Assembly (NCBI GenBank): GCA_030431755.1
Contig: JAUIIK010000023.1
Coordinates: 1-49,117, forward strand
Origin: Chloroflexia bacterium
GTDB taxonomy: Bacteria > Chloroflexota > Chloroflexia > Thermomicrobiales > CFX8
Reading direction: 5' to 3'
DNA: 49,117 bases
Part shown: piece after piece, positions 1 through 49,117 of the stretch
Position numbering within the stretch: position 1 is the stretch's first letter
Layout of the letters: each line of letters opens with the position of its first letter
The notes under the pieces: model-generated
Databases searched by the model: none
What the model was told of the DNA's origin: nothing
What the model saw: only the letters and a program-made list of their open reading frames with translations
Position numbers and translations under genes: made by a program

Positions 1-651
1 GATAATCCGCCCCTTCATGTCGTCGCTCGGAAGCTGCACGACTGAGACAGTCGACTCCGATACGTAGTCGCTCGAGATGCGCTGGAGCGTCGTGGCGAGG
101 ATCATCCGCGAGCGATGCTCGGCCTCGTTCCGCATCTCCAGGTCCATCTCACGCGCCCGTCGGCTGAGAATCTCGGACATCTCCGACTCGACCTGCTCTA
201 GCAAGATCGAGCGCGCGTCCTCGTCGCTCAGGCCCGCGATGCGCTCAAGCTCCGCTACCTGGCGGTCGCGAAACCCTTCAAGCTCTTCGCTGCGCTGCTC
301 GAGCTCCCGCTCGGTTTTGCGCATGGCCTGATCGCGCCGTTCGAGCTGTTCGCCGCGGCGCTCGAGCTGCTCGTCCTTCTGGTCGAGGCGGCGTTCAACG
401 CGCTCGAGATCCTTGCGGCGGTTCGCGATCTCGCGGTCGGCGTCGGCGCGAATCTGGATCGCTTCGTCCTTCGCCTGGATTACAAGCTCACGCTTCTCGG
501 TTTCGGCTGCTTCAACGACCCGCTCAGCGTGGCGTTCCGCCTGGACAATCTGCGAATCCGAACGATTCAAGAGTGCCCAGCGTGTGAGAAACGCCGCGAT
601 GACCGCGCCGATGACCAGCCCGAGAATCGTGAGCACAATGGTTACTACCAT
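1..651 (-). CDS. rny: Ribonuclease Y, N-terminal part (cut by window edge)
   Basis: This is the N-terminal 217 codons of RNase Y, the membrane-anchored endoribonuclease that starts mRNA decay; the gene runs off the left edge. Residues about 3-22 form a single hydrophobic anchor. About 110 residues follow that are very rich in Glu, Arg, Gln and Lys and have coiled-coil character. Next comes the conserved lead into the KH domain, ending in VQLPSDDMKGRII, which matches the family. The KH remainder and HD phosphohydrolase domain lie outside the window. ATG at 651-649 is preceded by AAGGAG (660-655), a short 3-nt spacing, and directly opens the anchor. A promoter-like pair lies at 769-798, implying a 5' leader of about 110 nt. 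Confidence 0.93.
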   Translation of the reverse strand, partial: MVVTIVLTILGLVIGAVIAAFLTRWALLNRSDSQIVQAERHAERVVEAAETEKRELVIQAKDEAIQIRADADREIANRRKDLERVERRLDQKDEQLERRGEQLERRDQAMRKTERELEQRSEELEGFRDRQVAELERIAGLSDEDARSILLEQVESEMSEILSRRAREMDLEMRNEAEHRSRMILATTLQRISSDYVSESTVSVVQLPSDDMKGRII

Positions 652-768
652 CTACTCCTTCTTCCAGAATAGGTCATCAGTTGTTAATGTTCAGGATGAA
701 TTGATTGCTGAGGATCGGAAGCGTACGTACGAGACGTGGCGTCCATTCTGTCAACTTCACCCATGGTG

Positions 769-798
769 ATGATAGTGGCGCGCCGAGCGGCATGTCAA
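769..798 (-). promoter_or_regulatory. Predicted sigma70-type promoter for rny
   Basis: Read on the minus strand, TTGACA (798-793) and TATCAT (774-769) are separated by 18 nt. The implied start near 762 gives an unusually long RNase Y leader. A short open frame of 26 codons (ATG at 764-762, stop TAA) lies in this leader, but nothing shows that it is translated. Confidence 0.55.
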
Positions 799-852
799 CT
801 TGAAGTGACGGACCGCACTCGCCAGCTCCCCGGTTCTCGTATCCCCTAGCGA

Positions 853-1143
853 TTGGATGCCAACGTGCAAGCGCTTAAGAAACTGACCGTCAGCGCGCTA
901 CTCCTACTCGTAGCGCTCGCTCTGCTTGACCAACTGGTGCGCGACCCGCGCTACCGCGACTGGCACGGCAGCGTGCTTGGCGTGCCGTACGACTTCCGTT
1001 TACCGAACGCCGCACGGTTGCAGCAATCAGTCTGGGCGCCCGACGACGGCCGGCTGCTCACCCCGCACCTCTTCGGCATTGGCTGGACACTCAACCTCGG
1101 CAGGTTATTGCGGCTCATTCAAACGGCGCAGGCTCGCGTTTGA
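853..1143 (+). CDS. Small DUF5808-like protein with N-terminal membrane segment
   Basis: This 96-residue protein has a hydrophobic segment at about residues 12-26 (a run of Val, Ala and Leu). A compact domain follows, containing YDFRLPNAARL, WAPDDGRLLTP and FGIGWTLNLGRLL. The pattern of an Asn/Pro-Asp-Asp-x-Arg-Leu stretch followed by Gly-x-Gly-Trp-x-x-Asn matches the DUF5808 family as I recall it; its function is unknown. The start is uncertain: TTG at 853 gives 96 residues, and an in-frame GTG at 865 gives 92. Neither has a strong ribosome binding site. The stop overlaps the predicted sbcC promoter. It sits between divergent rny and sbcC, and nothing ties it functionally to either. Confidence 0.7.
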   Translation: MDANVQALKKLTVSALLLLVALALLDQLVRDPRYRDWHGSVLGVPYDFRLPNAARLQQSVWAPDDGRLLTPHLFGIGWTLNLGRLLRLIQTAQARV

Positions 1144-1167
1144 TCCGCACTTCAGACGGCATACAAT
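1140..1167 (+). promoter_or_regulatory. Predicted promoter for sbcC
   Basis: TTGATC (1140-1145) and TACAAT (1162-1167) are spaced by 16 nt, placing a start near 1174, about 55 nt before the sbcC ATG. The -35 overlaps the stop codon of the upstream small gene. Confidence 0.4.
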
Positions 1168-1229
1168 CGGTGCAAGCTGGACACAGATATCGTCCAGCAG
1201 ACCCTCGACGGAGTTAGGAACTCGCAGCT

Positions 1230-3779
1230 ATGGTCCCGATCCGCATCACACTCAAGAATTTTCTTAGCTACCGTGGTTCGGTAGGAGTCGAGTTCGCCGG
1301 GCTCGGGCTGGCCTGCCTCTCGGGAGAAAACGGCGCGGGCAAGAGCGCGCTGCTTGATGCCATGACCTGGGCTATCTGGGGCCAGAGCCGCGCCCGGACG
1401 GACGTCGAGCTCATCTCGCTCGGTGAAACCGAGGCCGAAGTCACCTTCGAGTTTCGGATGGGCGCGCGCGAGTATCGCGTCATGCGCCGTCGGACACGCT
1501 CGCGGCACACACTCGAGTTTGACTCGCGCCAACCCGGCGCGGAGAACTGGCTGCCGATTGGTGGTGATTCGATCCGCGATACCCAGGCACGGATCATCAC
1601 CGAGCTCAATCTCGACTACGAGACCTTCGCCAACTCGGCCTTCCTGCGCCAGGGCGAGGCGGACCTATTCACCCAGAACAGGCCGAGCGAGCGCAAGCGC
1701 ATCCTCTCCGACATCCTGGCGCTCTCGGGCTACGACCGCCTTGTCGAGGTCGCCCGCGCGGAGCTACGCACGCGCCGCGGACGGCTCGACGTCATCCAGT
1801 CCCGGCTCGGCCAGATCGACCTCCAGCTAGCCAATCGGCACCAGTTCGAGGTTGAGCAGGCCGAGCTGGATGACGAGGTCACAGCGGCGAACGCGCGCGT
1901 GGCGGAGCTGCGCGTCACCGTTGACGCTCTCCGCGACCGCATCGCGGCAGCCGAGTTGTCGGAGGCGCATCTCGAACGCACCAACGCGCGGATTCATCGG
2001 CTCGAAGAGCAAACAGCCCAGACCAAGCGCGAGTCTGCCAAGCTCGAAGAAGAGAGACTTGCGCTGGAGGCGTCACTGGCGACTGAAGCAGAGGTCAACG
2101 CGCGGCTCCAGGATGTGCAACGTTGGAAGGCTCAAGCCGATGAGTTCGCGGCGGCGCTCACCGCTCGTCAGCCCATCCAGCAGCGGATTCAGGAGATTGA
2201 GCGCGCGCTTGCAGCGAAGAAGTCCGAGCTTGAGCAACAACACGCGCTGGCGGCGCAGTCGGCCTCGGCTTTGCAAGCACGATTGGACGAAGTCCAGACG
2301 CTGCTGGCCGACGCCGAGCCGCTGCGGGCGTCATACGACGAGCAGCGAAAACAGCTCGAACGCCTGCCGCAGATCGAGGAGCGGCAGGCGGAGCTCCAGA
2401 GCTCGATCATGGCGCTTACAGAAACCAATGCCGGACTGCGCTCGCGGATGGATGACATCATGGGCCGGATCGATAGCCTCTCGACCGGCGACGCCATCTG
2501 CCCGGTCTGCCGGAAACCGATTGGCGCTGGAGAACACGAGCATATCCACGATGAATGGCGCGCGGAGGGCAAGCAGCTCGGAGACACGTTCCGCGAGAAC
2601 CGCAAACTCATAGGCGCGCAAGAGGATGAAGCGCAAGCGGCACAGCGCGAGCTTTCCGAGCTGCGGGCGCTGTCGCGCACCGTCGCCGGCCTGGAGGCGA
2701 GAATCAAACAGGTCGAGTTGCAGGCATCCGGCCAAGGGCAACTCGCAAGCGAGCTTGAGGCAGCACAGCGCGCCGCGTCAGAGCTTGCGGCAGCGCTGGC
2801 AGATGACAGCTACTTTCCGGACAAGCGTCGGGAGCTCGACCAACTCTACACACGCCTGTCGGACATCCCGTACGACGAGCGCGCCCATCGCGACGCCAGG
2901 GAACGCAGCGCCGAGTTCGAGGCTGTCCAGCAGGAACACCGGCAGCTCCAACAGGCGCGTGATGGCGTCGCAGCCCGGACCGAACAGCTCGCGGCGCTCG
3001 ATTCCCGGCTCGGCGACATCGCAACCGAGCTCGTCGAGCAGCGCCAGGACGCAGACGAGATAGCAAGAGGTTTGGAAGGCATCGACGAAGCGCGCGGGCA
3101 CCACAAACAGTTCACGGACGAGCTGACGAAACTATCAACAGATCTCGGCGAGAAGGAGCAACGGCGGGGCATCGTACGCCGGCGGCTTGAGGAGCTCGAC
3201 GAGCTGGCGGACGAACACAAGACGTTGCGCTCCGAATCGCGCACGCTCTCCAGCGAAGCCGACGCCTACAGCGAGCTTGTCAATGCATTCGGTCGCAACG
3301 GCATCCAGGCCATGGTAATCGAGAACGTCATCCCCGAATTGCAGGACGAGGCCAACCGCATTCTCGACCGTATGACGACGAAGCAGCTCGAGGTCGAGTT
3401 CCGTACTATGCGCGCCGCCGTATCGTCGGACTCAACGATCGAGACCCTCGACATCATTATCAAGGACGAGTCGGGCCGCCGCGATTACCAGCTCTTCAGC
3501 GGCGGCGAAGCGTTCCGCATTGACTTCGCCATCCGCGTCGCATTGAGCCGCTTGCTTGCCCGCCGGGCGGGCGCGTCGGTCGACACACTGATCATCGACG
3601 AAGGTTTCGGCTCCCAGGACCAGCATGGCCGCGACGGCCTGATCGAGGCGCTGCAGAGCGTGACCTCTGATTTCGAGTTGATCCTCGTCATTACCCATGT
3701 CGACGAGCTGCGCTATCAGTTCCCCAACCGCATCGAGATTGTCAAGACAGCCGAGGGGTCGCGTGCTACCTTGGTGTAA
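1230..3779 (+). CDS. sbcC: SbcC/Rad50-family exonuclease ATPase subunit
   Basis: This 849-residue SMC-like ATPase is the SbcC/Rad50 half of the SbcCD (Mre11-Rad50) nuclease, which processes DNA hairpins and double-strand ends. The N-terminal ATPase half carries Walker A GENGAGKS at residues 32-39. Two long coiled-coil arms, rich in Glu, Arg, Gln and Ala, flank a zinc hook with Cys424-Pro-Val-Cys427. The C-terminal half has the signature LFSGGEAFRID around residue 757 and Walker B LIIDEGFG with Asp790-Glu791. ATG at 1230 is preceded by AGGAA at 1216-1220 and gives the expected start of the first beta strand (RITLKNFLSY). The nuclease partner SbcD/Mre11, normally just upstream, is not in this window. 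Confidence 0.95.
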   Translation: MVPIRITLKNFLSYRGSVGVEFAGLGLACLSGENGAGKSALLDAMTWAIWGQSRARTDVELISLGETEAEVTFEFRMGAREYRVMRRRTRSRHTLEFDSRQPGAENWLPIGGDSIRDTQARIITELNLDYETFANSAFLRQGEADLFTQNRPSERKRILSDILALSGYDRLVEVARAELRTRRGRLDVIQSRLGQIDLQLANRHQFEVEQAELDDEVTAANARVAELRVTVDALRDRIAAAELSEAHLERTNARIHRLEEQTAQTKRESAKLEEERLALEASLATEAEVNARLQDVQRWKAQADEFAAALTARQPIQQRIQEIERALAAKKSELEQQHALAAQSASALQARLDEVQTLLADAEPLRASYDEQRKQLERLPQIEERQAELQSSIMALTETNAGLRSRMDDIMGRIDSLSTGDAICPVCRKPIGAGEHEHIHDEWRAEGKQLGDTFRENRKLIGAQEDEAQAAQRELSELRALSRTVAGLEARIKQVELQASGQGQLASELEAAQRAASELAAALADDSYFPDKRRELDQLYTRLSDIPYDERAHRDARERSAEFEAVQQEHRQLQQARDGVAARTEQLAALDSRLGDIATELVEQRQDADEIARGLEGIDEARGHHKQFTDELTKLSTDLGEKEQRRGIVRRRLEELDELADEHKTLRSESRTLSSEADAYSELVNAFGRNGIQAMVIENVIPELQDEANRILDRMTTKQLEVEFRTMRAAVSSDSTIETLDIIIKDESGRRDYQLFSGGEAFRIDFAIRVALSRLLARRAGASVDTLIIDEGFGSQDQHGRDGLIEALQSVTSDFELILVITHVDELRYQFPNRIEIVKTAEGSRATLV

Positions 3780-3812
3780 ACACGCTACACCCGCTGTCGA
3801 AAGGACCGCCCC

Positions 3813-5537
3813 ATGGCAACTATCACACCCGCGCCTCGCATTTCGGAACGCCCGTCGATACAGGCAAGCCGCTACGCCGCAGCGTCCGGTCACTACCTGG
3901 CGACCGAGGCTGCCATGCGCATCCTGCGGTCCGGCGGCAACGCTATCGACGCCGGCGTCGCGGCAGGTATCTGCATCGACGTCCTCCTGCCGGATCTCTG
4001 CAACTTTGGCGGGGTCGCGCCGCTGATCGTCTTCCACAAGGAGACCGGCGACCTCGTCTCCATCAGCGGCCTCGGCAAGTGGGGTAGCGCGACGAGCCGC
4101 GAGCGCTTCGTCGAGGAGGAAGCGGGCGACATCCCGATTGGCGCAAAGCGCTCGATCGTGCCCGGCGCGCCCGATGCCTGGCTCACAGCGCTGTCGCGCT
4201 ATGGCTGCCTGACCTTCGCCGAAGTCGTCCAACCGGCAATCGAGCTGGCCAAAGGGGGCTTCGTCGTCTACCCGTCGCTGGCCCGGAATCTCGGGCAAGC
4301 CGCCCCCAACCTCGCGAGCTGGCCATCAAGCGCCGAGATCTTTCTCCACGATGGCGCTGCCTACCAAGCCGGGACTATTCTGAAGCAGCAGGATCTGGCC
4401 ACGACCTTCGAGCGCATGGTCCGCGCCGAGGAAGCGGCCGGTGGAGGCCGCTCGGCTGGCATCGACGCCGCGCGCGACGAGTTCTACCGGGGCGAGATCG
4501 GGCGTGAGATCGCGGAGTTCATTCAAGCCGAAGGCGGCACCGTCAGCGAAGCCGACCTGGCCGGGTTCTCCAGCACGATCGAGGAGCCGCCATCCACCAA
4601 CTATCAAGGCATCGACGTCTACGTCTGCGGTCCCTGGTGCCAGGGGCCGGTGCTGGCGGAGTCATTGAATATCCTCGCAGGTTTCGATCTCAACGAGATG
4701 GGCCACAACTCCGCCGACTACGTGCATACAGTTGCCGAGGCATTGAACCTCGCCTTCGCTGACCGCGAGCACCACTACGGCGATCCCGAATTCGTCCACG
4801 TGCCGCTCGACCGGCTCCTCTCCGCGAGCTATGCCGAACGTCGCCGGTCGATGATCGATCCATCACGCGCCTTCGGCAAGATGCCGCCCTCGGAATCGCT
4901 CGCGGTTGCCGCTAGCGTGGCCACATCCAACGCAGCCCAGCCGGGCCCGGACCAGGACACCTCCTATGTCTGCGTCATCGACGCCGACGGCAATGCCTTC
5001 TCCGCAACGCCTAGCGACGGCGTCGGCAGCACCCCGGTCATCCCGGGTCTCGGACTGATCTGCTCGGGTCGCGGCTCCCAGTCCTGGTTGGAGGAGGATC
5101 ATCCGTCATCCGTCTCGCCGGGCAAACGGCCACGCCTCACGCCAAATCCGGCCATGGCTTTCCGCGACGGCGAGTTGCTGATGCCATTCGGCACGCCGGG
5201 CGGCGACATGCAATCGCAGTCCATGCTCCAGACGCTGCTCAACATCTTCGTCTTCGACATGGATGTGCAGCAAGCCATCGAAGCGCCGCGCTTCGGGACA
5301 TTCTCCTTCCCGAACTCCTTCTGGCCACACGAGTACCAACCGGGTAAGCTCAAGCTCGAAGCGCGCATCGCCCGCGAAATAGGCGACGACCTGGCGGACC
5401 GCGGCCACGATGTGGAATGGTGGCCGAACTGGACCCGTGAGACCGGCAACATGTGCGCCATCCTCGTCGACCACGACGCCGGCACGCTGACCGCTGGAGC
5501 AGACACGCGCGCTGAGGCCTACGCCGCCGGCTGGTAG
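3813..5537 (+). CDS. Gamma-glutamyltransferase-family Ntn hydrolase
   Basis: This 574-residue protein belongs to the gamma-glutamyltranspeptidase family, whose proenzymes self-cleave at a Thr that becomes the nucleophile. The N-terminal half has the family motifs EAAMRILRSGGNAIDAGVA and VPGAPDAW. The candidate nucleophile is Thr383 in DTSYVCVIDADGN, followed by the small-subunit motif LTPNPAMAF and a glycine-rich GTPGGDMQSQ. No signal peptide is visible, so a cytoplasmic location is likely, unlike classical periplasmic GGT. The substrate cannot be read from sequence: glutathione, gamma-glutamyl peptides or acyl amides are all possible. ATG at 3813 has AAGGA at 3801-3805. The gene lies 33 nt after sbcC and could be co-transcribed with it. 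Confidence 0.9.
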   Translation: MATITPAPRISERPSIQASRYAAASGHYLATEAAMRILRSGGNAIDAGVAAGICIDVLLPDLCNFGGVAPLIVFHKETGDLVSISGLGKWGSATSRERFVEEEAGDIPIGAKRSIVPGAPDAWLTALSRYGCLTFAEVVQPAIELAKGGFVVYPSLARNLGQAAPNLASWPSSAEIFLHDGAAYQAGTILKQQDLATTFERMVRAEEAAGGGRSAGIDAARDEFYRGEIGREIAEFIQAEGGTVSEADLAGFSSTIEEPPSTNYQGIDVYVCGPWCQGPVLAESLNILAGFDLNEMGHNSADYVHTVAEALNLAFADREHHYGDPEFVHVPLDRLLSASYAERRRSMIDPSRAFGKMPPSESLAVAASVATSNAAQPGPDQDTSYVCVIDADGNAFSATPSDGVGSTPVIPGLGLICSGRGSQSWLEEDHPSSVSPGKRPRLTPNPAMAFRDGELLMPFGTPGGDMQSQSMLQTLLNIFVFDMDVQQAIEAPRFGTFSFPNSFWPHEYQPGKLKLEARIAREIGDDLADRGHDVEWWPNWTRETGNMCAILVDHDAGTLTAGADTRAEAYAAGW

Positions 5538-5708
5538 CGAGAAGCGCCGGCGCGCATTCAGGACCAGAGTGTCCGTACATCGCTGCGGTAGAATGGATCA
5601 TGCGCGCGTCCGCAATGCGGTGATTGGAATGCTGTCACGACTACCCCGGCTCGCCGTCAGTATCTCTCGCTAAAGCAGCAACACCCCAGCGTCATTCTCT
5701 TCTTCCGC

Positions 5709-8222
5709 ATGGGTGACTTCTATGAGACTTTCGACGACGATGCCGAGCTCGTCTCCGAGGTGCTCGACATCGCACTCACCTCGCGGGAGATGGGCCGTGG
5801 CAACCGTGTGCCGATGGCCGGCATCCCCTACCACTCCGCCGATGGCTACCTGCGCAAGCTGCTCGACGCCGGCTACCGCGTCGCAATGGCCGAGCAGACG
5901 AGCGAACCGACCGGGCGCGGCATCGTCGACCGCGAAGTCACCCGCATCGTCACCCCTGGCACGCTGACCGCACCCGAACTCCTGACCGGCACCGAAAGCG
6001 CATTTGTCGCTTCGCTGATCGTGGAATCTAATCGCGCCGGCATCGCGTTCGCCGACGCCTCGACCGGCGAGTTTGCGACTACCGAGCTACGCGCAGCGGA
6101 CCAGGACATCTTGGAGCTTGTCGCGCGCGAGCTGTTGCGTATCGGGCCACTCGAACTCGTGTTGCCACCAGGCGCCTCACCCGAGACGAGCGTGAATCCG
6201 GGCGGCGCGGTCGAATCCGAGCTCGAAGCACGCTTCTGGCGCGCCGACGAAGCGGCCGAGACGCTCTTCGAGCACTTCGGCATCCCGTCCCTTGAGCCGT
6301 TCGGATGCGAGGAACAGCCGCTGGCCGCCCGGGCCGCAGGGGCATTGCTGGCCTATCTCCAGCGCACACAGCTCAACCAGCTCCGGCAGATCACGACGCT
6401 CTACACATACTCGACCGCGCAGTTTATGGGACTCGACCGACAGACGCGCCGCAATCTGGAGCTCGATGCCTCAACCTCGAAGACAGGCGGGCCAACGCTC
6501 CTGACGACGATGGACGGCACGCTCACCGCCGGTGGCAAACGGCTCTTTCACCGCTGGCTCGGCCAGCCGCTGCTCTCAAAACCGGCCATCGAGAGCCGCT
6601 ACGATGGGCTGGACTGGTTGATTGAGCAACCGCTTGCGCGCGGTGATCTGCGTGACCAGCTCAACAGCCTGGCCGATATTGAACGCATCATCAACCGCGT
6701 CGTCAACCGCCAGGCTGGACCGCGCGAGATCTCCCGGCTCGGCAACTCGCTATCGCGCTTGCCGGCAATTTCGACTGCCCTCGATCACGAAACTCGGCCA
6801 CCCATCCTCGAGCCGCCGCTCGACTGCCGGCACATCGCTGCCGAGATCGAACGCGCAATCGGTGACGAGCCACCCCCCTACCTGGGCAACGGTGAAGCGA
6901 TTCGCGCCGGCTATAGCTCCGAACTGGATGGCCTGCGTCAGACATTGCGCGCCGACCTCGACTACATCGCCAGTCTGGAGAGCCGCGAGAAACAGGCTAC
7001 GGGCATTGACCGCATGAAGGTCGGCTACAACAAGGTCTTTGGCTATTACCTCGAGATATCCAACGCCAATCGCAAGCCGGTGCCGGAGCACTACATCCGC
7101 AAGCAGACGCTCGTCAACGCCGAGCGCTACATCACACCGGAACTGAAAGAAGCCGAGCAACGTGTCGCCTCAGCCGAGGAGCGCAATGCGGCTGCCGAGG
7201 AAGAGGCCTTCGGGAACCTGCTTGGGGAGATCGCGGCGGAGTCGGAGACGATCCGCGAGTGTGCCCGGCGGTTGGCCGCGCTCGACTGCCTCGCCAGTCT
7301 GGCAGAGCTGGCGGCACTACGGGGCTACGTGCGCCCGCAGATCGTTGAAGATCAGCCGGTGATCGAGATCGAGCGTGGCCGACATCCCATCGTCGAACAG
7401 GAACAGACCGGCGGCGCATTCATCCCGAACGACACACGTCTTGGCGCAGACGACGGCAGCATCGCCGTGATCACCGGACCGAACATGGCCGGCAAGTCGA
7501 CCTACCTGCGGCAGGTCGCGTTACTTGTGCTACTGGCGCAGGTTGGTTCGTTCGTGCCGGCCGAGCGCATGCGTCTCGGGATCGTGGACCGCATCTTCAC
7601 CCGTATCGGCGCGCAGGACGACCTTGCCAGCGGCCAATCGACCTTCATGGTCGAGATGCTCGAGACCGCGACGATCCTCAACCACGCGACAGATCGCTCG
7701 CTGGTGATCCTCGATGAGATCGGGCGCGGCACGAGCACCTACGATGGCCTGGCCATTGCGACAGCCGTCATCGAGTACATCCACAATACCCAGCGGCTGC
7801 GCTCCAACACCCTCTTCGCGACTCATTACCACGAGCTGACGAGCCTCGCCGACACGCTGCCCGGTGTCCGCAACTACCGCGTCGATGTGCTGGAGGCGGG
7901 CGACGAGATCACGTTCCTCTACCGCGTCGTGCCCGGCGGAGCGGACCGCTCCTTTGGCATCTACGTCGCCCAGCTCGCCGGGATGCCGCGCGCCGTCGTG
8001 CGCCGCGCCGAGGACATCCTGGCCGGGCTCGAGCGCGCCGGCAAGCAGGACGGCGACGCAGGTCGCCGCGTGATATCGGAGAACGGCGGACCAGTCCAGA
8101 TGCAGCTCTTCGGCGCAAACCACCCCGCATTGGAGCAGCTCCAGGAACTCGAGCTCGACGCCATCTCACCGCTCGAAGCCATCACCCGCCTCTACGAGCT
8201 CCAGAAACTGTCGCGCGACTAG
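5709..8222 (+). CDS. mutS: DNA mismatch repair protein MutS
   Basis: MutS recognises mismatches and small loops and signals repair through its ATPase. From ATG 5709 the protein has 837 residues. The Phe-x-Glu mismatch-reading motif is in GDFYETF at the very start. Connector, lever and clamp domains follow, then the ATPase with Walker A GPNMAGKS (590-597), DEIGRGTSTYDG (Asp669-Glu670) and a C-terminal helix-turn-helix region. The same frame continues upstream with the conserved MutS lead-in (ARRQYLSLKQQHPSVILFFR, from 5652) back to a TAG at 5589, but contains no ATG, GTG or TTG there. Family alignment would put the start near codon 5634, which is GTC. The true start is therefore unresolved. 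mutL is not adjacent. Confidence 0.95.
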   Translation: MGDFYETFDDDAELVSEVLDIALTSREMGRGNRVPMAGIPYHSADGYLRKLLDAGYRVAMAEQTSEPTGRGIVDREVTRIVTPGTLTAPELLTGTESAFVASLIVESNRAGIAFADASTGEFATTELRAADQDILELVARELLRIGPLELVLPPGASPETSVNPGGAVESELEARFWRADEAAETLFEHFGIPSLEPFGCEEQPLAARAAGALLAYLQRTQLNQLRQITTLYTYSTAQFMGLDRQTRRNLELDASTSKTGGPTLLTTMDGTLTAGGKRLFHRWLGQPLLSKPAIESRYDGLDWLIEQPLARGDLRDQLNSLADIERIINRVVNRQAGPREISRLGNSLSRLPAISTALDHETRPPILEPPLDCRHIAAEIERAIGDEPPPYLGNGEAIRAGYSSELDGLRQTLRADLDYIASLESREKQATGIDRMKVGYNKVFGYYLEISNANRKPVPEHYIRKQTLVNAERYITPELKEAEQRVASAEERNAAAEEEAFGNLLGEIAAESETIRECARRLAALDCLASLAELAALRGYVRPQIVEDQPVIEIERGRHPIVEQEQTGGAFIPNDTRLGADDGSIAVITGPNMAGKSTYLRQVALLVLLAQVGSFVPAERMRLGIVDRIFTRIGAQDDLASGQSTFMVEMLETATILNHATDRSLVILDEIGRGTSTYDGLAIATAVIEYIHNTQRLRSNTLFATHYHELTSLADTLPGVRNYRVDVLEAGDEITFLYRVVPGGADRSFGIYVAQLAGMPRAVVRRAEDILAGLERAGKQDGDAGRRVISENGGPVQMQLFGANHPALEQLQELELDAISPLEAITRLYELQKLSRD

Positions 8223-8269
8223 CGCCACTCCGACACTCGCATCATCCCAATTGTCACCGAAAGAAGCCC

Positions 8270-8363
8270 GTCATCCCTCGTAGGGCAGGGGCTCGTCCCC
8301 TGCCGGCTGTTGATGCGTGGCCTGGAGCCGGCAGGGGACGAGCCCCTGCCCTACGGGGATGAC
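8270..8363. repeat. Long inverted repeat with nested hairpins (family copy 1)
   Basis: The arms 8270-8308 and 8326-8363 are complementary over 38 positions with a single 1-nt bulge, separated by 17 nt. Each arm is itself a hairpin: GGCAGGGG, a 5-nt loop CTCGT, then CCCCTGCC. The element fills the gap between converging mutS and the minus-strand gene ending at 8394, so it may act as a two-way terminator although it has no U-tract. It shares its outer bases and its 8-5-8 inner layout with the repeat at 19433-19510. The rest of 8223-8393 shows nothing else. Confidence 0.85.
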
Positions 8364-8393
8364 GCAGGAGGTGCGTTGTACAGGTATGCGGCG

Positions 8394-8696
8394 CTAGACG
8401 AACGTCTCGCCACGAAAGATTGGGCTTTCAAGGTCCCAGACCTGCCGGAGCTGTGCCATCGTCGAGCGCAGCTCCTCGGTTTCCTGGAACTCCTCACGGA
8501 ACTGCTTCGAGACGTAGCGGAAGATGACGAGGTACATGTCCGGGTGGTCGTCAACCCGCGCATAGTCGACGGAGACAATGCCCTCGATGGCTCGAAAGCG
8601 CTCGGCCGCCGCGATGAGTATCTGATCGACTTCGTCCGTCATGCCGGGCTTCGCGCGCCAGACATCGACAACAACATATCCTGCCTGCTCTGACAC
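8394..8696 (-). CDS. Small antibiotic-biosynthesis-monooxygenase-like (ABM) protein
   Basis: This 100-residue protein has the pattern of a dimeric alpha/beta-barrel (ABM-like) domain. A first strand (GYVVVDVWRAKPG) is followed by a long helix with the Asp/Glu-rich EVDQILIAAAERF, then strands GIVSVDYARV and MYLVIFRYV, and a terminal helix. Such domains occur in small monooxygenases and in heme- or quinone-related proteins. No catalytic residue can be assigned here, so the function is unknown. It converges on mutS across the long inverted repeat and diverges from yggT, where a promoter region of about 150 nt lies between them. Confidence 0.6.
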   Translation of the reverse strand: MSEQAGYVVVDVWRAKPGMTDEVDQILIAAAERFRAIEGIVSVDYARVDDHPDMYLVIFRYVSKQFREEFQETEELRSTMAQLRQVWDLESPIFRGETFV

Positions 8697-8745
8697 GAAA
8701 CCCTGCTTCCATCACTACAGCCCGCAAGTGCTCGACGCAACCGTT

Positions 8746-8754
8746 TGCTATGAT
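8746..8754 (+). promoter_or_regulatory. Extended -10 promoter element upstream of yggT
   Basis: TGCTATGAT (TG at 8746-8747, then TATGAT 8749-8754) fits an extended -10 box. No convincing -35 is seen. The start would fall near 8761, about 90 nt before the yggT GTG. Confidence 0.35.
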
Positions 8755-8850
8755 AGCGCCTGTGTTCTAGCTGGGCGTGGGCAATCGGTCCTGGGTATCC
8801 ATCGTACGTATTGGAACAACGGAGACGACGACATAGACCTCGAAACCGCA

Positions 8851-9102
8851 GTGATCGGCCTCCTGCGAAATCTGCTATTCATTATCTGGATTGCCATCTT
8901 TGGTCGCGCCATTCTGTCATGGTTCGACCGCGGCATGCAAAGTCCGATTTCCCAGGCGCTCTACGCCATCACGGAGCCGTTTATCGCGCCCATCCGCCAG
9001 TTCATGCCTCGGACCGGCTTCATTGATCTTTCCCCGCTGATAGCGATTCTCATTATCTCGATGCTTTTGGGACTTCTCGGAGGCAACCCGCTCTTCGGCT
9101 GA
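8851..9102 (+). CDS. yggT: YggT-family small membrane protein
   Basis: From GTG 8851 this is an 83-residue protein with two hydrophobic segments (about residues 3-24 and 61-78). They flank the family signature FGRAILSWF and the segment ITEPFIAPIRQFMP. YggT/YlmG proteins are integral membrane proteins linked to membrane or division-site organisation and to osmotic tolerance; their biochemical role is unsettled. The start is uncertain. GTG 8851 has no clear ribosome binding site, whereas GGAG at 8821-8824 is well spaced for an in-frame ATA at 8833 (IDLETAV), which would be an unusual start. The stop codon lies inside a 6-bp hairpin (9098-9113) facing holB. Confidence 0.85.
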   Translation: MIGLLRNLLFIIWIAIFGRAILSWFDRGMQSPISQALYAITEPFIAPIRQFMPRTGFIDLSPLIAILIISMLLGLLGGNPLFG

Positions 9103-9144
9103 CATCCGTCAGCGGCTGCTCGCCACACTAATCGGCTAGTGTGG
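9098..9144. terminator. Two adjacent hairpins spanning the stops of yggT and holB
   Basis: Hairpin 1 is GCTGAC-ATCC-GTCAGC (9098-9113) and contains the yggT TGA (9100-9102). Hairpin 2 is CCACACTA-ATCGGC-TAGTGTGG (9123-9144) and contains the holB stop (9128-9130). Both are perfect, but neither has a U-tract. They sit in the 25-bp gap between converging genes, where a terminator is expected. Confidence 0.45.
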
Positions 9145-10180
9145 GCCAGCGGTTGATCATCGCCATGAGCGCGATGCGAGCCTGGAAGTTGCGGTCGAGG
9201 TCGTGGGCGGCACGCCGGGTTGCGCGCAGAGCCTCAGCAATCTCGGCAGTGCTGAACTGTCCGGAAAAGCGTTGGATCGCGTCCCGCATCTCCGGGTAGG
9301 CAGCGGCATCGTCGACACCGGCCTGCGCCAGCAGCGCATCCCGCCAGAGCCCCGCACAGTGCTCGAGCACCTGGAACGTGTGGTCCCGGTTCTTCGTGTG
9401 GTTTGCTGCCAGCGGCCCAGCCAGTCGCAGACGGCCGAGCGGCTCGCTGATGTAGCCAAACGCCTCCGCGACGTCGGCATTCCAGCGGTCGAGGGAGTCG
9501 GGATCGCTCGCCAGTTCCAAGGCTGTCGCCACGCGCCCTCTGGCCACCGACGCCACCGTTGCCGCGGTATCCGCGTCAATGCTTCGGCGCGTCAGCTCAG
9601 CCTCGATCGCCAGGCGCGACACCGGTCCAAACTCGATATGGCGGCAGCGCGACCGGATCGTCTCCGGCACGGCTTCGATGCTCGGCGTAACGAGGATGAT
9701 GACCGCGAACGGCGGAGGTTCTTCGACCGTCTTCAGGAATGCGTCGGGGGCAGTGTCGGACAGCCGCCCGGCATCGTCAACGATCTGCACTTTCCAGCGG
9801 CTCAGAATCGGGCGCGAGACGATGTCCTGGCGCAACCACCGGATCGCGTCAATCGACAGCCGTTGTCGCGCCCCGCCGGCCCGGCTGCCCAGCATCGTCG
9901 CCTGCCACTCGACGTCGGCGACGGTCAGATCCGGATGCGTCCGCCGGTCCCCGTCGCGCCAGATCCGCCGGCAGGAGTCGCACTCGCCACATGGATAGCC
10001 ATCGTCACGCCTGAGGCACATCAGCGCCCGCGCGAACTCCAGTGCGACAGTAGTCTTGCCGACGCCGTCCGGCCCGGCGAAGAGGTAGGCATGGCCGACG
10101 TGGTCCGCTGCAATCGCTCGCTGGAGTTGGGCGACCGCCTCCGCGTGCCCAACGACCTGCCAGCTTTCACGCCCAGACAT
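9128..10180 (-). CDS. holB: DNA polymerase III subunit delta' (clamp loader)
   Basis: This 350-residue AAA+ protein is the delta' part of the clamp loader, which loads the beta sliding clamp. It shows Walker A GPDGVGKT (36-43), a zinc module with Cys55, Cys64, Cys67 and Cys70, an Asp-Asp-Ala version of Walker B (VQIVDDAGRLS), and the SRC motif (IRSRCRHIEF). The C-terminal third is a helical collar-like domain. Delta' proteins are often ATPase-inactive, but here the P-loop looks intact, as in tau/gamma-like paralogues. Its start overlaps the stop of the upstream NERD-like gene as TGATG, indicating translational coupling. Confidence 0.9.
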   Translation of the reverse strand: MSGRESWQVVGHAEAVAQLQRAIAADHVGHAYLFAGPDGVGKTTVALEFARALMCLRRDDGYPCGECDSCRRIWRDGDRRTHPDLTVADVEWQATMLGSRAGGARQRLSIDAIRWLRQDIVSRPILSRWKVQIVDDAGRLSDTAPDAFLKTVEEPPPFAVIILVTPSIEAVPETIRSRCRHIEFGPVSRLAIEAELTRRSIDADTAATVASVARGRVATALELASDPDSLDRWNADVAEAFGYISEPLGRLRLAGPLAANHTKNRDHTFQVLEHCAGLWRDALLAQAGVDDAAAYPEMRDAIQRFSGQFSTAEIAEALRATRRAAHDLDRNFQARIALMAMINRWPTLAD

Positions 10181-10944
10181 CAGGAGCCGGCCACCTTGAT
10201 CTTCTTCTTAGGACGCGAGGGTCGCGCGCCGGACGTCTCGAAGCGCGTGCCGACGCTCAGGAGCTCGGTGATCTGGTTGCGATCATTGTTGCCAAGCTGG
10301 ACCTCACCGCCGATCTCGCGGGCAAGCTCATAGAGTTCAGTAATGTGAGCAACCGTAGAAGTAGGGTCTTTCATCTCGATCTCGACATTGTCGGGCATGA
10401 AGACGATGACGCCTTCGATCTCGCCCGGCATCGCCTCTTTGTCGAAGAGCTCCTCGACGCAATCCATCTGTAGCTCGTTCTCAGCGCTCGGGTGGCCGAG
10501 GCCCGGCGCGCCGAGATTGAAGAACCGCAGGAAGATGAGCTTATGCTGACGCCAGCGGTTGCCTTCGACCGTCACCTTGCCGGAGACGTCCTTCGGGGTA
10601 ATGACGAGCACGCCGCCAGGACTGACCAACACATGCTCCGGCGAGTTGCGTCCGATCTCCGGATAGTGGATGAGCGAGAAGCGATCGCTCAAGCGTGCCA
10701 ACGCCGTGTCAAGCGCCTCGTCGATACGCGGTTTGCGACGCCACTTACTGTACTGCTGCGTGCCGTAGATGAATGTGAAGAAGCCGATGATGAGCGCCCC
10801 ATACGACACGGCGACGACATTCGCGGTCGGGTTCACCAGCGGGCTGATGACTGCTATCGCCAGTAAGACGACGCCAAGTCCGACGAAGCGGCGGGTGCGC
10901 TTCTGGCGCTTCTCGATGTATCCAATGTTTCGATGTACTCGCAA
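10180..10944 (-). CDS. NERD-like membrane protein
   Basis: This 254-residue protein has a basic N-terminus and two adjacent membrane segments (about residues 21-36 and 45-62). A cytoplasmic domain follows, resembling a NERD (nuclease-related) domain: a helix ending in RFSLIHYPEIG, then EHVLVSPGGVLVITPKDV and GKVTVEGNRW. NERD domains have an endonuclease-like fold, but clear catalytic residues are hard to assign here, and the function is unknown. The C-terminus is Lys/Arg-rich (RPSRPKKKIKV). TTG at 10944 is the only plausible start before the membrane segments. It is coupled to holB by a TGATG overlap and diverges from the glycosyltransferase cluster. Confidence 0.6.
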   Translation of the reverse strand: MRVHRNIGYIEKRQKRTRRFVGLGVVLLAIAVISPLVNPTANVVAVSYGALIIGFFTFIYGTQQYSKWRRKPRIDEALDTALARLSDRFSLIHYPEIGRNSPEHVLVSPGGVLVITPKDVSGKVTVEGNRWRQHKLIFLRFFNLGAPGLGHPSAENELQMDCVEELFDKEAMPGEIEGVIVFMPDNVEIEMKDPTSTVAHITELYELAREIGGEVQLGNNDRNQITELLSVGTRFETSGARPSRPKKKIKVAGS

Positions 10945-10994
10945 CGACTGGCCGCCGTCTCTGTCTACAATTGCCTCTCGTTATCGTGACTAGG

Positions 10995-11906
10995 ATGCCA
11001 CACGCAACCGTCGGCGGTAAGAAGGCAACGAGCCCATTGTTATCGATAGTAATCGTCCATTGGAACACCCCGGAGCTGCTCCGCGCCTGTCTCGCGTCAC
11101 TCGCGCGGCATCCGCCGGCGGGCCCAGCCGAGACGATCGTCGTCGACTGCGCTTCACAGGGTCACGAGATCAACCATGCTGTGGAAGGCTTCGACCTGGC
11201 AGCCCTAGTGAAATTGGAACGCAACGATGGCTACGCCGCCGGCTGCAACGCTGGCGCGGCCGCCGCCGCTGGCGATCTCATATTCTTCCTCAACGCCGAC
11301 ACGACCGTGACCGCGGGCGCGCTTGACCGGCTCGCGGGCGGCTTCGATCTCAACCCCCGTGTCGGCCTTATCGCCCCGCTCTTGCTCAACACTGATCTGT
11401 CGATCCAGTCCGCCGGTTACCGCTTTCCGGGGGCCATGAATCTGTTCTGCGATCTCGCGCCCGTGCCGGCGCGCCTGCAAGGCTCGGCACTGAATGGCCA
11501 ACTATCGCCCGGCAGCCTGGAGCTACCCTACGCCGTTGACTATGCGCTCGGCGCGGCGCTGGCAATCCGGCGCGACACGCTTGATCTCGTCGGCGGCTGG
11601 GACGAGAACTACGGGATGTACTCCGAGGAGATCGAGCTAGCGCGGCGCATGGCGGACTTCGATTGGACTCGGCTGGTGGACCCACGCGCCCGGATCGTCC
11701 ATCACGGCGGCGCGTCTACGAGTCAACGTCCGGACGAGATGGTCCACGCCCTCTGGCGCAGCCGCGGCCGCTACCACCGCCGCTGGAACCTGCGCGGCAA
11801 GCAGATCGCCCTGCGGCTGCTCGTCAACGGAACAACCATGCTCCGTCCCGGCGATCCGCAAGCGTCTATCACACGCAGGGCTTTCGCGGAGGGGTTAGGC
11901 TCGTGA
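10995..11906 (+). CDS. Glycosyltransferase family 2 (first of polysaccharide cluster)
   Basis: This 303-residue GT-A fold glycosyltransferase shows SIVIVHWNTPELL (nucleotide-binding strand), ERNDGYAAGCNAGAAAA, and the Asp-x-Asp equivalent in FFLNADTTV. An acceptor-side segment DYALGAALAIRR precedes GGWDENYGMYSEEIELARRM. This matches the rhamnosyltransferase-like GT2 subgroup that builds surface polysaccharides. ATG 10995 is preferred; in-frame GTG 10986 and TTG 10971 are alternatives, and none has a strong ribosome binding site. It overlaps the next gene by 4 nt (GTGA) and starts a tightly coupled five-gene operon. Confidence 0.87.
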   Translation: MPHATVGGKKATSPLLSIVIVHWNTPELLRACLASLARHPPAGPAETIVVDCASQGHEINHAVEGFDLAALVKLERNDGYAAGCNAGAAAAAGDLIFFLNADTTVTAGALDRLAGGFDLNPRVGLIAPLLLNTDLSIQSAGYRFPGAMNLFCDLAPVPARLQGSALNGQLSPGSLELPYAVDYALGAALAIRRDTLDLVGGWDENYGMYSEEIELARRMADFDWTRLVDPRARIVHHGGASTSQRPDEMVHALWRSRGRYHRRWNLRGKQIALRLLVNGTTMLRPGDPQASITRRAFAEGLGS

Positions 11907-12640
11907 GCATCCGAGCGATTGTCCTTACGCGCAATGAAGCTGATTACATCGTGCCCTGCCTCGACTCGCTGCGCCCGCTCACGAACGACATCATTGTCAT
12001 CGACTCGCGCTCGACAGATGGCACAGCTGCCCTGGCGCGTGACCGTGGCGCAAAGGTCATTGAGCGCGATTGGGCGGGCTTTGCGGCAACGCGCAACTGG
12101 GCGTTAGAGAGCGCCGCCGACGTCGACTGGGTGCTCTTCCTGGATGCCGACGAGCGTCTTCCGCCGGCCCTGGCGGCGGAGATCGCCGAGCAGACAGCCG
12201 CTCGGTCCGACGTCGATGGCTACTGGATCCCACGTCGCAACGTCATCTGCGGTCGCATCATGCGCGGCTCCGGCTGGTGGCCGGACTACCAGCTGCGCGT
12301 CATGCGACCCAACCGCTGCCGCTACTCCGACGTCGATCAGGTGCATGAGTGGCCCTACTGCTACGGAGTGTCGCTGGCCCTCAACACGCCGCTCGTGCAC
12401 CTCAATTACCGCAGCTGGCACGAGTTCGCCGCCAAGCAATTCGACTATGCCAGACTCGCCGCGCGCGGCGGTCAGCCGTCGCCTACCCGGTCGCTGCTCA
12501 CCGCGCCAGCGCGCCTGTTCTGGCATCGCTTCGTCGCCAACCAGGGCTTCCGAGACGGGTTCGCAGGCTTGACAGCCAACACGATCCTCAGCGCGAGTGA
12601 GGCCTATCGCGTCTGGCTCGCACGCGGCAATGGCTCCTGA
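11903..12640 (+). CDS. Glycosyltransferase family 2, WaaE/KdtX-like
   Basis: This 245-residue GT2 enzyme has the WaaE-like pattern: RAIVLTRNEADYI, DIIVIDSRSTDGT, an insert with WAGFAATRNWAL, and the metal-binding LFLDADERLP. A Trp/Tyr-rich acceptor region follows (GSGWWPDYQLRVMRP). Relatives add glucose or similar sugars during lipopolysaccharide-core or exopolysaccharide synthesis; the exact sugar cannot be read. GTG 11903 is chosen because GGAGGGG lies at 11888-11894 and because the frame further upstream duplicates the coding region of the preceding gene. It overlaps that gene by GTGA and the next gene by TGATG. Confidence 0.87.
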   Translation: MSIRAIVLTRNEADYIVPCLDSLRPLTNDIIVIDSRSTDGTAALARDRGAKVIERDWAGFAATRNWALESAADVDWVLFLDADERLPPALAAEIAEQTAARSDVDGYWIPRRNVICGRIMRGSGWWPDYQLRVMRPNRCRYSDVDQVHEWPYCYGVSLALNTPLVHLNYRSWHEFAAKQFDYARLAARGGQPSPTRSLLTAPARLFWHRFVANQGFRDGFAGLTANTILSASEAYRVWLARGNGS

Positions 12641-13584
12641 TGCCAGAGTCCAGCCCGCGCGTATCGGCCATCGTCGTCAGCTACAACGTCAAGGCGCTCC
12701 TGCGCGCATGTCTGCGCTCGCTCGAAGCCGCCCGGGAGGCTGGTGAGCTCCAGGAGATCATCGTCGTCGACAGCAGCAGTGCGGACGACAGTGTCGAGAT
12801 GATCGCGGCGGAGTTCCCCGGCATCCAGGTTGAGGTCGTGCCGAATCGCGGCTACGGCGCTGCGGCGAACGCCGGCTACCGACGCGCCGCCGGAGACTTC
12901 CTGCTGACGCTCAACCCGGACACCGTCGTCTGTCCGGGGGCGATCACGAGCCTGGCAACCGCGCTCACCTCCAACCCTGGAGTCGGCCTCGTCGGCCCGA
13001 CGTTGCGCTATCCGAACCGCACGCTCCAGCCCAGCCGCAGGCGCTTCCCGACAGCTTGGACGCCGATGTTCGAGAGCACGATTCTCGAGGAGTGGTTTCC
13101 CGACAACCGCTGGACGCGGCGCTATCACATGCGCGACACCGGGGCTCCGCAGCAGGACACTGAGTCCGTCGACTGGCTCGTTGGCGCGGCGTTCCTGGCG
13201 CGGCGCGCAGCTATCGATGCAACCGGCGGCTTCGACGAATCGTTCTTCCTCTATGGAGAAGAGCTGGAGCTGTGCCACCGCATGCGGCGCCACGGCTGGG
13301 ATGTCCGCTACGTTCCGGAGGCGACGGTCATCCACCATGAAGCGGCCAGCACCAGCCAGGACCGGCTCGGCAGCCGCTTGCAGTTCGACCGGGGCCGCGT
13401 CCGAGCGCAATGCAAAGTCCATGGCGAGCACGTTGCCCGGCGCACCGCCCGGCTGCTCAGACTACACTTCGGCGTTCAGCTCGCGCGCGAGGGGTTGAAG
13501 TGGATTGTCGGCCATCGCCGTGACCTGCGGAGGCGGCGCATCGGCCAGTATTGGAAGCTCATGAGATCGAGACTCGATGACTGA
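12640..13584 (+). CDS. Glycosyltransferase family 2, rhamnosyltransferase-like
   Basis: This 314-residue GT2 enzyme shows SAIVVSYNVKALL, IIVVDSSSADDS, NRGYGAAANAGYRRA and LLTLNPDTVV (Asp-x-Thr in the metal position). A second block has VDWLVGAAFLARR and GGFDESFFLYGEELELCHRM, typical of WbbL-type rhamnosyltransferases. Family members transfer rhamnose or similar deoxysugars to a lipid-linked acceptor at the inner face of the membrane. The basic C-terminus may bind the membrane. It is coupled by TGATG to the previous gene and overlaps the next by 8 nt. Confidence 0.87.
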   Translation: MPESSPRVSAIVVSYNVKALLRACLRSLEAAREAGELQEIIVVDSSSADDSVEMIAAEFPGIQVEVVPNRGYGAAANAGYRRAAGDFLLTLNPDTVVCPGAITSLATALTSNPGVGLVGPTLRYPNRTLQPSRRRFPTAWTPMFESTILEEWFPDNRWTRRYHMRDTGAPQQDTESVDWLVGAAFLARRAAIDATGGFDESFFLYGEELELCHRMRRHGWDVRYVPEATVIHHEAASTSQDRLGSRLQFDRGRVRAQCKVHGEHVARRTARLLRLHFGVQLAREGLKWIVGHRRDLRRRRIGQYWKLMRSRLDD

Positions 13585-14689
13585 CAGTAGACCGTATGTC
13601 CTCTATGTCACCGGCGAGTATCCACCGCACCGAGGCGGCATCGCCGACTATACCCGCCACCTGCGCGAGGAAATCGAAGAGCTGGGCTACGGCGTCTATG
13701 TCTTGACGCTCGAAGGCGCTGAAGGCGATGGCGTGATCACGATCGGCAGCTGGAGCTGGCCGGTGGCGCTCCAGATCCGCGAGATCGCCGAGACGCACAG
13801 GATCGACCTGATCCACATCCAGTACCAGGCCGGCGCATTCGACATGCACCCCGCCGTGAACGCCTTGCCGACAACACTCTCTGCCTGGCTGCGGTTGCCG
13901 GTGCTGACGACCTTTCACGATCTGCGGGTGCCCTACCTATTCCCGAAGGCCGGCAGACTTCGCAACGCGGTCATGCTGCGGATGGCGCGCGCATCGAGCC
14001 GGGCTATCGTCACCAATCCCGGTGATCAGCGCGTGCTAGACGGGGCCGAGATCTCGACCAACCGCATCCCGGTCGGCCCGAGCTTGCCTGCGCCGACAGC
14101 ACCTCCGGCGTCACGCAACGGCCGGCGGTCCGTCGGTTACTTCGGCTTTCCCTCGCGTGAGAAAGGGCTGCTTGATCTCCTGGCGGCGATTAGCCGGTTC
14201 GACGCCTCCGAGCGTCCACGGCTGGTGCTCGTCGGCGCGCCACAACCGGACAGCGGGACGCACCAGTACCTCTCCGCCGGGCAGGTCTACGAGTACGCTG
14301 TCGAGGTCGATGTGGAGCTTGAGATCACCGGCTACCTGCCGCCCCAGGAGGCTAGCGACCGGCTCGCGGAATGCTCCGTACTATCGTTGCCATTCCCGGA
14401 CGGGGCCTCTCAACGCAGCAGCGCCCTGATTGCGGCACTCAATCTCGGCCTGCCAGTGGTCACGACCGAGAAAGATCTGCGTAGCGACCTCGATACGCTC
14501 ACAGACCTCCCACAGCTCATGACTGCGCCCGCCGGTGACATCGCGGCGCTGCATCAGGAGATAAGCAGGGCGTTCGCGAGCGATATTGCCACCGCCCCGC
14601 TGCCGCCGGAATTCAGCTGGCCCGAGATCGGCCGCGCCCATGCGCGCGTTTATGACGAGGCGTTGAACGGCAACGGCCGGCAGCGATGA
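13577..14689 (+). CDS. Glycosyltransferase family 4 (GT-B fold)
   Basis: This 370-residue GT-B glycosyltransferase starts YVLYVTGEYPPHRGGIADYT, the usual glycine-rich N-terminal loop of GT4. It continues with LIHIQYQ, TTFHDLRVPYLF and the C-terminal nucleotide-sugar domain (SVGYFGFPSREKGLLDLL, then LVGAPQ). The usual E-x7-E motif appears diverged around SVLSLPFPDGASQRSS. It probably extends the same surface polysaccharide as its GT2 neighbours. It overlaps the upstream gene by 8 nt and the next by ATGA. Confidence 0.87.
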   Translation: MTDSRPYVLYVTGEYPPHRGGIADYTRHLREEIEELGYGVYVLTLEGAEGDGVITIGSWSWPVALQIREIAETHRIDLIHIQYQAGAFDMHPAVNALPTTLSAWLRLPVLTTFHDLRVPYLFPKAGRLRNAVMLRMARASSRAIVTNPGDQRVLDGAEISTNRIPVGPSLPAPTAPPASRNGRRSVGYFGFPSREKGLLDLLAAISRFDASERPRLVLVGAPQPDSGTHQYLSAGQVYEYAVEVDVELEITGYLPPQEASDRLAECSVLSLPFPDGASQRSSALIAALNLGLPVVTTEKDLRSDLDTLTDLPQLMTAPAGDIAALHQEISRAFASDIATAPLPPEFSWPEIGRAHARVYDEALNGNGRQR

Positions 14690-16209
14690 GGCCGCGCCTG
14701 GCGCTCGACCGCTCGGAGGGTGACAACCTCCAGGCGCTGGCCACCTGGCTGCACTACTGTCTCCTGGCCGCAATTGTTGCCCTCGGCAGCTATCTCCGCT
14801 TGACGATGCTGCGCCAACAGAGCCTCTGGTTCGATGAGGCCGACATTGTCGTGCGCGCCCAGCGGCCCTGGTCGGACATTTTCTCCACCTTCACCGTCCA
14901 GGGAGAAAACGGACCGCTCTACAACGTCCTGCTGGCGGCCTGGATTCGGCTAGCCGGCATCTCGGAGATCGCTGTGCGCTTTCCGTCTGCCATTGCTGGC
15001 GTTCTCGCCCTGCCGGCGATCTACCTGCTCGCCCGGCGTTTGGCAGGCCCAAACGCCGGGCTGCTGGCTACCGGGCTCCTGGCGATATCTCCGTATCACA
15101 TCTGGTACTCGCAAGAGGCGAAGATGTACTCCATCGTCGCGCTCCTGGCGATCCTCTCGACGCTCCTGTTGGTCGAAGGGCTCGACAGCGGCGAACGCCG
15201 GCTCTGGATAGGCTACGTCCTGCTCACGACGGCGATGTTCTACACCCACGTCGCGTCGGTGTTGATCTTCGCGGCCCAGGCGCTCTTCGTCCTTGTGACG
15301 CTGCGTCGCTGGCATGCGCGTCGGCGGTCGCTGCTCATCGCGGGCGCGGCATTGACGCTCCCTTATCTACCGATTGCCCTCTGGGCCATGCGCGTCGTTG
15401 GCGGCGACGTGCCGACCTGGCATGGCGATGTCTCATTCATCGAGGCGGTGCGGCGCATCGGCGTGCGCTTCACAACCTTCCGCAGCACGCCCGAGGTCGA
15501 GTTTCGGGCCGGTTGGGGCTACTTCTTGACCGCCGCGTGCACGGCGGCCTGGCTGCTTGTCGCTCGCTCGCGGCGCGTCGTCGGCTGGCTGCTGGTGCTG
15601 CTGACGGTCATCCCGGTACTTGGAATCTGGTTCGTGTCGCTCCGCAACTCGGTCTTTTCCGACCGCTACATCATCGGCGCACTGCCGGCGTACCTGATAC
15701 TTGTCGCATTCGGCCTGGCCTATCTGGCGCGGACCCGCCTGGGCGTCGTTGCCGCCGTGGCGCTGGCGACATTCCTCGTCAGCTACAGCTGGGTTCCGGT
15801 GAGCGAGGTCAACCGATCGACCATCGCCCAGAAGGAGGACTGGCGCAGCGCCTACGCCCGGATCGCCGAGGAAGCGGAACCGAACGACATCTTCATCATG
15901 CACCCCGGCTACATGATCAGCACACTGGCCTATTACGGCCAGCGTGACACGCGGCTCGACGGCCACGGGGTCGCCACGATCCCCTCCTTCGCGCCGGACT
16001 GGATGACACGCGTGGTGATGGAGCAGATGCTACGTGAAGACTACGGACAGTTCACCCGCTTCTGGCTGATCGAGTCGCCTGATCGCGTACCCCTGGAAGA
16101 CCCGGACGACGAGCTCGAAGACTGGCTCAACGCAACCGGTGTCGTCCTCTACGAGGAGCGCGTCAACGGTGTTCGCATCGTCCTCTACGAACTTCCCGCG
16201 GGCTGGTAA
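14686..16209 (+). CDS. GT-C family membrane glycosyltransferase (PMT/ArnT-like)
   Basis: This 507-residue polytopic membrane protein has about ten hydrophobic segments. The first periplasmic loop carries the conserved acidic site in QSLWFDEADIVV, followed by GENGPLYNVLLAAWIRLAG, characteristic of the PMT/ArnT/Glf-like GT-C superfamily that uses lipid-phosphate sugars outside the membrane. A later conserved segment is SPYHIWYSQEAKMYS. The C-terminal 120 residues form a soluble extracytoplasmic domain. As last gene of the cluster it could add a sugar at the outer face, after the cytoplasmic transferases build the chain. ATG 14686 overlaps the previous stop (ATGA). Confidence 0.87.
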   Translation: MRPRLALDRSEGDNLQALATWLHYCLLAAIVALGSYLRLTMLRQQSLWFDEADIVVRAQRPWSDIFSTFTVQGENGPLYNVLLAAWIRLAGISEIAVRFPSAIAGVLALPAIYLLARRLAGPNAGLLATGLLAISPYHIWYSQEAKMYSIVALLAILSTLLLVEGLDSGERRLWIGYVLLTTAMFYTHVASVLIFAAQALFVLVTLRRWHARRRSLLIAGAALTLPYLPIALWAMRVVGGDVPTWHGDVSFIEAVRRIGVRFTTFRSTPEVEFRAGWGYFLTAACTAAWLLVARSRRVVGWLLVLLTVIPVLGIWFVSLRNSVFSDRYIIGALPAYLILVAFGLAYLARTRLGVVAAVALATFLVSYSWVPVSEVNRSTIAQKEDWRSAYARIAEEAEPNDIFIMHPGYMISTLAYYGQRDTRLDGHGVATIPSFAPDWMTRVVMEQMLREDYGQFTRFWLIESPDRVPLEDPDDELEDWLNATGVVLYEERVNGVRIVLYELPAGW

Positions 16210-16268
16210 TGCGCCGTCCGGTTGTAAGATTGCCCCAACGTGCGGATGCGAGAACAGAGGGTGCAACG

Positions 16269-17213
16269 ATGAGTCTGACGGCTGCCTATGGTGGACCAAA
16301 GTGGTCGCCGCGAACCCGGCCCCTGCGCGACGAGCTACCCGATGTCTGGGGTAGCTGGGGGGCTGGGTCCGAACACGGCAAGTTGCGCGCCGTGCTGCTG
16401 CGCCGGCCCGGTCCGGAGCTCGACAACATCACCGACTACGACGCCATGCAAATGCGCGCCGGCCTCGACGCCGACCTCGCCCGCAGCCAGCACGACGCGA
16501 TGGCCGACGCCTACGAAGCGCATGGCGTCCATGTGCATTATGTCGATCACGCGGCTGCCGACAAGCCCAATGCGATGTTCATGCGCGATCTGATGCTCAT
16601 GACCCCGGAAGGGGCCATCATTAGCCGCCCGGCATCGACCGTGCGTGCCGGCGAAGAGCGCTACGTCGCGGAGGCGCTAGCCCGGCTCGGCGTGCCGATC
16701 CTGATGACCGTTCACGGCAGCGGCACCTTCGAAGGCGCGGATGTTGCCTGGGTCGACGACTCGTTCTGCTTCCTCGCCGAGGGCCTTCGCACAAACACTG
16801 GCGGCGCGGATCAGGTCGAGCGCATGTTGCGCGAGATTGGTGTCGAGACGGTCGTGCGGGTGCAGCTACCGTGGGGCGCGATGCACCTCGACGGGCTTCT
16901 GAGCATCATCGACAACGATCTGGCCGTCGTCTGGCCCCGCCGGACGCCGTTTGCGGTCGTCAGCGCGCTCCTGGAGCGTGGATTCCGGATCATCGAGGTC
17001 GAAGACGAGGACGAAGCGCACCACCGCTTGCCGATGAATCTCGTCGCGCTGGAGCCCGGCAAGGTGCTGATGCCGACCGGCGCGCCAAACATGCGCGAGA
17101 AGTACGCGCGGGCAGGGGTGGAATGCGTCGAGGTTGAGGTCGGCGAGCTGATCAAAGCGGGCGGCGGCATCCACTGCATGACCGGCTTCCTGCGCCGCGA
17201 TCCGCCGGCGTAG
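16269..17213 (+). CDS. Amidinotransferase/arginine-deiminase-fold hydrolase (DDAH-like)
   Basis: This 314-residue protein has the pentein (guanidine-modifying) fold. Catalytic-type residues are visible: the acidic N-terminal motif in NAMFMRDLML, GSGTFEGADVAWVDD, His206 in GAMHLDG and the nucleophile Cys303 in GGGIHCMTG. The family includes arginine deiminase, dimethylarginine hydrolase and glycine amidinotransferase. Length and spacing fit a hydrolase such as DDAH or arginine deiminase best, but the substrate is unproven. ATG 16269 has AGAGGG at 16256-16261. The gene lies 59 nt after the glycosyltransferase cluster and 18 nt before recN. Confidence 0.85.
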   Translation: MSLTAAYGGPKWSPRTRPLRDELPDVWGSWGAGSEHGKLRAVLLRRPGPELDNITDYDAMQMRAGLDADLARSQHDAMADAYEAHGVHVHYVDHAAADKPNAMFMRDLMLMTPEGAIISRPASTVRAGEERYVAEALARLGVPILMTVHGSGTFEGADVAWVDDSFCFLAEGLRTNTGGADQVERMLREIGVETVVRVQLPWGAMHLDGLLSIIDNDLAVVWPRRTPFAVVSALLERGFRIIEVEDEDEAHHRLPMNLVALEPGKVLMPTGAPNMREKYARAGVECVEVEVGELIKAGGGIHCMTGFLRRDPPA

Positions 17214-17231
17214 AGCAGGCAGGCTTCCGCC

Positions 17232-19007
17232 GTGTTGCTCGAACTCACCATCCGGAACTTCGCCGTCATCCGTGAGACACGCATCGAGTTCGGGCGCGGG
17301 TTGAACGCGCTCACCGGCGAAACCGGGGCCGGCAAGTCCATTGTTCTCGACGCGCTCGGGGCGGTGCTCGGCGAACGCACCTCGCCGACAATCGTCCGTA
17401 GCGGTCAGGACCGTGCCTACGTCGAGGCGATCTTCGATCTCACAGATGTGCCGCACAGCGCAGAGATTCGCGCGCGGCTGGCCGACGTAGGTGTTGAGCT
17501 GGCCGCTGACGAAGCAGTCGTCCTTAGCCGCGACATCGCCCCAAGCCGCTCGACGGCGCGCATCAACGGCCGGGCGCTGACCGCCGGCGCGCTGACAGAG
17601 ATCGGCGAGCTGCTCGTCGACATCCACGGACAAAGCGACCATCTCTCGCTGCTACGCCCGGCGGCACAGCTCGACATGCTTGACAGCTACGCCAACACCG
17701 GCGAGCTGCGTGCACGCGTCGGCACGGCGTACGCTCGCTGGCGGACGGTCCAGCGGCGCATTGACGCATTTGAACACGAACGACGCGAGCAGGCGCAGCG
17801 GCAAGACCTCCTCAAGCTACAGCTTGCCGAGATCGAGGCGGTCGATCCACAGCCTGGTGAGCACGACGAGCTCGACGCCGAGCGCGGCCGCCTGACCCAC
17901 GCGGTCAGACTCGTATCACTCTCCGAGAGCATCCGGGCGACGCTCGATGGCGCAGACGGCCTGGACAGCATCGAAACCGGCACGCTCGATCAACTGCGCT
18001 CCGCCGAGGCCGCCTTGAACGAGATGGCGCGGCTCGACGCCTCGACCGAGGAGTATCTGCGCCAGATGCGGGACGCGCTCTACGCTCTCGACGAGCTGTC
18101 AACCGATCTGCGCGAATACCAGGCGCTTCTCGACGCCGATCCGGGTCGCCTCGATATCGTCGGCGAGCGCCTCCAGCAGTTCCGTGAGCTGACTCGCAAG
18201 TACGGCAGCTCGATTGACGCAGTACTGGCACATGCCGATGGCATCAGAAGCGAGCTCGACGAGATCGCCGCGGAATCTCCGGACATCGAAGACCTGCGCG
18301 CTGACCTGCGACGTCTCGAAACGGAGCTTGTCGAGCTTGCCAGCGAGCTCTCCGAACGGCGCGCGCGAGCAGGCAAGCAGCTGTCACGGCGAGTCGAGGA
18401 GACCATCGCCGAGCTGAACATGGGCTCGGCACAATTCGTGGTCGCCGTTACTCAGCGCGAGGAGCACGAAGGTGTCAGTCTGGCGGACCGGCAGGTTAGC
18501 GTCGATCCGACCGGCATCGACAATGTCTCGTTTCTGCTTGCCGCGAACCCCGGCAGCGCGCCACAGCCACTCGCCCGAGTCGCCTCCGGCGGCGAGACCG
18601 CGCGGCTGATGCTAGCGCTCAAGTCGATCCTCTCGGAAGCAGACGCGACGCCGACGCTGGTGTTCGACGAGATCGACGTTGGCATCGGCGGCCGCAGCGG
18701 TCAGATCGTCGGCGAGAAGCTCTGGAGCCTGACCGGCGGCCACCAGGTGATCGTGATTTCACACCTGCCGCAGGTCGCAGCCTTCGCCGATCATCACACG
18801 ACGATGGTCAAACGCGATACAAACGGCGTGACCGAGACCTCTGCCGCCGAGCTTCAGGGCGACGCCAGCGTAGATGAGATCGCCACGATGTTCGACGGCA
18901 AGCCCGTCTCGCCCGAGTCACGTGCCAACGCCCAGGCGCTCCTGCGGCGCGTGAACGGCTGGAAGGTGAGCCACAGCCTCGCGTCCAGCACGCCGGTAGC
19001 CGGTTGA
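17232..19007 (+). CDS. recN: DNA repair protein RecN
   Basis: This 591-residue SMC-like ATPase of double-strand-break repair shows Walker A GETGAGKS (29-36), coiled-coil arms shorter than in SMC or SbcC, the signature ARVASGGETARLM around Ser452, and Walker B LVFDEIDVGIGG (Asp479-Glu480). A conserved VISHLPQVAAFADHH follows. The length is slightly above the usual 550-570. The GTG start at 17232 immediately opens the first strand (LLELTIRNFAVI). The ybaB promoter element overlaps its stop codon. Confidence 0.95.
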   Translation: MLLELTIRNFAVIRETRIEFGRGLNALTGETGAGKSIVLDALGAVLGERTSPTIVRSGQDRAYVEAIFDLTDVPHSAEIRARLADVGVELAADEAVVLSRDIAPSRSTARINGRALTAGALTEIGELLVDIHGQSDHLSLLRPAAQLDMLDSYANTGELRARVGTAYARWRTVQRRIDAFEHERREQAQRQDLLKLQLAEIEAVDPQPGEHDELDAERGRLTHAVRLVSLSESIRATLDGADGLDSIETGTLDQLRSAEAALNEMARLDASTEEYLRQMRDALYALDELSTDLREYQALLDADPGRLDIVGERLQQFRELTRKYGSSIDAVLAHADGIRSELDEIAAESPDIEDLRADLRRLETELVELASELSERRARAGKQLSRRVEETIAELNMGSAQFVVAVTQREEHEGVSLADRQVSVDPTGIDNVSFLLAANPGSAPQPLARVASGGETARLMLALKSILSEADATPTLVFDEIDVGIGGRSGQIVGEKLWSLTGGHQVIVISHLPQVAAFADHHTTMVKRDTNGVTETSAAELQGDASVDEIATMFDGKPVSPESRANAQALLRRVNGWKVSHSLASSTPVAG

Positions 19008-19013
19008 TATACT
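19005..19013 (+). promoter_or_regulatory. Extended -10 promoter for ybaB inside the recN stop codon
   Basis: TGATATACT consists of TG-n-TATACT. The TGA is also the recN stop (19005-19007). No good -35 is visible, as expected for an extended -10 promoter. The start would lie near 19020, about 32 nt before the ybaB GTG. Confidence 0.5.
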
Positions 19014-19051
19014 CAATCGAGATCAGATCTTCAGTCGAATGGAACACAACC

Positions 19052-19363
19052 GTGGACATGAACCGCTTGATGCAGCAGGCACAAAAAGCCGCCCAGCAGA
19101 TGCAATCTGCTCAGGAAGAGCTCGCCGATACCGTTATCGAAGGCAGCGCCGGTGGCGGCATGGTCAACGTCGTCATGAACGGTTCCCGCGATGTCCAGCA
19201 GATCAAGATCTCGCCGGATGTCATCGACCCCGACGACGTCGAGATGCTTGAGGACCTCATTCTCGCGGCCTTGCAGGACGCCGCGGCGAAGGCCGAAGAA
19301 CTCACCCAGAGCAAACTTGGCAACCTCGGCCTCGGCGGACTCAACATCCCCGGCCTGACGTAG
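19052..19363 (+). CDS. ybaB: YbaB/EbfC nucleoid-associated protein
   Basis: This small dimeric DNA-binding protein of the YbaB/EbfC family has about 103 residues. The N-terminal helix has the family pattern NRLMQQAQKAAQQMQ. The central sheet GGGMVNVVMNGSRDVQQIKI and the helix LEDLILAALQDAA follow. The tail is Gly/Leu/Asn-rich, as in homologues. GTG 19052 and ATG 19058 are both possible; GGAAC at 19041-19045 fits either. In most bacteria ybaB lies between dnaX and recR, but here neither is next to it, and it follows recN. Confidence 0.88.
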   Translation: MDMNRLMQQAQKAAQQMQSAQEELADTVIEGSAGGGMVNVVMNGSRDVQQIKISPDVIDPDDVEMLEDLILAALQDAAAKAEELTQSKLGNLGLGGLNIPGLT

Positions 19364-19432
19364 GCAAACGCCCAAGCCTGCGCACTATCTTGCTGCAACG
19401 GAACGTTGGCGGCAAAACGAAGACATACGGTC

Positions 19433-19510
19433 TCGTAGGGGTGGAGTTCATCTCCACCCGGCTACGGGATCGAAGACAATACCGGGTGGAGATGAACTCC
19501 ACCCCTACGA
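19433..19510. repeat. Long inverted repeat with nested hairpins (family copy 2)
   Basis: The arms 19433-19461 and 19482-19510 are 29-nt perfect inverted repeats separated by 20 nt. Each arm folds as GGGTGGAG, a 5-nt loop TTCAT, then CTCCACCC. Outer bases (CGTAGGG at the 5' end and CCGG at the 3' end of the arm) and the 8-5-8 geometry match the repeat at 8270-8363. Three inner base pairs are exchanged in a compensated way. It lies between converging ybaB and hom and accounts for most of 19364-19597. Confidence 0.85.
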
Positions 19511-19597
19511 CGGGTTACGCCTCGCCATCCTGAGTAGAGAATCTGCGTGCGTCTCTTTCAAGTCGTTTGATGCAATCGGAAACGGCACGCCGCCACA

Positions 19598-20593
19598 CTA
19601 CAAATTCATCGTGGGCGATGCGCCGCTGCCGGCGATCGCCGCCTCGGCAACATCGGAGAGAATCGCGCTTGCTGTCGGATCGGGGCCCGCGCCCTGGCCA
19701 TGAAGCCAGACCGGGCCAACCCGGTCGCCGACGATTTCGACGGCGTTGAAGTTGCGTACCACCCGCGAGAACAAGTCAGTGTTGGGCACGAAGGTCGGCG
19801 CCACGGAGAGCGCGATTGACCCGTCGTCACGGCGCTCTGCTGCAGCGATCAACCGCAGCGTCCCGCCGCGTTCGCGCGCGTCGGCGAAATCTTCTAGACC
19901 GACGCCGCTGATGCCGGTGACATCGACGCGCTCGGGGTGGAAATACTCGCCAGCCATCATGGTCCCGAGAATCGCGATCTTGTTCGCCGCGTCCAGCCCC
20001 TCGACATCCGCCGTCGGGTCGGGCTCGGCGTAGCCCAACTCCTGCGCGCCCTGCAGCGCGGTGGCGTAGTCACAGCCCTCGTCTTCCATACGGTGCAGGA
20101 TGTAGTTGGTCGTCCCGTTCAGGATTCCGCGCACACTGTCGACGCGATTATTGGTGAGAATCTGTCGCAGGCTCACCACGAGCGGGATGCCGCCGCCGAT
20201 GCTCGCCTCGTACATGATTGCGGCGTCGCCGTCGCGTGCCGCGGCGAGGATCGCCGGCAGGTTCTTGGCCAGCGCCTCCTTATTCGCGGTCACGACGTGC
20301 TTGCCTTGCGCCAGCGCGCGGATCATCAAGTCGGCCGCGGGCTGGGCCCCGCCGAGGGTCTCGATGACGATATCCACGTCATCGCGGTCAACGATACCGA
20401 CGCCGTCAGGATTGACCAATGCTGGATCGATGCCGGCCGCCGCCGCCTGCTCCGGTCCGCGGTCCATCGCTGCGACGAGCTTGAGCTCTAGTCCCGAGCT
20501 GGGCGTCGCGCTTGCGCCGGAGGCGATGCGCCGGGCCACCTCGCCACCGATATTGCCGATTCCGAGGACTGCTACATTGACGCTTCGAGCCAC
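19598..20593 (-). CDS. hom: Homoserine dehydrogenase
   Basis: This enzyme reduces L-aspartate semialdehyde to homoserine, the branch point to threonine, isoleucine and methionine. The 331 residues carry the nucleotide-binding loop GIGNIGGE (11-18), VTANKEALAK with Asn104-Lys105, GGGIPLV, LNGTTNYIL, and catalytic Asp201 and Lys205 in EGLDAANKIAIL. There is no C-terminal ACT domain, so feedback inhibition by threonine through ACT is not expected, and regulation may lie elsewhere. GTG 20593 has GGGAG (20605-20601) seven bases upstream. It is divergent from asd, which makes its substrate, and the intergenic region holds the asd attenuator. Confidence 0.94.
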   Translation of the reverse strand: MARSVNVAVLGIGNIGGEVARRIASGASATPSSGLELKLVAAMDRGPEQAAAAGIDPALVNPDGVGIVDRDDVDIVIETLGGAQPAADLMIRALAQGKHVVTANKEALAKNLPAILAAARDGDAAIMYEASIGGGIPLVVSLRQILTNNRVDSVRGILNGTTNYILHRMEDEGCDYATALQGAQELGYAEPDPTADVEGLDAANKIAILGTMMAGEYFHPERVDVTGISGVGLEDFADARERGGTLRLIAAAERRDDGSIALSVAPTFVPNTDLFSRVVRNFNAVEIVGDRVGPVWLHGQGAGPDPTASAILSDVAEAAIAGSGASPTMNL

Positions 20594-20623
20594 GCTCGTA
20601 CTCCCAACCGCTACTGTTATCGC

Positions 20624-20652
20624 TTGACCTTGCGGCAGTTCCCTGCTATCTT
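20624..20652 (+). promoter_or_regulatory. Promoter of the asd leader
   Basis: TTGACC (20624-20629) and TATCTT (20647-20652) are separated by 17 nt. The start is expected near 20659, giving a transcript that includes the leader peptide (20688), the terminator (20831-20856) and asd (20880). Confidence 0.65.
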
Positions 20653-20687
20653 CGACGGGATCAACCTGCCAGCCCGCAGTCTAAACG

Positions 20688-20798
20688 ATGGACGCGGCGC
20701 GGCGCACGAAAGCGAAGACGTTGGCGACACAGGGCCTCGCGATTACCACGACTATTACGACTACACCCGCCGGTTCGGCGCGGTGGAGGTCGGCTTAG
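20688..20798 (+). CDS. Thr/Ile-rich leader peptide of the asd attenuator
   Basis: This 36-codon open frame from ATG 20688 to TAG 20796-20798 contains Ile-Thr-Thr-Thr-Ile-Thr-Thr-Thr at codons 20742-20765. It resembles the run of Thr and Ile in the enterobacterial thr operon leader. The Thr codons vary (ACC, ACG, ACT, ACA), so the amino-acid run is not simply a DNA repeat. It lies between a near-consensus promoter and an intrinsic terminator, with asd as next gene. No strong ribosome binding site precedes ATG 20688; an in-frame TTG at 20721 would give a 25-residue version. The inferred role is that ribosome stalling on scarce threonyl- or isoleucyl-tRNA lets transcription continue into asd. 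An 84-codon frame also overlaps this stretch but lacks family features. Confidence 0.82.
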   Translation: MDAARRTKAKTLATQGLAITTTITTTPAGSARWRSA

Positions 20799-20831
20799 TC
20801 GCAGCCCTCAACACCGACGCACCGAACCGGC
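20769..20831 (+). promoter_or_regulatory. Long-range RNA stem (segments 2 and 3) of the asd attenuator
   Basis: GCCGGTTCGG (20769-20778) is perfectly complementary to CCGAACCGGC (20822-20831). Segment 2 begins one codon after the last Thr codon. It can instead form a local hairpin CGCCG-GTT-CGGCG (20768-20780). Segment 3 ends on the first base of the terminator's 5' arm. This supports switching between folds, but the exact antitermination pairing is not settled by eye. Confidence 0.65.
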
Positions 20832-20856
20832 AGGAGCGCCCCGCTCCTGTTTTTTT
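20831..20856 (+). terminator. Intrinsic terminator (attenuator) upstream of asd
   Basis: CAGGAGCG (20831-20838), loop CCC, CGCTCCTG (20842-20849), then seven T. It lies in the untranslated leader 23 nt before the asd ATG. The divergent hom gene cannot use it, so its only sensible role is premature termination of the asd transcript. Confidence 0.88.
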
Positions 20857-20879
20857 GTTGTCTGGAAGTGGAGATTGAC

Positions 20880-21941
20880 ATGGCAGAGAAGAAGCTCGAC
20901 GTCGCTGTCCTCGGCGCGACGGGCAGTGTAGGGCAGCGGTACGTCGAACTACTGGAGCATCACCCTACCCTCCAGCTTGCCGAGGTATTTGGAAGCGAAC
21001 GTAGCGCCGGGCGCAGCTACGGCGAAGCCTGCGACTGGCGCGTCAGCGCCGCGCCGCCGGAAGACCCCGCCAGGATGACCGTCAAGCACCCGGAGCAGCC
21101 GGTCGAGAGCCCGGTCGTCTTCTGCTCGTTGCCGGGCGGCATCGCCCGTGAAACCGAGCTGAAGCTCGCCTCCGACGGCCACTACGTCTTCTCAAACGCC
21201 AAAGACAACCGCATGGCGGACAACGTGCCGCTGATCATCCCCGAGGTCAACTGGCAGCACGCCGCGGCCATCGAGCGCCAGCAGAAAGAGCTCGGCTTCA
21301 AAGACGGCTTCGTCGTCACCAACCCCAACTGCTCGACGATCCACCTAGTCCTGGCGCTCAAGCCAATCTGGGACGCCTTCGGCATCGAGCGCTGCTTCGC
21401 GACGACGCTCCAGGCTACCTCCGGCGCGGGCTACCCCGGCGTCCCGTCGCTCGATCTGATCGACAACGTCGTGCCATACATCGGCGGCGAGGAGGAGAAG
21501 ATCGAGGAAGAGACCCTCAAGCTCTTGGGCGACTTCGACGGCGAGCGTTTCAACTTCGCCAAGCTGGGTGTGAGCGCGCAGTGCAACCGCGTGCCCGTCC
21601 GGCACGGTCACCTCGAAACGGCGAACCTGGAGCTCCGGTCGAAGGCGTCGCCGGCGGAGGTGATCGATGTGCTCCGCAACTTCCGCAGTCGGCCGCAGGA
21701 GCTGGGACTGCCGTCCGCGCCGCCCCAGCCGGTGATCGTCATGGACCAGCCGGACCGGCCGCAGCCGGCGCTCGACCGCGATGTCGCCAACGGCATGGCA
21801 TCAATCGTCGGTCGGGTGCGAGAATGCAACCTGCTCGACATCCGCATGGTCGTCCTCGGACACAACACCATTCGAGGCGCGGCCGGCGCGTCGATCTTGA
21901 ACGCCGAGATGCTCATGGCCGACGGCTACATGAGCGCCTAA
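20880..21941 (+). CDS. asd: Aspartate-semialdehyde dehydrogenase
   Basis: This enzyme makes L-aspartate semialdehyde from aspartyl phosphate with NADPH, the common step to lysine, threonine, isoleucine and methionine. The 353 residues show the Rossmann loop LGATGSVGQR (11-20), the nucleophile Cys151 in TNPNCSTIHL and SGAGYPGVPSLDLIDN. The later conserved His is in RVPVRHGH. The pattern fits the archaeal/fungal subfamily rather than the classical E. coli type. ATG 20880 is preferred over in-frame GTG 20868 because GTGGAG (20868-20873) then serves as ribosome binding site. The gene is preceded by a Thr/Ile attenuator. Confidence 0.94.
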   Translation: MAEKKLDVAVLGATGSVGQRYVELLEHHPTLQLAEVFGSERSAGRSYGEACDWRVSAAPPEDPARMTVKHPEQPVESPVVFCSLPGGIARETELKLASDGHYVFSNAKDNRMADNVPLIIPEVNWQHAAAIERQQKELGFKDGFVVTNPNCSTIHLVLALKPIWDAFGIERCFATTLQATSGAGYPGVPSLDLIDNVVPYIGGEEEKIEEETLKLLGDFDGERFNFAKLGVSAQCNRVPVRHGHLETANLELRSKASPAEVIDVLRNFRSRPQELGLPSAPPQPVIVMDQPDRPQPALDRDVANGMASIVGRVRECNLLDIRMVVLGHNTIRGAAGASILNAEMLMADGYMSA

Positions 21942-22002
21942 GGGGCAGAGCATCCGGAAAGCAGACGGGACGCTCCCACTGACCGCTCCGGACCGAGAAC
22001 CT

Positions 22003-23685
22003 ATGAGGCAGGCAGACAGCGGCCGCCGGGTGGCGCTCTTCACCCGGCGTGCCGCGCTGGCCAGCACGCTCGCGGCTATCGTCTCAGCATGCAGCGGTCC
22101 ATTGTCGCAGGGCGAAGACTCGGCTGGCACGGACATCGCTACGCCAACAGCATCAGCGGCGCCTGGCCCGACGCCGCCAGCGCAACCCTCCACTCCTACA
22201 TCTGCGGCCGTGTCAGCGACACCACAGCCGGGTGCGGAGGCAACGCAACCTCCGTCGCCGACGGCCACACAGGTTGCGGACACGGAAACGAGTTCAAGCG
22301 AAGCAAGAACCATTGGCCGCGCAGCGCCAGCGTTCCGACCGTCGCTCCCGCGCGAGATCCACATTCCGTATGTCGCCGTCGTCTCGCCGAAGCTTCAGGT
22401 CCGAGACATCAGCTACGATCAGCTCGCAGCGCTCTGGAACCTCCACATCGACGACTGGCGTGAGCTGGGCGATCCGGTCAGCAGCCCTGTTCGCCGCTAC
22501 TCGCTCCCCGACATGCCGCTGCCGCTCGAACCGTTCGGCGGCGACGTGCCGGTGGATTCCTATGACGATCTGGCTGAGGCGCTCTGGCGTGACCGTGGCG
22601 GCGTCGCAATCATCCCGACTCACATGGTCGATCATCGCGTCGGCACGCTCCGAATCAACGGCGTTGATGTCCTCCGCAGCCACGGCGCGCCGAATCCGCT
22701 CTTGCTCCAGCTGTACGGCGTGCCGGAAGAGATCGCCCCGGAGACGCTGCTACCGAAGCGCAAGCGCGCGAAGTTGACCTTCGTCGGCGACATCATCTTT
22801 GGCCGCTTCGTCCAGGTCGCGATGGAGCGTCGCAACGACTTCGCAGCGCCGTTCCGGTCGATCAGCCCGGCGCTGCTCCCGGCAGACCTGACAATCGGCA
22901 ACCTGGAATGCACGCTCTCGGACAACTACGAACAACCTGAACGCACAGACCCGCAAACCTTCCGCTTCAAGACCGGCAGCGTCACCGTCTCCGGCCTGGA
23001 ACTGGCCGACATCGACGTCCTGTCACGGGCCAACAACCACAGCTTCGACTTCGGCCCAGGCGGCATGGACGACACCTCGATGACGCTCGACGCGGCCGGC
23101 ATCAAGCACTTCGGGATGGGCCACACGCTCGCCGAGGCGCGCGAACCGGCGATCTGCGCCATCGGAGAGCTTTCGTTCGCGTTCCTCGGCTACAACGGCA
23201 TCAGCGCCGCCTGGGATGGCGCGACCGCTGATTCGCCCGGAACATCGCCGATGATCGAGGAGTATGTCCGCCAGGACGTCAGCAGGCTCGCCTCCGCCGG
23301 GCACATCGTCGTGCCGTTCTTTCACTGGGGCGTCGAGTATGTCGCAGAACCAACGCTGGAGCAGCAACGCTTCGCCCATGTCGCTATCGAAGCCGGCGCG
23401 GCGGCGGTCATCGGCAGTCACCCGCACTGGGTGCAAGCCATCGAGACCTACCAGGGCAAGCCGGTCATCTATTCGCTCGGCAACTTCGTCTTCGACCAGG
23501 CCTGGTCCCGCGAGACGACCGAAGGCCTCATCGCCGACCTCTGGTTCGAGGGCGACAAAGTACTGGGAGTCGACCTGCGGCCCGTCCTCATCCTGGAAGA
23601 GCACCGCCCGGTGCTGCTCGACGCAGACAACGCCTACCACGTGCTCGAGCGCATCTGGGCAGCATCCGAGCCGCTACATAACTAA
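22003..23685 (+). CDS. CapA-family lipoprotein (poly-gamma-glutamate capsule/metallophosphatase-like)
   Basis: This 560-residue secreted protein begins with a Tat-like signal (FTRRAALASTLAAIVSAC) ending in a lipobox Cys at about residue 30. A Pro/Thr/Ser/Ala-rich linker runs to about residue 105, and a domain unique to this protein to about 250. The C-terminal CapA (PGA_cap) domain has LTFVGDIIFGRFVQ, IGNLECTLSD, LSRANNHSFDFG, FFHWGVEYV, IGSHPHWVQAIE and IYSLGNFVFDQ. Those His, Asp and Asn residues form the two-metal site of calcineurin-like phosphatases. It is probably anchored on the outer face of the membrane and may act in polymer synthesis or turnover. Confidence 0.88.
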   Translation: MRQADSGRRVALFTRRAALASTLAAIVSACSGPLSQGEDSAGTDIATPTASAAPGPTPPAQPSTPTSAAVSATPQPGAEATQPPSPTATQVADTETSSSEARTIGRAAPAFRPSLPREIHIPYVAVVSPKLQVRDISYDQLAALWNLHIDDWRELGDPVSSPVRRYSLPDMPLPLEPFGGDVPVDSYDDLAEALWRDRGGVAIIPTHMVDHRVGTLRINGVDVLRSHGAPNPLLLQLYGVPEEIAPETLLPKRKRAKLTFVGDIIFGRFVQVAMERRNDFAAPFRSISPALLPADLTIGNLECTLSDNYEQPERTDPQTFRFKTGSVTVSGLELADIDVLSRANNHSFDFGPGGMDDTSMTLDAAGIKHFGMGHTLAEAREPAICAIGELSFAFLGYNGISAAWDGATADSPGTSPMIEEYVRQDVSRLASAGHIVVPFFHWGVEYVAEPTLEQQRFAHVAIEAGAAAVIGSHPHWVQAIETYQGKPVIYSLGNFVFDQAWSRETTEGLIADLWFEGDKVLGVDLRPVLILEEHRPVLLDADNAYHVLERIWAASEPLHN

Positions 23686-23728
23686 GACAACAGGGCTACA
23701 GCCTCCCCAACATTGGCCACAATCGCCC

Positions 23729-23759
23729 TTGCAATCGTGTGCCGTCGGCTTTGTATACT
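23729..23759 (+). promoter_or_regulatory. Predicted promoter for the ferredoxin gene
   Basis: TTGCAA (23729-23734) and TATACT (23754-23759) are spaced by 19 nt, slightly long. The start would fall near 23766, about 76 nt before the GTG. Confidence 0.4.
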
Positions 23760-23841
23760 CAATGAATGAATAGGTCCGCTGGAACGAGTTCATTCGCCAG
23801 CGCCTGACGTTGATATTTCCTCCTGAGGGGAGCAGCCGCCG

Positions 23842-24087
23842 GTGACGTACGTCATCGCTGAACCATGCATCGCCGTCCAGGATCAGTCCTGTGTTGAAGT
23901 CTGTCCGGTCGACTGCATTCATACAGATCCCGATCAGAATCAGTATTTCATCGATCCCGATGAGTGCATCGACTGTGGAGTTTGCGCCGAGGTTTGCCCG
24001 GTAGAAGCGATCTTCTTCGAAGATGACCTGCCGGAGCAGTGGTCTAAGTTTCTCGCCATGAACGCCGAGTACTTCCAGACGCGCTGA
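23842..24087 (+). CDS. fdxA: 7Fe ferredoxin ([3Fe-4S][4Fe-4S])
   Basis: This 81-residue low-potential electron carrier has Cys at 9, 17, 21, 25, 42, 45, 48 and 52. The spacing matches Azotobacter ferredoxin I: Cys9, Cys17 and Cys52 would bind the 3Fe cluster, Cys21, Cys42, Cys45 and Cys48 the 4Fe cluster, and Cys25 would be the free Cys. Both Cys-Pro motifs (VCPVDC, VCPVEA) are present. GTG 23842 follows GAGGGGAG (23825-23832). It appears to be a single-gene unit with its own promoter. Confidence 0.94.
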   Translation: MTYVIAEPCIAVQDQSCVEVCPVDCIHTDPDQNQYFIDPDECIDCGVCAEVCPVEAIFFEDDLPEQWSKFLAMNAEYFQTR

Positions 24088-24117
24088 GGCGGCCGGACGG
24101 CTGTCCTAGCGCTGACT

Positions 24118-25431
24118 TTACCCTTGGTCCGCGACGAGGCGCGTCGTGTAGAGGCCGCCCTCGGTCAGCAGGAGCGCGATGCCCGTGCTCTCGTCAACGA
24201 TGATGTCGCGCAGATCGTGAATGCGCGCGGTATCGTCGTCCGGGGTGAACTGCTGCACCAGTGTCCCGTCCTCCGACACCTGTGCGACACGTCCGTCGCT
24301 TCCATTCACGATGTAATAGCCGCTCGACGTTGACACAAGCTCGCTCGCTGAGTCGAACGCCGGTTGGATCTTCGGCTGAACGAGCGAATCGACCGCGTTC
24401 AGAAAGAACCGCAGGATCGAACCGTCGGGCAGCAAGACCAGGATGTTGCCGTCGATCATGACGTCGCTGGCGCGCATCAGCTCTTCCGACGCCTGGCTCT
24501 GCGCCCAATCCTCGGGATCGGATTCGTAGTCGCCACCGGCGAACTTGAATATCTTGCCGCTCGCGCCGTCGAGGACGTAGAGATTCAGGTCAAACACGCC
24601 AATTGCGACGACGTCTCCAGTGACGGGAACACCCTCGACGGTCCCAAGCGCTTCCCAATCCCATTCACCACGCACGGCATCAAACGTGTAGGCGCGCTCG
24701 GCGTCGATCACGACTGGCCCATCGCCGCGCCACGCGCCGCCGACAAGCGCTCCGACGGTCGCCCCAGCGATTGTCTGACCCGGACGCAGAAGCTCAACCA
24801 GGACATTCGAGCCGGTCTCAATCTCGTAGAGCGCGTCCGACAGCAGGTAGGTCTTGCCATTGCCGCTGAACAGCGCGGGGAGCATCGGATTCGCCGCAGC
24901 CGGCACTGCGCCAACAGGTTGAACGGCATCCAGCCGCACCATGCGCGTAATCCGGTCGAGATCCTCGCGCACCGAATCAAGCTCAGCTTCCAGTGAAGCG
25001 GCTTGATCGGCCGGCGCTGCCGCAAGGGCCGCCTGCGCCGTTTGCTCTGCTTCGGTGAGCAACGCATAGCGCGTTGTGGGGTCTGCCGACGCGTTTGCCC
25101 GGGCGTGGAGCGTCACAATCTCCCCGAGACTCGTCGCGGCTTCTTCAGCCGGCGAGGCGGTGACACGCTGCCAGAGAAACACGCCGCCCAGCGCGAGGCC
25201 GACAGCGACCGCCAGTCCGATACAGGCGAGGATGATCTTGCCGGCATCGAAGAGTGGCAGTGATTCCCGTAACCGGCCGAAGCGGCGCTTGCGTTGCGCG
25301 TCGGACCAGCGTTGCAGGTGCGGCAACCCGAGCGTGCCGTCGTCGCTCGGGCCATGCAGGGGCCGATCTCGGCTGGCAATATGCCAGACGCCGACGACGG
25401 CAGCCGTCAACGTGAGTACAAATCCGAGCAT
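24118..25431 (-). CDS. Membrane protein with extracytoplasmic beta-propeller-like domain
   Basis: I do not recognise a named family in this 437-residue protein. It has a hydrophobic N-terminus (about 1-17), a basic cytoplasmic stretch, and a second membrane segment (about 66-90). A helical, Ala/Glu-rich region of about 80 residues comes next. The C-terminal 250 residues have repeated short strands and Gly-Asp turns (GNGKTYLLSDALYEI, TGDVVAIGVFDLNLYVLDG, IDGNILVLLPDGSILRF, VNGSDGRVAQV), suggesting a beta-propeller that may sense or bind a ligand outside the cell. ATG 25431 is preferred over the adjacent TTG. A 9-bp imperfect hairpin lies upstream at 25476-25499. It lies downstream of the TPR gene on the same strand. 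Confidence 0.6.
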   Translation of the reverse strand: MLGFVLTLTAAVVGVWHIASRDRPLHGPSDDGTLGLPHLQRWSDAQRKRRFGRLRESLPLFDAGKIILACIGLAVAVGLALGGVFLWQRVTASPAEEAATSLGEIVTLHARANASADPTTRYALLTEAEQTAQAALAAAPADQAASLEAELDSVREDLDRITRMVRLDAVQPVGAVPAAANPMLPALFSGNGKTYLLSDALYEIETGSNVLVELLRPGQTIAGATVGALVGGAWRGDGPVVIDAERAYTFDAVRGEWDWEALGTVEGVPVTGDVVAIGVFDLNLYVLDGASGKIFKFAGGDYESDPEDWAQSQASEELMRASDVMIDGNILVLLPDGSILRFFLNAVDSLVQPKIQPAFDSASELVSTSSGYYIVNGSDGRVAQVSEDGTLVQQFTPDDDTARIHDLRDIIVDESTGIALLLTEGGLYTTRLVADQG

Positions 25432-25475
25432 CAACTCTAAGCTAGGCAGTGCGCACCTCTACGACCTATGCAATA

Positions 25476-25499
25476 GACACAGCGCCTGTGCGCTGCGTC
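25476..25499. repeat. Imperfect hairpin in the 25432-25664 intergenic region
   Basis: GAC-A-CAGCGC, loop CTGT, GCGCTG-C-GTC gives nine pairs with one mismatch. It lies 45 nt upstream of the 25431 start on the minus strand. It could be an operator or a processing hairpin, and the rest of this 233-bp gap shows nothing recognisable. Confidence 0.35.
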
Positions 25500-25664
25500 G
25501 GCATCGTGCCAGTCGCCTGAACTTCAACATCCGGTGCTGTTCGCCGATCCCCCACAGATAGGAACGTCGCGTCCGTACTCTCCAGTCTGCAACTCGGTAA
25601 GTCTCACGTCAAGGGTCAGCGCTGAAGATTCGTTGCACAAATGACGACACGAATCTCCACGCCG

Positions 25665-27740
25665 CTAATCCTCGATGTTGCGTGGCGGCGCGGGGGCCTC
25701 GTTGAGCGGCATATCGTCCTGGAACTCGTCGATCGGGAAGCCGGGCGGCGCGATGCTGGCAATCAAGGCAGCGGCCCGGTCTGCGAGGGCGATCTCTTGC
25801 AGCTGCTCGGCGATCTGGAGCGACCGGCTCAAGTGCGCGCGGGCCTCATCATCGCGCTGAATGTCGACCAACAGCGCCCCGAGATTGAAATGGAGCCGCG
25901 CCACGGCCCGCTCATTCCCAAGCTGGCGGCTCACGTCGAGCGCCCGCCGGTAGGTCGCCGCGGCCCGGTCATAGTCGCCGGCGTCGTCAAGCGTCTCGGC
26001 GAGCCCGAGGATCGCACGGTAGCGCAAGCGCTGGTCGCCGGTTTCCTCGGCCAGACGGGAAGCTTCCGTGAAATAGGGCACGGCGCTCTCCGGGTCGTCA
26101 ACCTGGCGGTGGATTCGCCCCGTCTGGATGTTGAGCAAGCAGAGCTGGTGGCCATCGCCAAACTCAGCCGCGAGATTTAGCGCCTTCAACATGTGCTGGA
26201 GTGCTTCGTCCGGCTCGTCACGGTCGACCGCCAGCCGCGCCATGATCGGCAGGTAGTGCACGCCAATCCGTACACGCCCTTCGGCCAGCGCCACCTCGGC
26301 GGCCTCGCTGAAGGCGCGCGCCGCTTCCTGAGGGCGTCCTTCGATAAGCGCGAGCTGGCCCTTCAAGCCGGCAACCTGCGCACCGTACATCGGGTTATCC
26401 AGCGAGCGGCTCAGGCGTGCCGCGCGGTCGATCAGGTTGCGGGCATCGGACGAGCGCTGGAAACGCAGCACCGCCTCGGCCGCGCCAAGTAGCCAGTACA
26501 CCTCGCTGGCGTGGTCCTCGATCTGCCGGCTGGTCGTCACGGCAATCTCGAATGCCTCCAGTGCCGCGTCGGCCTCGCCGCGTACGACCATGAGCGTCCC
26601 AAGCAACCCGTGGACGCGTACCGCCATCGCCGGGTCGCGCAGTCTTGTGCTCGTGTCTCGCGCGCCGGCCAGTGCTCGCAGTGCCTCGTCATACTCGCGG
26701 AGATCGACCAGCAGCTCCGCCAGCTCGAGCTGCGCGTGGCCGGCCTCGGCAGTGTTGCCAATCGAGTTCTCCAGCTCGATCAGGTCGCGATAGTACTGGG
26801 CGGCTTCCTCGGCGCTGCTGAGTTTCGTCTTGGCTTGCGCCAGGCCGCGCAACGATTGCGCTTCCAGCGCCAGATCCTCATCGTCGCGCGCGAAGCGCAT
26901 GGCCAGCTCGAAGTTTGTCGCAGCCGGGTGAAACTCGCCGGCCTCCAGCTGAAGCTCGCCGTGGCGGACGGCGACTCTGGCGCGCAACCGGGTGTCAACC
27001 GTGCGGTCGGAGACCTCCTCGGCCTGCCGCAGTATTCGCAGCGCGCCTTCATTGTCGCCGTTCTCCAGCACGATGGATACCTGCCGGAGCAGCGCCTCGA
27101 CGACGAGAGAATAGAGCCCTAGCCGCCGCGCCGAACGCGCCGCCCGCTGGTAAAGGTCGTGCGCGACCGCCCGCTGCTCATCCCGCAGCGCCATATCCGC
27201 AAGCAGAATCGCCGTCTCGACATCCTCAGCCGTGTCCGACTCTTCCCGCCCGACGGTGAGCTGGTCAGCCAGGTACTGCCGCGCTTCCTGGTCGTTGTGC
27301 TCCATCGAGGCATAGCGCGCCATACGGTTCAGTACGCTCCGGTAACCGGCCTGGTAGGAGACCCGCCGCGCCGATTGCAATGCCTGCCGCAGGTAGTAGT
27401 CACGCTCCTCGTCGAGCCCAGCCCGCTGGAGCATCTCGACAAGGTTTAGCGACAGGTCCACGTAGACCTTCTCGAATGGCTTTGCGCGCGCCGCAGCCAC
27501 CGTGAGACGTGCCAGCAACAGCCCGAACTCGAGATTCGATTCAGCTTCGAGATGTGCGCGGCGGTCGAGCTCGATCAGGTCGCCGTCCGCGAGGTCGGCG
27601 ATTGCACGTTGCGAGCGCGCCTCGTCCAGCGCCGCCTGCCAGGACAGCTGGCCGGACGCGACAGCGACCGCCAGGCGATAGATCGACGTCGCCTGGATAC
27701 CCCGCCGGTTCTGCAAGTAGCGGCTAATGAACTCGACCAT
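25665..27740 (-). CDS. Large tetratricopeptide-repeat (TPR) protein
   Basis: This 691-residue all-helical protein is built largely of TPR-like 34-40 residue repeats: Ala/Gly/Tyr at the small positions, pairs such as AAATYRRALDVSRQLGNERA and SAVPYFTEASRLAEETGDQR, and a final ARAHLSRSLQIAEQL. No enzymatic or DNA-binding domain and no signal peptide are visible, so it is probably a cytoplasmic scaffold or the sensor part of a regulatory protein. The C-terminus ends in a Pro/Asp-rich tail. ATG 27740 has GGAG at a 5-nt spacing. It follows the threonine dehydratase gene by 45 nt on the same strand. Confidence 0.8.
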   Translation of the reverse strand: MVEFISRYLQNRRGIQATSIYRLAVAVASGQLSWQAALDEARSQRAIADLADGDLIELDRRAHLEAESNLEFGLLLARLTVAAARAKPFEKVYVDLSLNLVEMLQRAGLDEERDYYLRQALQSARRVSYQAGYRSVLNRMARYASMEHNDQEARQYLADQLTVGREESDTAEDVETAILLADMALRDEQRAVAHDLYQRAARSARRLGLYSLVVEALLRQVSIVLENGDNEGALRILRQAEEVSDRTVDTRLRARVAVRHGELQLEAGEFHPAATNFELAMRFARDDEDLALEAQSLRGLAQAKTKLSSAEEAAQYYRDLIELENSIGNTAEAGHAQLELAELLVDLREYDEALRALAGARDTSTRLRDPAMAVRVHGLLGTLMVVRGEADAALEAFEIAVTTSRQIEDHASEVYWLLGAAEAVLRFQRSSDARNLIDRAARLSRSLDNPMYGAQVAGLKGQLALIEGRPQEAARAFSEAAEVALAEGRVRIGVHYLPIMARLAVDRDEPDEALQHMLKALNLAAEFGDGHQLCLLNIQTGRIHRQVDDPESAVPYFTEASRLAEETGDQRLRYRAILGLAETLDDAGDYDRAAATYRRALDVSRQLGNERAVARLHFNLGALLVDIQRDDEARAHLSRSLQIAEQLQEIALADRAAALIASIAPPGFPIDEFQDDMPLNEAPAPPRNIED

Positions 27741-27785
27741 CAGCGCTCCAACGGGCTATGTGCCGTCGCCGTGAACATCAATCGC

Positions 27786-28775
27786 CTACCACGCCTCGTC
27801 GGAGCAGACTGCGCGCTGGATCGTATCGAGCGTCACGTTGCCGCCGCTGACGATCAGGCCCACGCGCTGGCCCTGGAGATCGTCGCGCAGATTCTTGGCG
27901 GCGGCGAGCGCGGCCGCGCCCGCGCCTTCTGCCACGATGTGTGCCGACTCCATCAGGTCCAGCATCGCCTGCCGCATATCCTCCTCGGATACCAGCACGA
28001 CATCGTCGACCAGCTGCTGCATCAGCTCGAAGGGCATCTCGAAGGCCACCCGCGTCGCCAGCCCCTCGGCCCAGGTCTGCCCAGAGTCATAGGAGATCAG
28101 TTGCCGTTTGTGGAACGAGTCATGGACGGCGGGCATGTTCTCTGTCTGGACAGCGATGATCTTCGTTTGTGGCCGCATCGCTTTGAAGACCGTCGCAGTC
28201 CCGCAGACACCCGAGCCGCCGCCAACCGGCACAATGACGGTATCCAGGTGCGGTTCAGCCTCGATTAGCTCCAGCGCGTAGGTTCCGACCCCGGCGATCA
28301 AGTGCGGCTCGTTGCCAGGGTGGATGTAGCGCATACCCTCGCGCTCGGCCATCTCGCGAGCCGCGTCGTTGCCGGCGTCGAAGTCCGGACCAAGCTCGAT
28401 GATCTCGCCCCCCAGCCGCCGCACCGAGGCCGCCTTGAGCGGGTTCGGGTTCTCCGGCATGAAGATGACGGCGCGGGTTCCAAAGAGCCGGGCGGCGTAG
28501 GCAATCGACTGCGCGTGGTTGCCGGTCGAGGCGGTGACAACACCTTTGGCGAGCTCATCTTCCGAGAGACGGCTCAGGAGATTCACGCCGCCCCGGATCT
28601 TGAAGGCCCCGATGGGCTGGAGATTCTCGCATTTGAGCGTCACATCGAAGCCGAGCGTCGCCGATAGCGCAGTTGGCCGCACCACCGGCGTGGGCGCCAG
28701 ATACCTGCCAATCACCTGTCGCGCGTCGAGCACATCGGTGACGGAAACAGGCAAGCTAGTAGTGACGGCGCTCAT
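27786..28775 (-). CDS. Threonine dehydratase / serine racemase-type PLP enzyme
   Basis: This fold-type II PLP enzyme has 329 residues. Lys59 in GAFKIRGG is the Schiff-base lysine; STGNHAQSIAYAARLFG and the glycine-rich phosphate loop VPVGGGSGVCG are present. There is no C-terminal ACT-like regulatory domain, so this is the short catabolic/racemase type (TdcB-like or serine racemase) rather than classical biosynthetic IlvA. It converts threonine to 2-oxobutanoate, or acts on serine. ATG 28775 is chosen because GGAGG (28790-28786) precedes it; the frame extends to a TTG at 28784. It is divergent from pyrF. Confidence 0.88.
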   Translation of the reverse strand: MSAVTTSLPVSVTDVLDARQVIGRYLAPTPVVRPTALSATLGFDVTLKCENLQPIGAFKIRGGVNLLSRLSEDELAKGVVTASTGNHAQSIAYAARLFGTRAVIFMPENPNPLKAASVRRLGGEIIELGPDFDAGNDAAREMAEREGMRYIHPGNEPHLIAGVGTYALELIEAEPHLDTVIVPVGGGSGVCGTATVFKAMRPQTKIIAVQTENMPAVHDSFHKRQLISYDSGQTWAEGLATRVAFEMPFELMQQLVDDVVLVSEEDMRQAMLDLMESAHIVAEGAGAAALAAAKNLRDDLQGQRVGLIVSGGNVTLDTIQRAVCSDEAW

Positions 28776-28887
28776 GCGATGCAAACCTCCAGTGTTCGAT
28801 CAGTACAATCTCTCAGTGAGGATAGCACTGCGGCGTCGGCCCGAAGCCTCTTGCGGCAGTCACGGTGAGCAACAGAAACGGCACGAG

Positions 28888-29709
28888 ATGAAGAAATTTC
28901 GCGAAAGCTGGCAGCGGTCCGATTCCATGTTGTGTGTCGGTCTCGACCCCGTTCCGGAGCGCTTCCCCGCGTCAATCGGCACGACCGGCAGCGCCATCCG
29001 GGAATTCAACCGCGAAATCATACAAGCTACGTCCAGTCTGGCCTGTGCCTACAAACCGAACCTCGGATTCTACCTGCCCTACGGAGTCGAGGGTATCGAA
29101 GCATTACTCGCGCTCCGTGAGGACGTGCCGGCGGACATCCCACTACTGCTCGACGCCAAGGTCGGTGACATCGACTCGACCTCCGAGGCCTATGCGCGGG
29201 CATACTTCGATGAGTGGGGTTTCGACGGCGTCACCGCCCAGGCCTATCTCGGCCACGACTCGCTGCTGCCGCTCATGTCGCGCGCGGACCGCAGCGTCTT
29301 CATTCTGGCCAAGACCTCAAACCCCGGCTCCGGCTTCCTCCAGGACGTGCAGGTCGACGGCGAGCCCGTTAGCGAGCGCGTCGCAAGCGCCGCCGTTGAA
29401 TGGAATGCCCACGGCAATCTCGGCCTCGTCGTTGGGGCAACCTACCCCGAGCAGATGAAGTCAATCCGCACCCAGGTTGGCGACCTGCCGATCCTCGTGC
29501 CGGGCGTCGGCACGCAACAAGGCGACCTCGCGGCGGCAGTCGCAGCCGGGCTCGATTCGACCGGCTACGGGCTACTGGTCAATGCCAGCCGCTCGATCAG
29601 CTATGCATCGTCGGGATCGGACTTCGCCGAGGCAGCCCACAACGTCGCCAAACGGCTGCGCGACGAAATCGAGGACGCTCGCTTGCAGGCTATCCCGCAA
29701 ATGGTTTGA
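28888..29709 (+). CDS. pyrF: Orotidine 5'-phosphate decarboxylase (group 2)
   Basis: The final step of UMP synthesis. This 273-residue group-2 enzyme has MLCVGLDPVPERFP, the catalytic Asp-Lys-Asp set in LLDAKVGDIDST (Asp89, Lys91, Asp94), and GVTAQAYLGHDSLLPL. The phosphate-binding end is LVPGVGTQQGD with LLVNASRSISYA. ATG 28888 is the natural start; the frame stays open upstream but that part lacks conservation. A TACAAT box lies at 28804-28809. The last 20 nt overlap the convergent amidohydrolase gene, so no terminator separates them. Confidence 0.94.
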   Translation: MKKFRESWQRSDSMLCVGLDPVPERFPASIGTTGSAIREFNREIIQATSSLACAYKPNLGFYLPYGVEGIEALLALREDVPADIPLLLDAKVGDIDSTSEAYARAYFDEWGFDGVTAQAYLGHDSLLPLMSRADRSVFILAKTSNPGSGFLQDVQVDGEPVSERVASAAVEWNAHGNLGLVVGATYPEQMKSIRTQVGDLPILVPGVGTQQGDLAAAVAAGLDSTGYGLLVNASRSISYASSGSDFAEAAHNVAKRLRDEIEDARLQAIPQMV

Positions 29710-31126
29710 GGAGCTGGGGTGACAGCTCATCGACACCGCGCTTGGCCCAATCGCCGTCGCCCATCTCCGCCCACATCCGTTCGCCGGCAAACTGGAGGTT
29801 CTGGCTAACGGCGCGCTCGTCAACGTTGAGCACCGCGCCATCGCGGACGACCCAATTGCCGTCGATCATGACCTCTTTGAGATCCTCGGGCGTCGCGTTG
29901 TAGACGAGATTCCGGATCGGATCGCGCAGCGGCGCCATGAACATCGCCCCGACATCCCAGAAGAGCATGTCGGCCTTCGCGCCCGGTGAGATGCGCCCGA
30001 GATCGTCGCGGTGCAGCATCCTGGCTGCGTTCAGCGTCGCCGCGTTGAAGACGTCCAGGCCCGTCACCGTCTCAGTGTTGCGGTCGATGATCTTGCCAAT
30101 CACTGACGTCCAGCGCAGCGCCTCGATCATCGATTGCGGATTCGTGTCAGTGCCCAGTGTCATGTTGACACCGCGCCGGAGATAGCCAGGGAATGACTCC
30201 ATCGCAATGCCGCGCCGGGCGAAGACCCAGACACAGTGTGCGACCGACGCGCCGGACTCGGCCAGCATTGTCAGATCGTCGCCGCTGTACTGGGCCCAGG
30301 AGCTGCCGGCGATGATGATGACGTGCCCGAGGATGTTCCACTCGGAAAGAAAGCCGATTGAATCCAGCCACTCGACCGGCGTCATGCCATGCCGCTGGGT
30401 CATCGCGTCGAACTCGAAGACCGACTGGCTGACGTGGAGCGCGAGCGGCACGCGCATTGCATCCGATGCCTGGCGGCTCTTGACGAGCAGCGCCTCCGTA
30501 CAGGTATCTATCTGGGCGGGCGAGAGAAAGCCCTTGATCCGTCCGTTGGCGCTGCCGTCGATGCGCTCGATGAACTTGACGGCCGCGTCGAAGCCCTCAT
30601 CGCCAGCTTCCTCGTCCCACTCGTACTCGACGCGCTTGCCGTCGCGGGTGAGCCAGCGGCCGCTCCGATAGCCGTTGGCGATGTAAGCACGCAGGCCGGC
30701 CTTGTCGGCAGCTTCCGCAACATAGTCGCCGATGCCACCGATCTCCATGACCGTCGTCGTCCCTGTCCGCAGGAGCTCCGCCATCGAATAGTCGACGCAC
30801 GCTTCGGCAGCCTCGGCGTCCATCGCCGCGCCGCGCGCCGGCAACATCTCGACGAGACCGCTCATCGACCACTGGCGCTTGCCAACGTCCTCGATGAAGG
30901 ACTTGTCGAGCGGCGAGCCGGCGAGGTGCGAATGGGTGTTGATCAGACCGGGCGTGACGACACGGTCTCCGGCGTCGATGACGATGTCGGCTGCGCCATC
31001 CCAGTCCGGGCCAACATGAATGATCTCGTTCCCTTCGACGACCACGCAACCGTCCTCGAGCAGCCGGTGCTCGCCCTCTTGATAGGCGACGATCATCCTG
31101 GCGTTGATCCGTATCGTGTCCGGCAT
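29690..31126 (-). CDS. Amidohydrolase (metal-dependent, TrzN/deaminase-like)
   Basis: This 478-residue amidohydrolase-superfamily enzyme has a small N-terminal beta-sandwich and a TIM barrel. Metal ligands are visible: His65 and His67 in INTHSHLAG, a later His in LALHVSQSVFEFD, His in ASVAHCVWVF and Asp in LGTDTNPQSM. This pattern fits deaminases and chlorohydrolases (guanine deaminase, SAH deaminase, TrzN/AtzA). The substrate is not determinable. ATG 31126 is chosen because AGAGGA lies nine bases upstream. It is the last gene of the selB-to-yidD run, 94 nt after yidD. Confidence 0.88.
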   Translation of the reverse strand: MPDTIRINARMIVAYQEGEHRLLEDGCVVVEGNEIIHVGPDWDGAADIVIDAGDRVVTPGLINTHSHLAGSPLDKSFIEDVGKRQWSMSGLVEMLPARGAAMDAEAAEACVDYSMAELLRTGTTTVMEIGGIGDYVAEAADKAGLRAYIANGYRSGRWLTRDGKRVEYEWDEEAGDEGFDAAVKFIERIDGSANGRIKGFLSPAQIDTCTEALLVKSRQASDAMRVPLALHVSQSVFEFDAMTQRHGMTPVEWLDSIGFLSEWNILGHVIIIAGSSWAQYSGDDLTMLAESGASVAHCVWVFARRGIAMESFPGYLRRGVNMTLGTDTNPQSMIEALRWTSVIGKIIDRNTETVTGLDVFNAATLNAARMLHRDDLGRISPGAKADMLFWDVGAMFMAPLRDPIRNLVYNATPEDLKEVMIDGNWVVRDGAVLNVDERAVSQNLQFAGERMWAEMGDGDWAKRGVDELSPQLLKPFAG

Positions 31127-31220
31127 TCGGCAGTGTCCTCTCGCTATTCTCAGTTTGGACGCAACACTAGACGCCGCCAGGCCCAAAGGGCAAGCCGCTC
31201 AGAGTCAAGGCGAGTCGTGG

Positions 31221-31463
31221 TTAGTGTTGCGGTTCGGGCTTCTTCGCGTCCGCCTCCGGCACGGGATCGTAGCCGCCGGGATGGAACGGATTGCAACGCA
31301 GGATGCGCCGGACCGTGAGATACGAGCCACGGAAGAAGCCGTGCCGCGCAAAAGCCTCGTAGCCATACTGCGAGCACGACGGCTCGAAACGGCAGGTCGA
31401 AGGCAGGAACGGAGAGATGCCGCGCTGGTAGAAACGAATCAGCAGCATCGCGAGCCTGGACAT
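31221..31463 (-). CDS. yidD: YidD membrane protein insertion efficiency factor
   Basis: This 80-residue YidD homologue has the complete signature: [30 protein letters not shown], and [24 protein letters not shown]. The Cys residues and amphipathic helix are conserved. The family assists membrane-protein insertion by YidC. It is normally found in the rpmH-rnpA-yidD-yidC locus. Here it lies 4 nt downstream of an acyl-CoA dehydrogenase gene, so its expression depends on an unrelated operon. Confidence 0.94.
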
Positions 31464-31467
31464 CGTG

Positions 31468-32706
31468 CTAGGCCCCGCCCGCCTCGCGGAACTCGCGCAC
31501 GAGCGCCCGCGAGATCACCAGCTCCTGGATCTCATTCGTGCCTTCGTAGATCTGCATGATCTTGGCGTCGCGGTACATCCGCTCGACCGGCGAGCCGCTC
31601 ATGTATCCGGCCCCGCCCCAGAACTGCATCGCGTCCGTCACGACACTCATCGCGAGGTCGGTGCAGAAGAGCTTGGCCATCGAGGCCGTCGCGTTCAGGC
31701 TCGGGCTGTCAGCGTCCGCCAGCGTGGCGGCGTGGTAAACGAGCTGGCGCCCGGCCGCAATCGATGCGGCGTGCCGCGCGAGCCTGTGACGCACAACCTC
31801 CTTGTCAAGCAGTGGCGCGCCAAACTGAACACGGTTGTCGAGATAAGAGAACGAGGCGTCGAGCGCGCCCTGGGCCAATCCCAGCGCCTGGGCGGCGATG
31901 CCGGGTCGAGCGCGGTCGAGAATCGACAGCGCCAGCTGGAATCCGCGCCCCTCGTCGCCCAGCCGCGCCTCGTCGGGCAGTTCCACACCATCGAAATCCA
32001 ACTCTCCGACCGGCACGCCGCGAATGCCGGAGAATGGGTGCCGTCCATTGACTGAGAAGCCCGACGCGCTCGCCGGCACCAGCATCGCGGTCATCTCATA
32101 AGGGCCCTCGCCACTCCGCGCAAAGACGGTGTAAACAATCGAGCGGCCAGCGCCGGTGATGTAGTGCTTGCGGCCGGTGACCCGGTAGGCGTCGCCGGTA
32201 TGTTCGACGCTGGTCTCCAGGCTGGCGGCGTCGGTGCCCGCGCCCGGCTCAGTGAGACAGAATGACGAGAACGCGCCGGCCGCCAGCCGTGGCAGCCACT
32301 CGTCCTTCTGCGCCTTGGTTCCGGCAAGCATCAGGCCGGCCGGGCCGAGCAGCCCGACGGAGACGAGCAAGCCAACTCCAGCCGCCACACGCGAGATCTC
32401 CTCAACGGCGACACAGGTTTCGAGGATCGAGCCGCGCCCGCCATACTCGCGCGGGATCGCCAGCCCGAAAAAGCCCTGCTCGCCGAGCGCCTGCCAGACC
32501 GTGTCTGGAATCTCGTTTGACGCGTCGATCTCGCGCGCCAATGGCCCGATGACGTTCACAGCGAACTCGCGTGCCGCCGCGCGCGTCTCCCGGGCATGGT
32601 CCGGCAGCGCCTCCGCGCCGCCGTCTACCTGGACCGTGGCCGGGTCGCGTTCGAAGCGCTCGATAGCCTGCTGGATGAATTCAGGCACAATCATCGTGTC
32701 GCTCAT
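31468..32706 (-). CDS. Acyl-CoA dehydrogenase
   Basis: This 412-residue FAD enzyme introduces a double bond between C2 and C3 of acyl-CoA. Family motifs are [13 protein letters not shown] (FAD binding), [14 protein letters not shown] and [21 protein letters not shown]. The C-terminal [16 protein letters not shown] contains the catalytic Glu position in most short- and medium-chain members. Chain-length preference cannot be told. It overlaps the PIG-L gene by ATGA and is 4 nt from yidD, so it is co-transcribed with both. Confidence 0.93.
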
Positions 32707-33479
32707 CGTTCCCGCCCCTCGCTCTCGGACAGCGACCAGAAAAGCTCCACTGGAAGCCTATCCGAAAACTCGCCGCCGAACTGCTCGAACGCCTCTCGTG
32801 GCTGCGGCAGGTCACGGAAGAGCACCGGGAGTTGAGACTTGTAGCACTCGATAGCTTGCCAGCGCCGCTCGAAATGCGCCGTACTGACGCTGCGCGCGCA
32901 AGGTGCCGGATTCCCAAGCTCGTCTAGTCGCCAGCGCAATGCTTGCCGGTCGAGCGCATAGGGTAGATCTGCATAGCACCAGACGGTGTGCCCGTCAGCA
33001 GCAAGCCGCCTGCCGGCCATATGGACGAGCTGGTGGTCGACGTGGTTGCCAACACCGAGCGGGACAGCGAAGCGCTCGCCGAACGCGGCCAGCTCGCCGG
33101 CGATGCGCTCAATCAACTCAATGTCGGCGTCAACCGGGTCGCCGAAAAGCGCCTCGTCGCTGCCGTAGCGCTCGTCGCGATAGATGGCGTCGAGATAGTC
33201 GAGCCAGACGACGCGCACCGCTTCACCCAACGCTCGCGCCGCGGCGCGGTCTTCCTCCCGCCGGGTCTGAATCACCGTCTCTTCCGCGAGCGCCCAGCGT
33301 TCGTGCTGAAAGCGCGCGAACTCGCTTGCCGCCGTCGCGGGCTGGCCGCCGAAGACGGTGACGATGACCGGCGATTCGGACTCGGCCAGACGGGCGACGG
33401 CGGCGCCACACGAGAGCGCGACATCGTCGAAGTGCGGTTGGACGAAAACCGTGTCAGCCACGGCCGCGGATGCGCTCAT
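32703..33479 (-). CDS. PIG-L/LmbE-family deacetylase
   Basis: This 258-residue zinc-dependent N-acetylglucosaminyl-type deacetylase has the metal motif in FVQPHFDDVALSCG, a variant of the usual Ala-His-Pro-Asp-Asp in which Phe replaces Pro. A second metal site is in GNHVDHQLVH. Members deacetylate GlcNAc on inositol, bacillithiol/mycothiol precursors or glycopeptides; the substrate here is unknown. ATG 33479 overlaps the end of selB by 26 nt, and a GTG at 33461 is an alternative. Its stop overlaps the acyl-CoA dehydrogenase start. Confidence 0.85.
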   Translation of the reverse strand: MSASAAVADTVFVQPHFDDVALSCGAAVARLAESESPVIVTVFGGQPATAASEFARFQHERWALAEETVIQTRREEDRAAARALGEAVRVVWLDYLDAIYRDERYGSDEALFGDPVDADIELIERIAGELAAFGERFAVPLGVGNHVDHQLVHMAGRRLAADGHTVWCYADLPYALDRQALRWRLDELGNPAPCARSVSTAHFERRWQAIECYKSQLPVLFRDLPQPREAFEQFGGEFSDRLPVELFWSLSESEGRER

Positions 33480-35352
33480 CGCCGGCACGGCGCGTAATGC
33501 GCTGCTCATCAAAGTACTCGAGCACCGCCTGCGCGTACTTCCGGCTCGTGCTGAAGAGGTCGCGGAAGCCTGCCAGCGTGATGCTGCCGTCGCGGTCAAT
33601 AGCGGCCAGCGTCGCATCGCGCATGGCGTCAAACGTCGTAGTTGCATAAACGATGCCGGCATCGACAACGACCACCGCAGCGCGCGACTCCAGCACTGCC
33701 AGCACCTCGCGGTTGATGTCGAACTCGTCGGGCGCGGGCGGGCTGTATCCGCCCGCGGCCAACGCCGTCAGAAAGCGCGCAACCGACGCCTCTTGCTCGT
33801 CGGTCAACCGGATCTCGAAGTTCGGCGAGGCGACGATATCCTCAGCATCCCGCAAGACGCCGTCCGCCTGGAGCCGCGCCATCAGCGCGTCGAAGACGCG
33901 CGGGACGAAGCCTGTCCGGCTCCGCGCTTCCTCACGCGGCATCCCGCGCCGCAACGGATTTTGCGCGTGAAAGCGCGCCACATCACGCCGCAGACTATCC
34001 GCGAGAGCGCCGTATGCGCCTGTATCCATGACAACCGACCGGGCCGCAGGCTTACCTTCGGCCACCTCATCGAGCAACACCAGCAGCCCCTCTGCAATCG
34101 CCTCAGCTGCCGCCTCAACGACCGTTTCGCGCTCGAAACCGAGGCGCGTCGCGAACTCGGCCAGCTGATCCGGTCCTTCCGAGACCGCCTGCGCCAGCAG
34201 ATCCGACGGCTTGCCGCGCAGCCGCACCTCGAGTTCCGCGATCACATCTGGGCGGAAACGCCGGTGCCGCCGGGGATGGGCGTTGACCACCCGGCCGCCG
34301 CCGATCGTCATACTCGGGGAGGCCTGGCGCACGATGAATAGATCGCCGTCGACGACCGGCACAGCTGTCTCGAAACGCAGCTGAACCCAGCCCTCCGTGC
34401 CCGGTTGAAGCAATTCATCGTTGAGTAAGGTGACATATGCCGGCCGCTCGGACGAACCGACGAAGAAGTCGACCGGGTCGTTCTGCTCCAACGCTCGCGG
34501 GGCGGCGGGCGTCAAGCGCAAGCGGGCATCGAGCATCGTCGTCGGCTCAACCCAGTTCGGCGCGGAGAGCAGATCACCGCGCTCTACCTGATCGCGGTCG
34601 ATACCGGAGACATTGACCGCCACCCGCGAGCCGGGCACGGCGCGTTCGACCCGTTCGCCATGTGTCTGCAATCCACGAATGCGGCCACGCAGCCCCTCTG
34701 GCTGCAGCTCGACCTCCTGGCCAATCTCCAGCGCATCGCCATTCAGCGTGCCGGTCACGACCGTCCCAAAGCCGCTCACGGCGAAGACGCGGTCAACCGG
34801 CAAGCGTGCCCGGCCGCGCCGGGCTGATTCCTCCGCCTGGGCCAGCACATCGGCAAGCGCGGCCAACAGCGCGTCGATGCCGTCGCCGGTCGTGGACGAG
34901 ACGGGAACGATCGGTGCGTCAGCGAGACGCGTCGCCTGCAGCGTGTCGCGCATCTCCGCCGCGACAAGCTCCAGCCAATCCGGATCGACCAGATCGCGCT
35001 TGGTGATGGCGACGACGCCGGTCGAGATTTCGAGGAGATCGAGAATCGCGAGGTGTTCGCGCGTCTGCGGCATCGGGCCATCGTCGGCCGCGACGACCAG
35101 CAGCGCCGCGTCGATCCCGCCGACGCCAGCGAGCATGTTCTTGATGAAGCGCTCGTGGCCCGGCACGTCGACGATGCTGACCGATTGACCGTCCGGCAGC
35201 TCCAGCCAGGCGAAGCCGAGGTCAATCGTCAGCTCCCGGTCTTTCTCTTCTTGCAGGCGATCGGGGTCGATACCTGTCAGCCGCTGGACCAGCGTTGACT
35301 TCCCGTGGTCGACGTGGCCCGCGGTGCCAACGACAAATGCTCGGTTGCTCAT
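33454..35352 (-). CDS. selB: Selenocysteine-specific elongation factor SelB
   Basis: This 632-residue GTPase brings Sec-tRNA to in-frame UGA codons. GTPase motifs are [12 protein letters not shown] (G1), an effector region around [23 protein letters not shown] (G3) and TKRD (G4). Three beta-barrel domains follow, with [13 protein letters not shown] typical of SelB domain 2. C-terminal winged-helix repeats end in [26 protein letters not shown], the mRNA (SECIS)-binding part. This implies that the organism uses selenocysteine, though selA, selD, tRNA-Sec and any obvious selenoprotein are absent from the window. The divergent gene starts 29 nt away. Confidence 0.93.
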
Positions 35353-35381
35353 TTAGTAATCTAGGTACTGTCGCGGCCCCG

Positions 35382-36053
35382 ATGTCGTGGTCCGCGAGCG
35401 TTGTTGTCAATCGCCGAAGTATAGCCGAGGGACTCTTGGAAGAACTGCGACCCTGGATCGGCAGCCCGCCCATCGTCGACCCGCCGGACATTCCCGGCTA
35501 CAAGCTCGTGCGCGGCGAGCAGCTCAGCATCGTGCGAGTCTCGCTGCTCGGCCTACTGCTCATGCCGATCTGGTTGATCATCTACAACTTCGGTGTGGTT
35601 GCGCTCGGCGGCGAGATGTCGGGGAGCTTTACGGTCTCGTTGCCGAATCTGATCATCGGCGTAACCTTCGCCATCGGCCTGATCGTCTTCCACGAGGCGC
35701 TTCACGGCGCCGGCGTGCTGCTGACCGGCAACCTGCCCTCCTTCGGCATCGGACCGGGCTTCGCCTATACGACCTGCCACAAGCCTCTGACCCGCAACGG
35801 CTATCTTCTCGTCATCGTCCTCCCGCTCCTCGTTATCAACATCGGCGCAATCATTCTCGGCGGGCTATTGCCCGGCGCCGTCGGCTGGATGCTCTTCATC
35901 TCGATCATCAACACAGCCGGGGCCGGTGGCGATGTCTGGATGCTCGTCCGGGTCATGCGCTTGCCGTCCGTCGCCCGCATTGTCGATCTGGCCAGCGGCT
36001 TCGCGGTCTACATGCCGGTTCAGGCGACGACGGCAAGCCCCATCGAGCCCTGA
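35382..36053 (+). CDS. DUF3267-like membrane metalloprotease-type protein
   Basis: This integral membrane protein of about 223 residues has four or five hydrophobic segments. It carries a zincin motif H-E-x-x-H at His104-Glu105-His108 (VFHEALHGAG) within a membrane helix, and a second conserved stretch, PGFAYTTCHKPLTRN. This pattern is found in DUF3267 proteins, which look like membrane metalloproteases but have no established substrate. The start is uncertain: ATG 35382 has no ribosome binding site, and an in-frame TTG near 35434 follows GAGGGA. Its end overlaps the convergent DAHP synthase gene by 34 nt. Confidence 0.72.
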   Translation: MSWSASVVVNRRSIAEGLLEELRPWIGSPPIVDPPDIPGYKLVRGEQLSIVRVSLLGLLLMPIWLIIYNFGVVALGGEMSGSFTVSLPNLIIGVTFAIGLIVFHEALHGAGVLLTGNLPSFGIGPGFAYTTCHKPLTRNGYLLVIVLPLLVINIGAIILGGLLPGAVGWMLFISIINTAGAGGDVWMLVRVMRLPSVARIVDLASGFAVYMPVQATTASPIEP

Positions 36054-37063
36054 ACCGCATCGCGCACGGCTGACACCGACGCCATCATCCGCTCCCAGGC
36101 GTCCAGGGTGATCGTCTGGTCGCCGTCACTGAGCGCGCTGTCCGGATCGGGGTGAATCTCGACCATCAGCCCATCCGCGCCGGCGGCAACGCCCGCCAGG
36201 GCCATCTGCGGGACCAGCTCGCGGATGCCGACACCGTGGCTCGGGTCAACGATGATCGGCAGGTGGGTCAGCTGTTTCACCAACGGCACCGCATTGAGAT
36301 CGAGTGTGAAGCGCGTCGATGTGTCGAAGGCGCGAATCCCACGCTCGCACAGCACCACCTGGTCATTGCCGCCGGCCAGGATGTACTCGGCCGACATCAG
36401 CCACTCGTTGACCGTCGCCGAGAAGCCGCGCTTGAGGAGGATCGGCTTGCCGCTGGTCGCAACTCGTCGCAAGAGCGGGAAGTTGGCCATATTGCGCGAT
36501 CCGATCTGGAGCATATCGGCATATTCGGCGATGAGCTCGACCTGCTCAGGCTCCATCACCTCGGTAACGATCGGCAGGCCGGTCTCTGCGCGTGCTTCGG
36601 CCAGAATCTGCAGGCCTTCCTCGCCAAGCCCCTGGAACGAGTATGGCGACGTGCGCGGCTTGAACGCGCCGCCGCGCAGCATCTGGCCGCCGTGGGCTCG
36701 CACCGCCCGGGCAACTTCGAGGGTAATCTCGCGATTCTCAACCGAGCACGTGCCCGACATGACCGTCAGGTCGCCCGCGCCGATCACGACCTGCGCGTCT
36801 TCGCCGACCGGCACGCGGCTGCCGGCCGGCCGCGCCGCGCGCTGGGCGAGCATGTAGGGCTGCATCGACCTGTTGGCCAGTGAAACGCCGTCGAGCCCGC
36901 CGATCTGGTCGATCAGCTCGTCCGAGACGCCCCGCCCCGTCGCGCCGATGACCGTCGGCCCTGCGCCGACCAGCGTATGCGTCTGGTAGCCGAACTCGCG
37001 CAGGTGCGAGATCACCCGCCCGACTTGTTCGTCAGTACACTCCGGAACCATCGTGACAATCAT
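36020..37063 (-). CDS. aroF: 3-deoxy-7-phosphoheptulonate (DAHP) synthase
   Basis: This enzyme catalyses the first step of the shikimate pathway, joining PEP and erythrose 4-phosphate. The 347 residues comprise an N-terminal ferredoxin-like regulatory domain (1 to about 70: MIVTMVPECTDEQ ... VIGATGR) and a class I-beta catalytic barrel. Barrel motifs are GTCSVENRE, LRGGAFKPRTSPYSFQG, QIGSRNMANFPLL, KPILLKRGFSAT and IIVDPSHGVG. This is the Thermotoga/Bacillus-type enzyme. ATG 37063 is preceded by a GGAAAGGGA stretch, as a ribosome binding site. The gene is controlled by an aromatic-amino-acid attenuator at 37097-37307. Confidence 0.94.
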   Translation of the reverse strand: MIVTMVPECTDEQVGRVISHLREFGYQTHTLVGAGPTVIGATGRGVSDELIDQIGGLDGVSLANRSMQPYMLAQRAARPAGSRVPVGEDAQVVIGAGDLTVMSGTCSVENREITLEVARAVRAHGGQMLRGGAFKPRTSPYSFQGLGEEGLQILAEARAETGLPIVTEVMEPEQVELIAEYADMLQIGSRNMANFPLLRRVATSGKPILLKRGFSATVNEWLMSAEYILAGGNDQVVLCERGIRAFDTSTRFTLDLNAVPLVKQLTHLPIIVDPSHGVGIRELVPQMALAGVAAGADGLMVEIHPDPDSALSDGDQTITLDAWERMMASVSAVRDAVQGSMGLAVVA

Positions 37064-37096
37064 CCGCTTGCGTCCCTTTCCGCCGACCCTTAAAAC

Positions 37097-37123
37097 AAAA
37101 AAGCAGAGGGCTGCTGCCTCTGC
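37097..37123 (-). terminator. Intrinsic terminator (attenuator) upstream of aroF
   Basis: On the minus strand, GCAGAGG (37123-37117), a 7-nt loop, CCTCTGC (37109-37103), then six T (37102-37097), G and four more T. It lies 33 nt before the aroF ATG with no completed gene between, so it terminates the leader transcript. Confidence 0.88.
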
Positions 37124-37197
37124 CTCCGGTACCGCCTTGCAACTGGTCGGATCGTCTAGGTCTCACACCCCAACGACCCCACCGGCGATACCGGAGG
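37123..37197 (-). promoter_or_regulatory. Long-range RNA stem (segments 2 and 3) of the aroF attenuator
   Basis: Segment 2 (37197-37184, minus strand CCTCCGGTATCGCC) pairs with segment 3 (37136-37123, GGCGGTACCGGAGG) over 14 positions, with one G-U. Segment 2 begins one codon after the last Phe codon. It can instead form a local hairpin (37200-37176) of nine pairs around one T-T mismatch. Segment 3 shares exactly one base (37123) with the terminator arm, the same arrangement as in the asd leader. Confidence 0.68.
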
Positions 37198-37272
37198 GGT
37201 AAAGTAAAAATAGAACCGCCAGCTCGCGCCGCGCTCTACCGCTACCTGTGATGTTCGACGATCCATAGTCAT
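37156..37272 (-). CDS. Phe/Tyr/Trp leader peptide of the aroF attenuator
   Basis: This 38-residue open frame from ATG 37272-37270 to TAG 37158-37156 includes Trp-Arg-Phe-Tyr-Phe-Tyr-Phe, codons 37221-37201 (TGG CGG TTC TAT TTT TAC TTT). A run of all three aromatic amino acids directly upstream of a terminator and of DAHP synthase is a textbook attenuation signal. The -10 box ends at 37279, which puts the transcription start on or next to the A of ATG, so the message is probably leaderless. No ribosome binding site precedes the ATG, in agreement. A second in-frame ATG lies at 37266. In the inferred model, shortage of charged Phe, Tyr or Trp tRNA stalls the ribosome and allows read-through into aroF. 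Confidence 0.87.
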   Translation of the reverse strand: MTMDRRTSQVAVERGASWRFYFYFTPPVSPVGSLGCET

Positions 37273-37278
37273 GCGGGC

Positions 37279-37307
37279 ATCCTATACGCGCTGGCCGAAT
37301 GTGTCAA
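37279..37307 (-). promoter_or_regulatory. Promoter of the aroF leader
   Basis: TTGACA (37307-37302), a 17-nt spacer and TAGGAT (37284-37279) on the minus strand. The -35 overlaps the last codons of the HPr-kinase-like gene. The start is expected at about 37272, the first base of the leader-peptide ATG. Confidence 0.8.
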
Positions 37308-38314
37308 CTTTCACAAAATTCGCGCAACACCTGCGCCGCAGCCAGCGGGTCCGGTCCAACCTCGAAGCGGTAGCTCCCGTGCTCGAGCATTGCGCCCCAG
37401 ATATCGACGTCACCCGACCGCCGCTGCTCGACCGCGATGCGTGTCGACTCGAAGAGTTCGAGCGCCTCCGCGTCCTCGATCCGGTGCAGGATATTGCGCC
37501 CTTCGGGCGAGCGTTCCACGAAGACTGTCGGTCCAAGCGGCGCGCGTTGCACGGTCTGACCAGGGAAAGCCTCGCCCACATGCGTCAAGATCTTCTGCTC
37601 GCCGTTGTACCGATCCAGCGGCTCCGACCCGTCCAGCTCGGGAAAGAAGCGCACGGCGTCCGGCTTCAGGTAGAGCAACCACGGCAAGCCACGCAGCTCA
37701 ATCGTTCCCGCATGTACGAAAGCGAAGGCGACATCTTCACAGAGCAGGGAGAAACCCTGGCGTAGCGCCGCATATCCAAGCGTCGTCTTGCCGGCGTTCG
37801 GCTTCCCGCGCAACATCACCGTCCGCCCGTTGTGCGACACCGCCGCGCAATGGATCGCCGAGAGCGAGCGGTTCGTCAGCGTCCAGAGCACTGGCGATTG
37901 GACCAGCGTCGAGCGCAGGTGCTCGCTATGCCCCGCTTGCTTGTCGGAGATGAAGCCGAAGGCAAAGCCGGCGCGGATGCTACCGGAGACGACGGACGCG
38001 CGGCTCGCGGCCACGTAGAAGTAATCATCCTGGCCGCGCAACACAGGTTGCATCGGTGTCCAGGCCGGATCCTCGGGAACGTCATGCACCAGCAGCCGGA
38101 GCGTGATCTCGTGGGATTCCAGCGCCTCCTCTCCACGCGGACCGAAGGCCTCGCGCGCGACGGCTTCGACGCGGTCGTCGTTCGTTTCGATGGTGAGCGG
38201 GAAGCCAAGCGCTTCAAGCTCGAGCCTGCGGTCGGGCAGCGCGCCCTGCATCACGGGATCGGCGGCTGGCTGCTGCTCGGACACCGTCTGATTGCGGAAT
38301 TCAACCGTCGACAT
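37304..38314 (-). CDS. HPr kinase-like P-loop protein in a sugar ABC operon
   Basis: This 336-residue protein has a C-terminal domain resembling the HPr kinase/phosphorylase fold: Walker A GKPNAGKT (170-177) within AAVSHNGRTVMLRG and TTLGYAALRQG, followed by LLCEDVAFAFV (Glu193-Asp194). The N-terminal 140 residues are unrecognised. Proteins of this type occur as HprK-related kinases outside the phosphotransferase system, often with unknown targets. It lies 4 nt downstream of the permease gene in a solute-binding-protein/permease operon, with no HPr or PTS gene in the window. It may phosphorylate a transport or regulatory partner, but that is inference. Confidence 0.65.
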   Translation of the reverse strand: MSTVEFRNQTVSEQQPAADPVMQGALPDRRLELEALGFPLTIETNDDRVEAVAREAFGPRGEEALESHEITLRLLVHDVPEDPAWTPMQPVLRGQDDYFYVAASRASVVSGSIRAGFAFGFISDKQAGHSEHLRSTLVQSPVLWTLTNRSLSAIHCAAVSHNGRTVMLRGKPNAGKTTLGYAALRQGFSLLCEDVAFAFVHAGTIELRGLPWLLYLKPDAVRFFPELDGSEPLDRYNGEQKILTHVGEAFPGQTVQRAPLGPTVFVERSPEGRNILHRIEDAEALELFESTRIAVEQRRSGDVDIWGAMLEHGSYRFEVGPDPLAAAQVLREFCES

Positions 38315-38318
38315 GTGA

Positions 38319-39176
38319 CTATTTCTCCAGATCAGGCGCGAGGCCGCGAGCGATCCAGCGTTGTCCCAGGGCTACCAGCAGCAGCACCGGCAGCATCGCG
38401 AGGAGCGCCATCGGCATCATCAGGTGCAGCTCCGCGATGAATTGCCCGCGAAAGCTCGATAAACCCAGCTGAATCGTGAATTTGTCTAGCGTCGAAAGAT
38501 AGACCAACGGGTCGAGAAAGTCATTCCAGGCAATGAGCGTCGAGAAGAGCGCCGCCGCCACGAAGGCCGGGCGCGATAGCGGCACGGCAACGCGGAAGTA
38601 GAGGTCGAGCGGCGAAGCCCCGTCCAGCTCCGCGGCGTCGAAGTATTCCTGCGGGATCGCCCGGAAGAACTGCCGGAAGAGGAAGATGAAGAAGGGCACG
38701 CCGAACCAGTACGGCAGAACAATCGGCAGGTACGAGTTCGTCCAGCCCAGGCGGCTGAAGATGACGAAGCGCGGGATCAGCGTCGCAGCGGGCGGCACCA
38801 TCATTGTCAAGAGCACCGTGACGAATAGCAGGTTCGCCAACCGCCCGCCATAACGCGCCAGGCCGAACCCGACGAGCGACGACGACAGCACCGTCCCGGC
38901 GACCGTCAGCATGGTGACATAGGCCGTGTTGATGAAGAAGCGGCCAAAAGGCAGCGCCGTCCAGCCCTCGCGAAAGTTCGCCAGCGTCAGGTCGCCGGCC
39001 AGCCAGTCGGGCGGGAAGCTGTACACAAGCTGCTGCGGCTTCAACGCCGTCGCAAGCATCCAGTAGAACGGCAACAGGAAGAGCGCCGCGAGCGCGAGCA
39101 GCATCGTGTACACCAGGATGCGCCCCGGCCAGGAACCGAGCCTTCGGGAGACGCCCCGTAGCTGAATGCCGCTCAC
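38319..39176 (-). CDS. Carbohydrate ABC transporter permease (MalG-like)
   Basis: This 285-residue inner-membrane permease has six predicted membrane segments. The EAA loop YFDAAELDGASPLDLYFRVAVP, which docks the ATPase, begins 16 residues after a phenylalanine-rich helix. GTG 39176 overlaps the stop of the upstream permease (GTGA), which fixes the start; the frame is open further upstream but antisense-like there. The size and EAA sequence fit the MalG/CUT1 group. No ATPase gene is in the operon, so a shared MsmX/UgpC-like ATPase elsewhere probably energises it. Confidence 0.92.
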   Translation of the reverse strand: MSGIQLRGVSRRLGSWPGRILVYTMLLALAALFLLPFYWMLATALKPQQLVYSFPPDWLAGDLTLANFREGWTALPFGRFFINTAYVTMLTVAGTVLSSSLVGFGLARYGGRLANLLFVTVLLTMMVPPAATLIPRFVIFSRLGWTNSYLPIVLPYWFGVPFFIFLFRQFFRAIPQEYFDAAELDGASPLDLYFRVAVPLSRPAFVAAALFSTLIAWNDFLDPLVYLSTLDKFTIQLGLSSFRGQFIAELHLMMPMALLAMLPVLLLVALGQRWIARGLAPDLEK

Positions 39177-40078
39177 CGCGCGCCCAGCCCGGCGTAGAAC
39201 ACCCAACGCCGCGCCAGCGCGAGCTGGGCTAGCGTGATCGCCATCGTCAGCATGATCAGGACGACGGTGATCGTTGCGCCATAGCCGAACTTCTGGAAGG
39301 CAAAGGCGTTCTGGTAGATGTAGAGCGGCAAGGTCAGCGTCGCGTTCTCCGGTCCGCCGTCGGTCAACACGTAGGCCGGCGTGAAGAGCTGCAACGCCGA
39401 GATCATACCCACAACGAGCAGGAAGAAAGTGACCGAGGAGATCATCGGCAGCGTGACATGGCGCGTCGCCGCCCAACGTCCGGCGCCGTCGAGCTTCGCG
39501 GCGTCGTAGAGTTCCTGGGGAATGCTTTGCAGACCCGCCAGGTAGATCAGCATCGTCCCGCCGATGCTCCACAGGCCCAGCGAAATCAGCACCGGCATCG
39601 CCCAACGCGGATCGCCCAACCAACCGGGACCATCCAGCCCGATCTTGTCCAGCGCCGAGTTGACCGCCCCGAAGCGCGGGTTGAAGAGCCAGCCCCAGAC
39701 CATCGCAATCGACACTCCGGACACCAGCGCCGGCATGAAGAAGATTGTCCGGAACATACCCATGCCCGGCCAATCGCGGTTGAGCAGCAATGCCAAGCCA
39801 AGCGCGATGAGCACACCGAGCGGCACGGTCACGCCGGCGTAGTAGGCCGAGTTTCGCAGGGCCGTCCAGAAGAGCTCGTCGGAGATCAGTGTCCGGTAGT
39901 GCGCTCCACCCCGCCACTCAGGGGTCGATGCAAAGACCCAATCTGTGAACGATAGCGCGAACGCCATGAGCATCGGCCCAGCGTGCAACAGGACAAAGCC
40001 GAGTATCCAGGGCAGGGAGAAGAGCACTAGACGCCGGCGTTCTCGCTGGCGTCTAGTGCGGTGATGGGTCGAACGCAA
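39173..40078 (-). CDS. Carbohydrate ABC transporter permease (MalF-like)
   Basis: This permease of about 301 residues has a basic N-terminus (HHRTRRQRERRR) and six membrane segments. Its EAA loop is ELYDAAKLDGAGRWAATRHV with the final LPMI. It is the MalF/UgpA-type partner of the next gene. The start is uncertain: TTG 40078 follows AGTAGGA closely, five bases after the binding-protein stop. A GTG at 40027 lies just past an 11-bp inverted repeat and would remove the basic tail. Confidence 0.88.
   Translation of the reverse strand: MRSTHHRTRRQRERRRLVLFSLPWILGFVLLHAGPMLMAFALSFTDWVFASTPEWRGGAHYRTLISDELFWTALRNSAYYAGVTVPLGVLIALGLALLLNRDWPGMGMFRTIFFMPALVSGVSIAMVWGWLFNPRFGAVNSALDKIGLDGPGWLGDPRWAMPVLISLGLWSIGGTMLIYLAGLQSIPQELYDAAKLDGAGRWAATRHVTLPMISSVTFFLLVVGMISALQLFTPAYVLTDGGPENATLTLPLYIYQNAFAFQKFGYGATITVVLIMLTMAITLAQLALARRWVFYAGLGAR
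40025..40058. repeat. 11-bp inverted repeat between binding-protein and permease genes
   Basis: CACTAGACGCC (40025-40035) and GGCGTCTAGTG (40048-40058) are perfect inverted repeats with a 12-nt spacer, just after the binding-protein stop. A hairpin here would stabilise the upstream mRNA or reduce read-through, as seen between binding-protein and permease genes in other ABC operons. It overlaps the likely 5' end of the permease gene. Confidence 0.6.
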
Positions 40079-40082
40079 TGTC

Positions 40083-41489
40083 CTACTGGCTAGCGCCAAA
40101 GACTTCGTCGCCGATGCTGTCGATCTCTTCGGTCCCGTCGGCAATCGGCGTGTCGCCGCGCATCATCGCCACGAAGATGTCGCTGGTCCGGCCAAAGACC
40201 TCGAAGGCCCCGGCCGCGCTCGGGACGAAGACCTCGGCGTACTCCAGGGTGTCGAGAATCGCCTGCTGATTGGCCGGCGCGGCCTCCTCCTGCAGCACTT
40301 CCGGCGCGACCGACTCGCGGGCCGGCACGCCGTGGCCCGGCTCTGCCCAGTGCTGCGTCAAGAACTCCTCTGAGGTTAGCTCCTCAATGAGCTCCCAGGC
40401 GGCATCCTTCTGCTCCGACGTCTCGGCGATCGCCCAGCCATTGGTGCTGAGCGGCGATGCCTTCACGCCCGCCGGTCCGGTCGGGAACTCGGCGACGTCA
40501 TAGTTCAGCTCGCCGGTGGCGTTCAACACACCGACCAGGAAGAAGCCGTTGATCCCCATCGCCGCTATACCGGCCTGGAAGCCTTCGCCGGGCACGCCCG
40601 TCTGGTTGCCGGTATATGGATCGTAGGGAGCGACGCCGGCCTGGGCCAGATCCGCCCAGAAGGTGAGCGCCTCCTGGACCTCCGGCGACGAGAATTGCAA
40701 GTCGGTGCAATCGTCATTCGCGCAGGGGTCCGCGCCAAACGGCAGCAGATAGTGGCGTGTCCAGATGTTGTTTGGCGTCACGCTGAGGCCCCACTGGACG
40801 ACGCTATCTGGATCGAAGTCAGGGTCGTTGGCATTGCGCCCGTCGCTGTCGAGGGTGAGCTCATAGGCGAGCGTTTCGAGGTCGTCCATCGTCCAGTCGG
40901 CAGCCGGCGGCTCTACCCCGGCAGCCTCGAACATGTCGAGGTTCAGGAACAGCAGGTCTGGCGCAACGATGTTCGGAACACCATAGAGCGCATCTTCCCA
41001 CTGGAACTGCCCCAGTGCCGCGTCGTAGAAGTCGTCAACGTTGAACTCGGGGTCGCTCGTGTAATCCGCTAGCGAAGCAAACGCGCCCTGGCGGATCCAC
41101 GGCTGTGCAAAGAGCCCCTGTACATGGACGACGTCCGGGAGGTCGCCACTGGCGATCTGCGTGTTCGTCTTCTCAACCACGCCGTCCTGAGGTGTCTGTT
41201 CAAGTTGGATGTCCCAGTTCGGGTGGCGCGACCGGATGTCTTCGAGGCCAGCCTCGAAGGTCTCCAGCTCGGCGGGTGTCATCGACACACCAAGCCGAAG
41301 CGTGATCGTCTCCTCGGCTTCGGTTGGTTCGGGCTCGGATTCCGTCGCCGTTGCGGCAGCAGCCTCGGGCTCGCTGGTTGCCGTTGGCTCCTCGTCGTCG
41401 GAGCTATCGCCGCCACAGGCCGCGATCAACACGGCAAAGATCATGAGCGCCGCCAGCACGCGGCCGGCGCGGAGCAGACTGTTCCCCAC
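40083..41489 (-). CDS. Sugar ABC transporter solute-binding lipoprotein
   Basis: This 468-residue extracytoplasmic binding protein (family 1, MalE-like) has a signal sequence with lipobox LIAACGG. A Glu/Thr/Ala-rich acidic linker follows, then the ligand domain (LRLGVSMTPAELE, SGDLPDVVHVQG, LYGVPNIVAPDLLFLNLD, GIAAMGINGFFLVG). GTG 41489 is chosen because GGGG (41500-41497) is seven bases upstream and it gives a compact signal peptide; an ATG at 41552 would add 21 residues. It is first of the operon with the two permeases and the HPr-kinase-like gene. The sugar is unknown. Confidence 0.9.
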   Translation of the reverse strand: MGNSLLRAGRVLAALMIFAVLIAACGGDSSDDEEPTATSEPEAAAATATESEPEPTEAEETITLRLGVSMTPAELETFEAGLEDIRSRHPNWDIQLEQTPQDGVVEKTNTQIASGDLPDVVHVQGLFAQPWIRQGAFASLADYTSDPEFNVDDFYDAALGQFQWEDALYGVPNIVAPDLLFLNLDMFEAAGVEPPAADWTMDDLETLAYELTLDSDGRNANDPDFDPDSVVQWGLSVTPNNIWTRHYLLPFGADPCANDDCTDLQFSSPEVQEALTFWADLAQAGVAPYDPYTGNQTGVPGEGFQAGIAAMGINGFFLVGVLNATGELNYDVAEFPTGPAGVKASPLSTNGWAIAETSEQKDAAWELIEELTSEEFLTQHWAEPGHGVPARESVAPEVLQEEAAPANQQAILDTLEYAEVFVPSAAGAFEVFGRTSDIFVAMMRGDTPIADGTEEIDSIGDEVFGASQ

Positions 41490-41522
41490 TCGATTTCCCC
41501 TTAACTTCCTTCTGTGCAAATC

Positions 41523-41561
41523 GCGCGGTCTCGCCCCATCGAGACCGTTCACTAGTGTTCT
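41523..41561 (-). promoter_or_regulatory. Promoter -10 and 8-bp palindrome upstream of the ABC operon
   Basis: TATAGA (41561-41556, minus strand) is a possible -10, with no clear -35. Just downstream lies a perfect inverted repeat CGGTCTCG-CCCCAT-CGAGACCG (41523-41544), about +5 to +26 from the implied start. The position suits a LacI-type operator or a 5' leader hairpin. No regulator gene is adjacent. Confidence 0.4.
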
Positions 41562-41597
41562 ATACGAAGCCTCTTGCCGAAACGGTTGCCTGTCCCC

Positions 41598-42422
41598 TCA
41601 ATGCATGCCAACGCTGCCGTCTCTACGCACGAAATCAACGGCGCTGCCGAGGCCGATGATTGACGCAGGCAACAGCACGAGCGCCGATACTCCAACGATC
41701 ACAACGTTCGCGGACAGCTCCGACAGTCCGTCGCCGACGAGCAGTGCCCGCCGCAGGCCGTCGAGCGAATAGTGTAACGGCAGAACATACGCGACCCAAC
41801 GCAACCAGTCGGGCAAGACAGAAATGGGGAAGAGGGCGCCGGCGAAGACCGTCGCGAAGATGTTCCCCAATGCCGCCACCGCGTCACCGCGTTTGATGAT
41901 GAGAATCAGCGCCGCGGCAAACAGACCGAGCGCCACGAAGGTCATCAGGCTTAGGATCGCCAACACCGTCGCCGCCACGATGTCCGCATCGAACTGGACG
42001 TCGAGAAAGAGCAGACTCAGCGCGACCCCGATACCGATACGCGCCGTCGATACGATGAAGTCCCAGGTCCCGGAGAAGATCAGCACGAGCCGTGGCGACG
42101 CCGCTGTGGTGAACATCGCTTCCAGCGTGCCGGTCGTTTGCGCCAGACGCAAGCGGTTGGAGAACGAGCGCAGGCCGGTGTTGAAGTAATCCGAGACAAC
42201 CAGTCCGATCAAGGCGAACGGAAAGTACTGACCGCCGTACTCGCCCAGCGACGCGGCGTCCGGGTCGACCAGCTTGCCGATGGAGAAGAAGATGATCAAC
42301 GTCCCGACGATCCCCAGCAGCTGCAGGATCATCATGCCGCGGTAGGTCGTCTCGTACTGCCAGTCGCGTTGGAGGAACGCCAGCTGGAGGCGGGCATAGT
42401 CGCTGATCCGCATGTTCGCCAC
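41598..42422 (-). CDS. ABC-2 type transporter permease
   Basis: This 274-residue protein has six hydrophobic segments and the ABC-2 exporter layout, including LPDWLRWVAYVLPLHYSLDGLRRALL near the C-terminus, typical of drug or lipid/polysaccharide exporters. GTG 42422 overlaps the stop of the ATPase gene by one base (TAGTG), so the two form one transporter. The substrate is not determined. Confidence 0.9.
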   Translation of the reverse strand: MANMRISDYARLQLAFLQRDWQYETTYRGMMILQLLGIVGTLIIFFSIGKLVDPDAASLGEYGGQYFPFALIGLVVSDYFNTGLRSFSNRLRLAQTTGTLEAMFTTAASPRLVLIFSGTWDFIVSTARIGIGVALSLLFLDVQFDADIVAATVLAILSLMTFVALGLFAAALILIIKRGDAVAALGNIFATVFAGALFPISVLPDWLRWVAYVLPLHYSLDGLRRALLVGDGLSELSANVVIVGVSALVLLPASIIGLGSAVDFVRRDGSVGMH

Positions 42423-43282
42423 TAGAGCTTTTCGACCGACACGATGTCGCGCCCCTCGGCGATCGCCTGGCTCAGGCGCTCGGCGAGGACGTGGCCATCA
42501 CCGAGATCATCGACGAATAGTCGCTGGCTCTCCTCAGAACCATCGTCCGGCGCAAGGTCAACGGCATAGCGCACGGTGTCGCTGGCAGCGCGCGGGGTGA
42601 CGACCCGGCCGTCCTCGAGCCGCAGCCGGTCGGTTGCCGTTTCAGCGACGAGGCCGGGATCATGCGTCGCCACGATGACCGAGCGCCCCTCGCCCACGAC
42701 ACCGTTCAGAATCTCAATCGCCACGTCGCGGTACTCCGCGTCGAGGTTCGCCGTTGGCTCGTCCAGCAACAGTAACGCCGGCGCGTGCAGCAGCGCCCGC
42801 GCGAGGCCCAGCCGCTGGCGCATGCCGGCCGAGTAGCCGCTAACGCGGTTGCTGCCGGCAGCGGCCAGGCCCACGAGGTCGAGCTGGCGGTCGGCCGCGG
42901 CGTCTGCATCCGCAGCGGACATGCCGGCAAGTTGACCGAAAAAGACGAGATTTTCGCGGCCTGTGAGCGGCCAGAAGAACGAGCGATCAGCGTTGCCGGC
43001 ATAGCCGACTACGCGCCGCACGGCGGCCGATTCCACCGCGACGTCATGCCCGGCCACGGTGGCCCTGCCCGACGTAGGCGCGATGATCGTTGCCAGAATC
43101 TTCAGCAGTGTCGACTTGCCGGCGCCATTTGGACCTTCGAGCGCCAGGCAGCGCCCGGTCTGGAGCGTGAAGGAGACGCCATCCAGCGCAACGACCTGTT
43201 CCAATCCACGCCGTTGCAGGAGCCGGCGGCGCGGCGCGAATTTCCGGCCCACATGGTGTGCCTCCACGATTGCTCTGGCCAA
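42422..43282 (-). CDS. ABC transporter ATPase (ABC-2 exporter)
   Basis: This ATPase has about 286 residues: Walker A GPNGAGKS (50-57), a signature region VSGYSAGMRQRLGLARAL and Walker B LLLLDEPTANLD, with the H-loop in VATHDPGL. It ends in a tail of about 65 residues (DTVRYAVDLAPDDG onward). TTG 43282, ten bases after GGGAG, is chosen. The frame stays open to an ATG at 43396, but that would leave only 16 bp to the divergent aminotransferase gene and adds a non-conserved basic stretch. Confidence 0.88.
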   Translation of the reverse strand: MARAIVEAHHVGRKFAPRRRLLQRRGLEQVVALDGVSFTLQTGRCLALEGPNGAGKSTLLKILATIIAPTSGRATVAGHDVAVESAAVRRVVGYAGNADRSFFWPLTGRENLVFFGQLAGMSAADADAAADRQLDLVGLAAAGSNRVSGYSAGMRQRLGLARALLHAPALLLLDEPTANLDAEYRDVAIEILNGVVGEGRSVIVATHDPGLVAETATDRLRLEDGRVVTPRAASDTVRYAVDLAPDDGSEESQRLFVDDLGDGHVLAERLSQAIAEGRDIVSVEKL

Positions 43283-43412
43283 GTTGATCTCGCTCCCGAC
43301 AGTCAGTGTCTCGCGCAAGCCCCATTTCCGGCGACGCCGCCGATAGGGTAGGCTATCCAAGTTTTGAGCCCACGGCCACCAGGCCAATACACGCATACCG
43401 AAGGGGGAGACG

Positions 43413-44609
43413 TTGAGCCTGACGATCGATCAAATCCGGGACATGATGCCCGGCGTTACCGATACGGTCTTTCTGAACACGGGTACCTGCGGCCCGATGC
43501 CGAAGGTCGCCCATGATGCCATGGTCGCGGAACTCGCCAACGACCTGACAAAGGCACGGATCAATTCCGAGCACTTCTACCGGCTCTTCGAGCTCTGGGG
43601 CGAGGCCCGCGCCGCCGTCGCAGGAGTGTTGCACACCGAGGCCGACAATATCGCGATCACCAACCGCACCACCGACGGCATGTACGTCGCGCTGATGGGC
43701 TACCCGTGGCAGGAGCGCGACGAGCTCATCATCACGAACATCGAGCACCCCGGCGGGCTCATCCCGTCGTTCCTGGCACGCCAGCGCTTCGGCGTGCGTG
43801 TGCGCGTTGCCGATGTAAAGCTCGGCGGCGAGTCGGTCGAGGACACGGTCAAGGCATTTGAAGAGCTGATCACACCGCGCACACGCATGATCGCCCTCTC
43901 GCACGTTCCATATACGACCGGCGCGCGCTTGCCGGTCAAGGAGATCGTTGAGATGGCGCACTCACACGACGTGCTCGTCACGGTCGACGCCGCGCAGTCA
44001 TACGGCGCATTTGACATTGACGTTCACGATCTTGGCGTCGATTTCTACGCCTGTCCGGGCCAGAAGTGGTTCTGCGGCCCCGACGGCACGGGCGCGCTCT
44101 ACGTCCGCCCGGAGTGCCAGGGTGAGCTGAACCAGAACTTCTCCGGGATGCTCGAGTGGGGCTCGCTGGATTACCACGGCAAGACCTACCAGCCGGCGAT
44201 GAACGCCAGCCGCTTCGACACCGGTGGTTGGAGCATGGTGCTCCTGGCCGGCCAGATCGCTGCGACCAACTGGATCAAGGACGAGGTCGGGCTCGACTTC
44301 GCCTACGAGCGCATCGCCCGCCTGAGCGGCGGCGCCTACGACGCCCTGGCGGAGATGGACGGCATCGAGATGGTGACGCCGCGCGACAACCGCGCCGGGC
44401 TGCTGGCCTTCACGGTTACCGGCATCGAGCCGCCGGACCTGACCGAGAAGCTCGCCGACGGCCACAACGTCACGATCCGCTACGTCAACAAGTACATCAA
44501 CAACCCCGACGCCGCCCGTGTCTCCGTCGGCTTCTACAACAACGAAGAAGATATCGAGAAGCTGATGACCGGGCTGGAGCAGGTTCGGGCCACCGCCGGC
44601 GACGAGTAG
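43413..44609 (+). CDS. Class V aminotransferase (cysteine desulfurase/isopenicillin epimerase-like)
   Basis: This 398-residue PLP enzyme has Lys218 in YACPGQKWFCGPDG as the Schiff-base lysine and Asp-Ala-Ala-Gln in VTVDAAQSYGAFD contacting the cofactor ring. HPGGLIPS and SHVPYTTGARLPV complete the class V fold. It lacks a clear catalytic Cys loop of IscS/SufS, and TGTCGPMP at the start is like isopenicillin-N epimerase homologues. The reaction is unknown. The TTG start follows AAGGGGGAG at 43401-43409. The downstream hairpin at 44625-44664 may end its transcript. Confidence 0.87.
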   Translation: MSLTIDQIRDMMPGVTDTVFLNTGTCGPMPKVAHDAMVAELANDLTKARINSEHFYRLFELWGEARAAVAGVLHTEADNIAITNRTTDGMYVALMGYPWQERDELIITNIEHPGGLIPSFLARQRFGVRVRVADVKLGGESVEDTVKAFEELITPRTRMIALSHVPYTTGARLPVKEIVEMAHSHDVLVTVDAAQSYGAFDIDVHDLGVDFYACPGQKWFCGPDGTGALYVRPECQGELNQNFSGMLEWGSLDYHGKTYQPAMNASRFDTGGWSMVLLAGQIAATNWIKDEVGLDFAYERIARLSGGAYDALAEMDGIEMVTPRDNRAGLLAFTVTGIEPPDLTEKLADGHNVTIRYVNKYINNPDAARVSVGFYNNEEDIEKLMTGLEQVRATAGDE

Positions 44610-44624
44610 CGCTAGAGACAACAC

Positions 44625-44664
44625 ACGCTGGAGAGCAGGGCGCGCAGGCCCTGCTCTCCAGCGT
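44625..44664. terminator. 17-bp perfect hairpin after the class V aminotransferase gene
   Basis: The arms 44625-44641 and 44648-44664 pair perfectly (ACGCTGGAGAGCAGGGC and its complement) around a 6-nt loop. It starts 16 nt after the aminotransferase stop, between converging genes, and has no U-tract. Confidence 0.65.
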
Positions 44665-44754
44665 CGTAAGCCGTCAATGGGTGGCCGTGGCTGGTGACAC
44701 CTGAGTTGATCGAAGAATTGAGACTTCCAGGGGGACTCAAAGAGCTTCAAACTT

Positions 44755-44835
44755 GTCATTTCGAGCGGCGCAAGAAATCTCAGTGCAGCGTTTCACCGGT
44801 GTTCGACTGAGATTTCTCGCCGCGCTCGAAATGAC
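44755..44835. repeat. 30-nt inverted repeat, second hairpin in the same intergenic region
   Basis: The arms 44755-44784 and 44806-44835 match at 27 of 30 positions, beginning GTCATTTCGAGCGG. Sequence of this type (GTCATTTCGAGCGG followed by AGAAATCTC) recurs as intergenic repeats in several bacterial phyla, as I recall. It lies between converging genes together with the hairpin at 44625; 44610-44901 holds nothing else recognisable. Confidence 0.7.
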
Positions 44836-44901
44836 CATGTCGTTACGGTTGAGTTGCCCGGTAAAATGAGACGATCGCTCCGCTTCACATGCAGCAGAGC
44901 G

Positions 44902-45816
44902 CTACCCGAAGACCACGATCGCGACAATGATGAGCACGACGATGGCGACACCGATCCCGACGGCAACGAATATACGTGCCTTGCTCGTCGGCCGGTCGCC
45001 GACGATCTCGCCGGTGTGACCATTGACCAGCACGCGGTAGTCCTGATTTTGATAGCGGTAGCCGTAGATCCAGATCGGCAGGTGGCAGACCGCCGAGCGC
45101 CGGTTTGACAAGCGCGTGTCGACCTTCGTCAGGCGCTCGACCTCCAGCGCGCAGGCATCATGCGCCATCTGACGAATACGAGTTTCGCCGGGGCCCCACG
45201 CACCATCCTCATCGATCCCCGGCTCTTCAGCAGAGAAGCCGACCAACAGGTCAGTCGAATAGGTCATCATGCTCTCCTCGGGGAAGGGCATGAGCTGGTC
45301 AGCTTCAACCTGCGTCAGACCGGTTGAAGCCGGAATCCAGGTCCGGAAGCTCGCCTCGTGCTCGCCATCGCGCGGGTGCCACGTCTTATAGGTTTCGGTC
45401 GCCATGTAGCGCTCGCTCTTGCCGTCGGCGAGCTGGCGTGTGCGCGGCACCTGGCGTGTGTGGGTCTGCGAGATCTCGCCTTCCCACTTGGAGTAAGTGT
45501 CGGCGTCAAGGCGCCAGAAGGGGATGTAGCTGCCCTGGCCGCGGTCGAGCGCCGAGCGGCTCTTGAGATCACCTGGCGCCCAGAAGGAACTGCCGAGCCA
45601 CTCCCGAATACGGTCCTGCGAGTCCTGCTTCTGGATACGAAATGGCAAAACGAAGTGATCGACGGTGATGTTCGCGGCTGCGGCGTCGGCCCGCACGGCA
45701 AGCTGTGTGCCGCAAAACGGGCAGCGTAGCGTCGAGCTGCCGGGATCGAAGGACGTCGTGGCCCCGCAATTCTGGCAGGTAAATGTGTCGACGTTATCGC
45801 CGCTGCTCACCGACAT
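44902..45816 (-). CDS. Zinc-ribbon protein with C-terminal membrane anchor
   Basis: This 304-residue protein has an N-terminal zinc ribbon with Cys14-x2-Cys17 and Cys32-x2-Cys35 (FTCQNCGA, RCPFCGTQ). A middle domain of about 200 residues has repeated aromatic residues (GSYIPFWRLDADTYSKWEGEI, VCHLPIWIYGYRYQNQDYRV). A last hydrophobic helix (about 280-303) anchors it to the membrane with the bulk in the cytoplasm. The middle domain resembles proteins annotated as replication- or primosome-related zinc-ribbon proteins, but I cannot assign a function. It is divergent from the acyl-CoA synthetase, about 105 bp apart. Confidence 0.7.
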   Translation of the reverse strand: MSVSSGDNVDTFTCQNCGATTSFDPGSSTLRCPFCGTQLAVRADAAAANITVDHFVLPFRIQKQDSQDRIREWLGSSFWAPGDLKSRSALDRGQGSYIPFWRLDADTYSKWEGEISQTHTRQVPRTRQLADGKSERYMATETYKTWHPRDGEHEASFRTWIPASTGLTQVEADQLMPFPEESMMTYSTDLLVGFSAEEPGIDEDGAWGPGETRIRQMAHDACALEVERLTKVDTRLSNRRSAVCHLPIWIYGYRYQNQDYRVLVNGHTGEIVGDRPTSKARIFVAVGIGVAIVVLIIVAIVVFG

Positions 45817-45921
45817 CGCCCGTCCTCTTCGTCTCCGGCCGTGCTAGCGTAGTGTGTTGCCGCGAGCAGGTCCGGCTATCTGTTTCGCACTCAATGTACC
45901 ACCTCGAATTGGAGGGACACG

Positions 45922-47883
45922 GTGACCGGAATCCCAGCCGACCTCACCTCCCAACCCGTTGTCTGGCAGCCTCGCAAGGTCGTCGTGGATGATAGCCGCG
46001 CGATGCGCTTCGCACGCTCACACGGCATCGACACATACGAAGATCTGGCGCGCCGGGCAATTGACGAGCCGCACTGGTTCTGGGCAGCGGTCTGCGAAGA
46101 GCTCGGCATCGTCTGGCACAAGCCGTTCGAGGACGTGCTCGATCTATCCAAGGGGATCGAGTGGCCGCGCTGGTTCGCCGGCGGGCACATGAATTATGTC
46201 ACCTCGGCGGTCGACCGCCACCTCCCGAACCGCGCCGCCTCCGTCGCATTGAGCTGGGAAGGCGACGACGGCAGCACCCGCGCCGTGACCTTCGCCGAGC
46301 TCGCTGACCACGTCGGCCGCGCCGCCAACGGACTGGCCAGCATCGGCGTTGGTGTTGGAACACGTGTCGGCATCTACATGCCGATGCTGATCGAGACGGC
46401 CGTCGCGGTGCTCGCCTGCGGGAAGCTCGGCGCGGTCATCGTGCCGATCTTCTCGGGCTTCGGCGCGGAGGCGGCCGCTACGCGGCTCGCGGATGCGCAG
46501 GTGACGCACCTGATAACCGCCGACGGCTTCAACCGCCGTGGCCGGCACATCCCGCTGAAGCCCGTAGCGGATAGAGCGATCGAGCAAGCCGCCTGCGTCA
46601 CACACTGCGTCATCTACCGGCACACCGGCGCAGACGTGCCCTGGTCCGCTGGCCGCGACCATTGGTGGTTCGATCTGATTGATACCGCGGACACACAGAT
46701 CGAAACAGCCGACACAGCCGCCGACGACCCATTCATGGTCATCTACACCTCCGGCACGACCGGACGGCCAAAAGGCGCGGTTCACGTTCACGCCGGCTTC
46801 CCCATCAAGGCCGCCCAGGATTTGGCATTCCCGTTCGACATCCGAACAGACGAGGTGCTCTGTTGGATCACGGACCTCGGTTGGATGATGGGTCCCTGGG
46901 CGATCATCGGCGGGCTCACCGCCGGAGCCAGCGTCCTGCTCTACGAAGGCACGCCGGACTACCCGGAGCCGGACCGGATCTGGGCGCTAACCGACCGCCA
47001 CGATGTGAGCGTGCTGGGCGTCTCGCCGACAGCAATTCGCGCGCTCATGGGCTTCGGGGACGAGTGGGTCGAGCGGCATGAGATGAAGGCGCTACGCGCG
47101 CTCGGCTCGACCGGCGAGCCGTGGAACCCCGGCCCCTGGCGCTGGGCACATGATGTCGTCGGCCGCAAACGCTGTCCGATCATCAACTACTCCGGCGGCA
47201 CGGAGATCAGCGGTGGCATCATCGTCGCCGACGCGAACATGCCTCAGAAACCGGCGTCATTCAGCGGACCGGTCATCGGTATCGACGCCGATGTCGTCGA
47301 CCGCGACGGCAACCCGGTGCGCGGCGAGGTTGGCGAACTCATCATCCGCTCGCCCTGGGTCGGCATGACGCACGGTTTTCTCGACGAGCCCGAGCGCTAT
47401 CTCGAAACCTACTGGTCGCAGATTCCCGGTATGTGGGTGCATGGCGACTGGGCATATATCGACGACGACGGCTACTGGTACATCCTGGGGCGCTCCGACG
47501 ACACCATGAACATCGCCGGCAAGCGCGTCGGACCCGCCGAAATCGAATCGGCGGCCGTCTCTCATCCGGCGGTGCAGGAAGCCGCCGCGATCGGCACGCC
47601 GCATCCCGTCAAAGGCGAAACAGCTACCGTTTTCGTGATATTGCGGCCCGGCATTGAGCCTACCGATCAGCTTGTGACGGAGATACTCGACACGGTTGCG
47701 GATCACCTCGGACGCCCGTTGCGTCCGGAGGCTGTGCGCTTCGTCAGCGACCTGCCGCGTACCCGCAACGCCAAGATCATGCGGCGTGTCTTGCGTGCCC
47801 ACTATCTCGGGCACGACTCACTCGGCGACCTCTCGGCGCTGGAGAATCCGGAAATTCTGGAATCGATTTCACCGATAGATTAG
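45922..47883 (+). CDS. Acyl-CoA synthetase (acetyl-CoA synthetase-like)
   Basis: This 653-residue adenylate-forming enzyme activates a carboxylate to acyl-CoA through acyl-AMP. It has an ACS-type N-terminal domain, the nucleotide loop IYTSGTTGRPKGAVHVH, INYSGGTEISGGI (pyrophosphate/adenine site) and GDWAYIDDDGYWYILGRSDD. The catalytic lysine region is RTRNAKIMRR, and that lysine is often acetylated in homologues. The length matches acetate, propionate or related short-chain synthetases; the substrate is not resolved. GTG 45922 has GGAGGG (45911-45916) five bases upstream. Confidence 0.9.
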   Translation: MTGIPADLTSQPVVWQPRKVVVDDSRAMRFARSHGIDTYEDLARRAIDEPHWFWAAVCEELGIVWHKPFEDVLDLSKGIEWPRWFAGGHMNYVTSAVDRHLPNRAASVALSWEGDDGSTRAVTFAELADHVGRAANGLASIGVGVGTRVGIYMPMLIETAVAVLACGKLGAVIVPIFSGFGAEAAATRLADAQVTHLITADGFNRRGRHIPLKPVADRAIEQAACVTHCVIYRHTGADVPWSAGRDHWWFDLIDTADTQIETADTAADDPFMVIYTSGTTGRPKGAVHVHAGFPIKAAQDLAFPFDIRTDEVLCWITDLGWMMGPWAIIGGLTAGASVLLYEGTPDYPEPDRIWALTDRHDVSVLGVSPTAIRALMGFGDEWVERHEMKALRALGSTGEPWNPGPWRWAHDVVGRKRCPIINYSGGTEISGGIIVADANMPQKPASFSGPVIGIDADVVDRDGNPVRGEVGELIIRSPWVGMTHGFLDEPERYLETYWSQIPGMWVHGDWAYIDDDGYWYILGRSDDTMNIAGKRVGPAEIESAAVSHPAVQEAAAIGTPHPVKGETATVFVILRPGIEPTDQLVTEILDTVADHLGRPLRPEAVRFVSDLPRTRNAKIMRRVLRAHYLGHDSLGDLSALENPEILESISPID

Positions 47884-47894
47884 ATACCCTTTAA

Positions 47895-47929
47895 CTGACG
47901 CCAACAGGGAGGCATTAACCTGGCGTCAG
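47895..47929. terminator. 9-bp inverted repeat between acyl-CoA synthetase and transaldolase
   Basis: CTGACGCCA (47895-47903) and TGGCGTCAG (47921-47929) with a 17-nt spacer lie just after the synthetase stop. It may separate two transcripts, but no U-tract is present. Confidence 0.35.
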
Positions 47930-47991
47930 CCGGAGGATCGGGCAACATTGCGACGGCTCCGGCCAGCATCTCAACAACCTCAGGAGGCAAG

Positions 47992-49117
47992 ATGACCACG
48001 AAGAATCCGCTCCAGCATCTCGCAGACTTCGGCCAGAGCGTCTGGAACGACAATCTCAGCCGCGCATTGATCACCAGCGGCGAGCTGCAAGACCTCATCG
48101 ACAACGACGGCGTCGTCGGCATTACCTCGAATCCCACGATCTTCGACGCCGCCATCTCCAAGTCGAACGACTACGAGGAGCAGATGCGCGCGCTCGTCCG
48201 CGAGGGCCGCGCTCCGGGCGAGATCCAGGATGCTTTGATGGTGAAGGACATCCAGGACGCCTGCGATCTGCTGCTGCCGGTCTATGAGGCGACTGACGGC
48301 CTTGATGGTGTCGTATCGCTGGAGGTGTCGCCGCTGCTGGCCAACGATACCGAGAAGACGATCTCGGAAGCCCGGCGGCTCAATCGCATGGTCCACCGGC
48401 CGAATGTCATGATCAAGATTCCCGGAACGCCGGCCGGCGTCCCCGCCATCGAGCAAGCGCTCTATGAGGGCATTAACGTCAACGTCACCCTGCTCTTTTC
48501 GCTCCAGGCCTACCGCGACGTGATGGAAGCCTATCTGAGCGCGATGGAGCGGCGAGTAGCGGAGGAGAAGCCCGTCCACGATATCCTCTCGGTGGCCTCG
48601 TTCTTCGTCAGCCGCGTCGACTCCGAGGTCGACGGCCGGCTGGAGCAGATCATCGCGGACGAGCCCGACTCCGAACGCGCCGCGACAGCCCGGGCCTTGC
48701 TCGGTCAGGTCGCGATCGCCAATGCGCGCCTCGCCTACCAGGACTTCAAGGCTGTCTTCAACTCCAACCGCTTCGCGGAGCTGGCCGGCCACGGCGTCCG
48801 CATCCAGCGCCCCCTCTGGGCCAGCACAAGCACCAAGAACCCGGATTACACTGACACGCTCTACGTTGACGAGCTGATCGGCCCGAACACCGTCCAGACC
48901 CTCGCGCCAGCATCGATCGAGGCCTTCCGCGACCACGGCACGACGAAACTGACGGTCGAGAAAGATATCGAAGTTGCCCGGGACGCCATCGCGACGATGG
49001 AAGAGCTCGGCATCGCCTACGACGACGTGATCGACGTCCTCGTTACCGAAGGCGTCGAGAAGTTCGCCGACTCGTTCGACTCCTTGTCAGAGTCCGTTGA
49101 AACCGAGACGGCACGCA
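47992..49117 (+). CDS. tal: Transaldolase (cut by window edge; possibly fused)
   Basis: This pentose-phosphate enzyme transfers a dihydroxyacetone unit. 375 codons are visible without a stop. Schiff-base Lys142 is in NVMIKIPGT, and the family segments GITSNPTIFDAA, VSLEVSPLLAND, NVNVTLLFSLQAY and RPLWASTSTKNPDY match the long (mycobacterial-type) transaldolase. That enzyme is usually about 370 residues, so the stop should fall at or just beyond the edge. The open frame at the edge also allows a transaldolase/glucose-6-phosphate isomerase fusion, known in some bacteria. ATG 47992 has a full AGGAGG at 47982-47987. Confidence 0.93.
   Translation, partial: MTTKNPLQHLADFGQSVWNDNLSRALITSGELQDLIDNDGVVGITSNPTIFDAAISKSNDYEEQMRALVREGRAPGEIQDALMVKDIQDACDLLLPVYEATDGLDGVVSLEVSPLLANDTEKTISEARRLNRMVHRPNVMIKIPGTPAGVPAIEQALYEGINVNVTLLFSLQAYRDVMEAYLSAMERRVAEEKPVHDILSVASFFVSRVDSEVDGRLEQIIADEPDSERAATARALLGQVAIANARLAYQDFKAVFNSNRFAELAGHGVRIQRPLWASTSTKNPDYTDTLYVDELIGPNTVQTLAPASIEAFRDHGTTKLTVEKDIEVARDAIATMEELGIAYDDVIDVLVTEGVEKFADSFDSLSESVETETAR

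Follow-up and report, generated by a model that had tools for sequence, protein, structure and literature searches.

A probable leaderless leader-peptide attenuator with aromatic control codons upstream of a DAHP synthase gene in Thermomicrobiales

What controls transcription of aroF, the type I-beta DAHP synthase gene, in this stretch of Chloroflexia DNA (the window, meaning the whole 49,117 nucleotides analysed)? The initial annotation proposed an attenuator with aromatic control codons, and every detail that it gave is present on the minus strand, in the order TTGACA, 17 nt, TAGGAT, 6 nt, a 38-codon ORF with the stretch WRFYFYF, a 14-position stem, a 7-bp terminator with its U-tract, and aroF. 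Absent from it were a competing hairpin (H1), a phylum-wide RNA family and a sister attenuator that lies before asd within the window. We favor, at a probability of about 0.75, a ribosome-mediated transcription attenuator that is probably leaderless and has a long-range helix (1:3) which would serve as the antiterminator. Its parts are as follows.

37302..37307, minus strand: -35 element TTGACA, kept in 41/41 leaders
37279..37284, minus strand: -10 element TAGGAT after a 17-nt spacer; predicted transcript start at or beside 37272
37156..37272, minus strand: leader peptide ORF, 38 codons, MTMDRRTSQVAVERGASWRFYFYFTPPVSPVGSLGCET and stop; first ATG 6 nt past the -10 element, no SD sequence
37201..37221, minus strand: control codons W-R-F-Y-F-Y-F, the final Phe codon ending 3 nt before arm 1
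37177..37199, minus strand: H1 (1:2), local hairpin CCCC-U-CCGGU-AUC-GCCGG-U-GGGG, the proposed anti-antiterminator, with fixed-distance pairing in relatives
37184..37197, minus strand: arm 1 of the antiterminator, CCTCCGGTATCGCC, encoding P-P-V-S-P
37149..37179, minus strand: H2, a hairpin nested within 1:3 that contains the leader stop codon, predicted in most relatives
37123..37136, minus strand: arm 3 of the antiterminator, GGCGGTACCGGAGG; G37123 is common to arm 3 and the terminator
37092..37123, minus strand: intrinsic terminator GCAGAGG-cagcagC-CCTCTGC, with a 7-bp stem (37123-37103) and U-tract TTTTTTGTTTT (37102-37092; T6GT4)
36020..37063, minus strand: aroF, type I-beta DAHP synthase, the regulated gene (NCBIfam PRK08673 and TIGR01361, above cut-off)

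The A of the ATG at 37272 is the seventh base after the -10 element, the ORF ends with TAG at 37158-37156, and CCTCCGGTATCGCC and GGCGGTACCGGAGG form 14 paired positions, one of them G-U. This arrangement is not due to chance. Of 85,693 stop-free 7-residue stretches in a six-frame reading of the window, WRFYFYF alone has six or more aromatics, the promoter is unique in 601 bases (0.1 expected), and the segment folds with a z-score of -4.56, beating all 200 shuffles. The gene upstream (37304-38314, minus strand) has a weak, below cut-off match to HprK-related kinase A, and its stop codon is part of the attenuator's -35 element.

Orthologous aroF leaders (n=41) were recovered from four families of Thermomicrobiales. 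In these, a cluster of Trp, Phe and Tyr codons followed by T/S/N-PPA..VG lies 160-310 nt upstream of aroF, with all three kinds of codon within 10 codons before PP in 41/41, and a TTGAC[A/T]-17/18-TANNNT promoter is found in every leader. The first in-frame ATG falls 6-10 nt past the -10 element in 38/41, and an SD sequence before the ATG is absent in all 38. The near-leaderless layout is thus not an accident of the window, and conservation argues for the ORF, its codons and the promoter spacing. One leader (L007, G001:C457) has the promoter, aromatic codons and RNA helices and no in-frame ATG near the promoter, which points either to a start of an unusual kind or to an error in the assembly. 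No aromatic leader lies upstream of the second DAHP synthase gene of the same genome (contig C9, L002).

In a genome survey, a TA-like signal about 10 bp upstream of the start was taken most probably to mark leaderless genes (PMC3160421). The -10 element is about that close or closer here, at 6 nt in the window and 6-10 nt in the 38 relatives. We infer that translation of the aroF leader ORF probably begins on a leaderless mRNA. The claim that a 5′ leader is missing altogether holds in part: its near-absence is conserved, and the transcript start itself is predicted from promoter spacing. A true attenuator with a leadered transcript, starting further upstream or using the second ATG two codons on (codon 3) after a short untranslated region, is unlikely, though it deserves some weight. 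The ATG lies 9-10 nt after the -10 element in 20 relatives, which would allow a leader of 2-3 nt, and the Ktedonobacter-type leaders discussed below appear to have leaders of some tens of nt; against this stand the missing SD sequence and, in the window, a single strong promoter with the ATG 6 nt beyond it.

We determined how well the proposed helices are supported by comparison among relatives. Arm 1 can pair either with the adjacent region 2, forming H1, or with the distant arm 3. A covariance model was built from 26 leaders and applied to 74 matches, from which 70 distinct sequences were counted. In these, 94.0% of positions in 1:3 and the terminator were standard pairs, as opposed to 81.0% (sd 0.6) in shuffles and 34-51% in slid versions, and there were 181 both-side changes versus 56 in shuffles, although such counts lean towards the model structure because the alignment is fitted to it. 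An independent, unfitted MAFFT alignment gave compensatory changes at 9 of 20 pairs. The terminator stem carries compensatory changes, one pair being AU in 48 sequences and CG in 22. H1 was counted at fixed distance without alignment, with arms swapped between species as the control; 86.3% of its positions were paired, compared with 80.2% (sd 0.9) for swapped arms and 38-58% for slid versions. Its covariation is modest because H1 is so conserved. Taken together, covariation argues for 1:3, the terminator and their juxtaposition, as the initial annotation had proposed for the stem and terminator, and lends weaker support to the competing H1.

The position of the control codons is consistent with a switch operated by the ribosome. 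The last Phe or Tyr control codon ends 1 nt before the lower half of H1, and masking the 5 nt that would lie under a ribosome at that codon halves the predicted stability of H1, from -16.1 to -7.8 kcal/mol. The distance from PP to the stop codon is 39 nt in 32/41 leaders, a spacing that would place a terminating ribosome just downstream of H1. An ORF with codons for the products of the pathway lies between promoter and gene, an intrinsic terminator lies between that ORF and the gene, and 1:2 and 1:3 share arm 1 beside the control codons, both being conserved. Counting against the model, arm 1 would itself lose its first few bases to a ribosome standing on the final control codon.

In the proposed mechanism, RNA polymerase would start on the leader AUG or no more than a few bases from it, and the ORF would be translated without a leader. 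When charged tRNA-Phe and tRNA-Tyr (perhaps also tRNA-Trp) are plentiful, the ribosome would reach the leader stop codon, arm 1 would fold into H1 behind it, and arm 3 would be left single-stranded; the terminator would then close and transcription would end before aroF. Under shortage of an aromatic amino acid, the ribosome would stall on the Phe/Tyr codons and H1 could not close. Arm 1 would pair instead with arm 3, forming a helix that ends at or inside the terminator base and would keep the terminator from closing, so that aroF is transcribed. The cell would probably thereby make DAHP synthase only when Phe, Tyr or Trp runs short.

The direction of this switch depends on how 1:3 meets the terminator. 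The two are directly adjacent (0 nt apart) in 29/41 leaders and 0-2 nt apart in 41/41; helix 1:3 thus mostly touches the terminator and does not reach deeply into it, which is unusual for an antiterminator. On inspection of the leaders, no classical antiterminator, in which sequence upstream of arm 1 sequesters the 5′ arm of the terminator, was found. In most aroF leaders, equilibrium folds contain the terminator whether or not 1:3 is formed, and exclusion must therefore be kinetic or steric; constrained folds retain the terminator at every ribosome position, and with the ribosome at the stop codon equilibrium folds still favor 1:3 over H1 in most relatives. The terminator base would be buried well inside the RNA exit channel, and a rigid helix set directly against its 5′ side there would impede closure. 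In Thermomicrobium-type asd leaders 1:3 and the terminator overlap by 5 nt; there the two are mutually exclusive and 1:3 is plainly an antiterminator.

The same geometry admits a reversal of roles, in which 1:3 stacks on the terminator and aids it, and a stalled ribosome raises read-through by covering arm 1. The equilibrium folds place the two helices end to end in all 41 leaders, as suits coaxial stacking, and a ribosome stalled at the last control codon would reach far enough to cover the beginning of arm 1. We consider this improbable. The predicted terminator alone is strong (-13 to -21 kcal/mol) and hardly needs support; when it folds freely it shares 1-6 nt with arm 3 in 32/41 leaders, and this overlap, like the 5 nt of the asd leaders, would weaken it; and the conserved H1 would be left without an evident role. 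We infer that 1:3 probably acts as the antiterminator.

Which amino acids would be sensed is a separate matter. In the window, 18 nt separate the Trp codon from the last Phe codon downstream of it; a ribosome stalled on the Trp codon would therefore not cover the switching region, leaving the whole switch exposed. PMC11802643 reports that the Corynebacterium glutamicum aroR leader has a Tyr codon, yet that Tyr limitation is without effect. Sensing of all three aromatic amino acids, which the initial annotation had put forward, thus stands as regards the constant presence of Phe, Trp and Tyr codons and is unproven as regards their action, for Trp above all.

The conserved residues after the control codons reflect the RNA rather than the peptide. 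All 41 leaders have G as the third base of codon +3, although the residue encoded there may be L, S, V, W or E, and the third positions of codons +1, +4 and +5 are nearly fixed; this codon pattern attributes the conserved PPALLVG to RNA constraint. Arrest by the nascent peptide, in which the polyproline motif F-T-PPALLVG would itself stall the ribosome and control aroF, was rejected on this codon-position variation as very improbable: PPA..VG is kept across the order, but third codon positions vary as little as the others, or even less, Ktedonobacter-type leaders stop directly after PPA, and asd leaders have PAG instead. A T-box or other RNA-only sensor with an incidental ORF can be dismissed, since the GGCGGUACCGGAG stretch of arm 3 in the window, which we take to recall a T-box core superficially, varies freely along with arm 1 in relatives, the ORF with its aromatic codons is kept in 41/41 leaders, and a search of 4227 Rfam families, including RF00513 (Trp_leader), gave no match in the window (E<=10) or in four relatives (E<=1), which likewise rejects the known amino-acid leaders.

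The comparison with relatives that had been suggested extends beyond the order, as the RNA is found across Chloroflexota. With the covariance model, the element was detected in 48/301 genomes sampled across the phylum (E <= 0.001) and in 52/158 genomes of the class; the phylum-wide loci examined in detail sit before aroF, and in the source genome the model picked up a single copy (E<=1). Weak model matches inside coding genes (L187, L188, L193, L194, L196, L197) were discarded. Ktedonobacter-like leaders (L206, L209, L211, L212, L216, L218, L220-L222, L224) end just after the control codons, as in FYYWFSPPA-stop, and their stop codon falls in the H1 loop. This natural variant of the switch suggests a different layout with the same outcome, in which the terminating ribosome itself would cover arm 1 in place of its folding into H1.

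The scaffold also occurs before other genes. It precedes pheST in four genomes of one genus (L182-L185; leader MGARRGQYQCTVCISHHVHFSPPALPVGHAVLAR and stop), a pyruvate,phosphate-dikinase-like gene, which would supply PEP (L186; aromatic leader MRRRAAAPTISMHGFGSGLSAESYSYVFTSYYAGPAMLEVPLSH and stop), and asd, with Thr-rich leaders such as MVTTTTPAGVRAGSAT and stop (L191, L192, L195, L270, L271, L275). A promoter-anchored scan of ilvB loci gave no comparable leader. Within the window, a sister attenuator with the same scaffold lies before the aspartate-semialdehyde dehydrogenase gene (asd, ATG at 20880; surrounding region 20624-20880).

20688-20856, plus strand: sister attenuator before asd
20688-20798, plus strand: asd leader ORF, MDAARRTKAKTLATQGLAITTTITTTPAGSARWRSA and stop, with Thr/Ile codons
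20769-20778 with 20822-20831, plus strand: asd 1:3, GCCGGTTCGG/CCGAACCGGC, with one base common with the terminator
20831-20849 plus T7, plus strand: asd terminator, with the same one-base overlap with 1:3 as before aroF

The asd leader in the window is not leaderless-looking, because with its promoter (TTGACC-17-TATCTT) the 5′ leader would be about 30 nt long.

In other phyla, too, genes of the same DAHP synthase family were seen to have short aromatic-rich ORFs upstream, e.g. FFGFFWYGFYFQPSARARVYAV and GFYFYFFGEVRPGALT (each with its stop), and strong hairpins often come after these ORFs.

Geobacter and relatives: L105, L119, L138, L139
Rokubacteria: L085, L087, L097, L101, L108, L111-L113, L118, L123
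Acidobacteria and relatives: L080, L086, L094

DAHP synthase may be under aromatic attenuation far more widely than has been reported. As a tentative and wider proposal, the Chloroflexota attenuators could form a phylum-wide modular group in which an abutting antiterminator sterically blocks hairpin closure in the RNA polymerase exit channel, with a leaderless Phe/Tyr/Trp leader before aroF and the scaffold re-used before asd, pheST and the pyruvate,phosphate-dikinase-like gene. The element would be a deep, unannotated RNA family controlling entry to aromatic amino acid synthesis in Chloroflexota. Its natural variation suits direct tests of the abutting antiterminator, of three-amino-acid integration and of attenuation from leaderless mRNAs, and the covariance model gives annotators a handle on leader peptides missed by gene finders.

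Leader-peptide attenuation had been described chiefly in Proteobacteria, Actinobacteria and some Firmicutes (PMC2965389), and no report of it in Chloroflexota was found in the literature searched. The trp, pheA, thr and ilv attenuators of Escherichia coli share control codons, alternative hairpins and an intrinsic terminator with the leaders described here. It is classical for one attenuator to combine codons for several amino acids (ilv, thr), and the E. coli thr leader uses Thr and Ile codons, as does the asd leader of the window. Unlike the E. coli systems, which have SD-led leaders and a 2:3 antiterminator overlapping the 5′ arm of the terminator, the Chloroflexota aroF element has arm 1 inside the ORF after the control codons, pairing with 2 or 3, and arm 3 mostly only touches the terminator.

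Closer parallels in layout come from Actinobacteria. The attenuators studied by Neshat and colleagues in 2014 are reportedly leaderless transcripts, and we know of no counterpart in C. glutamicum aroR to the Chloroflexota RNA with its 1:2 and 1:3 helices and a terminator abutting 1:3. Streptomyces ilvL, trpL and leuL are leaderless leader-peptide attenuators (PMC8079986); citing articles also describe mycobacterial polycysteine leaderless ORFs (Canestrari 2020, cited in PMC9031893) and a C. glutamicum ilvBNC leader without an RBS (Morbach 2000, cited in PMC4046766). These share with the aroF leaders an ORF at the 5′ end of the transcript without an RBS, control codons and attenuation, but differ in amino acids, genes and RNA structures; the aroF leaders keep their spacing through one order, their leaderless layout being read from sequence only. 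In C. glutamicum aroR, a Phe-Tyr-Phe leader precedes the DAHP synthase gene aroF, and read-through rises on Phe, not Tyr, limitation (Neshat et al. 2014, as relayed in PMC11802643 and PMC4046766). This provides a precedent for both the F-Y-F leader and the direction of the switch, although it concerns another phylum, those accounts report no Trp codon, and the parallel is drawn by function, from the papers alone. Leaderless attenuators are known in Corynebacterium, Streptomyces and mycobacteria, and a leader linked to DAHP synthase in C. glutamicum, so that neither feature is new in kind, and the novelty first claimed for this locus was overstated, given the Actinobacterial leaders and the multi-amino-acid attenuators above. 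What is new, as far as the literature searched and Rfam show, is the phylum, the RNA scaffold with an abutting antiterminator, the constancy of all three aromatic codons in the order, and the re-use of the scaffold with other codons.
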